Assembly: GCA_029862185.1 (NCBI GenBank)
Contig: JAOTXX010000033.1
Coordinates: 1 to 41,856, forward strand
Direction of reading: 5' to 3'
Source of the DNA: Myxococcales bacterium
GTDB taxonomy: Bacteria > Myxococcota_A > Polyangia > Polyangiales > Houyiibacteriaceae
DNA: 41,856 bases
The notes beneath the pieces are model-generated. The model made no database searches. It was given only the letters and a program-made list of their open reading frames with translations, and had not been told where the DNA came from. A program made the translations under genes and the position numbers. Each line of letters starts with the position of its first letter. The stretch's first letter is position 1. Below are positions 1 through 41,856 of the stretch, in pieces.

Positions 1-1
1 C

Positions 2-136
2 TGGGTTGGCGGTGCAACGGCCCTGGTGACGGGATACGTCTGCCTTGTTATCCTCCGCCAGATCATTCTCGTCGGACGGATGTGGACGTTCGCGATATAC
101 CTCGTGCCTCTGGGAGTATTCCTGATCGCGCGCTGA
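2..136 (+). CDS. uppP: Undecaprenyl-diphosphatase, C-terminal end (5' end outside window)
   Basis: Only the last 44 codons and the TGA at 134-136 are present. The peptide begins WVGGATALVTGYVCLVIL and ends WTFAIYLVPLGVFLIAR. A glycine/alanine-rich membrane helix, a short basic loop (GRMW) and a final hydrophobic helix match the C-terminus of the UppP/BacA family. These integral membrane enzymes dephosphorylate undecaprenyl diphosphate so that the lipid carrier can be reused for peptidoglycan and O-antigen. The position 15 bp upstream of manC fits an envelope polysaccharide cluster. The active-site motifs lie outside the window, so the call rests on the C-terminal pattern and context. Confidence 0.62.
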   Translation, partial: WVGGATALVTGYVCLVILRQIILVGRMWTFAIYLVPLGVFLIAR

Positions 137-151
137 GGCAGGGACTGGCTC

Positions 152-1228
152 TTGAAAAACAGCGAAAAAGCATACGCGGTGATCATGGCGGGAGGCTCCG
201 GTACTCGCTTCTGGCCGCTTTCGCGACGCGACCGGCCCAAGCAGTTCCTCGCGCTCGGCCCAGATGACCGTTCCTTGCTTCGCGCGACCGCTGAGCGCGT
301 TTGGGACATGCTCCCCACGGAACGTACGTTCGTCGTCACGTCAGAGCAGCTTCGCAGCCAAGTGGAACGAGAGCTTCCCGAGCTGCAAGCTGAGCAGATC
401 CTCGCGGAGCCCGTGGGACGCAACACCGCTCCTTGTATCGGATGGGCAGCAACCCACGTGAAGCGGCTCGACGAAGATGCGATCATGGCGGTCCTTCCCG
501 CCGATCACTACATCCGTGAAACCGAGGCCTATGTCGACACGCTGCGTCGCGGGCTCGAAGCTGCGACACACGGCGACTACGTCACGATCGGAATTCGCCC
601 TTCGCGGGCGGAAACCGGCTACGGCTACATCGAGGTCGGCTCGGAGCTCGACCCAGGGGTCTTTCGAGCCCGACGCTTCGTCGAAAAGCCGAACCGCCGA
701 CGCGCCGAACAGTTCGTCGCGAACGGGAACTTCCTTTGGAACAGTGGGATGTTCTTCTTCCTCGCGTCTCGAATCCTCGAAGCGATCGACCAGCATCTTC
801 CGGGTCTGGGTCAGGAGCTGCAGCGGTACGATGAGGCCGCGAGAGCGGGCAACGAAGAAGCCCTGGTTCAGGAAACTTACGGAGGGCTGCCCGCCGTCAG
901 CATCGACCACGGCATCATGGAAAAGGTCAGCGCCGTCAGCGTGGTGCCCGGCTCATTCGAATGGTCCGACCTCGGGAGCTGGACTTCGGCATGGGAGCTC
1001 GCGCCCCAAGACGAGCAGGCCAACGTCCTGCCCGAAGGCGCCATCGCGGTCGACGCCAGCGGAAACTTCGTCGCGGCGCCCGATGGCAAGCTGATTGCCC
1101 TGATCGGCGTGCGTGACCTGGTCGTGGTGGACGCCGGCGATGCGCTTCTAATCGTCCCAAGGGAACGCGCGCAAGACGTTCGGGAAGTCGTCGCCGCCCT
1201 TCGTGAACGAGACGACGACAGGCGCTGA
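152..1228 (+). CDS. manC: Mannose-1-phosphate guanylyltransferase
   Basis: This enzyme makes GDP-mannose from mannose-1-phosphate and GTP in the cytoplasm. The 358-residue protein has the nucleotidyltransferase signature GGSGTRFWPLSRRDRPKQFL near residue 14, followed by family motifs such as EPVGRNTAPCIGWAA, VLPADHYI, ETGYGYIE, FVEKPN and NGNFLWNSGMF. The usual C-terminal phosphomannose isomerase cupin is absent, so this is the short monofunctional type. The TTG at 152 is chosen because the next in-frame starts (GTG codon 10, ATG codon 12) leave almost nothing before the nucleotide-binding loop, and a purine-rich stretch lies at 137-146. It sits 15 bp after uppP and directly before manB, which supplies its substrate. 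Confidence 0.93.
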   Translation: MKNSEKAYAVIMAGGSGTRFWPLSRRDRPKQFLALGPDDRSLLRATAERVWDMLPTERTFVVTSEQLRSQVERELPELQAEQILAEPVGRNTAPCIGWAATHVKRLDEDAIMAVLPADHYIRETEAYVDTLRRGLEAATHGDYVTIGIRPSRAETGYGYIEVGSELDPGVFRARRFVEKPNRRRAEQFVANGNFLWNSGMFFFLASRILEAIDQHLPGLGQELQRYDEAARAGNEEALVQETYGGLPAVSIDHGIMEKVSAVSVVPGSFEWSDLGSWTSAWELAPQDEQANVLPEGAIAVDASGNFVAAPDGKLIALIGVRDLVVVDAGDALLIVPRERAQDVREVVAALRERDDDRR

Positions 1229-1232
1229 TCCT

Positions 1233-2588
1233 ATGAATCCACACGTTTTTCGGGAGTACGACATTCGTGGACACGCCGAGCGCGATTTCGGCGACGGCTT
1301 CGTGCGAGCGCTGGGGCTGAGCCTCGGCACCTTCTTCACGAAGCGAGGGTTGCGGCGAATCGGCGTCGGACGCGACTGCCGTCTGAGCTCGCCGCGCCTG
1401 CACGAAGCCCTTTGCGCCGGGCTGATCGAAACTGGCATGCAACTGGTAGACATCGGCGTCGGCCCCACCCCGCTCTTGTACTTCGCGGTGCATGAGCTCG
1501 ACCTCGACGGCGGCGTTCAAATCACAGGAAGCCACAACCCTCCGGACGAGAACGGCTTCAAGATGATGGTGGGCAAGGGCTCGCTCTACGGCATCGATAT
1601 CGAAGAGCTCCGCACCGTCATGGAGAACGAAAGCTGCCACCGCGCTCCGGGCGGCACGGTGGAGACCGTCGACCCGACGCCGGCCTATGTGAAGAAGGCA
1701 CAGGAAGACATCCAGCTCGGGCGACGTGACATCCGATTCGCAATCGATGCAGGAAACGGCGCGGGCGGCCCCCTTGCCCTCGAAACGACCAGGGCGCTCG
1801 GGCTCAACCCCGTCGCGATGCTTTGCGATATGGACGGCACGTTTCCCGTTCACCATGCCGATCCGACGGAGCCAGAGACACTCGAGATGCTCATCGATCG
1901 TGTCGTCAAAGATAAGCTCGAGCTCGGCTTCGCCTATGACGGCGATGCCGACCGCGTCGGAGTGGTCGACGCGCGCGGCGAGGTCATCTGGGGCGACAAG
2001 CTCATGATCGTCCTATCGCGCGCGCTGCTCAAAGAACACCCCGGCGCGACGATCATCGGCGAGGTGAAGTGCTCTCAAACGATGTACGACGACATCGAAG
2101 CGCATGGCGGGCGCGGCGTGCTTTGGAAGACGGGCCACTCGCTGATCAAGACCAAGATGAAAGAAGAGAAAGCCCTCCTGGCCGGAGAAATGAGCGGGCA
2201 CATCTTCTTTGCGGACCGCTACTACGGCTTCGACGACGCGATCTATGCAACGCTCCGAGTTCTCGAAATCGTTTCACGGAGCGATGTGCCGCTCCACGAG
2301 ATGCTGGCCGACGTGCGCCAGACATTCGCCACCCCGGAGATTCGCGTCGATTGCGACGACGCCCGTAAGTTCGAGCTGGTTCAGCAGATTGTCGATCATT
2401 ACCGGCCCACGCACGCGCTGATCGACATCGACGGCGCGCGCATCCAATTCGAAGGTGGTTGGGCACTGGTTCGCGCCTCCAATACGCAGCCGGTCTTGGT
2501 CCTTCGCTTCGAAGCGGACACCGAGTCAGGGCTCGAGTCGATTCGGAGCGAAGTCGAGTCAGTCCTCGGGCGTTTCCGGGGCAGCTGA
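1233..2588 (+). CDS. manB: Phosphomannomutase/phosphoglucomutase
   Basis: A 451-residue alpha-D-phosphohexomutase that interconverts hexose-6-phosphate and hexose-1-phosphate, here probably mannose for the upstream ManC. The phosphoserine loop is ITGSHNPPDENGFK, the metal-binding loop is YDGDADRVG, the sugar-specificity loop is GEMSGHIFF, and the C-terminal phosphate-binding region is RASNTQPVLVLRFEA. The frame is open from 1203, but ATG 1233 gives the standard MNPHVFREYDIRG N-terminus. It starts 4 bp after the manC stop. The 3' end overlaps the convergent gene at 2559-2588 by 30 bp, so there is no room for a separate terminator. PMM versus PGM preference is inferred from the manC neighbour. 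Confidence 0.92.
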   Translation: MNPHVFREYDIRGHAERDFGDGFVRALGLSLGTFFTKRGLRRIGVGRDCRLSSPRLHEALCAGLIETGMQLVDIGVGPTPLLYFAVHELDLDGGVQITGSHNPPDENGFKMMVGKGSLYGIDIEELRTVMENESCHRAPGGTVETVDPTPAYVKKAQEDIQLGRRDIRFAIDAGNGAGGPLALETTRALGLNPVAMLCDMDGTFPVHHADPTEPETLEMLIDRVVKDKLELGFAYDGDADRVGVVDARGEVIWGDKLMIVLSRALLKEHPGATIIGEVKCSQTMYDDIEAHGGRGVLWKTGHSLIKTKMKEEKALLAGEMSGHIFFADRYYGFDDAIYATLRVLEIVSRSDVPLHEMLADVRQTFATPEIRVDCDDARKFELVQQIVDHYRPTHALIDIDGARIQFEGGWALVRASNTQPVLVLRFEADTESGLESIRSEVESVLGRFRGS

Positions 2589-4367
2589 CGTCGGGAGCCC
2601 CGGCAGCTCGATTTGCAAGGTGGCGCTCCAAATCGTCTGGCCCTCCGCCAGTTGCCAGTCGCTGGGCCCGATCACCGCGCGGCGGGTCTCGTGCTCCGAA
2701 TGAAAGGCTAGAATCTCCTGGCCTTCGTGAATGGAAGCCGCGGGGATACGTACGCTTGGACCGGTGCCTACGTAGCGATACACCTTCGCGCCGGGCGGGT
2801 TGGTCACGATTCGGACCCTAGCCCTCTCTCCGGTGTCGATGGAAGACGGCTTGGTCTTCGCACCGCCGAAATCGAGCTCGTCCGATGGATCGGCGACCGC
2901 CCTGGCTTGAATCGCCAGCTCGTAGACCAAGCCGTCTTCCGTCGTCGTCCAGCTTGCACCACGGGGAACGAGAGCCCTCGATGGGCGGAGCCCACGGTCG
3001 AAGACGATGAATTCGTGGTCGGCATCGACCGCTAGTCCTTCAGCAATTGCGGGACCGCGTCCAACGAACACAAAGACCTGCCCATCACTGGGGATGACCG
3101 TGACGTCGATGACGCCAGGCGTGGCCGACGCCGCAGGCGCCGCGGCCGGCCGAAGCAGTGTGTCCAATGCCCCCGTGCTGATGAGTGCATAGAGGCCGAG
3201 GCCCATGACCCCGGCAACGAGCAAGACCCCCAAGCCGCCACGGCGCTTCGGCGGCTGCGAAACGGCGAACGAAGGCCTGTCATACGCGGGCTCTGGCGCC
3301 GCCGCGGACTCCCGCGCGGGCAACGGCGCAGGGATGGACTCGGCGTGGGACACGGACCCGGCGCCGAACACGGACTCAGTCGGGGTCTCCAAGAGGGCTG
3401 CGGATCCGGTCGCGGTCCCGGTCCCAGTCACTGACGCTGGCACCGACACTGGCGCTGACACTGGCGCTGGCGCTGACACTGGCACTGGCGCTGACCCTGG
3501 CTCTGACTCTGGCTCTGACTCTGACACTGACTCTGGCGCCGCCGCGGACTCCCTCTCCTCGTCACGGGACCATTTTCGGATCGTCGCCGTGATGGGCTCG
3601 GGCCCCGGCTGAGGCGGTTGCTCCGGAAGCGCTGCAACCGCAGCGCGCGAGTCCGAAGCCGATGGCGCCCTGAGCTCCGGGACGGACGCGGAGCTTCGCG
3701 CGACCGCGGGTCGCGAAGGCGGAACCGGCACCGTCTCCGGTTGAGCATCGAGGTCAACGTCGCGAGTCAAGGCCCCCGGGACACGGATCTGCTCCGTGAT
3801 CGGCTCTTCTGCGTTCCATTCTTCCAATCGCGAGCCGGCCTGCGCTGGCTCCAGGGTCCTGGTTGCAGGATCGCGCAACAATTCCTCGAGCTCCGTGTCG
3901 AGCTCGCGTGGATCGACCCGGACGGGCTCAGGTGCCGGCGGCCGGTCGCTGTCGCGAACGAGGCGAGCGAGAACGCGTCGGGATGCGCCGCGGTTGATTG
4001 GGATGAGCGACGCCTCGATGGCGTCGTGCAGATGCCGAAGGTCGCGGGGGTTCTGCCCGGTCGTGCCGTCCTTGACGAGCTGCAGGAGATGCGGTGGGAC
4101 GCCGGGTCCCGCTGCGACGAGCAGCCGGGCGAGTACAGAAACCAGAGAGCGGGCAGCCTCGTCCGGCTCCGCTCGCTCGGCCTCATCGGATACGACCACC
4201 GACCCTTCCAAGGTCACCCGGACATCATCCGGGTCGATCTTCACAGACTCCAGGAGGAGACCCTCGCAAGCTTCGAGAGCGACAAAGGCACCGATCTCGA
4301 ACGGGAGCCGATCACCGCGCCGCTCCAGCTCCTGCACCAGTTCGCCCACGCCGACGTCTCTGCCCAT
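2559..4367 (-). CDS. Membrane protein with degenerate kinase-like N-terminus and PEGA-like C-terminus
   Basis: A 602-residue protein with no clear characterised homologue. Residues 1-130 read like a worn-down Ser/Thr kinase C-lobe: LPFEIGAFVALEACEGLL resembles helix E, and PDDVRVTLEGSVVVSD resembles the catalytic-loop to beta-8 segment, but HRD, DFG and APE are absent. Residues 130-370 are low-complexity Pro/Glu/Ser/Val sequence. A single membrane helix lies near 376-397. The C-terminal part (about 419-590) has two beta-rich units of the form RVRIVTNPPGAKVY with a later GTGPSVRIP, as in PEGA domains. It starts 9 bp after hisF with GAGGGG just upstream, so it is co-transcribed with the his genes, an odd place for a membrane protein. 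The kinase ancestry is inference; the topology is fairly secure. Confidence 0.72.
   Translation of the reverse strand: MGRDVGVGELVQELERRGDRLPFEIGAFVALEACEGLLLESVKIDPDDVRVTLEGSVVVSDEAERAEPDEAARSLVSVLARLLVAAGPGVPPHLLQLVKDGTTGQNPRDLRHLHDAIEASLIPINRGASRRVLARLVRDSDRPPAPEPVRVDPRELDTELEELLRDPATRTLEPAQAGSRLEEWNAEEPITEQIRVPGALTRDVDLDAQPETVPVPPSRPAVARSSASVPELRAPSASDSRAAVAALPEQPPQPGPEPITATIRKWSRDEERESAAAPESVSESEPESEPGSAPVPVSAPAPVSAPVSVPASVTGTGTATGSAALLETPTESVFGAGSVSHAESIPAPLPARESAAAPEPAYDRPSFAVSQPPKRRGGLGVLLVAGVMGLGLYALISTGALDTLLRPAAAPAASATPGVIDVTVIPSDGQVFVFVGRGPAIAEGLAVDADHEFIVFDRGLRPSRALVPRGASWTTTEDGLVYELAIQARAVADPSDELDFGGAKTKPSSIDTGERARVRIVTNPPGAKVYRYVGTGPSVRIPAASIHEGQEILAFHSEHETRRAVIGPSDWQLAEGQTIWSATLQIELPGLPTSAAPETPED
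3429..3540. repeat. Degenerate 6-bp periodic repeat inside the 2559-4367 gene
   Basis: Plus-strand units of the form (g/a/t)ctg(a/g)c or ctggc(g/a) repeat about 18 times with small variations. On the minus strand they encode alternating Ser-Glu-Pro-Glu and then Ala-Pro-Val-Ser/Pro tracts of the linker before the membrane helix. The change from acidic to hydrophobic composition along the array suggests local slippage followed by drift. Confidence 0.7.
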
Positions 4368-4376
4368 CGCTACCCC

Positions 4377-5153
4377 TCAATCCCGCTCAGGCGGGCGCAC
4401 ACATACCCCATGGTCGAGCAGGTACTCCTTGACCTCGGCCACAGTGTAGTGACCGTCGTGAAAGATAGAAGCCGCAAGCGCCGCATCGGCTCCTCCGGCT
4501 GCCAGGCCTTCATGCACGTGCCCAAGAGTCCCCACGCCCCCGGAAGCTACAACTGGAATCGAGATTGCGTCCACAACCGCGCGAGTTAACAGCAGATCAT
4601 AGCCGTCCTGAGTCCCGTCTCGGTCCATGCTGGTCAAGAGGATTTCGCCGGCGCCATAGTCGGCCATTTGCCGGGCCCAGGCGATCGCATCGAGGCCCGT
4701 GTCCCGCCTTCCCCCGTGTGTGTAGACCGTCCACTTCTCGGCCTCGCCCGGAACCCGCTTTGCATCGATCGCTACCACGATCGCCTGCGAACCGTATGCC
4801 TCGGCCATCTCTTTGACGAAGTCCGGGTTCGATACAGCGGCGCTGTTGATCGAGACCTTGTCGGCCCCAGCATGTAAGAGCTCACTCACATCACGCCGCT
4901 CTCGCACCCCCCCACCCACCGTGAGTGGAACCGCGACGGTCGACGCCGTCCGGTCGACCAGATCGAAGAGGGTTCGACGGTTTTCGTGCGATGCCGTGAT
5001 GTCGAGAAAAGTGATCTCGTCCGCCCCGCCGGCGCTGTACCGCTGCGCCGACTCGACCGGATCGCCCGCATCCCGAAGTCCAACGAAGTTGATGCCCTTG
5101 ACGACGCGCCCTTCTTTGACGTCGAGACACGGGATGATTCGTTTGGCCAGCAT
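4377..5153 (-). CDS. hisF: Imidazole glycerol phosphate synthase, cyclase subunit
   Basis: A 258-residue TIM barrel that, with HisH, converts PRFAR plus ammonia to imidazole glycerol phosphate and AICAR. It begins [20 protein letters not shown], carrying the first catalytic Asp (CLD), with the second in VVAIDAKR. Half-barrel phosphate sites are visible as [12 protein letters not shown] and [12 protein letters not shown]. The open frame extends far upstream, but ATG 5153-5151 is the family start and overlaps the hisA stop by one base (TGATG), indicating translational coupling. It is the fourth gene of the hisB-hisH-hisA-hisF run. Confidence 0.96.
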
Positions 5154-5872
5154 CAGGACTCCTCGAGCGCGGCGAAGGCTTCGGAGAGGTTGAAGGCACC
5201 CGAGTAGAGCGCGCGCCCGCAAACCGACGAGCGAACGCCCGCCGCGCTGAGCGCGCGAAGGTCTTCGAGCGAGCCAATACCGCCCGAGGCGATTACGGTC
5301 GTCTCGACCAGCGACTGCAAGCCGGCAGTGCCTTCGACGTCCGGCCCCTCGCGTGTGCCATCCTTGTGAATGTTGGTGAATAGGATCGCGCCGATGTTCC
5401 AGCCATCGACTTCCTTGGCGAGCTCCGTGACGTCTTGCGCGCTCTGCTCTTGCCAGCCCTCGACGGCGATCTTCCCGTCGCGGGCATCGAGCGCCAACAC
5501 GACGCCTCTCGGATAGCAGTTGCAAATCGCCCGGGCGACATCGGGCTCCTTCACGACCACGGTGCCGAGCACGACGCGAGCTGCGCCAGCATCCATCCAT
5601 TGCGCCGCAACATCTTCGTTGCGAACGCCCCCACCGATTTGAACCTGGAGCTTCGTGTCACGAAGGATGCTTCGTATGATCGGAACGTGCGCGGGCTCAC
5701 CTCGGCGCGCGCCTTCGAGGTCGACCACGTGGAGCCGTTGGGCGCCCTGATCCTCGAACCGCTTTGCCATGGCGACAGGATCGTCATCGTAGACCGTAAC
5801 CTGATCGTACTTACCCTGGTGCAGCCGTACGACCTTACCGTCGAGCAAATCGATTGCTGGAATCAATTCCAC
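5153..5872 (-). CDS. hisA: Phosphoribosylformimino-5-aminoimidazole carboxamide ribotide isomerase
   Basis: A 239-residue TIM barrel isomerising ProFAR to PRFAR, the step before HisF/HisH. Its start is the GTG at 5872 ([20 protein letters not shown]); the longer upstream frame is the hisH region read in another frame. The catalytic Asp of PAIDLLDG and the second Asp region [14 protein letters not shown] are present, with phosphate-binding motifs QIGGGVR and [11 protein letters not shown]. The start lies inside the last 10 bp of hisH and the stop overlaps hisF by one base, so the three genes are tightly coupled. The C-terminus (AFAALEES) is of normal length. Confidence 0.95.
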
Positions 5873-6492
5873 GCCACATCTCCGAGGAAGTGTCCGATCA
5901 AGCGGGCACCGGCGTGCTGGCTTTTTTCCGGGTGGAACTGGCATGCCAGGACGTTGTCCCGAGCGATCGCCGAACAAAATGGCCCGCCGTAGTCGGTCGT
6001 GGCGACCACGAGGCTCTCGTCGTCCGGGACGCAGTAGTAGCTGTGAACGAAATAGTACCATTCTTCGTTCTCGAACACCGGGTGTCGGCTTTCGATCTGG
6101 TTCCACCCGATGTGCGGCACCTTGAGCTTGCGCCCCTCCGCATCGCGCAAGTTGGTCCCAAAGCGCTTGACGGAACCGGGGAAGATGCCGAGCCCCTTTT
6201 CCCCCGGCGCCTCTTCGCTCTCTTCGAACAAGGCTTGCATCCCAAGGCAAATTCCGAGGTAGGGGCGACCAGTGTCGATCCAGGCGCGCACGGCCTCGCC
6301 GACCTCTCCTGCAAGCGCATGCGCGCACTCCTTGAAGGCACCCTGCCCCGGCATCACCAGGCGATCGGCCCGCTGTAGGACATCCGGATCGGCGCTCAGC
6401 TCGGCTTTCGCGCCCGCACGCTCGAATGCCTTGGCCACGCTGTGCAAATTACCGAGGCCCAGATCAACAATCGCTACCCGGCCTGTAGTCAT
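5863..6492 (-). CDS. hisH: Imidazole glycerol phosphate synthase, glutaminase subunit
   Basis: A 209-residue class I glutamine amidotransferase that feeds ammonia to HisF. The nucleophile Cys is in YLGICLGMQALFE, the oxyanion/start motif is VMPGQGAFKE, and the catalytic His-Glu pair is in CQFHPEKSQHAG near the C-terminus. It starts with ATG 6492-6490, overlapping the hisB stop by 4 bp (ATGA), and overlaps hisA by 10 bp. Confidence 0.96.
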   Translation of the reverse strand: MTTGRVAIVDLGLGNLHSVAKAFERAGAKAELSADPDVLQRADRLVMPGQGAFKECAHALAGEVGEAVRAWIDTGRPYLGICLGMQALFEESEEAPGEKGLGIFPGSVKRFGTNLRDAEGRKLKVPHIGWNQIESRHPVFENEEWYYFVHSYYCVPDDESLVVATTDYGGPFCSAIARDNVLACQFHPEKSQHAGARLIGHFLGDVAWN

Positions 6493-7082
6493 TCAGTCAA
6501 CGTGCCCTTCGTCGAAGGCACACCCACGACCCGAGGGTCGATTTCGGTCGCCTCCCGAAGCGCGCGAGCAAAGGCCTTGAAGCTGATTTCGATGACGTGG
6601 TGGAGATTCTCGCCCGCGTGCTGGCGCATGTGCAGGTTGCATTGGCTCCCACGCGCGAAGCCCTCGAAAAACACCTCGGCGAGCTCGGCATCGAAGTCAC
6701 CAATCTTTGCCTTTGGAAGCGTGACGGCCCAAACGAAGTAGGGGCGACCGGACAAATCCAGCGCGCAGGTGACGCAGGCTTCGTCCATCGGCAAGGTGGT
6801 AGAACCGAAACGTCGAATGCCGGCCTTTTCGCCTAGGGCGATGGCAAACGCCTGCCCGAGCGCGATGGCCAGGTCCTCGGTCGTGTGGTGCCCGTCGATG
6901 TGCGTATCGCCGAGAGCGCGTACCTCCAGGTCGAACAGCCCGTGCTTGGCGAGCTGTTCCACCATGTGCGTGAGAAATCCAATCGGAGTCTCCACCTGGT
7001 ATTGGCCGCTGCCGTCGAGATCGAGCACCACGCGGATGTCCGTCTCCTTGGTTCGACGTTCTATCGTCGCTGTTCGTCCCAT
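6489..7082 (-). CDS. hisB: Imidazoleglycerol-phosphate dehydratase
   Basis: A 197-residue monofunctional dehydratase that converts imidazole glycerol phosphate to imidazole acetol phosphate. The two metal-binding repeats of the family are present: DGHHTTEDLAIALGQA and later HHVIEISFKAFARALREA. There is no fused histidinol-phosphatase domain as in E. coli HisB. It is the first his gene here, 42 bp after the J-protein stop, and is coupled to hisH by an ATGA overlap. hisG, hisD, hisC and hisI/E are not in the window. Confidence 0.96.
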   Translation of the reverse strand: MGRTATIERRTKETDIRVVLDLDGSGQYQVETPIGFLTHMVEQLAKHGLFDLEVRALGDTHIDGHHTTEDLAIALGQAFAIALGEKAGIRRFGSTTLPMDEACVTCALDLSGRPYFVWAVTLPKAKIGDFDAELAEVFFEGFARGSQCNLHMRQHAGENLHHVIEISFKAFARALREATEIDPRVVGVPSTKGTLTE

Positions 7083-7124
7083 GACGCCGGTACCATAGCC
7101 CGGAAATCGTTCCAGGCTACCAAA

Positions 7125-7607
7125 CTAGCCCGACTTCATCCGTTCGAGAACTTCTTCGAGCTTGGACTTGAGGTCGTCGTTGTCGGGCTCGTTCTGAATC
7201 GCCATTTTGAGGTTGAGCTTTGCTTGAGCCCAGTCCTCGGACTTGATCGCTCGATGCGCTTGCGAGAAAAAGGCCCGTGCCTTGCCGGAACGCAACGTCA
7301 CTCCGCCCGGCGCTCTGATCGTCCGGCGCTTCTCCTCGGCGCGATCCTCGGAATAGCGAAGCACACCTTTCGCGAGACCCTCGTTGTAAAGCTTGCGCTT
7401 CATGGGATCGAGGAGGATGCGGTACGCCTCGCTTCCCAGCCGGTAACGCTCCGTGTGCCGCGCCGCTTCTTCGGGCGAGCCCACGAAGTTGTCCGGATGA
7501 TGCTCGCGCGCAAAACGATGAAAGGCGGCTCGAACCTCGTCCGAGCTAGCGACGGGGGTAATCTCCAGGACCTGGTAATAGTCGAAACGATCTGCCGGGT
7601 CCGACAT
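7125..7607 (-). CDS. Short J-domain co-chaperone with TPR-like C-terminus
   Basis: A 160-residue protein. Residues 8-75 form a J domain (DYYQVLEITPVASSDEVR, then the HPD motif within AREHHPDNFVG), which stimulates Hsp70 ATPase. The usual Gly/Phe linker, zinc fingers and C-terminal substrate-binding domains of DnaJ are missing. Instead residues 105-158 (FFSQAHRAIKSEDWAQAKLN...AIQNEPDNDDLKSKLEEVLE) look like one and a half TPR-type helical hairpins. It starts 3 bp after the stop of the Hsp70-like gene, so it is probably the dedicated partner of that chaperone. It is not the housekeeping DnaJ. Confidence 0.88.
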   Translation of the reverse strand: MSDPADRFDYYQVLEITPVASSDEVRAAFHRFAREHHPDNFVGSPEEAARHTERYRLGSEAYRILLDPMKRKLYNEGLAKGVLRYSEDRAEEKRRTIRAPGGVTLRSGKARAFFSQAHRAIKSEDWAQAKLNLKMAIQNEPDNDDLKSKLEEVLERMKSG

Positions 7608-7610
7608 GGC

Positions 7611-9788
7611 TCAGCCTCCGAGCTTCGCCTCGTGGCGTTCACGAAGCTGCTCGATTTGGTCTTCGGGCAGCTCCCCGATGAGCTTGATGGCGATCTGTTG
7701 TTGCTGGCCGGTTCCAACGTCTTGCGCCCTGACCTGGAGCGTGCCGTCGGCATCGATCATGAAGCGAACCGCGATTTGAACCTTGCCGCGAGCTGCCGGA
7801 CGCAGCCCGTCGAGCACGACCTCACCGAGAAGCTGGTTCTCAGACACCCTGCGGTCCTCGCCTTGGCAGATGCGGACGACGACGGTCTCTTGTCGATCGC
7901 GCGCCGTAGTGAACATCTTGGTTTGGCCGGCGGGAATCGCCGAGTTGCGACGGATGATTCGCTCGCAGTAGCCATCGACGGTTTCGACCCCGAGCGAGAG
8001 TGGCGTGACGTCGAGGAGCAGCGGCGCCTGCGGAGCCGTCTCAGCCGGCGCGACCGCGGCTATCGCACCAGTGACTGTATCGACCTCTTCGTCGAGCGCC
8101 GCACGGAGCATCGCCGGGGCCTGGCTTCCAAGGTCGACTGGGACATCGGCGTGCGAGACCTCTTCCATAGGCACCGAGTCGCGCCCAAAGGCATCGTCTC
8201 CAAGCTCCACTATGAGCGACGAGCGCTCTTCATCCGGCGTTTCGAAGCCGTCCTCGGCGTCTAGCCCGATCTGCATCAGGAGACCGGAGGCGTCCTCGGT
8301 GGTCGATGGATTGAAATCGAGCGTGCCGACCCGCGTGGGCTGCTCCGCGTAACTCGGCTCACGAGCACGGGTCGGTGCGTCGAGCAGATCGTCGTCGGCG
8401 AGCGAATCCGCCATTGAATCGAGCGCCACGGGAGGAGGCGGAGGCGGCGCCTGACCAGGCAGGGTCGCCTTGCGCGCTGCTCGCGCGACGGGCGGCGGCG
8501 GAAGTGGTGGGAGCGGCGGGCGATCTCCGACGTTTGTGATCTCTTCGTCGAGGTCCGCACCGCCCGCAATGCCGAGCGCGTCGCCGGTCGATTGGGCAAC
8601 TTTCTTGAGCGAGACCTTGGCAAACGGGGCTTTGCGAGCTGGGACGGAGAGCGACTGCGCGTGAAGCGCAGCGCCCTGCGCGACGACCAAGTCGGGATCG
8701 ATGTCCACCCTCGGCTCGCGCCCGAAGTACTCGGCGACCATTCGTTGCAACAGCGGAATGCGCGTCGAGCCGCCAACCAGAATGACATTGTCCAGCTGAG
8801 TGGGACGCAAGCCCGCTGCCTTCATGGCATCTTCACAAACGTCGAAGGTCCGGGCGACCAGGGGCTGGCACATGTGCTCGAGCTGCTTGCGCGTCAGCGC
8901 GTAGTCCAAGTTGAGCGCCGCACCTCCATCGCCGTAGGCCAGCTCCTCGACGCAGAGCTGAATATCGGGCTTGTTCGAAAGTTGGATCTTCGCCCACTCC
9001 GCAGCCGCCCTGAGCCGCTCGTAGGCTTGGACGTCCTGCCGCACATCGTAGCGATGAGCCTCGAGGAAACGCTCGATCATATGGTCTGCGATCGCTGTGT
9101 CGAGGTCATCGCCGCCGAGGAACGTGTCTCCGGCCGTTGCGAGCACTTCGAACACGTCTCCGGCAAGCTGAAGGATGGTGATGTCGAACGTGCCGCCGCC
9201 CAGATCATAGACAGCGACCCGCTCCGTCGAGGTCTTGTTGTATCCGTATGCGAGGGCCGCTGCGGTTGGTTCGTTGACGATGCGAAGCACGTCGAGACCG
9301 GCCACGCGTCCAGCGGCTTTGGTCGCGCTTCGTTGTAGCTCGTTGAAGTTGGCGGGCACGGTGACGACCGCCCTGCCGCACTCTTGGCCCAGCCCTTGTT
9401 CGGCTACCTTTCGAACGTGCCGGAGCACGAATGCGCTGATCTCACTGAGCGTGTAAGTCTCGCCGCGCGCTGCGACCAGCACACCTCCGCTAGGGCCTTC
9501 CGAGAGCTCGAACGCAAACCGCTCTTGCGCGTGTTTGACCTCATAGCTGCTGAATGGGCGACCGATCAGCCTCTTGACGGAGTAAACGGTGTTCTTTGCA
9601 TCGAGCAGGCGCCGCTCCTTCGCGGGCGCGCCCACCAACACATCGCCACTTGGATGAAATGAAACGACCGACGGGGTCAACGTAACCCCATCGCTGTCCG
9701 CCAGAACCCGCGCTCCGCGCTGGTCTGCAACGGCAACTACAGAGTTGGTCGTACCTAGGTCGATCCCGATGACGGGTCCGCTACTCAC
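7611..9788 (-). CDS. Hsp70-family chaperone with large disordered insertion and no lid
   Basis: A 725-residue Hsp70 homologue. The ATPase domain (about 1-375) carries IGIDLGTTNSVVAV, VYDLGGGTFDITI and VILVGGSTRIPLLQ, so ATP binding and hydrolysis look intact. About 210 residues of Pro-, Ala- and acid-rich sequence without clear fold then separate it from the linker and beta-substrate-binding domain, which begins LLLDVTPLSLGVET at residue 590. In DnaK that linker follows the ATPase domain directly. The protein ends about 136 residues later with only a short helix, so the helical lid is missing. The start is GTG 9788 with GAGGGG upstream. A J-protein follows 3 bp downstream. This is a specialised paralogue, probably not the general DnaK. 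Confidence 0.9.
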   Translation of the reverse strand: MSSGPVIGIDLGTTNSVVAVADQRGARVLADSDGVTLTPSVVSFHPSGDVLVGAPAKERRLLDAKNTVYSVKRLIGRPFSSYEVKHAQERFAFELSEGPSGGVLVAARGETYTLSEISAFVLRHVRKVAEQGLGQECGRAVVTVPANFNELQRSATKAAGRVAGLDVLRIVNEPTAAALAYGYNKTSTERVAVYDLGGGTFDITILQLAGDVFEVLATAGDTFLGGDDLDTAIADHMIERFLEAHRYDVRQDVQAYERLRAAAEWAKIQLSNKPDIQLCVEELAYGDGGAALNLDYALTRKQLEHMCQPLVARTFDVCEDAMKAAGLRPTQLDNVILVGGSTRIPLLQRMVAEYFGREPRVDIDPDLVVAQGAALHAQSLSVPARKAPFAKVSLKKVAQSTGDALGIAGGADLDEEITNVGDRPPLPPLPPPPVARAARKATLPGQAPPPPPPVALDSMADSLADDDLLDAPTRAREPSYAEQPTRVGTLDFNPSTTEDASGLLMQIGLDAEDGFETPDEERSSLIVELGDDAFGRDSVPMEEVSHADVPVDLGSQAPAMLRAALDEEVDTVTGAIAAVAPAETAPQAPLLLDVTPLSLGVETVDGYCERIIRRNSAIPAGQTKMFTTARDRQETVVVRICQGEDRRVSENQLLGEVVLDGLRPAARGKVQIAVRFMIDADGTLQVRAQDVGTGQQQQIAIKLIGELPEDQIEQLRERHEAKLGG

Positions 9789-9880
9789 ACTCCCCTACCC
9801 CTCGCAAAACACTCCCCAAAAAGGCTCCCACAAGGATAGCGTGTTGTTCTCGGGATTACACATTTCCAGTCCCGCTTGGG

Positions 9881-12484
9881 CTAATTTCCTTGGGGTTCTT
9901 GGGGATCTTCCGCGTCCACCAACTCGTCGACCTCCTCGTCGACCTCTTCGCCTTCAGCCACAGGCTCGACGTCGACGACTTGCTCGCCATCCCGTAGTCG
10001 GATCACGCGAACGCCCTGAGTGTTGCGGCCGGTTTCGCGAATCTCGCTCACCCGGGTTCGGATGACCTGTCCGCCGTTTGTAATCACCATCAGCTGGTCC
10101 TCCGGAGACACGAGGCGGAGCTTCACCAGAGCGCCGTTTCGCTCGGAGGTGTCCATCGCGATGATGCCTTTGCCGCCGCGGTTCTGGGTGCGCCACTCCA
10201 CAACCCGGGTCCGTTTGCCGTAGCCGTTTGCGCTGACGGTGAGAACCTGCTGCTCGCTCTCATCCTCGATGACGTCCATGCCAATGACGAGGTCACCCTC
10301 CCGAAGGTCGACACCCTTGACACCCATCGAGTCGCGTCCCATCGGCCTCACGTCTTCAATGGCGAAACGAATGCTCATGCCGTCAGAGGTGCCGATGAGG
10401 ACGTGCTGCGCCGGGGTGACGATTCGGGCGGCCAGCAACGCATCGCCCTCGCCGATGGCGACGCCGATGATCCCCGTTTGACGAATGTTTTCGTACGCGC
10501 TCAGACTGGTTCGCTTCACCCGGCCCCGTCGCGTGCACGTCAGGAGATACCCTTCATCGACGAACTCGCGAATCGGGAGAATGGCGGCGACCCGTTCATC
10601 CGGCTCCATGCCGACGAGATTCACGACGGCTCGCCCTCTTGCGGCGCGGCCGGTTTCGGGAATCTGATAGACCTTCTTCAGGTACGCCTTGCCCTTGTCG
10701 CTCAGGAACAGGACGTTTGCGTGAGCGTTGACGACGAAAACCCAGCTCACGAAGTCCTGATCGCGGGTATCCATCGCCCGAAGGCCCTTGCCGCCGCGCC
10801 CCTGGGCTCGGTATTCGCTCAGCGGGACGCGCTTGACGTAGCCCGCGTGCGAGACCGTGACGACCACTTCCTCGTCCGGCACGAGGTCCTCGATCGAAAT
10901 GTCTCCTTCGGCTTCGACGATTTCGGTCCGCCGCGCGTCGCCGAAGCGCTCGCGGATTTCATCGAGCTCCTTGACGATGACCTCGTCCAGCAGCGTCTTG
11001 CTCGCAAGGATGGCCTCGAGCTCGCCGATCAAATTGCAGAGGCTCCCGTATTCCGTGGCGAGCTTCTCTCGCTCGAGACCGGTCAAACGAGAGAGCCGCA
11101 TCTCGAGGATGGCCTTCGCCTGCCGCTCGGAGAGCAAGTATTCGCCTCGCTCCTTGGCCGCTTGGATCTCCGCGTCGGGGCGGCCCGCCCGCTTCACGAA
11201 CTCTTCGAGGCCCGTGAGGGGCAACGTCATCAGTCGCGCGCGCGCCTCGTCGGGATCCTTGGAGGAGCGAATCGTACTGACCACCAGATCGATGTCGGTG
11301 ATCGCCATCCCGAGGCCTTCGATGAGCTCTCTCTGCGCCTTGGCCTGGCGGAGGTCGTACCGCGTCCGGCGTACGACGACCTCGCGCCGGTGGTCGATGA
11401 AACGAAGAAGCGCAGTGCGCAGATCGAGGACCTCGGGTCGCTGTCCCACGATCGCCAGGCAGTTGTAACCGAAGGTGCTCTGAAGCGCCGTCATCTGGTA
11501 GAGCTTGTTCAGAACTATTTCGCCGTGGGCGTCGCGCTTGAGCTCGATGACCACTCGCATGCCGTCGCGGTCCGACTCGTCGCGGATATCGCTGATTCCC
11601 TCGAGCCGCTTGTCGCGAACCAGGTCGGCCACCTTCTTCAGAAGCTCGGCCTTGTTGACCTGGTATGGGATTTCGCTGATCACGATCATCTCGCGGTCAA
11701 CCTTGCCGGGAAGCTGTTCGATGTTCGCGCGGGCCCGCATCACGATGCGCCCCCGCCCTGTCCGGTACCCAAGATGGATGCCTGCGCGCCCGTAGATGTA
11801 ACCCGCGGTTGGGAAATCCGGGCCCTTCACCCCAAGCCGCCCTGTCTCGTCGTCGTCGTGCATCAGGTCATCGACCGTCAGCTCGGGGTCCTTCATGAGT
11901 CGCACCGTGGCATCGACGACTTCTCGAAGATTGTGGGGGGGGATGTTGGTGGCCATCCCAACCGCGATGCCGCCCGAGCCGTTGATCAGCAGATTCGGGA
12001 TTCGGCTCGGTAGAACCAGCGGCTCACTTTCGGAGTCGTCGAAGTTAGGGCCGAAGTCTACGGTTTCTTTTTCTATATCGGCGAGCAGCTCGGACGCGAG
12101 CCGGTGCATTCGAACTTCGGTGTAGCGCATCGCCGCGGCGGGATCGCCATCGATGGACCCGAAGTTCCCCTGCCCGTCGACCAGCGGGTAACGCATGGAG
12201 AAATCCTGCGCCATGCGAACGAGCGCGTCGTAGACCGCGCTATCCCCGTGAGGGTGATACTTGCCGAGCACGTCACCGACGATGCGGGCGCTCTTCCGGT
12301 ACGAGCCGTTCCAATGCACCTTTTGCTCGTGCATCGAGTAGAGAATGCGTCGGTGGACCGGTTTCAGGCCGTCCCGGACGTCCGGAATCGCTCGTCCGAT
12401 GATCACGCTCATCGCGTAATCGAGGTACGAGCGCCTCATCTCGTCTTCGAGGGTGACCGGATGCTTCTGTGGAGATTCCGCCAT
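9881..12484 (-). CDS. gyrA: DNA gyrase subunit A
   Basis: An 867-residue type IIA topoisomerase breakage-rejoining subunit that introduces negative supercoils with GyrB. The N-terminus is canonical ([20 protein letters not shown]). The catalytic Tyr is in [10 protein letters not shown]. The quinolone region reads [17 protein letters not shown], with wild-type-like Ser and Asp at the usual resistance positions. The GyrA box that distinguishes gyrase from topo IV appears as QGRGGKG, with a second QNRGGKG in the C-terminal beta-pinwheel. The last 25 residues are strongly acidic, as in other GyrA tails. The ATG at 12484 follows GGGAG and a 7-bp inverted repeat in the leader. It is divergent from the SPOR gene. 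Confidence 0.97.
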
Positions 12485-12649
12485 GAACTACTGCTCCCAC
12501 GCGCCGTTCCCCAGAGCTTCGACGCCGGCGCGAAGCTACCACGTGTGCAACCCGGCTGCACGCCCTCTGAGGGCGTCTGAACTGCGGTTTTTTGGCTGCT
12601 TCGGAGGAAGTTTCGTAAACCCAACAGCAGGCCCGGAGCGGAACAAAAT
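12485..12649. promoter_or_regulatory. Divergent gyrA/SPOR-gene control region with two inverted repeats
   Basis: This 165-bp region must hold both promoters. Two inverted repeats are visible. AGCTTCG (12515-12521) pairs with CGAAGCT (12531-12537) across 9 nt and would form a hairpin in the gyrA leader. ACGCCCTC (12560-12567) and GAGGGCGT (12569-12576) form a near-perfect 17-bp palindrome with a 1-nt centre, the geometry of a dimeric repressor site. I could not assign convincing -35/-10 boxes. Confidence 0.45.
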
Positions 12650-13399
12650 ATGGACACGGCAATGCGCGATCTGGATCGGATCGAAGAACGATCGTCGAGC
12701 GAAGGGCGAGGCGTTTTGGCGCTGTCTGGCGTCGGCCTAGTGGCGGCGATTGCCGTCGTTGTCGCCGTGGTGGCCGCCCTACCGGATGACGGCAAATCCG
12801 AGGCCCAAGACCCCCTGCAGATGTTGGTCATCGCGGAGGAAGCCGACGCGGAAGCCAAAGAGGCTGCGAAGGAGCCCGTCGCCGAACCTGCGATCGACCC
12901 CGAGACCCTGAGCTTCCCAACGACTCTGGTCAGCGAGACACGGCCGGAGGTCGCTGCTGCCATGGCGGCTGCGGCCGCCGAGCTTGCACACCTCGATCCG
13001 CTGACCAAGCCGCCACCGCGGTCCGACATCGCAGCCGGCTTGCCAGCATCGGTCACCGCAGGTCCCGATCGAAAGGTCGTTGAGATGGCCGCCGTACGCG
13101 ACCCGCTGGTCGCCGCGACGGTTCCTGTGAACACGATCTCCGCGCCGGCCGGGCACGAAGGCCGCTACACGTTGCAAGTCATCAGCTACCGGGACGCCAA
13201 CGAAGCCCATGTGTTCGCCAGCGCGCTGCGCAAGCGCGGACACGCAGCCTACGTCACCACCGGCACCGTCGAAGGCCGCGGCACCCACTGGCGCGTCCGC
13301 ATCGGCCCGTTTGCATCGCGACAAGAAGCGCAGGCCTATCGGACGACATTCGAACGAGAAGAAGGCATGAACACCTTCATCGTGCGGAAGAGGGACTAA
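12650..13399 (+). CDS. Membrane-anchored SPOR-domain protein
   Basis: A 249-residue bitopic inner-membrane protein. Residues 1-22 are cytoplasmic and charged, 23-45 form one membrane helix (VLALSGVGLVAAIAVVVAVV), and 46-165 form an acidic/Ala-rich periplasmic linker. Residues 170-247 are a SPOR domain (RYTLQVISYRDANEAHVFAS...THWRVRIGPFASRQEAQAY). SPOR domains bind glycan strands stripped of stem peptides at the division septum, so a role at the constriction site is likely by family knowledge. The architecture resembles FtsN/DedD. ATG 12650 follows GGAG at 12636 region. It is transcribed away from gyrA and ends facing repeat copy A. Confidence 0.85.
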   Translation: MDTAMRDLDRIEERSSSEGRGVLALSGVGLVAAIAVVVAVVAALPDDGKSEAQDPLQMLVIAEEADAEAKEAAKEPVAEPAIDPETLSFPTTLVSETRPEVAAAMAAAAAELAHLDPLTKPPPRSDIAAGLPASVTAGPDRKVVEMAAVRDPLVAATVPVNTISAPAGHEGRYTLQVISYRDANEAHVFASALRKRGHAAYVTTGTVEGRGTHWRVRIGPFASRQEAQAYRTTFEREEGMNTFIVRKRD

Positions 13400-13425
13400 G
13401 CGAGCAAGATCGGGTCGCAAGGGAA

Positions 13426-13853
13426 CGCGACGCGGGGTTCCGTCGAACGGGGCGCGCTGCCGCGGATGTTAGGGGGGCGGGTTTTGGATGGGTCGCCTGG
13501 TACGGCTTGTTGACACCGCCCCGCCCACCCCCACCCGTAATCCTCCCTGGCGCGGCATTCGCTTCGCTTTGCCTTGCCGGCGCATTCGCGCCGGGCTTCG
13601 CCCTTCGGGCTCGCGCTGCCGCCTGCCGGTTGGGAACGTTGTGGGTCCTGTCTCCGTATGGAGGGGCGCGGAAAAATGCGCGATATGGGGTGGAGTCGAC
13701 GTCGCAAGTGACAATCGGCAAGACAGCAAGCCGCCCCGATTGGCGCGCGCGCCGAGGCGAGGCTTGCGTGGTCCCGGCCCTCAAGTGCATCCGACCACAT
13801 CTGCAAGCCGAGCCGTTCGACGGAACCCCGTGTCGCGCTTTTTTCCGCGCCCC
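13426..13853 (+). repeat. Structured intergenic repeat, copy A (long form)
   Basis: This fills the convergent gap 13400-13864. Core 13647-13853: closing stem P1 pairs 13663-13691 with 13825-13853 (28 of 29 positions, two U-G, one T-T mismatch). Hairpin P2 pairs caatcgg (13712-13718) with ccgattg (13736-13742). Hairpin P3 pairs ggcttgc (13761-13767) with gcaagcc (13803-13809), flanked below by tandem G-A mismatches and three more pairs; above it gtggtc (13768-13773) pairs with gaccac (13793-13798) after a 4-nt bulge. A second long stem pairs 13426-13450 with 13813-13837 (25 bp, one G-U) and competes with P1. An extra module (about 13499-13630) is shared with copy C only. Open frames across it are not conserved as proteins. 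Confidence 0.85.
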
Positions 13854-13864
13854 GGCTCTCGCGT

Positions 13865-14677
13865 TTACGGCAGCTCTTCGAGCCAGCTCGGGTCTTCGAA
13901 CCACTTGGCGCGAAGCGCCGAGAGAATGCCTGTGGCTTCGATCGCTTCGATGTAGTTGTCGATTAGATTGTAGAACCGCATGTCTTTTGCGGACACGGCG
14001 ATTCCCATCGGCTCGACCGAAAGCGGCTCTTCCAGGGTAACGAGGCCGGCGTCGGGATTGCGGAGGACGGCCAAGGCGCAGGCGGGCATGTCTGCGATCA
14101 TGGCGCTCGCCTTCCCCTTGATGACCATGGCCACGCCCTTCTCGTAGTCGTCCACGGCAACGAGCTTCGCCTTGGGGATGTGCTTCTTGACAAAGGCGTG
14201 GCTGGTCGAGTTCTTCAACGCAACGAAGGTCACATCGCGCCGGTTGATATCGTCCACCGTATCTGCGCCCGCCAGGGCCTTGGAGGTGGTCACCAATGAC
14301 TTCCCCGACAAGAGATAGGGGCCGACGAACAGGAAGTCTTTGGTCCGAGCGGCAGTGATATCGACGCCAGACATCACCATGTCGACCTGCCCCTTCTTGA
14401 GCGCGCCGAGAAGCTCACCGAATGGCTTCTGCACGATCTCGAGCTCGAGCCCAAGCGCGTAGGCAAGCCCGTTCGCGAGGTCGACCTCCAAGCCGATCAT
14501 GTGGCCGTTCTTGCTCTTCACGTTGAGCGGGGGCTGATTGGCAGACATCCCGACCCGAAGCGTGTCGGTCTTGAGGACACGGTTGAGCACCGGCGCCTGT
14601 GCGGTCACCGCGGACGAAGCGAGCAGCGAGAGGGCGGTCAGCGCAGTGAACGCCAGAAGTCGAATGCTACGGGACAT
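13865..14677 (-). CDS. Periplasmic solute-binding protein, family 3 (amino-acid type)
   Basis: A 270-residue exported protein. Residues 1-27 are a Sec signal peptide (MSRSIRLLAFTALTALSLLA, cleavage near VTAQA). The mature part follows the bacterial family-3 solute-binding pattern: LRVGMSANQPPLNVKSKNGH, IGLEVDLANGLAYALGLELE, GQVDMVMSGVDITAARTKDF and PYLLSGKSLVTT. These are the strand, ligand-loop and hinge motifs of polar amino-acid or opine receptors. No permease or ATPase gene is adjacent, so the transporter partner is elsewhere or the protein is an orphan sensor. The gene lies 90 bp downstream of the transpeptidase gene on the same strand. Its stop is 11 bp from the end of repeat copy A. 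The ligand cannot be told. Confidence 0.87.
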   Translation of the reverse strand: MSRSIRLLAFTALTALSLLASSAVTAQAPVLNRVLKTDTLRVGMSANQPPLNVKSKNGHMIGLEVDLANGLAYALGLELEIVQKPFGELLGALKKGQVDMVMSGVDITAARTKDFLFVGPYLLSGKSLVTTSKALAGADTVDDINRRDVTFVALKNSTSHAFVKKHIPKAKLVAVDDYEKGVAMVIKGKASAMIADMPACALAVLRNPDAGLVTLEEPLSVEPMGIAVSAKDMRFYNLIDNYIEAIEATGILSALRAKWFEDPSWLEELP

Positions 14678-14767
14678 GGGGCCTGCCTTTCGTGGTAGTG
14701 ACGCGGGCCGCAGCCTAACCGAGCCGTCGGGCCGCGCAACACCTCATGACTCGGAATTGCCCCCGAG

Positions 14768-15967
14768 CTACCGCAGCAAGTAGTTCCGCAGTGCTTCCTT
14801 CGCGACGTAGCTCGCTTTGATGCGCCAGGTGGGCTCATTGACGACGAGCGCGGCGATCGCGATTTGCGGATCGTCGACGGGCGCGTAGCCGACCCACCAG
14901 TTGTACGTGCGGTGCGGATTGTAGCGGCTGAGGGTGCCCGTCTTGCCGGCGACACGGACGCCAGGAAGGAAGGGGCGCCCCTTTGCATCCCAAAACGCCT
15001 TCTTGGAGGTTCCCTTCGTGACCGTCCGCGTCATCATCTCGCCCGTGAGACGCGCCGTTTGCCGCGGCACGACCTGTCGAAAATTGCGTGGAGAGTGCTG
15101 GTAGAGGGTCTCGCCGGAGCCGCTTTCGATTCGGTCGACGATGGCCGCATACGGCATCTGACCGTCATTCGCGATGGTCGAAGCGAGCAATGCGCCGTGC
15201 AGAGGGGACAGCTGGCTGTGCCAGAACCCGGCCGCCATTCGCGCGCGCTCGAGGCGGCTGCCGGGCACGTCCACCGGGCTTGGCGACACGGGAAGATCGA
15301 AAGGCAGGCGCTGTCCAAAACCGAAGGCCGAAACGTATTGCGTCATCCGAGCCTCGTCGATGTGTCGGTCGGCAAGCTTCGCGAACACCGCGTTGATCGA
15401 ATAACCGAGCGCGTCTGCCATCGTTGCGCACCAACGATCGCGTTTGGGGCTATCGACCAAATCGGCCGCCACCAGTCCGCGCATCCCTCCGCCGTAGCAA
15501 ACCGACGTCGAGCTCTTGACGCCCGCGTCGAGCAGAGCCGACGCCGTGATGATCTTGAACACCGACGCAGCCGGTGGCCCGGGATCGGTCGCCACGCCTG
15601 CACTGTCCCCCTTCCCCGCTTCGTACCCGACGAAGGCAAGGACCTGTCCGGTCTTGGGATCGATCGCGACCAGGCCGCCCGCCGGAACGTCGTATCGACG
15701 GAACAGGCTTCGAACATGGGACTGAAGGTCGTGGTCGACCGTGAGCACCGCGCGGGTTCCATCGCGGCGCGGAACCACCCAGCCATCGCTCCCTGGCTTC
15801 GCCTTCGAGATATCGACATCCGTGAACGGGGGCGTCACCACCCGAGCGACGCTCGTGGAGGCGCGCTGCGCAGTGGGTGGGCTTGCCGTCAGAGCCAGCG
15901 GCGTACCAAGAGCCAGGGCGAGGCTCGCCAGCCCCCACAGCCAGGAGTGAGAAATTACGTCACGCAC
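14768..15967 (-). CDS. Short penicillin-binding transpeptidase
   Basis: A 399-residue exported protein with the three penicillin-binding signatures: SVFK with Ser135, SIN at 190-192 and KTG at 342-344. A signal peptide or anchor spans residues 8-28 (WLWGLASLALALGTPLALTA). About 100 residues precede the transpeptidase domain, too few for a glycosyltransferase or the usual class B dimerisation module, so this is a minimal D,D-transpeptidase or D,D-carboxypeptidase-like enzyme acting on peptidoglycan. The domain motif AIDPKTGQVLAFVGY is typical of class A/B transpeptidases. The start is GTG 15967. It is divergent from the FHA-GGDEF gene and followed by the solute-binding protein gene. Confidence 0.88.
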   Translation of the reverse strand: MRDVISHSWLWGLASLALALGTPLALTASPPTAQRASTSVARVVTPPFTDVDISKAKPGSDGWVVPRRDGTRAVLTVDHDLQSHVRSLFRRYDVPAGGLVAIDPKTGQVLAFVGYEAGKGDSAGVATDPGPPAASVFKIITASALLDAGVKSSTSVCYGGGMRGLVAADLVDSPKRDRWCATMADALGYSINAVFAKLADRHIDEARMTQYVSAFGFGQRLPFDLPVSPSPVDVPGSRLERARMAAGFWHSQLSPLHGALLASTIANDGQMPYAAIVDRIESGSGETLYQHSPRNFRQVVPRQTARLTGEMMTRTVTKGTSKKAFWDAKGRPFLPGVRVAGKTGTLSRYNPHRTYNWWVGYAPVDDPQIAIAALVVNEPTWRIKASYVAKEALRNYLLR

Positions 15968-16046
15968 GCCTTCACGCTATTGAACGGCGTTCTGGGCGTC
16001 AACAAAGCCATCAGTCCGCTGTGGCTGCAATCCCCTGTCGCTCATT

Positions 16047-16075
16047 TTAACGCTGGGCCTCGTACGCTGTATATT
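16047..16075 (+). promoter_or_regulatory. Candidate sigma70-type promoter of the FHA-GGDEF gene
   Basis: TTAACG at 16047-16052 and TATATT at 16070-16075 are 17 bp apart. The expected transcription start is about 16082, exactly the GTG start codon, suggesting a leaderless mRNA. Each box matches consensus at about four of six positions. Confidence 0.35.
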
Positions 16076-16081
16076 GAAGGC

Positions 16082-16984
16082 GTGCCCTTCAAGGACCAGA
16101 CGACCAGCGCCAGTCAGACCGTCCTCACGGAGGTCGGGGAAGCTCGGGCGCCGCGGCCGTCAAACCAGAACGGCTGTCTGATCGTCATTTACGGACATGA
16201 GATGGGCCGGCGTGTGCAGGTCGGCACTGAACCTTTGACCATCGGGCGTTCACCCAACTGCCAAATCCCCATCGACCAAGAGAGCGTCTCGCGCAAACAC
16301 TGCCGGATTCAGTTCGAGGACGGAGAGTTCCTGGTTCGCGACCTCGGCTCGACGAACGGGACCTACGTGAACGACGACCTGGTGGAACCGCAAGGTCGGC
16401 TTCGACACGGCGATCAGCTCAAGGTTGGGCGCACCATTTTGAAGTTCATCGTCGGAGACGACGTGGAAGTCCAGTATCACGAAGAGATCTACCGGCTGAT
16501 GACGACCGATGGTCTCACGCAGCTCAACAACAAGCGATACTTCGACGAGATGCTCGACCGGGAGGTCGCGCGCGCAAAACGATACAAGCGGACCTTTTCT
16601 CTGCTGGTCTTCGACCTCGATCACTTCAAGAGCGTCAACGACCGCTTCGGTCACTTGGCAGGCGATGCCATCCTGCGGCAGCTCGGCGCGATCCTGCTCG
16701 GCAGGCTTCGCGTCAACGATGTGCTGGCCCGAATCGGTGGCGAGGAGTTTGCCTTGATCACCCCCGAGGTCAGCCTCGATGGTGCCACAGAGCTCGCAGG
16801 CAAAATCAATCGCTTGATCGGAGACGCCCGTTTCGAGTTCGAGGGTTTGGCGGTCAACATCACGGTGAGCGTCGGTGTGGCCGAGTGGAAAGAGGACTAC
16901 GAAGACGCCTGGGACCTGTTCAAGGCCGCAGACGACAAGATGTACGAAGCCAAACGAGCCGGCCGAAACCAAGTCTGCTCCTAA
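16082..16984 (+). CDS. Diguanylate cyclase with N-terminal FHA domain
   Basis: A 300-residue cytoplasmic protein. Residues 33-125 are an FHA domain with the phosphothreonine-binding residues GRS (55-57), SRKH (70-73) and TNG (91-93). Residues 135-298 are a GGDEF domain with GGEEF (219-223), metal-binding FDLDHFK and the inhibitory I-site RVND (210-213) exactly five residues before GGEEF. It should make c-di-GMP from two GTP and be feedback-inhibited, with input through a phosphorylated protein partner. The open frame extends to 14864, but that part is antisense to the transpeptidase gene. GTG 16082 precedes the first FHA strand, while the next ATG (16202) would cut into the domain. No good ribosome site is seen at GTG. 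Confidence 0.9.
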   Translation: MPFKDQTTSASQTVLTEVGEARAPRPSNQNGCLIVIYGHEMGRRVQVGTEPLTIGRSPNCQIPIDQESVSRKHCRIQFEDGEFLVRDLGSTNGTYVNDDLVEPQGRLRHGDQLKVGRTILKFIVGDDVEVQYHEEIYRLMTTDGLTQLNNKRYFDEMLDREVARAKRYKRTFSLLVFDLDHFKSVNDRFGHLAGDAILRQLGAILLGRLRVNDVLARIGGEEFALITPEVSLDGATELAGKINRLIGDARFEFEGLAVNITVSVGVAEWKEDYEDAWDLFKAADDKMYEAKRAGRNQVCS

Positions 16985-17309
16985 CTGTACGCACGGAGAA
17001 GGCCGTCGTCAGGACGCGCGGCGACGCCAACAGCTCTCCGGGGATGCTGCCGGGAACCGGCGGCGGGATCATGCTCGCTGGGGCGCGGGATCGAGGGTGA
17101 AAGCTCGGCCAGGTCAAATTGTCGATCGCTATCGGACCGAGCCCAATTTCAGGGACCCCCTGATTTCAATCGAGCATGTACGCCTACAATCCTTGACGTG
17201 CTGGGCCAGCGCCACAAGTGAGACCCTTGCCAGGAAATTGGTGCGTGGCTATGTTCGCCCCAGTATTGGAAAAACTTGGGTTCCGTCCGAGTTGGAGTAG
17301 AACACCACC
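16985..17309 (+). promoter_or_regulatory. Upstream region of lon, with candidate promoter 17227-17255
   Basis: This 325-bp gap holds no gene I can support. TTGCCA (17227-17232) and TATGTT (17250-17255) are 17 bp apart and make the best sigma70-like promoter here, giving a leader of about 48 nt. A GGAG at 17294-17297 precedes the lon ATG. Upstream, TCAGGG (17149-17154) and CCCTGA (17158-17163) form a perfect inverted repeat with a 3-nt spacer, a possible operator. GCCGG-GAA-CCGGC at 17049-17061 is a small hairpin without a T-run. I see no CIRCE element or good sigma32 match. Confidence 0.5.
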
Positions 17310-19751
17310 ATGAGCGACGAAGAGGAAACAATTACATCGATCCCGCCGCCCGATACGGGGGAAATCGAGTTCGGTAGCGAGCTTCCGGTTCTGCCGATTC
17401 GCAACGCCGTGCTCTTCCCCGCGGCAGTCGCGCCCTTCGATGTGGGCCGAGAGAAATCGGTTGCGCTCGTCGAGGACATCGAGAACCTCGATCAGCCCAT
17501 CATTGCGATCGTGGCTCAGCGGGACCCTTCGACCGACGATCCCGACCAGAACGACCTCTACCCGGTGGGCGTGGCGGCACGCGTCCTGAAAGCGCTCAAA
17601 CACAGCTCGGGCAACTACAGCCTAATTCTTCAGGGTCTGGTGCGAATTCGACTCGAACAGGTGGTGACCTCCGAGCCCTACATCCGCGCTAGGGTGTCGC
17701 GCCTCGAAGAGCCGGCCGCCGAGGATGTCGAGAGCGAAGCGCTCGCGATGAGTCTCCGCGACATCGCCAAGCAAGTCATCCAACTGATGCCTGAGCTGCC
17801 TCGCGAGGCCGGCTCTCTCATCGACTCGATTCAAGAGCACGGGCAGCTCGCCGACTTGGTGGCCGCGAATCTCGACGCACCGGTCGAAGAAAAGTCCCAA
17901 TTGCTCGAAACACTCGACGCGAAGGAGCGCATTCGCAAGGTCCTACGCCTGCTGACGCGTCAACTCGAGATCCTCAAGATGCGGGAGCGCATCAACTCCC
18001 AAATCAAGGAGGAGATGGGCAAGAACCAGCGCGAGTACGTCCTGCGCCAACAGCTCAAGGCCATCAAAGAGGAGCTGGGCGAAGAAGAAGGCGATCAGGG
18101 CGACCTCGATGTCCTCGAGGAGCGCCTCGCGAAGGCAAACCTGCCTGGCGAGGCTGACACGGTGGCGCACAAGCAGCTCAAGCGACTTCGGCAGATGCAG
18201 GTCGGCTCGGCGGAGTACACTGTCGTGCGCACCTACATCGACTGGATACTCGATATCCCGTGGAGCAAGCAGACCGCGGACAACATGGACATCGCGGCCG
18301 TTCGTAAGGTGCTCGACGAAGACCACTCCGGCCTCGAGAAGGTCAAAAAGCGCATCGTCGAATACCTCGCGGTTCGCAAGCTGAAGAAAGACAAGAAGGG
18401 CCCGATCCTCTGTCTCATCGGGCCTCCTGGTGTTGGTAAGACCTCGCTCGGCCGTTCGGTCGCGCGCGCGCTGGGGCGCAAGTTCCATCGCATCAGCCTT
18501 GGCGGCGTCCACGACGAAGCCGCCATTCGCGGCCACCGGCGCACCTACGTCGGCGCCCTCCCCGGCCAGGTCATCCAAGGGATGAAGAAAGCCAGCACTA
18601 TCAACCCAGTCTTCATGCTCGACGAGATCGACAAGATTGGTCACGACTTTCGCGGTGACCCGGCCGCGGCGTTGCTCGAGGTCCTCGACCCGGAGCAAAA
18701 CGACACGTTCAGCGACCACTACCTGGAGATCCCCTACGACCTGTCGAAGGTGATGTTCATCGCAACCGGCAACGTGGGCGATACGATCCCGGCGCCGCTT
18801 CGGGACCGCATGGAGATCATCGAGATCCCGAGCTACACCCGTCGAGAGAAGTCCGATATCGCACGCGTGCACCTCGTGCCAAAGCAACTCGAAGAGCACG
18901 GCATCAAGCCGGAGCAGGTCACCCTGCAGGACGGCGCCATCGAGTCGATCATCGATCACTACACCCGCGAAGCCGGCGTGCGTAACCTCGAGCGCCAAAT
19001 CGCGAGCGTCATTCGTGGCGTTGCGGTCAAGGTGGCAGAGGGCGAACAGGGCCCGTGGATCATCTCCGATGAGGAGTCGCTGCGGCCTTACCTCGGTGCG
19101 CCTCGTTTCAGCTCCGAAGTCGCGGAGCGCACCGCAGAAACGGGCGTTGCGACCGGCCTAGCCTGGACCTCGGTTGGCGGCGAAATCCTATTCATCGAAT
19201 GCACCAGGATGCACGGCACCGGCAAGCTTCAGCTCACCGGACAGCTCGGTGACGTCATGAAGGAGTCCGCGCAAACGGCGATGAGCTACGTGCGGACGCG
19301 CGCCAAGGCGTTTGGCATTCCCGAGGATTTCCTCGAGACGAGCGACATCCACATTCACATCCCGGCCGGGGCCATGCCGAAGGACGGGCCGAGTGCAGGC
19401 GTCACCATGATGACGGCGATCGTTTCACTGCTGACCGGCATCCACGTGAGGCATGACGTTGCCATGACGGGCGAGATCACCCTGCGCGGCCGCGTGCTTC
19501 CCGTCGGCGGCGTCAAAGAGAAAGTTCTCGCTGCGCACCGTGCGGGCATCAAGCGCGTGATTCTCCCGGAGCGCAATGCAGCAGACCTCGATGAGGTTCC
19601 GGAGGAAGTTCGCGAGACGCTCGAGTTCGTGCCGGTATCGAAGATGGACGCCGTCCTGGCGAACGCTCTGCTCGACCCCGATCGGCTCACGCTGGACCTC
19701 AGCGACCCGCGCCCTGACAAGGGCGAGGTAGTTCAGCCGTCTGCCCCGTAG
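17310..19751 (+). CDS. lon: ATP-dependent protease Lon
   Basis: An 813-residue LonA protease, a hexameric cytoplasmic AAA+ serine protease for misfolded and regulatory proteins. The N-terminal substrate domain begins at [20 protein letters not shown]. Walker A is [11 protein letters not shown], the Walker B/sensor region is [20 protein letters not shown], and the protease domain has the catalytic Ser in [11 protein letters not shown] and the Lys in [14 protein letters not shown]. Length and order match the family. It begins with ATG 17310 after GGAG and is followed after 21 bp by the histidine kinase gene, so read-through is likely. Confidence 0.97.
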
Positions 19752-19772
19752 GATGCGGGCCGGGCTCCTCTA

Positions 19773-21317
19773 ATGGAAGGCGGACGCTTTCGGCTCTGGT
19801 ACCTCATCCTGGTTCCCGCGATCCTGGTCGCCGCCGGCATTCTGGGTTTCTACACGTTCCGCTCTTCGCGTGAGTACACGCAGCTCGGTGACGAAACGAT
19901 AGCGCAGTCGCTGTTGAGTGTGGCCCAGCAGCGCGTAGAGCGGATCGAGCGTTACATCGTCATCGCCGACGGCACGGTGTTTCGCCTCGTCGATCCGAAC
20001 GATTCGAGCACCATCGACTCGGTCTGGCTTCCGCAGGCCGAATCGCAAACTCCGAGTGTCAGGTCGGTGCTCTTGCTCGACCCCGATGGTGACGTCATTC
20101 AGTGGGCGAGTAGGGAAGACAAGAGGACGCGGCGGGCCTTTCTGCGAACGTTTCGCCAACAAATGCTGGGGACCCTCGACCTCGACTCCTCGGAGCCGCG
20201 TGTCCTTCGACACGTCCACGTCCACCAGCAAGGCGACGACGGTAGCTACCTCCTGTCCTACCGAGCCTTTGATACGCGCGCTGGCCAGCTGACCTATATC
20301 GTGGCGGTCCACGACACGCAGTACTTGGTCGATGCCGTATTTCCGACCATGTTCAGCTCCGATGCATCGACGCCGATCTACAACATCGTCGACGAAAGCA
20401 ACCAACTGGTGTTCGGCCCCGACCTGTCGGAAGTCGGCGTCTATACGGTCGACCATCGGTTCCCTACGACGCTCGACGCCTGGCGGTTGCAAGTCGCTCC
20501 TCGCCAAGCGGCGCTCCTTCAAGCCCAAGGGCGATCGCGGATGCGCGGGCAGGCGACACTGCCTTTGATGTCGTTCGCGATCATTCTGTTGAGCGCGATC
20601 TTCTTCATCTACGCCGCGGAGAAAGAGCGTCGCCTCAATGAGCTCAAGAGCGAGCTCATGGCCAACGTGTCCCACGAGCTCAAAACACCTCTATCCGTGG
20701 TTCGAATGTTCGCCGACATGCTTCGCTCCGACCGCGTACCGAGCGAGGAACGTCGCAAGGAGTACCTGGACATCATTTGCCGGGAGTCCGAAAGACTCAC
20801 CTCGTTGATCGACAATGTCCTGGATTTCTCCGCACTCGAGGGCGGCAAAGGGCCGTATCGACTGAAGCAGGGCGACCTCGGAGAGGCCGTAGGCCGCGCC
20901 CTCGAGGCGTTCCGTTACCGGAGCGAGCAAGATGGCGTCGAAATTCAGCTCGAACGCGCGAACGAGCTGCCTCCAGTGCTGATCGACCAGGAAGCGATCG
21001 CCCTCGCGATCATCAATCTACTCGACAACGCGGTGAAGTACGGCGGGCAAACCCCGGTGGAGCTCGAGCTCATCGCCAAGCGCCACTCCATCGACGTCGC
21101 GGTCCGTGATCATGGACCGGGAATCCCCGCCGACTCGCTTCGTCGTGTGTTCGAGCGCTTCTACCGGGGTCCGCACAGCGGCCCCACTCGCGGCTCAGGC
21201 ATCGGTCTGTCGCTGGTCCAGCATATCGCGCAGGCCCACGGGGGGCGGGCGTGGGCCAAAAACGCCCCAGGAGGCGGTGCGGTCGTCGGCTTCTCCATTC
21301 CGGTCGCCGCTCTCTGA
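19773..21317 (+). CDS. Membrane sensor histidine kinase
   Basis: A 514-residue class I histidine kinase. A membrane helix at residues 9-28 (YLILVPAILVAAGILGFYTF) and a second near 266-285 (MSFAIILLSAIFFIYA) bracket a periplasmic sensor of about 235 residues I cannot assign. No HAMP domain is evident; a short charged helix leads straight into the H-box NVSHELKTPLSVVRM (His near 300). The ATPase boxes follow: N (IINLLDNAVKYG), G1 (DHGPGIP), F (FERFYRG) and G2 (RGSGIGLSLV). It autophosphorylates and should pass phosphate to the response regulator 47 bp downstream. The ATG at 19773 has only a weak ribosome site. It lies 21 bp after lon. Confidence 0.93.
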   Translation: MEGGRFRLWYLILVPAILVAAGILGFYTFRSSREYTQLGDETIAQSLLSVAQQRVERIERYIVIADGTVFRLVDPNDSSTIDSVWLPQAESQTPSVRSVLLLDPDGDVIQWASREDKRTRRAFLRTFRQQMLGTLDLDSSEPRVLRHVHVHQQGDDGSYLLSYRAFDTRAGQLTYIVAVHDTQYLVDAVFPTMFSSDASTPIYNIVDESNQLVFGPDLSEVGVYTVDHRFPTTLDAWRLQVAPRQAALLQAQGRSRMRGQATLPLMSFAIILLSAIFFIYAAEKERRLNELKSELMANVSHELKTPLSVVRMFADMLRSDRVPSEERRKEYLDIICRESERLTSLIDNVLDFSALEGGKGPYRLKQGDLGEAVGRALEAFRYRSEQDGVEIQLERANELPPVLIDQEAIALAIINLLDNAVKYGGQTPVELELIAKRHSIDVAVRDHGPGIPADSLRRVFERFYRGPHSGPTRGSGIGLSLVQHIAQAHGGRAWAKNAPGGGAVVGFSIPVAAL

Positions 21318-21364
21318 GCGAAGCATCTTTGCCGGTCCGCTGGACAGCGGGTATCTTCGCGGCG

Positions 21365-22060
21365 ATGTCAGAAGACGGACGCGGAATCTTGCTGGTCGAG
21401 GATGATCCGGCTCTCGCTCTGGGGCTCTCCGACAGTCTGCGGTTTGAAGGCTATCGGGTCGTACACACGGCAAAGGGTGAAAAAGCAATCGAGCTCGCCT
21501 CGACGGAGGACATCGACTGCGTGATCCTCGACCTGATGCTGCCCGACATCAACGGCTACCAGGTTTGCGAAACCATCCGCAAGACTGACCCGATCCTGCC
21601 GATCCTCATGCTCACGGCCCGCGGGCAGGAATCGGACAAGATCCGCGGCCTCGAGGCCGGTGCCGACGACTACGTGACCAAGCCATTTGCGATCGGCGAG
21701 CTCGTCGCCCGAATACGGGCGCTCTTCCGGCGCGCGGGAAGAACCATCCGTCCCTCACAGGCCGAAATTCGAATCGGCGAAATCAACATCGAAACCGGCG
21801 CGCAGACCCTCACGCGGGGCTCCGACACGATGCATTTGTCGTTCTACGAAGTGGAGCTTTTGAAGTTTCTCTGGGAGCGCGAGGGCGAACCCGTCTCGCG
21901 CGACGAAATTCTGGAGAAGATCTGGGGCTTGGAAGCCGGCCCCAACAATCGCACTGTCGACAACTTCATCGTCAAGCTGCGCCGCAAGATCGAGCCCAAG
22001 CCCGATCGCCCCGTGCACATCCTGACGGTCTACGGCGTCGGCTACAAGCTCGTCTGTTGA
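21365..22060 (+). CDS. OmpR/PhoB-family response regulator
   Basis: A 231-residue two-component regulator. The receiver domain (5-120) has the acidic pair EDD (12-14), the phospho-acceptor Asp56 in VILDLMLPD, the Thr in LMLTARG and the Lys in VTKPFAIGE. The C-terminal winged helix (about 135-230) ends with the typical NRTVDNFIVKLRRKIEPKP and VYGVGYKLV. It binds DNA when phosphorylated, presumably by the adjacent kinase. ATG 21365 is chosen over the longer frame because it begins just before the first receiver strand. Targets are unknown; lon and the small downstream membrane proteins are natural candidates. Confidence 0.94.
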   Translation: MSEDGRGILLVEDDPALALGLSDSLRFEGYRVVHTAKGEKAIELASTEDIDCVILDLMLPDINGYQVCETIRKTDPILPILMLTARGQESDKIRGLEAGADDYVTKPFAIGELVARIRALFRRAGRTIRPSQAEIRIGEINIETGAQTLTRGSDTMHLSFYEVELLKFLWEREGEPVSRDEILEKIWGLEAGPNNRTVDNFIVKLRRKIEPKPDRPVHILTVYGVGYKLVC

Positions 22061-22064
22061 TCGG

Positions 22065-22205
22065 GTGGGCACCGGGGTCACCACCTTCCTCTGGTACGGA
22101 CTTTGCGGCGGCGTCGTAGCGCTCACGATCATCGTGAGTGTCGGCCTTTTCATGTGGGGAACCCACCGTGAGAAGCAGAAACGCCGCAATCCGCCGCCGT
22201 CTTGA
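22065..22205 (+). CDS. Predicted 46-residue single-pass membrane protein
   Basis: A short frame beginning with GTG 4 bp after the response regulator stop and ending at TGA 22203-22205. The product starts MGTGVTTFLWYGLCGGVVAL, continues TIIVSVGLFMW and ends GTHREKQKRRNPPPS: one hydrophobic helix (about residues 8-31) followed by a strongly basic tail, which predicts a cytoplasmic C-terminus by the positive-inside rule. The tight spacing and the clean helix-plus-basic-tail layout argue that it is real. I do not recognise a family. It could be a small partner of the upstream sensor kinase. Confidence 0.5.
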   Translation: MGTGVTTFLWYGLCGGVVALTIIVSVGLFMWGTHREKQKRRNPPPS

Positions 22206-22271
22206 CCTGGTGCAGGCGGGTCGTTACAACCAATCCGCGCTAGTCGGAACATTGGTAGACGAGGACAGTCA

Positions 22272-22727
22272 TTGCCGCGAAAAGAAGAACGAGGCGGGCT
22301 TGGCCGCAGGCTGGCCGTAGGCATCTATTCGATCGCCCTCGCCTACTTGGTGGTCGTGGGTTTTGCCTCGGTCATCCCTCAGGTGTTCTGGCCCAAGCGC
22401 GATGCGTCTTTCGATCTGGAGTGCGCCGACGGCCTACAGCTCCTTCGACACGAGGTGGATGAGCTACGGCTCGCGTACCTCGCGACGAATGCGACGGATG
22501 AAACCGCTCTCCAGAAGTCTCTCGAAGCGTGGGATCTTCGGCTGAACGAGCTGGCCACGCGCTGCGACGAAGACCACGTGCATTTGCTCAATCAATACCG
22601 ACACCGCGTAGAGCTCGGCCTCCAGAGGTACATCCGAGAAGACGCGTCTCTAGCCAATCGCGTGGCCGAATCGCTCGGCTCGAGGTCGGATACTCAATCA
22701 CCTCAGAACCCGGAGCCCAGTCCATGA
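22272..22727 (+). CDS. Small membrane-anchored protein of unknown function
   Basis: A 151-residue protein starting at TTG 22272. After a basic N-terminus (MPRKEERGGLGRRL), residues 16-36 form one membrane helix (AVGIYSIALAYLVVVGFASVI), followed by about 110 residues that are mainly charged and helical (EVDELRLAYLATNATDETAL, SLEAWDLRLNELATRCDEDH), probably a periplasmic helical bundle or coiled coil with two Cys. Its stop overlaps the ATG of the helicase gene (ATGA at 22724-22727), which supports it being translated. No family recognised. Confidence 0.7.
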   Translation: MPRKEERGGLGRRLAVGIYSIALAYLVVVGFASVIPQVFWPKRDASFDLECADGLQLLRHEVDELRLAYLATNATDETALQKSLEAWDLRLNELATRCDEDHVHLLNQYRHRVELGLQRYIREDASLANRVAESLGSRSDTQSPQNPEPSP

Positions 22728-24433
22728 CCGAGCCGCCCGAAGCCGAGTCGCCCGAAGGCGAATCGCCCGAAGACGAGTCGCCCGAAGACGAAGCCGCCAA
22801 GACGTTTGCAGATCTTGGCATACACGAGGACGTCCTCGAAGCGATCGATGAAATGGGTTGGGAAACGCCAACCCCCGTGCAGCGCGACTCCTACCCGCTA
22901 GCCATCGCCGGGCACGACGTCATCGTGCAGTCTCGGACGGGAACAGGAAAGACCGGCGCGTTCGGAATTCCGCTCGTCGATCGTTTGCTCACGGACGACG
23001 GAGACGCGCAAGCTCTGGTGCTAGCGCCAACGAGAGAGCTCGCGCTGCAAAGCGCTCGTGAGATCGCAAAGCTCGGGGCTCGTCGCGGGATCGACACCGT
23101 TGCCGTCTACGGCGGCGCTTCCATGGAGCAACAGATCCGCGCCCTCGAGAAGGGCGCGCGGGTCATCAGCGGAACGCCCGGACGCGTCCTCGACCACCTG
23201 AAGCGCAGGACGATCGACGCATCTCGGCTGCGAGTTTTGGTGCTCGATGAAGCCGACGAAATGCTGTCGATGGGCTTTGCCAAAGAGCTCCACGCGATCA
23301 TCGAAAGGCTCCCCAAGAAGCGTCAGACCCTGCTGTTTTCGGCCACCGTCGACCGCGCGATCAAACGTGTCGCGGAGAAGCACATGCACGATCCGCAGTT
23401 CCTGGGCCTCTCTGGAGATCACGTGGGCGCCCTCGGAATCGAGCATTTCGTGTACATGGTGAGCGGCGTTGGGCGCGTCGCAAACCTGATCACCGTTCTC
23501 GAAACCGAAGATCCGGAGAGCGCCCTCATCTTCTGCAACACCAAGGCCGAAACCGAAGAGGTCTCGGCGGCGCTGCAGCGTGCGGGCTTCAATGCAGAGT
23601 GGCTAAACGGCGACCGGCCTCAACGAGAGCGCGAGGAAGTGCTCGGCCGTGTGCGTCGTGAGGAGCTTCGCTTCTTGGTCGCGACCGACGTGGCAGCGCG
23701 CGGCATCGACGTGTCTCACCTCACCCACGTCATCAACTTCTCGTTGCCAACCAACGTCGAGCAGTATGTGCATCGCACCGGGCGAACCGGGCGCGCCGGG
23801 CGCACCGGCACGGCGATCACGCTGGTTGGCCCGACTGAGCTCGGGATCCTCTACTACCTCCGACTGCAATACCGAATCTTCCCCGTCGAGCGCACACTGC
23901 CGAGTGAGGGCGAGCAACGGACTCGCCAAGAGGCCGACCGGATCGCGATGATCGAAGCGGCCTACCCCAATGCGCCGAACGAACACGAACTCGCCCTGGT
24001 GCGGCGCTTCATGAGCCATGCAAACGCGGAGCGGATGCTCGCAGGTCTGCTCTCGGCGTTCTTCGGCGAAGAGACCGGAGACGTCGATAAGGTCGCCGCA
24101 ACACGGCGGAGGCGCGGCAAACAGCATCCGGATGATCACAGCATGGTCAATGGCGATTCCGACGAGCTGACGCCCGAAGTCGAAGAGGAGCCGCCGACAG
24201 CGACCCTGTATGTGAACGTAGGTCGGCGGGACGAGCTCAGGGCGTCGGAGCTGGGCCGGATGCTCCGAGACCGAACCGGTCTGAAACGCAAAGAAATTGG
24301 GCGCATACGGGTCCGTGACAAGCACTCGCTCGTCGATGTTCCCGAAGATCGCGCCCAAGATATCATCGAGTCGATGGCGGGCGCGGTGCTGGGCGAAAGG
24401 GAGCTCGAGCTGGAGCTGGCCAAGGGCGACTAG
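22724..24433 (+). CDS. deaD: DEAD-box RNA helicase, DeaD/CsdA type
   Basis: A 569-residue ATP-dependent RNA helicase, likely for ribosome assembly or RNA decay. An acidic repeat at residues 8-24 precedes the Q motif (TFADLGIHEDVLEAIDEMGW...TPVQ). Then come motif I SRTGTGKT, Ia APTRELA, II DEAD in VLDEADEMLSMGF, III SAT, and the second RecA lobe with IFCNTKAETEEV, VATDVAARGID and VHRTGRTGRAG. Residues about 490-560 (LYVNVGRRDELRASELGRML...IGRIRVRDKHSLVDVP) form the DbpA/CsdA-type RRM-like RNA-binding domain. The frame is open from 22529, but ATG 22724 has GGAG upstream and overlaps the previous stop. Confidence 0.93.
   Translation: MTEPPEAESPEGESPEDESPEDEAAKTFADLGIHEDVLEAIDEMGWETPTPVQRDSYPLAIAGHDVIVQSRTGTGKTGAFGIPLVDRLLTDDGDAQALVLAPTRELALQSAREIAKLGARRGIDTVAVYGGASMEQQIRALEKGARVISGTPGRVLDHLKRRTIDASRLRVLVLDEADEMLSMGFAKELHAIIERLPKKRQTLLFSATVDRAIKRVAEKHMHDPQFLGLSGDHVGALGIEHFVYMVSGVGRVANLITVLETEDPESALIFCNTKAETEEVSAALQRAGFNAEWLNGDRPQREREEVLGRVRREELRFLVATDVAARGIDVSHLTHVINFSLPTNVEQYVHRTGRTGRAGRTGTAITLVGPTELGILYYLRLQYRIFPVERTLPSEGEQRTRQEADRIAMIEAAYPNAPNEHELALVRRFMSHANAERMLAGLLSAFFGEETGDVDKVAATRRRRGKQHPDDHSMVNGDSDELTPEVEEEPPTATLYVNVGRRDELRASELGRMLRDRTGLKRKEIGRIRVRDKHSLVDVPEDRAQDIIESMAGAVLGERELELELAKGD
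22745..22789 (+). repeat. Three 15-bp tandem repeats in the helicase N-terminus
   Basis: Units at 22745-22759, 22760-22774 and 22775-22789 are near-identical (gagtcgcccgaagac type) and encode the acidic ESPED/ESPEG repeat. Copy number could vary between strains without changing the frame. Confidence 0.8.
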
Positions 24434-24468
24434 CCCTTTGCCCGGTCTGCACTTCCGGCGTCCCTAGC

Positions 24469-24504
24469 CCCAAATTTGGGACGTCCACTCCCGTCGTCTA
24501 TCTT
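24469..24504 (+). promoter_or_regulatory. Candidate promoter with 12-bp palindrome over the -35 box (pseudokinase gene)
   Basis: CCCAAATTTGGG (24469-24480) is a perfect palindrome. TTGGGA (24476-24481) and TATCTT (24499-24504) are 17 bp apart, so the palindrome covers the likely -35 box, a place where a dimeric repressor would block initiation. The predicted start (about 24511) lies only about 5 nt before the ATG at 24516. Confidence 0.4.
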
Positions 24505-24515
24505 GTCTTTCGGAG

Positions 24516-26351
24516 ATGGCTCAGGGGATTGCGTCGACGAGGCCTGCGGCCACGGGGTTACACCCAGGGGCTGTGGTTGGAGGAAGATTCGAGGTCGTCG
24601 ATCAGGTCGACGAAGACCCGCAGGGCGTCGTCTGGTCTGCCAAAGACCAGCAGACCAAGCGCTCGATTCTGGTCCGCGTCATCAAGCCGGAAATGGTCCC
24701 ATCGGCGGCGGCGCCCGAGTTTCGGGAAGCCTGCCGCGCTGCGGCGACGCTAACACACCGCAACATCGCACGGGTCTTCGGCGTCGGCCGCACTCCGAAG
24801 GGCGAGCACTTCGTCGCCAGCGAATGGATCGACGGGGCTCCACTCTCAGATTTCATTCAGGCCCGCGACCGCGACGGCGACCCAATTTCGTTGCGCGGTG
24901 TTTACAATGTCATCGCGCACCTCTGCAGCGCGCTCAGCTACGCGCACAAAAAGGGCCCGCACGGAACACTGCGCCCAAGCGTCGTCTCGGTGACACGGGG
25001 CGGCCGCGTCAAAGTTCGCGACTTCGGCGTCGGCCAAGTGCTTTTGGGGGCCGCTGGTCCCAGCGCCTTCAGGGACTCCGACCACGCCTGCTTGGCACCG
25101 GAGGTCAAGCGCGGCGAACCCGCCACGGCACGGAGCGACGTGTTTGGAATTGGCGCCATCCTCTACGAGCTCCTGACCACACGCAAGCCCGGCTCCGACT
25201 TCGTCGCGCCGTCGGAAGCTCGTGACGACATTCCGCCGGAAGTCGATCGCATCTTGCTCGACTGCTTGGCGCCCGACCCCGCAGATCGGTTTGACTCTCC
25301 CGAATCGGTGCGTAACGCCCTTCTGCCTTTTGTGAAGGAGGCCAACTCGTCGGCTCCGCCGCCGGACACTGGCATCAGCGTCGACATCGACATCATCAAC
25401 TCGGTGGCGCCGCCTCCGGAGGTCGAGATTCCGATGATTTCCTTGGCGCCTCAGGCATCGTTTTCGCCGCCGCCTCCTCCTCGGCGTGGCCTGATGAGCC
25501 TGATCAACCAGCTCTCTTCGGATTCAAAGCAGCGATGGATGGTAGCGCGGGACAAGATGGACCACGGTCCGTTCAGTGCGCGCGAGCTCATCGAGCGGCT
25601 CAACGTTGGCGGCTTCGCTGGCGATGACGCCACGTTCAACATCGATACGGGCGAGCGCAGACCGCTACGAGAATGGCCGCAGTTTCGCGAATTCATTTTG
25701 CAGCGGGAACACCAAGACACCGCAGCGGCCGAAGCAGCGGCGCGTGTCCACGCGCAGAAGTCGGAAAAGCGCTCGTCGGCGATGAAGTTGCTGATCGCCG
25801 TTTCGGTCGTTGGCCTCGTGATGATTGCAGTTGGCGGTTTCCTTCTGTCCCGCTCGAGCGACGCTCGCGAGATAGCGGAGACCGAGCTCGACGACCTGTT
25901 CAAACTGGGGAAGATCACGACAGGTGAGGCCGGCCTGCTTCCGGACCACCCCACGCGGTCACGAAAGCGCAGCTCGAGCGCTGCCCGGTCGACCCGCAGC
26001 AGCGGCTTCTCCAGCTACGACGATGCGATGAGCCGCGCCATGGAGCTCGGTGATGCTTCGCAATCCGGCGGCGAGGGACGCCTCACCGGCGGTCAGGTCG
26101 CTAGCGTGATGAATCGCAACCTCAATCGCTTTTACAATAGCTGCGTGCTTCCCGAGGTGAAGAGCGGCGGCAGACCGGGGAACGTCAAGGTCGACCTCGC
26201 GATCGCGGGCAACGGCTCGGTGCTCGGCGCCACGGTCCACGGCGGCAGCGCGGGCTTCCAGGGCTGCATGGGCAACCAGATCAAGAACGTCCGCTTCCCG
26301 ACATTTGGCGCGCCAAGAATGGGCGCGCGCTACAGCTTCACGGTCAACTAG
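24516..26351 (+). CDS. Pseudokinase / GYF_2-like / transmembrane / AgmX-PglI-like C-terminal fusion
   Basis: A 611-residue membrane protein. Residues 20-275 have a Ser/Thr kinase fold, but the glycine loop is lost (DEDPQGVVW), the beta-3 Lys is Arg54, HRD is HGT (149-151) and the following Asn is Val156. DFG (169-171) and the APE-like motif remain, so it is probably catalytically dead yet folded. Residues 339-395 (RWMVARDKMDHGPFSARELI) resemble a GYF_2 domain, a likely protein-binding module. A membrane helix at 423-445 leads to a periplasmic C-terminal domain (about 518-611: VMNRNLNRFYNSCVLPEVKS...GNVKVDLAIAGNGSVL...FQGC) resembling the TonB-like AgmX/PglI C-terminal domain of myxobacterial motility proteins. 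ATG 24516 follows GGAG with almost no spacing. Confidence 0.85.
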   Translation: MAQGIASTRPAATGLHPGAVVGGRFEVVDQVDEDPQGVVWSAKDQQTKRSILVRVIKPEMVPSAAAPEFREACRAAATLTHRNIARVFGVGRTPKGEHFVASEWIDGAPLSDFIQARDRDGDPISLRGVYNVIAHLCSALSYAHKKGPHGTLRPSVVSVTRGGRVKVRDFGVGQVLLGAAGPSAFRDSDHACLAPEVKRGEPATARSDVFGIGAILYELLTTRKPGSDFVAPSEARDDIPPEVDRILLDCLAPDPADRFDSPESVRNALLPFVKEANSSAPPPDTGISVDIDIINSVAPPPEVEIPMISLAPQASFSPPPPPRRGLMSLINQLSSDSKQRWMVARDKMDHGPFSARELIERLNVGGFAGDDATFNIDTGERRPLREWPQFREFILQREHQDTAAAEAAARVHAQKSEKRSSAMKLLIAVSVVGLVMIAVGGFLLSRSSDAREIAETELDDLFKLGKITTGEAGLLPDHPTRSRKRSSSAARSTRSSGFSSYDDAMSRAMELGDASQSGGEGRLTGGQVASVMNRNLNRFYNSCVLPEVKSGGRPGNVKVDLAIAGNGSVLGATVHGGSAGFQGCMGNQIKNVRFPTFGAPRMGARYSFTVN

Positions 26352-26362
26352 ACGTACGTAGC

Positions 26363-26657
26363 GGGACGCGGGGGTTCGACGGACGGGGCGGAGCCAAACG
26401 GCTTGCGCTGCCGCGGGTGTTGGGGGGCCAGGTCTTGGGTGGGAAGGTTGGTGGTCCTGTCTCCGTAGGGAGGGGCGCGGCGAAACGCGATGCGGGGGTT
26501 CGGCGGCGTGTGAGTGACAATCGGCAAGACAGCAGCCAACCCCGATTGGCGCGAGCTCCGAGGGGCGCCTTGCGTGGCCCCAGGCCCCCAGCCCCTCCGG
26601 CCACCTTTGCAAGGCGCCCCGTCCGTTGAACCTCCGTGTCGCGTTTCGCCGCGCCCC
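26363..26657 (+). repeat. Structured intergenic repeat, copy B (short form)
   Basis: This fills the convergent gap 26352-26663. Core 26456-26657: P1 pairs 26472-26506 with 26623-26657, 35 positions without mismatch, of which five are wobble pairs; the outer 19 bp (ggggcgcggcgaaacgcga, 26472-26490) are perfect. P2 pairs 26518-26524 with 26542-26548. P3 pairs ggggcgccttgc (26562-26573) with gcaaggcgcccc (26609-26620); after a 4-nt bulge (26605-26608) gtggcc pairs with ggccac. A competing distal stem pairs 26365-26390 with 26615-26640 (26 bp, three G-U). It lacks the extra module of copies A and C. Its right end is 6 bp from the pilT stop. Confidence 0.85.
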
Positions 26658-26663
26658 GATCGC

Positions 26664-27740
26664 TTACGGTTTCAGCACCGCGGCCACCTGCGGAATTCTC
26701 GAGAAGCTGTCCTTGTCAGCGGCCTTTTCCAATGCGTCCTCTGGGGCGACTTTGCCAGCTTTCACGAGCTTCTCGAGGACGGAGTCGATGCTCTGCATCC
26801 CGTGCGATCCGCCGCTCTGAATGAGGCTGGTGAGCATGGAGGTTTTGGCTTCGCGGATCGCCGCCGCGACACCGGAGGTTCCGATCAAGATTTCCTGGGC
26901 CGCGATTCGGCCGCTTCCATCTGCCTTGCGCAAGAGCTGTTGGGCCACGATGCCGGCAAGTGAATCGGCTAGCATGCCCCGGATTTGCGGTTGCTGGCTC
27001 GCGGGGAACGCGTTGACGAAACGATCGATCGTCGCGGGCGCCGAATTGGTGTGAACCGTGGCAAAGATCAAGATGCCGAAGCTCGCGAGCTGAAGCGCCA
27101 TTTGCATCGTTTCACGGCCGCGGAGCTCGCCCACGAGGATCACGTCGGCGTTCTCCCGTCCGGCGCTGCGAATCGCATCGGCGAAGCTCGGCGTGTGATC
27201 CCCCACTTCGCGGTGGGTAATCTGGCACTTCTTCGGCGTATGAACGAACTCGACCGGGTCTTCGATGGTCAGGATGTGCCCTTCCCGGTTGCGGTTGATA
27301 TGATCGAGCATGGCCGCGAGCGTGGTGCTCTTTCCGCTACCCGTCGGCCCCGTCACGAGCACCAATCCGGCGCGACGCTCGGCCAACTCGACGACCGCAT
27401 GCGGAAGCCCGAGCTGCTCGGCGGTGAGAATCTCGCTTGGAATCGTTCGAAACACCGCGCCCGGACCGGTCGTCTTGTAATAATAGTTGGCTCGGAACCT
27501 CGCCTTGTCTTGGTATCCGTATGCGAAGTCGAGGTCACGATAGGCGTGGAAGTAGCTTCGCCGGTCCTCGTTGACGATCTCGTCCATGAGCTGTGCGATC
27601 GTGCGGTGGTCGAGGGGCCGGTCATCGATGGCCACGAGCTCGCCCTTGGCGCGGATCATCACCGGGTAGCCGATCGAAAGGTGAAGGTCGGACCCTCCTC
27701 TTTGGAGCAATACGTCGAAATAGCGATCGAGCGCTGGCAC
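26664..27740 (-). CDS. pilT: Type IV pilus retraction ATPase
   Basis: A 358-residue hexameric secretion-type ATPase that depolymerises type IV pili for twitching motility. The N-terminal PAS-like domain contains GGSDLHLSIGYPVMIRAKGE. Then come Walker A (GPTGSGKSTT), the Asp box (LTIEDPVEFVH), the Walker B region (DVILVGELRGRETM) and the His box (IFATVHTNSAPATIDRFV). The C-terminal AIRE segment is in the usual place. The start is GTG 27740 (MPALDRYFDVLL), 3 bp after the stop of the upstream ATPase gene. The stop is next to repeat copy B. Confidence 0.93.
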   Translation of the reverse strand: MPALDRYFDVLLQRGGSDLHLSIGYPVMIRAKGELVAIDDRPLDHRTIAQLMDEIVNEDRRSYFHAYRDLDFAYGYQDKARFRANYYYKTTGPGAVFRTIPSEILTAEQLGLPHAVVELAERRAGLVLVTGPTGSGKSTTLAAMLDHINRNREGHILTIEDPVEFVHTPKKCQITHREVGDHTPSFADAIRSAGRENADVILVGELRGRETMQMALQLASFGILIFATVHTNSAPATIDRFVNAFPASQQPQIRGMLADSLAGIVAQQLLRKADGSGRIAAQEILIGTSGVAAAIREAKTSMLTSLIQSGGSHGMQSIDSVLEKLVKAGKVAPEDALEKAADKDSFSRIPQVAAVLKP

Positions 27741-27743
27741 GGC

Positions 27744-29438
27744 TTAGTCGCCCTTCTTCGAAAAGAGATTGCGCATCGTGCCCTTGGTGCTCTGTGCGGG
27801 TGACGCCTGGGGCCTTGACATAGCTTGCTTGGGCGAGCGGTCGATGACGCGGGGATCGTCGGCAAAGGCCTTCGCTGTCTCGATCGAGATGACGCCCGAG
27901 GACAGGAGCTCGTTGAGCGAGTCTTCGATGCGAATCATTCCGAACGCGCGACCGCGCTGGAGTAGGCTCGGAAGCTGGAACAGCTTGTCGTCGCGAATGA
28001 GCGACCACAGTGCCATCCCGCCAGTCAGAAGCTCGACCGCGACGACCCTCCCATTCCCGTCCTTCCGCGGCACCAGGCGCTGGCTCACGACAAACTTGAG
28101 GACACCCGCCAAGGTCGATCGGACCTGCGATTGGTCGTCGGGAGGGAACATGTCGATCAAGCGGCCGATCGTTCGCGCGCCTGACGGTGTGCTCATCGTC
28201 GCAAAGACGAGGTGTCCGGTTTCCGCAGCTTCGAGAGCTTTCTCGACCGTTTCGCGATCGCGGAGCTCGCCGATTGCAATCACATCCGGATCTTCACGGA
28301 GCGAGCCCTTCAAAGCGGAATGGAAACTCTTGGTGTGGATTCCGACTTCGCGCTGACTGACGATCGCCTTCTTGATTGGATGAATCACCTCAACCGGGTC
28401 CTCGACGGTAATGATGTGCACACTCCGTTCGCTGTTGAACAGGTCGACCAAGGCAGAAAGGGTCGTGGTCTTTCCGGCTCCGTTGGGACCTGAGACCACC
28501 ACCAAGCCCTGATGGTAGTTCAGCATCTGACGCAGCTCGCTCGGAAGACCGAGTGAGTCGAGCGTTGGAGGCTCCGGCATGATGAGACGGAAGCAACCTT
28601 TGATGCCGCTTCGCTGCTTGTTCACGTTGACACGCAGGCGGCCAACGCCTTCCAGCTGGCAGGCAAAGTCCGCGTACCCGAGCTCTTCTAACTGCTTTGC
28701 ATTGCGCTCGCTGAGAAGCGGCATGACCAGACCGCATGCCTGTTCGTCTGACAGTACCGACCCGGCCGCGGCCAGGCGCCCGGCACAGCGAAGCCGCGGC
28801 GGCTGTCCCGACATGATGTGAACGTCGCTAGCAGCTCGATCACGCGCCTGGACGAGGAGCGCACGCAGTCCCGCCGGTGCCTGGACCGGAACATCCGACC
28901 GCACGAACTCACCGAGTGGCGAGTCCGCCGCGGGCGGTCGATACGAGACCGTGAACTGAGGTGCCTCGATCGGGGGCGCCGGAATCGTCACGGAGCCAGG
29001 GACCGCAGCACGATCCTTGGCGGGCATCGGCGGAGGCTCATACGACTCGACCGTTTGATTCTGCTCCACCGCGTTAGCCGGGAGAGGGACGCGAAGCGGC
29101 GCAACGGCGCCAATCGGTGTCGCTGGCAACTCGGTGTTCCGTCCGGGGCGACGCACGCGCAACAAGAGCATCTCGCCCGAGCGAGCCACGGTGACGATGT
29201 ACTCGATGCCGTCGATTAGAGTCACGGTCGGGGCGGACGCACCATCGTGACTCGGCACGAGACTCTGCAGAGGCGTGTCACTGACCAGCTTGAGAATGTG
29301 CCTCGCACTCATCGGCTCGCTGGTCACTGCCCTGGGCTTCCCCCGCTTCTTCGCCGTCGCGGCAGCGCCGCTTTGGAACACGATCTCGGTCACATCAGCC
29401 CGATCGAGGTACTGCAGGAAGTCTTGGAGTTGACTCAC
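27744..29438 (-). CDS. PilT/PilU-like ATPase with a 200-residue N-terminal extension
   Basis: A 564-residue protein. The C-terminal 370 residues are a PilT-family ATPase: SDVHIMSGQPPRLRCAGRL, Walker A GPNGAGKTTT, Asp box ITVEDPVEVIH, Walker B region DVIAIGELRDRETV and His box VFATMSTPSGARTIGRL, where the usual second His is replaced (MST rather than VHT). Residues 1-200 are not part of PilT and consist of a small folded part plus a Pro-rich linker; the C-terminal 35 residues are basic and Ser/Pro-rich. GTG 29438 (MSQLQDFLQYLD) is preferred; a GTG 27 bp upstream (29465) would add nine residues that overlap an AT-rich, promoter-like stretch. A PilU-like accessory motor role is inferred from tandem arrangement with pilT. 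Confidence 0.85.
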   Translation of the reverse strand: MSQLQDFLQYLDRADVTEIVFQSGAAATAKKRGKPRAVTSEPMSARHILKLVSDTPLQSLVPSHDGASAPTVTLIDGIEYIVTVARSGEMLLLRVRRPGRNTELPATPIGAVAPLRVPLPANAVEQNQTVESYEPPPMPAKDRAAVPGSVTIPAPPIEAPQFTVSYRPPAADSPLGEFVRSDVPVQAPAGLRALLVQARDRAASDVHIMSGQPPRLRCAGRLAAAGSVLSDEQACGLVMPLLSERNAKQLEELGYADFACQLEGVGRLRVNVNKQRSGIKGCFRLIMPEPPTLDSLGLPSELRQMLNYHQGLVVVSGPNGAGKTTTLSALVDLFNSERSVHIITVEDPVEVIHPIKKAIVSQREVGIHTKSFHSALKGSLREDPDVIAIGELRDRETVEKALEAAETGHLVFATMSTPSGARTIGRLIDMFPPDDQSQVRSTLAGVLKFVVSQRLVPRKDGNGRVVAVELLTGGMALWSLIRDDKLFQLPSLLQRGRAFGMIRIEDSLNELLSSGVISIETAKAFADDPRVIDRSPKQAMSRPQASPAQSTKGTMRNLFSKKGD

Positions 29439-29606
29439 GGTTCCAATATTATCCCTAAATTCCACTGTGTATCAAATCACAACGGCTTTCTCTGCGCGTT
29501 CACCGCATCGGGTTCCTGTGAGGCTGGAAATTCAACAAAAGCTTCGGTTTGACAGCACTCCGCAGGCGTTGCTAGCGTTTCGTGTTCCGAAAAGCATCGT
29601 TAGCCC

Positions 29607-29636
29607 TTGTCCGCAGCCAACGGAAAAGTGTAATAT
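29607..29636 (+). promoter_or_regulatory. Candidate promoter of the coiled-coil protein gene
   Basis: TTGTCC (29607-29612) and TAATAT (29631-29636), 18 bp apart, lie in an AT-rich patch. The expected start (about 29643) leaves only some 4 nt before the ATG at 29647, with no ribosome site in between. This is again consistent with a leaderless or near-leaderless transcript. Confidence 0.35.
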
Positions 29637-29646
29637 AAGTAGCATC

Positions 29647-30378
29647 ATGTCCGAGGAAAAAGAGTCTTCCGTCCTCGTCAATCTTCGCGAGCTCATGAAT
29701 CTCGAAAAAGATCGGGTTCGCAGCGAAGAAGAGGAGCGTCTGCAGCGCGAAGCAGCGGAGCGTGAACGCATCGCGGCCGAAGCCCAGGCACGGCAGGAAG
29801 AGGAAGCCGCGCGACTGCGCGCCCAAGAGGAAGCGCAGCAAGCCGAAGCAAAACGAATCCGCGAAGCCGAAGAGCTGGCCGCGCGAGAGCGCGAAGGGGC
29901 AGAATTGCGCGTCCGTTTGGAGCAGGAAGCGCGCGAGAAGGCGGAGGCCCACGCCCGCATGCTCGATCACGAGCGCGAGCTGGCAACGATTAGTGCGCAG
30001 CAGCGTAAGGGTGTGCACCCCGGCTTGCTGGCAGCAGCGGCAGTCTTGGTCCTTGGCCTTGGCGTCGGCTCCTACTTTGGATACTACAAGCCAATGATCG
30101 AACATCGTGAGGCAGCTGCGTTGGCGGCGAAGATGGACGCCGAGCGCGCCGCGCGTGAAGCGGAACAGGCCCGTGCCGCCGCAGAGCTCGAAGCGCAGAA
30201 GCGGGCCGAAGCCGAAGCAGAGCAGGCCCGTCTCGCGGAACAAGCAAAGCGCGAGGCACAGGCTGCTGCTGCGGCGCGCAGGGCCGCGGCTCCGAGCACC
30301 CCAGCGAAACGGCGCGGAAGCTCGAAGCGACGCAAGGCCGACACCGACGATCCACTGGCGGGGCTGGACAGCCTCTAG
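29647..30378 (+). CDS. Coiled-coil membrane protein of unknown function
   Basis: A 243-residue protein. Residues 15-117 are an almost uninterrupted charged helix (Glu/Arg/Ala/Gln repeats such as LQREAAERERIAAEAQARQE), predicting a long coiled coil. One membrane helix follows at about 124-143 (GLLAAAAVLVLGLGVGSYFGYY), then a second Ala/Glu/Lys-rich helix (about 150-215), and a basic tail ending KRRGSSKRRKADTDDPLAG. The layout resembles TolA-like or gliding-associated scaffold proteins, but I recognise no family. The frame is open upstream to 29467; ATG 29647 is preferred because the preceding segment looks non-coding and promoter-like. pyrF starts 29 bp downstream, so they may be co-transcribed. 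Confidence 0.78.
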   Translation: MSEEKESSVLVNLRELMNLEKDRVRSEEEERLQREAAERERIAAEAQARQEEEAARLRAQEEAQQAEAKRIREAEELAAREREGAELRVRLEQEAREKAEAHARMLDHERELATISAQQRKGVHPGLLAAAAVLVLGLGVGSYFGYYKPMIEHREAAALAAKMDAERAAREAEQARAAAELEAQKRAEAEAEQARLAEQAKREAQAAAAARRAAAPSTPAKRRGSSKRRKADTDDPLAGLDSL

Positions 30379-30407
30379 TCTGCACCGTAGCGTTGCTGCG
30401 GTGATTC

Positions 30408-31115
30408 ATGGATGAAGCCGACCCGCGTTCGCGTATCGCACTTGCGCTCGATGTTCCGGACCTCGAGGCAGCCAAAGCGCTGATCCAGCAAACACATGAG
30501 CACGTAGGCGCCTTCAAGGTGGGGCTCGAGCTCTATACCGCGGTGGGTCCGGCGGCCGTCGAAGCGGTCCACGCTGCGGGCGCCGAGTGTTTTCTCGATC
30601 TCAAGCTTCACGACATCCCCGCAACGATGGGACGATCGGTTGCCCGGGCCGCATCGATGGGCGTCGCCTACCTGACGGTGCACGGTGTCGCCGGGCACGA
30701 ATCCCTTCATCAGGCCAGCGTCAACGCAGGCTCGACTCGCCTTTTAGCGGTTACCGTGTTGACCAGTCTCGACGCCGCGGCGCTCCAAGCCATTGGCCTG
30801 GCTGGGGGGCCGCGCGAGGCAGCGGAGAGGCTTGCGAAGCTGGCATGGCGTGCTGGGCTCCGCGGCTTCGTGACATCCGCGCACGAGTGCACGACCTTGC
30901 GCGCCACGCTCGGAGAAGAGGCGTTCCTCGTGACGCCCGGAATTCGGCCCGCGGGCGCAGACGTCGGGGATCAGAAACGCGTGATGACCCCGGCCGATGC
31001 CATCGCAGCGGGCGCCGACCTGCTCGTCGTCGGACGACCGATCCGCGATGCGGCTGATCCTGCCCAAGCCGCTGCGGAGATCGCGCGCCAAGTGCGGCTG
31101 GCGCTCTCGCAATGA
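30408..31115 (+). CDS. pyrF: Orotidine 5'-phosphate decarboxylase
   Basis: A 235-residue TIM barrel that makes UMP from OMP in the last step of pyrimidine synthesis. The conserved start IALALDVPDLEAAKAL, the catalytic Asp-Lys-Asp array in FLDLKLHDIPATMGR, and the phosphate-binding C-terminal motif VVGRPIRDAADP are present, along with PGIRPAGADVGDQKRV of the type 1 enzyme. Its stop overlaps the rlmB ATG by 4 bp. Confidence 0.96.
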   Translation: MDEADPRSRIALALDVPDLEAAKALIQQTHEHVGAFKVGLELYTAVGPAAVEAVHAAGAECFLDLKLHDIPATMGRSVARAASMGVAYLTVHGVAGHESLHQASVNAGSTRLLAVTVLTSLDAAALQAIGLAGGPREAAERLAKLAWRAGLRGFVTSAHECTTLRATLGEEAFLVTPGIRPAGADVGDQKRVMTPADAIAAGADLLVVGRPIRDAADPAQAAAEIARQVRLALSQ

Positions 31116-31840
31116 CGCGCGTGCTTGCAGGACGGAGGCCCGTACTCGAAGGTATGCGCGGCAATGCCAAGGTCCGCCAAATCTACACCGAACCGCAGCG
31201 CGCGTTTCCAGACATCCGCGAAGCCGCAGAAGCTAACAGCATCCCCGTTGCGAACCGAGATCGGACTGAGCTCGACAGGTTGAGTGATGGCGTGAGGCAC
31301 CAGGGCGTCGTCGCGCTTGCCGACGACTACCAGTTCTGCGAACTCGACGAGATCCTTGCCCATGCCGAGGCTGCCCCTGCGCTCGTCGCCCTCGATCAGG
31401 TCACCGATCCACAGAATCTCGGCGCCATCATTCGCAGCGCGGTGACCCTCGGCCTCGACGGCGTGATCTTCCCCAAACATCGTGCTGCGGGGATCACAAG
31501 CGCGGTGGTCCGCGCCTCGGCAGGAGCGACCGAGCACGCATCGATTGCGCGTGTCACCAACCTTCAACGAACCTTGCTCTCGCTGTCCGAATCCGGAATG
31601 GAGATTATCGGGCTCGACGCTGGCGCCGACATCGACATCCGCGAGCTCGAGCCCAGCGCGGCAGGGCGGATCTTGGTGATTGGGTCAGAGGGCAAAGGCC
31701 TCCGCCGAATGGTTCGACAACGCTGTGATATCGTGGTTCAGATCCCTCAGAGAGGTCCAATGGACTCGTTGAATGCATCGGTGGCCGCAGCAATCGCGAT
31801 GTACGAGATTTCGGGGAAGAGAGTCGCGAATGACCGATGA
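31112..31840 (+). CDS. rlmB: 23S rRNA (guanosine-2'-O-)-methyltransferase RlmB-like (SpoU family)
   Basis: A 242-residue SPOUT methyltransferase. The N-terminal substrate-binding part starts TRVLAGRRPVLEGMRGNAKV, as in RlmB. The three SpoU motifs are ALDQVTDPQNLGAIIRSA (motif 1, with the catalytic Arg), LVIGSEGKGLRRMV (motif 2) and IPQRGPMDSLNASVAAAIAM (motif 3). It forms the knotted SAM site and should 2'-O-methylate G2251 or a related site. It overlaps pyrF by 4 bp and the next gene by 11 bp. A tRNA methyltransferase of the same family is possible, but the N-terminus favours RlmB. Confidence 0.93.
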   Translation: MTRVLAGRRPVLEGMRGNAKVRQIYTEPQRAFPDIREAAEANSIPVANRDRTELDRLSDGVRHQGVVALADDYQFCELDEILAHAEAAPALVALDQVTDPQNLGAIIRSAVTLGLDGVIFPKHRAAGITSAVVRASAGATEHASIARVTNLQRTLLSLSESGMEIIGLDAGADIDIRELEPSAAGRILVIGSEGKGLRRMVRQRCDIVVQIPQRGPMDSLNASVAAAIAMYEISGKRVANDR

Positions 31841-32960
31841 CAACCTCGCCCGCGAGCAGAAAGAGGAGACAGTCCGGCGCGTCCTCATTCTGAACGGCGG
31901 CGGCGACGCTCCCGGCCTCAACGCTGTCCTGCGAGCGTTCGTCAAGACTGCGACAGGCCTGGGCCTCCAAGTCTACGGCTCCGAGGACGGTTTCGCTGGC
32001 TTGATCGAGGAACCCACTCGCGTCGTCCGACTCATGCGCTCGGATGTTCGAGGCATCCTACCGAAAGGCGGGAGTATCCTGGGCTGCTCCGATACAGCCG
32101 ACCCCTTCGCCTACGGGGCAACCGGCCCGGACGGCGCCTCGAAGACGATCGACGTGTCAGAGCGGGTCCTAGCAAAGCTCGATGAGATCGAGATCGACAC
32201 CTTGGTTCTCGTGGGCGGCGGTGGAACCATGAATATCGGCATGCGCTTCGCGAAGCTTGGCGTTCAAGTCGTGGGCATTCCGAAAGCCATCGGCAATGAC
32301 CTTGCGGCGACAGATCTCACCTTCGGTCTCGATAGCGCGGTCACCACTGCGACCGCAGCCATCGACACTCTTCATTCCACGGGCGAAGCGCACGACCGAG
32401 TCATGGTCCTCGAAGTGATGGGGCACGATGCGGGCTGGATCGCGCTGATGTCAGGCATCGCAGGTGGCGCGGACGTCATACTCATTCCCGAGATTCCCTA
32501 TGACGTCGATCGGGTGATCGAAAAAATCGCAGAGCGTTCGTCTCCCTCCGGCAACTTCAGCATCATCGTCGTCGGGGAAGGCAGCAAGCCCCTCGGTGGC
32601 ACCGTCTCGAGCATCACCGAGAAGCACGACCAACTCCCGCAGCGCCTCGATGGTTCAGGTTTCCAACTGGCCCGGTTGCTCGAAGGACGCATCGACCATG
32701 AGATTCGGGTGACCGTTCTCGGGCATTTGCAGCGGGGCGGCTCACCCTCCTCTTTCGATCGGATTCTGGGCACGCGTTTCGGTGTGCGTGCCGCGGAGCT
32801 TTGCTACCACGACAACACAGGCCAAGTCGTCGCCCTGCGAGGCCAGGACATCGTGGCTGTGCCTCTCGAGGCTGCGGTGGCGAACCTCAAACGCGTGCCG
32901 CCCGACGGAGAGCTCGTTGCCGTTGCCCATGCCCTTGGAATCGAGCTAGGCCAGGAGTGA
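31830..32960 (+). CDS. Phosphofructokinase-family protein lacking key catalytic residues
   Basis: A 376-residue PFK-A fold protein. The fold is clear: GGGDAPGLNAVLRAF, the helix block TFGLDSAVTTATAAIDTLHS, GIAGGADVILIPEIP and VLGHLQRGGSPSSFDRI. Residues that hold fructose-6-phosphate in E. coli PfkA seem kept (HDR with Arg190, the Glu of VVGEGSK, GHLQRGG). By motif alignment the catalytic set is changed: GGDG is GGGG (129-132), PKTIDND is PKAIGND (151-157, so the catalytic Asp127 equivalent is Gly155), the Arg72 position is Asp88 and the MGR Arg171 position is His199. It may be a sugar-phosphate-binding pseudo-enzyme or have a different donor or reaction. ATG 31830 is inside the rlmB 3' end (11-bp overlap). 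Confidence 0.85.
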   Translation: MTDDNLAREQKEETVRRVLILNGGGDAPGLNAVLRAFVKTATGLGLQVYGSEDGFAGLIEEPTRVVRLMRSDVRGILPKGGSILGCSDTADPFAYGATGPDGASKTIDVSERVLAKLDEIEIDTLVLVGGGGTMNIGMRFAKLGVQVVGIPKAIGNDLAATDLTFGLDSAVTTATAAIDTLHSTGEAHDRVMVLEVMGHDAGWIALMSGIAGGADVILIPEIPYDVDRVIEKIAERSSPSGNFSIIVVGEGSKPLGGTVSSITEKHDQLPQRLDGSGFQLARLLEGRIDHEIRVTVLGHLQRGGSPSSFDRILGTRFGVRAAELCYHDNTGQVVALRGQDIVAVPLEAAVANLKRVPPDGELVAVAHALGIELGQE

Positions 32961-32961
32961 C

Positions 32962-33693
32962 ATGCCTCGTACCGCCGCAGCCTTGATCATCGGAAACGAA
33001 ATCCTATCCGGCAAAATCGTCGATACCAACACGACGTTTCTCGCGCGCACCCTATTCGAGCTGGGCATCGAGCTTCGGCGCGTCGTCGTCTGCCCCGATG
33101 AAGTCGACACGATCGCGGAGGACCTCAGCGCCCTACGTGCCACTCACGACCTCGTATTCACCAGCGGCGGTGTCGGCCCGACACACGACGACGTCACCAT
33201 CGACGGCGTGGCCGCGTCGTTCGACCGGCCGGTGGTTCGTTCCGAGGCGGTCGAGAACATGATCCGCCATTACTATGGCGACCGCGCGACCGAGGCCCAC
33301 TTCCGCATGGCCAACATGCCCGAAGGCGGAGAGATGATTCGCAGCTCCGACGCTCCCTGGCCGACCGTCGTCATCGAAAACGTATTCGTCCTCCCCGGCG
33401 TTCCCGAGATCTTCGAGCTGAAGCTTGCTGACCTACGCAAACGGCTCGATCGGGGGCACGAATTCCATTCCCAAGCCGTCTACACCCTCAGTGGCGAAGG
33501 CGAAATCGCGAGCTTGCTCGAACGCATCGCCAAGGACTTCCCAGCAGTCATGGTCGGGAGCTACGTCAAATGGAAGGCCGAGGACTACCGCACCAAGGTC
33601 ACCTTCGACGGAAACGACCCAGACGCCGTCTCCAAAGCGGCCGACACCCTCGTCAAAGAACTAGACCCAGCGCAATTCGTGCGTAGAGAGTAA
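32962..33693 (+). CDS. CinA-like molybdopterin-binding domain protein
   Basis: A 243-residue protein with a MoaB/MogA-type fold. It starts RTAAALIIGNEILSGKIVDTN and has the ligand loop FTSGGVGPTHDDVTIDGVA and the VLPGVPEIFELKL motif of the CinA N-terminal domain. The amidase domain of full-length CinA is absent. The last 75 residues (YTLSGEGEIASLLERIAKDF...) match the C-terminal part of short CinA-like proteins related to the FLAD1 N-terminal half. These act on nucleotide or flavin-type substrates, but the exact reaction is unclear. AGGAG lies just upstream, overlapping the previous stop. It is the last gene of the pyrF cluster and runs into repeat copy C. Confidence 0.85.
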   Translation: MPRTAAALIIGNEILSGKIVDTNTTFLARTLFELGIELRRVVVCPDEVDTIAEDLSALRATHDLVFTSGGVGPTHDDVTIDGVAASFDRPVVRSEAVENMIRHYYGDRATEAHFRMANMPEGGEMIRSSDAPWPTVVIENVFVLPGVPEIFELKLADLRKRLDRGHEFHSQAVYTLSGEGEIASLLERIAKDFPAVMVGSYVKWKAEDYRTKVTFDGNDPDAVSKAADTLVKELDPAQFVRRE

Positions 33694-33699
33694 GTCATC

Positions 33700-34146
33700 G
33701 GCGGAGGGCTTGCGCTGCCGCGGATGTTGGGCAGGCGGGTCTTGGGCGGGTTGGCGGGTACGGCTTGTTGACACCGCCCCGCCCACCCCCACCCGTAATC
33801 CTCCCTCGCGCGCCTGGCGCTTCGCTTAGGCTTGCCGGCGCTTCGCGCCGAGCTTCGCCCTTCGGGCTCGCGCTGCCGCCTGCCGTTGGGGGGGCGGGTT
33901 TAGGAACGGCTCCTGGTGGCTCCGTGCGGCGGAACGCGGTTCACCCTGTCTCCGTACCGAGGGGCGCGGCGAAACGCCATGGGGGGGTTCGGCGGCGTGT
34001 GAGTGACAATCGGCAAGCCAGCAACCCCCTCCGATTGGCGCGAGCTCCGAGGCCCGGCTTGCGTGGCCTCAGGCCCCAAGCCCTTCCGGCCACCCTTGCA
34101 AGCCGGGCCGTCCGTCGCACCCCCCCATGGCGTTTCGCCGCGCCCC
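33700..34146 (+). repeat. Structured intergenic repeat, copy C (long form, distal arm missing)
   Basis: This fills the convergent gap 33694-34148. Core 33945-34146: P1 pairs 33961-33986 with 34121-34146 (26 perfect pairs) and continues to 33995/34112 with one mismatch and one G-U. P2 pairs 34007-34013 with 34031-34037. P3 pairs ggcccggcttgc (34051-34062) with gcaagccgggcc (34098-34109); gtggcc pairs with ggccac after a 4-nt bulge (34094-34097). The extra module has 50 bp identical to copy A (33757-33806 versus 13499-13548) and another 34 bp identical (33852-33885 versus 13595-13628). The distal competing arm of A and B is not found. The right end is 2 bp from the stop of the minus-strand gene. 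Confidence 0.85.
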
Positions 34147-34148
34147 GT

Positions 34149-35162
34149 TCAGCGCCACTTCAGCTTTTGCTTGCCCGGGTCCGTAATGACCTTTGCGTCT
34201 TCCGGATCGGCGGGCTCCTCTTCGGGGTCTTCACCGGCCATTTCCTGCGCAGCCTCCGCCGGATACAGCCGCACGGCTGTCACCGTGTCGATGCGAACCA
34301 GCTCGGACCCGGAGTCGGTTTGGGTCCTGATGCGCATCTGCGAAGTCGACTCGGCCTCGGAAATTGACGTGAAGTACTTCAGGCGAACTGAGGCCGATCC
34401 GATGATCGATGCTTGGTACGCCTCGAGTCGGCCGTTGCCGATGGACTGGGGCTGAGCGGTTTGGCGCGCCGTGATCTGCAGCTGAAGCTGATCCTTATCT
34501 ATCTTGTCGATGCGATAGGTCACGACCTGGTCGACCCAGACACCGGAGAACTGAAGCCGGCGCTCGACCTCCCACTGCGCCCGCGCCCCGAGGGGCTCGT
34601 CGGGAAAGGGCACGGTGAGAAGCGCGCTTCGAATGTTGCCAAGCATCGTGCGCAAAGTCGGTGGCACGTCTTCCATGCCGCGGAACTCACCTCGGCGGAC
34701 TCGTCCTTGCGCGTCCATTTCGCTCCAACCTCGTATTTGCAAGAGAGGCGCCAACATCTGTTCCATCTGCTCGCGCTGAGCCGGACTCATCTTCTTGGCC
34801 ATCTTCGAAATACGGACCTGGGTGATCTGAATGGGATGGCGAATGAACCCCTGAGGCGTCGGCTCGGCGGGGCCCATTTTCACCTCGAGTTGGACAGGCG
34901 GAATACGCCTCTGCGAACCCTGACCTTGAGCTTGCATCGTTTGCCCGCGCACGAGCTCCAGGAAAAGCGTCTCGGTTTGCCCGGGCGCAACCCTGTAGCG
35001 AAGCGGAACCCTCGGCGTCATCCCTGCATCTACGACGCGAATCTCAGGCAGAACCCGCTGCGGCGGACCAGGGTCGGCCACCTGCACCGTCTGCGGCTGG
35101 AATTGCGTTCGGCAAGAAGTCGTCGCCAGCAAGACGCCGGCGAGCATCACGATACGAAACAT
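34149..35162 (-). CDS. Predicted lipoprotein, paralogue of the 35168-36091 product
   Basis: A 337-residue protein with a short signal peptide and a lipobox-like end (LLATTSC, Cys17). The mature part has the pattern VVDAGMTPRVPLRYRVAPGQ, then a beta-rich region with NIRSALLTVPFPDEPLGARA, QWEVERRL and VTYRIDKIDKDQLQLQITAR. These align with the neighbouring lipoprotein (LVDPGQTPLEALRYAIPPD; NVRSAIATIPLPLEPVGIGA; VWEVRRPL). The C-terminus is acidic (GEDPEEEPADPEDAK) with a basic end. No known family recognised. It starts 5 bp after the stop of its paralogue and is the last gene of the envelope cluster. Confidence 0.8.
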   Translation of the reverse strand: MFRIVMLAGVLLATTSCRTQFQPQTVQVADPGPPQRVLPEIRVVDAGMTPRVPLRYRVAPGQTETLFLELVRGQTMQAQGQGSQRRIPPVQLEVKMGPAEPTPQGFIRHPIQITQVRISKMAKKMSPAQREQMEQMLAPLLQIRGWSEMDAQGRVRRGEFRGMEDVPPTLRTMLGNIRSALLTVPFPDEPLGARAQWEVERRLQFSGVWVDQVVTYRIDKIDKDQLQLQITARQTAQPQSIGNGRLEAYQASIIGSASVRLKYFTSISEAESTSQMRIRTQTDSGSELVRIDTVTAVRLYPAEAAQEMAGEDPEEEPADPEDAKVITDPGKQKLKWR

Positions 35163-35167
35163 GAAAT

Positions 35168-36091
35168 CTACCTTTCCTTCTTCGAAATCAGTCGTAGGAC
35201 GGTCCTTCGGGTGGACATCAAAGGCTCTGTCTTTTCAGGCGAAACCAGCGCGATATCAGCCGCGGAGCTGGCCTCGAGCGACGCTTCGAGCGCCACCGGG
35301 AGGCCGAGGTCGGCAAGTGCGTGGCCCCGCGCATGCATCTCGTAGCTGCGAACGTGCATCTCGAGCTCGGGGTTGAGGTCGGCCACTTGAGGAGCGGCTG
35401 TCTGTTGCACCGTGACTGTGACCCGAAATCGATCACCGACGCGATCGGTCAGCTCGTACCGCGTCACTTGGGTCACCCGTGCGCTCCAAATCCGAAGGGG
35501 CCGTCGAACTTCCCAGACCGCGCCGATGCCTACTGGCTCGAGAGGCAACGGGATGGTGGCGATTGCCGAACGCACGTTTCCGATCGTGATCGCAACGCGG
35601 GGGTGGATGCGCTCTTGACCTTGCGCCCAGGGAACGTCCGCATCGACGACGATGCCCTGCGTGTTGATATCGAAGCGTCCACGCATTCCACGAAGCGCTG
35701 CCACGCCCTGGTCGACCTCTTGGGTTTGACGGTCGGTCACGCCGTCTGGCAGCACAGACTTCGCTTGGGAGATGCGCAAGATGTAGCGGAACCCTTGCGG
35801 AATGAGGACGGTCGGGCCCGCGTGCATGCGGAGCGTGAAGCCGGGAAGCACACCGAATGCATCCTCGGAATCCTCGGTTTCCTCGGCTGCAACGTCGACA
35901 TCGCGGATGTCCAGCAAGGTTTTGACCACGGTGTCAGGCGGAATCGCATAGCGCAGCGCCTCGAGCGGTGTTTGCCCTGGATCGACCAGCCTGACCGAAA
36001 GCTCTGGCGGGGGCGGCGTGGTCTTGTTCTTCTTGCAGCCAACTGTCGCAAGCGAAGCGAAAAGGCAGGCACTCAGGATGATATTCTTCAT
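35168..36091 (-). CDS. Predicted lipoprotein of unknown function
   Basis: A 307-residue protein with a clear lipoprotein signal (MKNIILSACLFASLATVGC, Cys19) followed by KKN. A Lys at +2 would not trigger inner-membrane retention by the E. coli Asp+2 rule, so it may reach the outer membrane. The mature region is beta-rich and shares three blocks with the 34149-35162 product, the strongest being NVRSAIATIPLPLEPVGIGA followed by VWEVRRPLRIW. It includes an acidic stretch (VAAEETEDSEDA). The two genes are 5 bp apart and look like a tandem duplication that has diverged. It follows the 36186-37685 barrel gene after 94 bp. Confidence 0.82.
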   Translation of the reverse strand: MKNIILSACLFASLATVGCKKNKTTPPPPELSVRLVDPGQTPLEALRYAIPPDTVVKTLLDIRDVDVAAEETEDSEDAFGVLPGFTLRMHAGPTVLIPQGFRYILRISQAKSVLPDGVTDRQTQEVDQGVAALRGMRGRFDINTQGIVVDADVPWAQGQERIHPRVAITIGNVRSAIATIPLPLEPVGIGAVWEVRRPLRIWSARVTQVTRYELTDRVGDRFRVTVTVQQTAAPQVADLNPELEMHVRSYEMHARGHALADLGLPVALEASLEASSAADIALVSPEKTEPLMSTRRTVLRLISKKER

Positions 36092-36185
36092 TGGGCGGCG
36101 AGGTCTCCTGTGGTCCGGTGTCTTCTAGAAAGGAATCCACTCGGGGGCAAGCATGGATCCGGGTCGACCAGCAGATCGCAGGCGA

Positions 36186-37685
36186 TCAATACCAGCCACC
36201 GATGCCGAAAGAGACGGACGTGTACTTCCGAGTGACGTCCAGAGCCGTGGTGAACTGCCAGCGGTAGTCATCGGGGAAGAGCCCAAAGACGTTCCACTTG
36301 AACAGGCTGATGTCTACACCCAGCGTTCCGTGAACTCGTAGGGTCGACTGGGCGAAGCGAGTCGGCTCTAGGTAGGTCCCGGCGCGGATCTTCATTCGTG
36401 TAGGCACGACCTCAGTTTCGAACCCGAGTCGCGGCGAGACCGTGATCTTCTCCCCCGAGCGTTGGACCGTTTGGAACAGGAGCGACTCCACCCCAACAGC
36501 GTTGTCGACCCGGCCATTGAACCAGAGGTCGGCAGTGAGCAAGTAGTACCGACGCGGCCAACCCCAGCGATATTGCTTGCGCAACATGTCCCAGGCCAGC
36601 TTTCTCGTTTCCTTCCGGGTTTGTTTGATCCGTGCATACTTCCTCGCGTATTTTTGCCTGACCGCCTTAACACAAAGGTGGACATCGGGTCCGCCTCGCG
36701 CGCGCACGGCCGCGATCTCTTCCTGCTCCGCTTCTTTGGCCGCCTGTTTCCGTCTGTCGAGACGGTCGAACTCATCGGCCGCGAGCGCTCCAGCGCTCAC
36801 CCAAGGCGGATTCGAGGGCCGCGGCCCAAATTGGTACGAAAAACCTACGCTGCCCGTCGTTGGGATCTTCGTCGAACGCGGAAGAAAGAAGTCCCCAACC
36901 ACGATGTTTCCGTCCTCATCCGGCGCGACGTTGCCTTTCGTTCCAACCCCAGTCGAAATCGTCGGGAAGAGCGAGGCGCCGAGGCTCCAGCGTTTGTGGT
37001 GAGGCCGGACCATCAGTCCGACCTCTGCACCCAGCCCCAAGGTCGTATACACATCGCCGTCGCTAACGATGCGATTCGATTGAAACGCGCGCTGGCGCAA
37101 GATGCGCAAGCCTCCGCCAAGGATGAGCTGGCCATCGAGGAATCCGTATCCTGCCTGGATGTGGAACGTCGTGAAGCGCAAGCGCAGGGTCTCTTGCTCC
37201 ATGGTCGCAGGGTTGACGACGCCCTTGAGCCTGATGAACTGCGAGTCGATGGTGAGGCCAATTCCGAGATTCCACATCTGGAAGTAAGCGCCTGGAATCA
37301 GAAAAAAGGTGGCGTTCGAAAGGGCTCCGGTGTCCCCGTTCACTCTACCGCTGTTGTAGAAGTCACCGGACTGGAATGGAAAGGTCGAACCCAATGCCAA
37401 CCAATAATCGTACCAATCGGGCCATTGCGGGCCACGGTAGGCGACGGCTGCTGGGTTCTGCAGCCCGCCCTCCACTCCTTGCGCCAACGACGTCGCTGCG
37501 CCCGAGAGCCCAATGACGCGTGACGTGCTGATCACCACTCCGCGCGTCAGATCGACCGTGTAGTTCGAGGTGGTGATCGGACTACCATCCGGCCCCAGTT
37601 GGCCCAGCGCGGGCGCCGGGCCCAAAGCCAGCGCGACTAATGCCAGCCAGCCCGTGGCGATCTTCGTGAAGGATTTCTTGCTCAC
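36186..37685 (-). CDS. Predicted outer-membrane beta-barrel with a basic central insertion
   Basis: A 499-residue exported protein. The signal peptide is MSKKSFTKIATGWLALVALA, with cleavage near PALGQ. The segment ISTSRVIGLSGAATSLAQGVEG, followed by NPAAVAYRGP, resembles the N-terminal hatch region of FadL-like barrels. Alternating beta strands follow (for example LGIGLTIDSQFIRLKG, LILGGGLRILRQR). Residues about 305-365 are strongly basic and helical (RKQAAKEAEQEEIAAVRARG, KYARIKQTRKETRKL), unusual inside a barrel. The protein ends YTSVSFGIGGWY with a terminal aromatic residue, as the BAM signal requires. No close family recognised; a transport or porin role is inference. It follows the 37728-39575 gene after 42 bp. 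Confidence 0.8.
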   Translation of the reverse strand: MSKKSFTKIATGWLALVALALGPAPALGQLGPDGSPITTSNYTVDLTRGVVISTSRVIGLSGAATSLAQGVEGGLQNPAAVAYRGPQWPDWYDYWLALGSTFPFQSGDFYNSGRVNGDTGALSNATFFLIPGAYFQMWNLGIGLTIDSQFIRLKGVVNPATMEQETLRLRFTTFHIQAGYGFLDGQLILGGGLRILRQRAFQSNRIVSDGDVYTTLGLGAEVGLMVRPHHKRWSLGASLFPTISTGVGTKGNVAPDEDGNIVVGDFFLPRSTKIPTTGSVGFSYQFGPRPSNPPWVSAGALAADEFDRLDRRKQAAKEAEQEEIAAVRARGGPDVHLCVKAVRQKYARKYARIKQTRKETRKLAWDMLRKQYRWGWPRRYYLLTADLWFNGRVDNAVGVESLLFQTVQRSGEKITVSPRLGFETEVVPTRMKIRAGTYLEPTRFAQSTLRVHGTLGVDISLFKWNVFGLFPDDYRWQFTTALDVTRKYTSVSFGIGGWY

Positions 37686-37727
37686 AGACCCTGTGCCTGA
37701 AGCTACACGCGGACGGACCGCCCTTCA

Positions 37728-39575
37728 CTAACGAATTGTCTCGATCCCCGACTGGGTTGCACCCTGGATGGCACCTTGATCGTCCGGGTCGAGATTTTCG
37801 CCGGCTCGGATCTTCTTTTGACGCTCCAGCTCCTGCACCTCTTTCTCAACCTCTTTGGCGCGCTCTTCGGCGTCTTTGACCTCCTGCTGGGCTTCGATCG
37901 CGCGCTGCTTCGCCGCCTTGAGATCGGGATCCGTCTCGGACTCCATGTCGGCTGCCTCCGCCTCTCGCTCCGCTTCCTCCTCGGCCTCGATTTCCTCCCT
38001 GCTCTTCTTCGCCTTGATCGACGTCTTCACCACGTCCGCGGTCTGACCGATGTCTCCGCCGACCGAGATGATGAGAATGCGCTCCTTGACCGGCACGCGG
38101 AGGAAGTTGGTGTCGTTCTCGAAGGCTTCGTTGCGGAAGTCGAGGCCGTTGGCCGTGCCCTTGCCGAATAGAACGGACACGCCCGCAGAGAGCCCTTTTC
38201 CGTTCTTGGCCCCGCCGACGGAGGCACTGAAGCCGTATCGATCGATTTTGGGCGGCCGGATGAACTCGCCAGCGCCCGAGGCGTCGGGCGCGCTGCTGTT
38301 GTCGGTGAGGAAACCAAACCGAGTGAAGAGGAACTTCGTGATCTGGATCTCCGAGCCGAATGAGACGTTCCAGGTGAAGTCCCGCTTGGTCGAGTCCGCC
38401 AGCAGAATGCCCGAGGTATTGGCGCGCCCTTCGAGCTGCGGGGTCCCAGGGGCGATCGAGCCGTCTGGAACCCGGCCGACGAATTGCACATCCGCTGCCA
38501 CGACCACCTTGCTCGAGATCACATACGAAACGCCCAAGCGAAGCTCCCAGGGAATCGGCGAACGAGCGCCGCTTTCGGGAGTGCCGAAGACCGAGTCGGA
38601 GAGACCCGGATTGATCGGAGAGTTGCTCGACACCACGTCGGTCAGCTCGAACCTCAAGTTGGACTTGCCCCCTACGTTGAGACCCGGAGGCTGAAACATG
38701 AGTCCCAATCGCCACCGCTTGCCAATGAGATTGAGAAGCCCGATTCGAAGGCTCAGGTCCCAGGAGTTCATCTTGAACACGGTGTTGCGGCTGATTTGCG
38801 TCGCATCGAAGACGCAAAACGGGATCGTGGGGCTCGTCGGACATGGGCTGCCCCGGCTCGGGTCCTGTGTCCCCCCGAGCGTGAGCGAGGCCGTTTCCAC
38901 ATGCTCGATGACGCGATTGCGGGCCAGCAGGGTGATGCCCCAGGAAAAATTGCGGGTGGGCCGATGCCCGATGGCTGCCGCGAAGTAGGCGGCGCGATCG
39001 TCTTGGTAGAACTGAAGGCTGTTCGTGCGCAAGAACTCGTCTTGAAAGTTAACGTCACCGCCGAGCGAAACGTTGTAGAGAACGAACGCTGAGATCGCGA
39101 TTTGAAGTGGCTTGCGGTCGTCGAGCTCCTCCTTGCGCTTGCCCACGGCAAAGCTCGCGACCGCGAATCCAGGAAGGTTCGGGTTCGATTTGAGCTTGAA
39201 GTCCTCGACTTGGTCTTCGCCGCCTGGGCCATCGGGGCCGTCGGAGACGAGGGCACCCGAGTACGTGAGCGTCCGGCGCTGAATCAGAGACAAGCTGCCC
39301 TGAAGGAGCTTTGGCTCGAGCAGCGGAAGGCCGGCAGGGTTGAACCAGATTGCGGCTCCGTCGGCGGCAAACGCCGTAAAAGCCCCCGCCATGCCGCGCG
39401 AGCGTTCGCCGAGCTGCAGAGTTTGGTAGTGGGTCGAGTCCGCCTGCGCGCCCGCGGAATCTGGAGAGAGCAGAGGCGCAAAAAATGCGGCAAGAAGCCC
39501 GAGGCACACCGACGTAACAACGCCACCACGCATGGTGCGGACTCTATCCCAAAGCCTGGTCCCTGTCCGCATCAA
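37728..39575 (-). CDS. FadL/OmpP1-like outer-membrane protein with C-terminal coiled coil
   Basis: A 615-residue exported protein. The signal peptide runs to about residue 45 (LLSPDSAGAQA); the shorter start at Met15 (MRGGVVTSVCLG) would give a more usual length. The mature N-terminus LGERSRGMAGAFTAFAADGA, followed by AIWFNPAGL, is the FadL/TodX hallmark of barrels that carry hydrophobic compounds. Barrel strands continue to about residue 515. A charged helix of about 70 residues then follows (REEIEAEEEAEREAEAADME, QEVKDAEERAKEVEKEVQEL), a predicted coiled coil that would sit in the periplasm. Barrel proteins normally end at the last strand, so this tail is unusual. It starts 28 bp after the DUF3604 gene. 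Confidence 0.83.
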   Translation of the reverse strand: MMRTGTRLWDRVRTMRGGVVTSVCLGLLAAFFAPLLSPDSAGAQADSTHYQTLQLGERSRGMAGAFTAFAADGAAIWFNPAGLPLLEPKLLQGSLSLIQRRTLTYSGALVSDGPDGPGGEDQVEDFKLKSNPNLPGFAVASFAVGKRKEELDDRKPLQIAISAFVLYNVSLGGDVNFQDEFLRTNSLQFYQDDRAAYFAAAIGHRPTRNFSWGITLLARNRVIEHVETASLTLGGTQDPSRGSPCPTSPTIPFCVFDATQISRNTVFKMNSWDLSLRIGLLNLIGKRWRLGLMFQPPGLNVGGKSNLRFELTDVVSSNSPINPGLSDSVFGTPESGARSPIPWELRLGVSYVISSKVVVAADVQFVGRVPDGSIAPGTPQLEGRANTSGILLADSTKRDFTWNVSFGSEIQITKFLFTRFGFLTDNSSAPDASGAGEFIRPPKIDRYGFSASVGGAKNGKGLSAGVSVLFGKGTANGLDFRNEAFENDTNFLRVPVKERILIISVGGDIGQTADVVKTSIKAKKSREEIEAEEEAEREAEAADMESETDPDLKAAKQRAIEAQQEVKDAEERAKEVEKEVQELERQKKIRAGENLDPDDQGAIQGATQSGIETIR

Positions 39576-39603
39576 AGGACCAGCCCAGCGAAGATAGGCA
39601 GCG

Positions 39604-41433
39604 CTACGGCGTGTACCAGATCGGCGAGCTGTACGCGCGTTCTTGGATCACCCGAGGGTGGCCCGAGTCTCCCGGGTCTTTTCCAAGAGCGACCGCATCT
39701 GCGAGGGTGTGCCTCGCCGTGGGAATTTGAATCACGCGAAGATAGTAGAATGCTCTCTGCGTTCGATTGAAATCCGGGTCTTCCCAATAGGCGGACAGCG
39801 ATGGCGCGCCCGAAATGTTGGCGTGGTTGCCGGTCGTGAGGTCCACCGTGCTTGCCAGAGGCAGCGCGCGGCCTTGCTCATCGTGCTGACGCGCGCCGGC
39901 CAATACGACATCGTAAATTTTCTCATGGGCTTGGCCATCGGCATCGACCCAGCCCTTGACAATCTGCATCCGGTCGAGGTTCGCCCCGTTCGGGTCCCTC
40001 ACGGCATACATCAGGAACTTCGGAGCTTCGTCATCGGGCGCCTTGGTCAGGTCGCTCCCCATGGGGTGCCCGTAGACGTACCCGATGTTGACCATGTCGG
40101 CCCTCGACGCGTTCTTGCTCTTGAAGTGCCAACCGCCAAAGAAGCGAACCCGAATGCGAGGCCCGGTCGTGGCGTAGACCTCTTTTCGCTTGAAGGCCGC
40201 GAACAAAGCCGTGCGCGTATTCTCCTCGGCCCAGACCGCGGCAAGGCCCGACGCGCTCATGTCGGCACCCTTCATGTCGGCAGCGATCGGAATGAAGGTA
40301 TTCTCCGGCGTCGAGTCCATCCCGGACTTCCCCCAGAAATTCAGCTCCTCTGCGGACGAGAGCCCGGTGTGTGAGTCGGTCGAACCGATCATGCCGAACT
40401 TGTACGGGTTGGCGCCGACCTTCGCGTCGATCTGCAGGCCACGTTGAAGGGCCGAGCGCACGTAGTCGCCCTCGTCGACTTCGGCTTGCCCGCCTCCAAC
40501 CTTGAGCAGATGGGAGTACGTCTCGAAGTCCGCCAGCTCGTCGCTGGGAGAAAGCATTGGGTGCGTCTCCGAATCGCCCTTGATCTGCGTCACCTCAACC
40601 ACCGGCTCCCATCGCATTCGCATCCGCGCGTACGCGGCGGTGATCGGCCGCCCCTCGCTATCGACCTCGTCGAACATCATGCCGCCGCTGATGTTCGAAT
40701 TGTGAGGAATCGCCACGAAATCCGTACCGACCCGCTCGCTGGTCTCTTCGAGCCATGCCCAAAGCTCCTCGGGCTTGTCGCCATCAAACGAGCTGAACGG
40801 GATGAACTGGGCTGCCTTCTCCTCGCCGTCCGGCATGAAGACGACGCGGTGGAGGTTATTGCCGCCCGGAGTGGAGGTCCATTCCCAACCGATCAGCGAG
40901 GTGAACGAGCACGGTGCGTCGTGACGGCTCGCGGCAGCAATGATGTCGTCCCATGCCGCCTGCTTGATGCTGTCTTTGTCGAAATCGGCGATCGGGCGGT
41001 TGCGGTTGATCGCTGCGCCGAATTCGTGCTCGAACACCTCCGCGCCCTTCCCTGCGCGCATCATGGAAGCCCACTTCCGGCCGGTGGCGGTCGCGTTGAG
41101 CTCCGGGTCGCCGTTCATGAGCTTCAGCGGCACTCCCAGCATTTCTGCGTGATCGGCCACGACCAGGAAATCAAGCGGCGTGTGACTCTGCACGCGGGAC
41201 CGTGTGGATGGGTGCACCACCGGCAGCCCCTTCGCCCATCGGTAGGCCGTGTCGGGGCCCGCGGAACGGTTTTGCAGAAAGTACGCGTCCGCCGAATGAC
41301 TGCTGTGCAGGTGGGTGTCGCCCCAGTAGAGTCGCGTCGGCTCCTTGGCCATCGCGCCCGGGCTCGTGGGACGCGAACCGTGGCAAGCCGCGGTGAGCAG
41401 GGCGAGCGCGATGAGAATTCCTGGTCGCATCAT
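39604..41433 (-). CDS. DUF3604-family lipoprotein (putative PHP-type metal hydrolase fold)
   Basis: A 609-residue protein with a lipoprotein signal (LLTAAC, Cys17). The mature part begins RLYWGDTHLHSSHSADAY, the His-rich opening typical of DUF3604, with further metal-type residues in LDFLVVADHAEMLGVP, AIPHNSNISGG and MIGSTDSHTGLSS. These suggest a periplasmic or surface metal-dependent hydrolase of the PHP type; the substrate is unknown. The length (about 600) is normal for DUF3604. It lies between the partial barrel gene (11 bp upstream) and the FadL-like gene (28 bp downstream), all on one strand. Confidence 0.87.
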   Translation of the reverse strand: MMRPGILIALALLTAACHGSRPTSPGAMAKEPTRLYWGDTHLHSSHSADAYFLQNRSAGPDTAYRWAKGLPVVHPSTRSRVQSHTPLDFLVVADHAEMLGVPLKLMNGDPELNATATGRKWASMMRAGKGAEVFEHEFGAAINRNRPIADFDKDSIKQAAWDDIIAAASRHDAPCSFTSLIGWEWTSTPGGNNLHRVVFMPDGEEKAAQFIPFSSFDGDKPEELWAWLEETSERVGTDFVAIPHNSNISGGMMFDEVDSEGRPITAAYARMRMRWEPVVEVTQIKGDSETHPMLSPSDELADFETYSHLLKVGGGQAEVDEGDYVRSALQRGLQIDAKVGANPYKFGMIGSTDSHTGLSSAEELNFWGKSGMDSTPENTFIPIAADMKGADMSASGLAAVWAEENTRTALFAAFKRKEVYATTGPRIRVRFFGGWHFKSKNASRADMVNIGYVYGHPMGSDLTKAPDDEAPKFLMYAVRDPNGANLDRMQIVKGWVDADGQAHEKIYDVVLAGARQHDEQGRALPLASTVDLTTGNHANISGAPSLSAYWEDPDFNRTQRAFYYLRVIQIPTARHTLADAVALGKDPGDSGHPRVIQERAYSSPIWYTP

Positions 41434-41445
41434 GGCATCCTGCCT

Positions 41446-41856
41446 TCAGTACTGTATGCGCGCGCCGATCGACCAGCTGAATCGCCCGTCATCGGTAGTT
41501 TGAACGTAGATATACGGCATCGCCTCGATCATGAAGAAACTCAGTCGGTACCCAACCCCGACGCGCGCCTGCGCAGCCCTGCCCAAGTCGTCGAACAGCG
41601 CCCCCGCTTGCATGAAGACTTTGAGCTCGCGAATCGGCCACCAACCGATGCCCCCGCCAACCCACCAGTCCTGCGGTCCCTTGAAGGCCCGGCCCAGTTT
41701 CTGGCCCAGCACCTCGACCGAAACCGCGTTGAACTTACGGTCGATGAGGTACTCGTATCCCAGGCCCCAGGTAAACGCCCTGCCTCCGGAGTCAGGCGTG
41801 CGTGTGGTGCCAAAGTCCATGTGGATGTGGTGGCCACGCTCCCGAAACTTGAGCTT
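41446..41856 (-). CDS. C-terminal part of a predicted outer-membrane barrel protein (5' end outside window)
   Basis: The frame is open to the window edge, so at least 136 residues are the C-terminal part of a longer gene; the ATG at 41820 is probably internal. The sequence shows alternating amphipathic strands with Gly turns (FTWGLGYEYLIDRKFNAVSV, DWWVGGGIGWWPIRELKVFM, RVGVGYRLSFFMIE) and ends RFSWSIGARIQY with a terminal aromatic, as in BAM substrates. It is the most upstream visible member of the envelope cluster. No family can be assigned from this fragment. Confidence 0.65.
   Translation of the reverse strand, partial: KLKFRERGHHIHMDFGTTRTPDSGGRAFTWGLGYEYLIDRKFNAVSVEVLGQKLGRAFKGPQDWWVGGGIGWWPIRELKVFMQAGALFDDLGRAAQARVGVGYRLSFFMIEAMPYIYVQTTDDGRFSWSIGARIQY

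Follow-up and report, generated by a model that had tools for sequence, protein, structure and literature searches.

The gliding machinery of Myxococcus xanthus includes the protein GltJ/AgmX (PMC3169522). It carries an N-terminal zinc ribbon as its cytoplasmic binding module, together with a GYF_2 domain, one transmembrane (TM) helix and a periplasmic TonB-like tail (NCBIfam NF033761). The zinc ribbon and GYF domain of GltJ bind MglA/MglB. A literature search returned no publication on the GltJ GYF domain with MglA, nor on a TonB-bearing myxobacterial pseudokinase.

M. xanthus also uses a needle-less type III secretion system (T3SS*) in prey lysis, which comprises SctD, SctJ, SctI, SctQ and SctRSTUV, and lacks the secretin and the needle (PMC10433427, PMC12075869). 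SctJ and SctD make up the inner ring, and Abby and Rocha found needle-less systems to be limited to Cystobacterineae (PMC3459982).

Bacterial Ser/Thr pseudokinases are almost unstudied. The described families ActPs1-3, GLW, CP1, DYD and DLHK differ from the one reported here in their defining motifs and taxa, and the 2025 review of these proteins, which includes none of the present build, mentions neither myxobacteria nor GYF or TonB parts (PMC12599244). EssB/YukC of type VII secretion is a membrane pseudokinase with a structural role in a secretion machine (PMC12599244). M. xanthus is reported to have 11 pseudokinases among its 99 kinases (PMC6791715), and its EcpK, which is of the tyrosine type and has a different fold, provides a precedent for a scaffolding pseudokinase (PMC12004946).

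Here we describe a gene found in a window of 41,856 nucleotides (the whole stretch of DNA analyzed, contig JAOTXX010000033.1 of a Myxococcales bacterium), the product of which has the build of GltJ/AgmX, except that a pseudokinase takes the position of the zinc ribbon. The two share a cytoplasmic binding module, a GYF_2 domain, a single TM helix and a periplasmic TonB-like tail. However, the window protein is no GltJ, because both the zinc ribbon and the glt cluster context are missing: its gene is surrounded by a DEAD helicase gene, a PilT-like pair and the pyrF region, and the GltJ model was matched by just 3 of 34 members of the pseudokinase family. The resemblance to SctD lies in a cytoplasmic signaling-type domain, one TM helix, a periplasmic part and, in relatives, a gene that adjoins sctJ. 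In contrast to SctD, which has FHA and ring-building domains, the window protein combines a pseudokinase and a GYF domain with a TonB/TolA-type domain and is kept without a T3SS. Yop-YscD_cpl, the model of the cytoplasmic FHA domain of SctD, had no match among the 34 family members.

Domain organization and topology

The initial annotation proposed a pseudokinase joined through a GYF_2-like module and one membrane helix to a domain resembling those of myxobacterial gliding proteins, and all four parts could be located (Table 1). A single hydrophobic helix spans residues 419-447 of the 611-aa protein, with its core at about 424-446. The basic flank AQKSEKRSSAMK lies before it, so that an N-in/C-out topology would be expected.

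Table 1. Coordinates of the pseudokinase gene, its domains and key residues, and the adjacent gene pair (positions in the window).
Feature	Position	Strand	Basis
Whole gene: pseudokinase, GYF_2-like, TM, TonB/TolA-like C-terminal domain	24516..26351	+	611 aa, ATG start; orthologues in the order
Pseudokinase domain (17-275)	24564..25340	+	Pfam Pkinase E 3.9e-16; PknB alignment
Degenerate glycine loop VDQVDEDPQGVVWS (28-41)	24597..24638	+	PknB and family alignment
Arg54 at beta-3 Lys position	24675..24677	+	PknB alignment; Lys 0/60
HGT (149-151) at HRD position	24960..24968	+	PknB alignment; HG 60/60, Asp 0/60
Val156 at metal-binding Asn position	24981..24983	+	PknB alignment; Asn 0/60
DFG (169-171), present here, kept in part of the family	25020..25028	+	Asp 33/60
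Glu196 of APE	25101..25103	+	invariant, 60/60
Arg258, subdomain XI, partner of APE Glu in kinase fold	25287..25289	+	invariant, 60/60
Proline-rich linker (276-335), weakest constraint	25341..25520	+	dN/dS
GYF_2-like domain (336-400), DHGP invariant in the order	25521..25715	+	profile matches and hhalign
Single TM helix (about 424-446), predicted N-in by positive flank	25785..25853	+	hydrophobicity and flank charge
TonB/TolA-type C-terminal domain (498-611), predicted periplasmic	26007..26348	+	AgmX/PglI model, hhalign, Foldseek, VIA
Cys543, candidate disulfide partner	26142..26144	+	conserved 59/60
Cys584, candidate disulfide partner	26265..26267	+	conserved 59/60
PilT-like ATPase gene pair (T2SSE family), at the site where relatives carry sctJ	26664..29465	-	unconserved outside the genus

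The GYF_2-like module is weak on the window sequence alone, for which Pfam gave no support. It is backed by Pfam GYF_2 matches in 3 of 34 family members, by an orthologue from the same genus, which scored 21.2 bits (E 7.9e-4), and by hhalign, which related the GYF region of the family to true GYF_2 domains at a probability of 95 (E 3e-8). Likewise, the NCBIfam AgmX/PglI tail model fell below its cut-off on the window sequence (E 1.1e-3) and was matched by 25 of 34 family members (best 1.7e-8). The genome itself encodes two proteins made of a zinc ribbon, a GYF_2 domain, a helix and an AgmX/PglI-type tail (L080:8376-10283 and L081:8976-10673, both on the minus strand), and the GYF and tail of the window protein are related to theirs (hhalign E 3e-8 and 7e-10, respectively). 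These comparisons bear out the likeness to AgmX/GltJ-type gliding proteins put forward earlier. A stand-alone lipoprotein paralogue of the C-terminal domain (L082:7655-8236, G000:C25; SYEDAM...LGDAS...) was also observed and has matches in several genus members. A partial GYF_2 match lies within a 788-aa frame (G000:C11:9338-9445, in L088), possibly another GYF protein.

AlphaFold2 models were built from 8 close sequences. The whole protein reached a pLDDT of 40, with the C-terminal domain alone confident, and a model of residues 329-611 was again confident in this domain only (pLDDT about 88); the GYF fold therefore rests on sequence profiles. VIA placed the C-lobe of the full model, of low confidence in that region, on kinases with a Z of about 10. 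As modeled, the C-terminal domain has a TonB/TolA fold: the best 22 Foldseek matches were all TonB/TolA C-terminal domains (E 0.01-0.2), and so were the best 20 matches in VIA (best Z 7.7, about 80 residues). The domain is probably disulfide-bonded in the periplasm, with the two cysteines of Table 1 as candidate pair.

The kinase fold is preserved without its catalytic residues

The closest solved relatives of the N-terminal domain are PknB-type kinases (M. tuberculosis PknB, phmmer E about 5e-24). Alignment with PknB confirmed each of the losses listed in the initial annotation, namely the glycine loop, which reads VDEDPQGVVW with Gly37 as sole remaining glycine, the beta-3 Lys, the HRD Asp and the metal-binding Asn. 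The window protein thus has none of the last three residues expected of an active Hanks-type Ser/Thr kinase. The alpha-C Glu is still present, and so are D169-F170-G171 and A194-P195-E196, which had both been noted, but retention of DFG is not family-wide.

Conservation was counted in an alignment of 60 full-length homologues from genomes of the same order. The beta-3 position is occupied by Arg (42), Trp (11), His (3), Tyr (3) or Gln (1), and never by Lys. The HRD Arg is replaced by Gly in all 60, and the HRD Asp and the metal Asn are found in none, so that no homologue of the same architecture in the order combines HRD with Lys, as would a family in which the window copy had merely decayed. 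The Asp of DFG is present in 33. Conversely, His149-Gly150, Glu196, Asp208 and Arg258 are invariant. Glu196 and Arg258 form the ion pair that holds the kinase C-lobe together; because these residues are invariant while the catalytic ones are gone, the kinase fold appears to be preserved and catalysis is not. The domain is therefore conserved as a folded, non-catalytic kinase domain, as initially supposed, and the loss of catalytic residues is an ancestral trait of the family. Judging from these residues, the protein would be expected to lack kinase activity in vitro. However, some so-called pseudokinases bind ATP or show unusual chemistry, and the window protein still has DFG and the alpha-C Glu.

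MviN/ActPs3, GLW, DYD and other bacterial Ser/Thr pseudokinases likewise have a PknB-type fold, lost motifs and often a C-terminal TM helix (PMC12599244). The window family differs from them by a loop that is mostly HG-[A/T]-x-R-P (HG-[A/T] in 54 of the 60 homologues, in contrast to GLW in place of HRD in the family of that name) and by a beta-3 position that is mostly Arg or Trp.

Selective constraint was estimated by the NG86 method from six close pairs within the genus of the window. dN/dS ranged from about 0.01 to 0.14 in the N-lobe and from 0.04 to 0.16 in the C-lobe. Both lobes are as constrained as the GYF and C-terminal domains, and in all but one of the six pairs their values were lower than that of the linker. 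The kinase lobes are thus under strong purifying selection.

Distribution and later reduction of the kinase domain

We searched 188 genomes of the phylum, using the part from the GYF domain to the C-terminal domain as a single-sequence query; most genomes compared are metagenome assemblies. Full-length homologues were found in eight families outside the order. The HRD Asp is missing in all 15 aligned homologues from these families, and the beta-3 Lys and metal Asn are kept in four of them (families f23 and f31); among distant members of the same architecture, then, a few retain the Lys and none the HRD Asp. Members from family f12 begin at the kinase C-lobe and form a single clade (support 100/100). 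The whole kinase is missing in four sequences from families f25, f2 and f1, in which the GYF domain, the helix and the C-terminal domain are kept. The tree, weakly resolved in that region, requires at least two changes to account for the kinase losses, which are later reductions in side lineages.

A stepwise catalytic decay can thus be read across the phylum. No member found has the HRD Asp, most also lack the Lys and Asn, and some have further lost DFG, the N-lobe or the entire kinase. Because the N-lobe or the whole kinase was dropped while the remainder was kept, we infer that the GYF domain, TM helix and C-terminal domain form the constant core of the family and that the pseudokinase, being dispensable in places, would be a dedicated docking module.

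The pseudokinase gene is paired with sctJ in most relatives

Sixty-seven genomes outside the genus of the window carry the pseudokinase protein. Counted genome by genome, 53 of them have a gene for a YscJ/FliF-family (SctJ-like) lipoprotein directly downstream on the same strand, at a median distance of 99 bp between the matched stretches (one outlier at 1490 bp). The two genes nearly abut or overlap in loci L049, L063, L066 and L070. Most copies of the lipoprotein have a lipobox and a C-terminal TM helix, which is the topology of SctJ. Fourteen genomes are exceptions: seven have no gene for this lipoprotein (G029, G042, G047, G059, G087, G089 and G090), and in seven it lies on a different contig. 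In four of the latter (G049, G054, G065 and G080) the pseudokinase gene sits near a contig end, so that linkage cannot be judged. The kinase-less or C-lobe-only versions that were checked (L136, L137, L076 and L079) retain the sctJ neighbor. SctJ-like genes are also present in other classes and families, where they are located away from the pseudokinase gene, except in G225.

Genomes with the lipoprotein also carry a FliP/SctR of non-flagellar type, plus a flagellar one where flagella exist, and the flagella-less genomes tested have single-copy SctV and SctU genes on other contigs or far off. As a control, the surroundings of sctR were compared in five genomes from four families, and no common neighbors were found within 16-20 kb. 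Because the pair persists while the surroundings of sctR are scrambled, these results suggest that selection holds the pseudokinase gene and sctJ together. Set against another T3SS gene without fixed neighbors, this pairing offers a handle on how myxobacterial needle-less T3SSs are built, and on the role of a dead kinase at the membrane.

Genomes G019-G095 contain a dispersed non-flagellar T3SS with single SctJ, SctR, SctV and SctU genes at separate loci, SctJ adjoining the pseudokinase gene in L040-L079 and SctR being found in L179-L183 and L185. This dispersed system sits in an order where none was found previously (PMC3459982). We also observed an uncharacterized lipoprotein gene between the DEAD helicase and pseudokinase genes (L047:5229-5999, L056:5461-6258) in families f1, f3 and f9, which is missing in the window.

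The genus of the window has lost the T3SS genes

In contrast to the relatives, the window has no sctJ neighbor. SctJ (PF01514) and SctR (PF00813) are absent from all 19 genomes of its genus, and SctV and SctU from the four of these that were tested; the T3SS genes have been lost in this genus. Family f11, its neighbor in the tree, likewise has no SctJ. The pseudokinase protein is present in 18 of the 19 genomes, the exception being a genome that is 80% complete. SctJ therefore cannot be the only partner, and since the protein is kept under strong constraint in a genus without SctJ, it must have a role independent of it. This T3SS-independent role is probably the older one, because distant members of the phylum have the protein without an adjacent sctJ.

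Among members of the genus for which enough flanking sequence is available, all but L038 have the PilT-like gene pair next to the pseudokinase gene; it occurs there at no locus outside the genus. The upstream DEAD helicase gene and the downstream TolA-like, pyrF and rlmB genes are common to several families. The motility or surface-signaling context initially deduced from the PilT-like genes and an FHA diguanylate cyclase was thus abandoned as a functional clue: this neighborhood is not conserved, about 7.5 kb separate the FHA-GGDEF gene from the pseudokinase gene, and the conserved neighbor elsewhere is the SctJ-like lipoprotein gene.

Proposed function and alternative explanations

We consider it probable that the protein is a bitopic inner-membrane, non-catalytic trans-envelope adaptor that is tied to SctJ in most relatives and independent of the T3SS in the genus of the window. 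A physical connector rather than an enzyme is the probable role because the dead kinase is kept across the phylum and mostly beside sctJ. In the cytoplasm, the dead but folded kinase domain and the GYF_2-like domain would dock a partner through binding instead of phosphorylation. The single helix would link these modules to the TonB/TolA-type domain, which may in turn dock onto an envelope partner in the periplasm. In most relatives this role probably falls to the SctJ-like lipoprotein whose gene lies directly downstream and which is the ring protein of the scattered non-flagellar T3SS; in the genus of the window, where the apparatus is gone, the protein would keep a T3SS-independent role. A conformational signal might pass this way from a cytoplasmic partner to the envelope, as the initial annotation suggested. 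EssB/YukC, despite belonging to a different system, may serve as a precedent by analogy.

The linkage with sctJ within an otherwise scattered T3SS, a topology equal to that of SctD, the inner ring that SctJ and SctD form together (PMC3459982) and the sctJ neighbor retained by the reduced versions examined would also fit a structural component that helps to form the inner-membrane ring in a dispersed needle-less T3SS, taking the place of SctD beside SctJ, and that was exapted in the genus of the window after the apparatus was lost. This is unlikely, as the protein persists throughout nearly all of a genus without SctJ or SctR, distant lineages carry it without a linked sctJ, and the TonB/TolA fold of its C-terminal domain is not known to be a ring-building motif. 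We can only tentatively extend the idea to a general proposition, that phylum-wide membrane pseudokinases of Myxococcota are the inner-membrane partner of SctJ, standing in for SctD, in dispersed needle-less T3SSs outside Cystobacterineae, and are kept on for a different task at the envelope where the apparatus has been lost, as in the genus of the window.

The pseudokinase might instead act on or with active Ser/Thr kinases, as an allosteric partner or a substrate (in back-to-back PknB-type dimers or in the manner of MviN) that recruits an FHA protein once phosphorylated. Its nearest solved relatives are of PknB type, MviN provides a precedent (PMC12599244), and active kinases and FHA proteins are numerous in myxobacteria. 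However, the usual dimer face is the N-lobe, which is lost in family f12, and other members have lost the entire kinase, with the remainder kept in both cases; this makes the reading rather improbable. A role in motility or surface signaling, exerted together with the FHA diguanylate cyclase and the PilT-like ATPases encoded next to it, is very improbable. Although the build is GltJ-like and the PilT-like pair is adjacent within the genus, that pair is on the opposite strand and accompanies the gene nowhere else, and zinc-ribbon proteins of GltJ type are encoded separately in the same genome. Finally, the lost catalytic residues and the loss of domains in side lineages are what a former kinase decaying without function would display, but this is scarcely credible: low dN/dS in both lobes contradicts a decayed copy, the reading frame is intact in relatives, the residues that hold the fold are invariant, and the protein is present phylum-wide.

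Other observations in the window

A coiled-coil, single-pass TolA-like protein (ESSVLVNLRELMNLEKDR...) is encoded at 29647-30378; several families share this gene downstream of the one for the pseudokinase. The FHA domain of the FHA-GGDEF protein (16124-16984) also matches Yop-YscD_cpl (E 2e-16); the genome that encodes it has no T3SS genes. Three lipoprotein-like proteins, two of which are encoded in tandem in the window (34149-35162 and 35168-36091) and the third at L080:4556-5626, resemble one unnamed family and share a DAG..PR..LRY motif recognized by eye.
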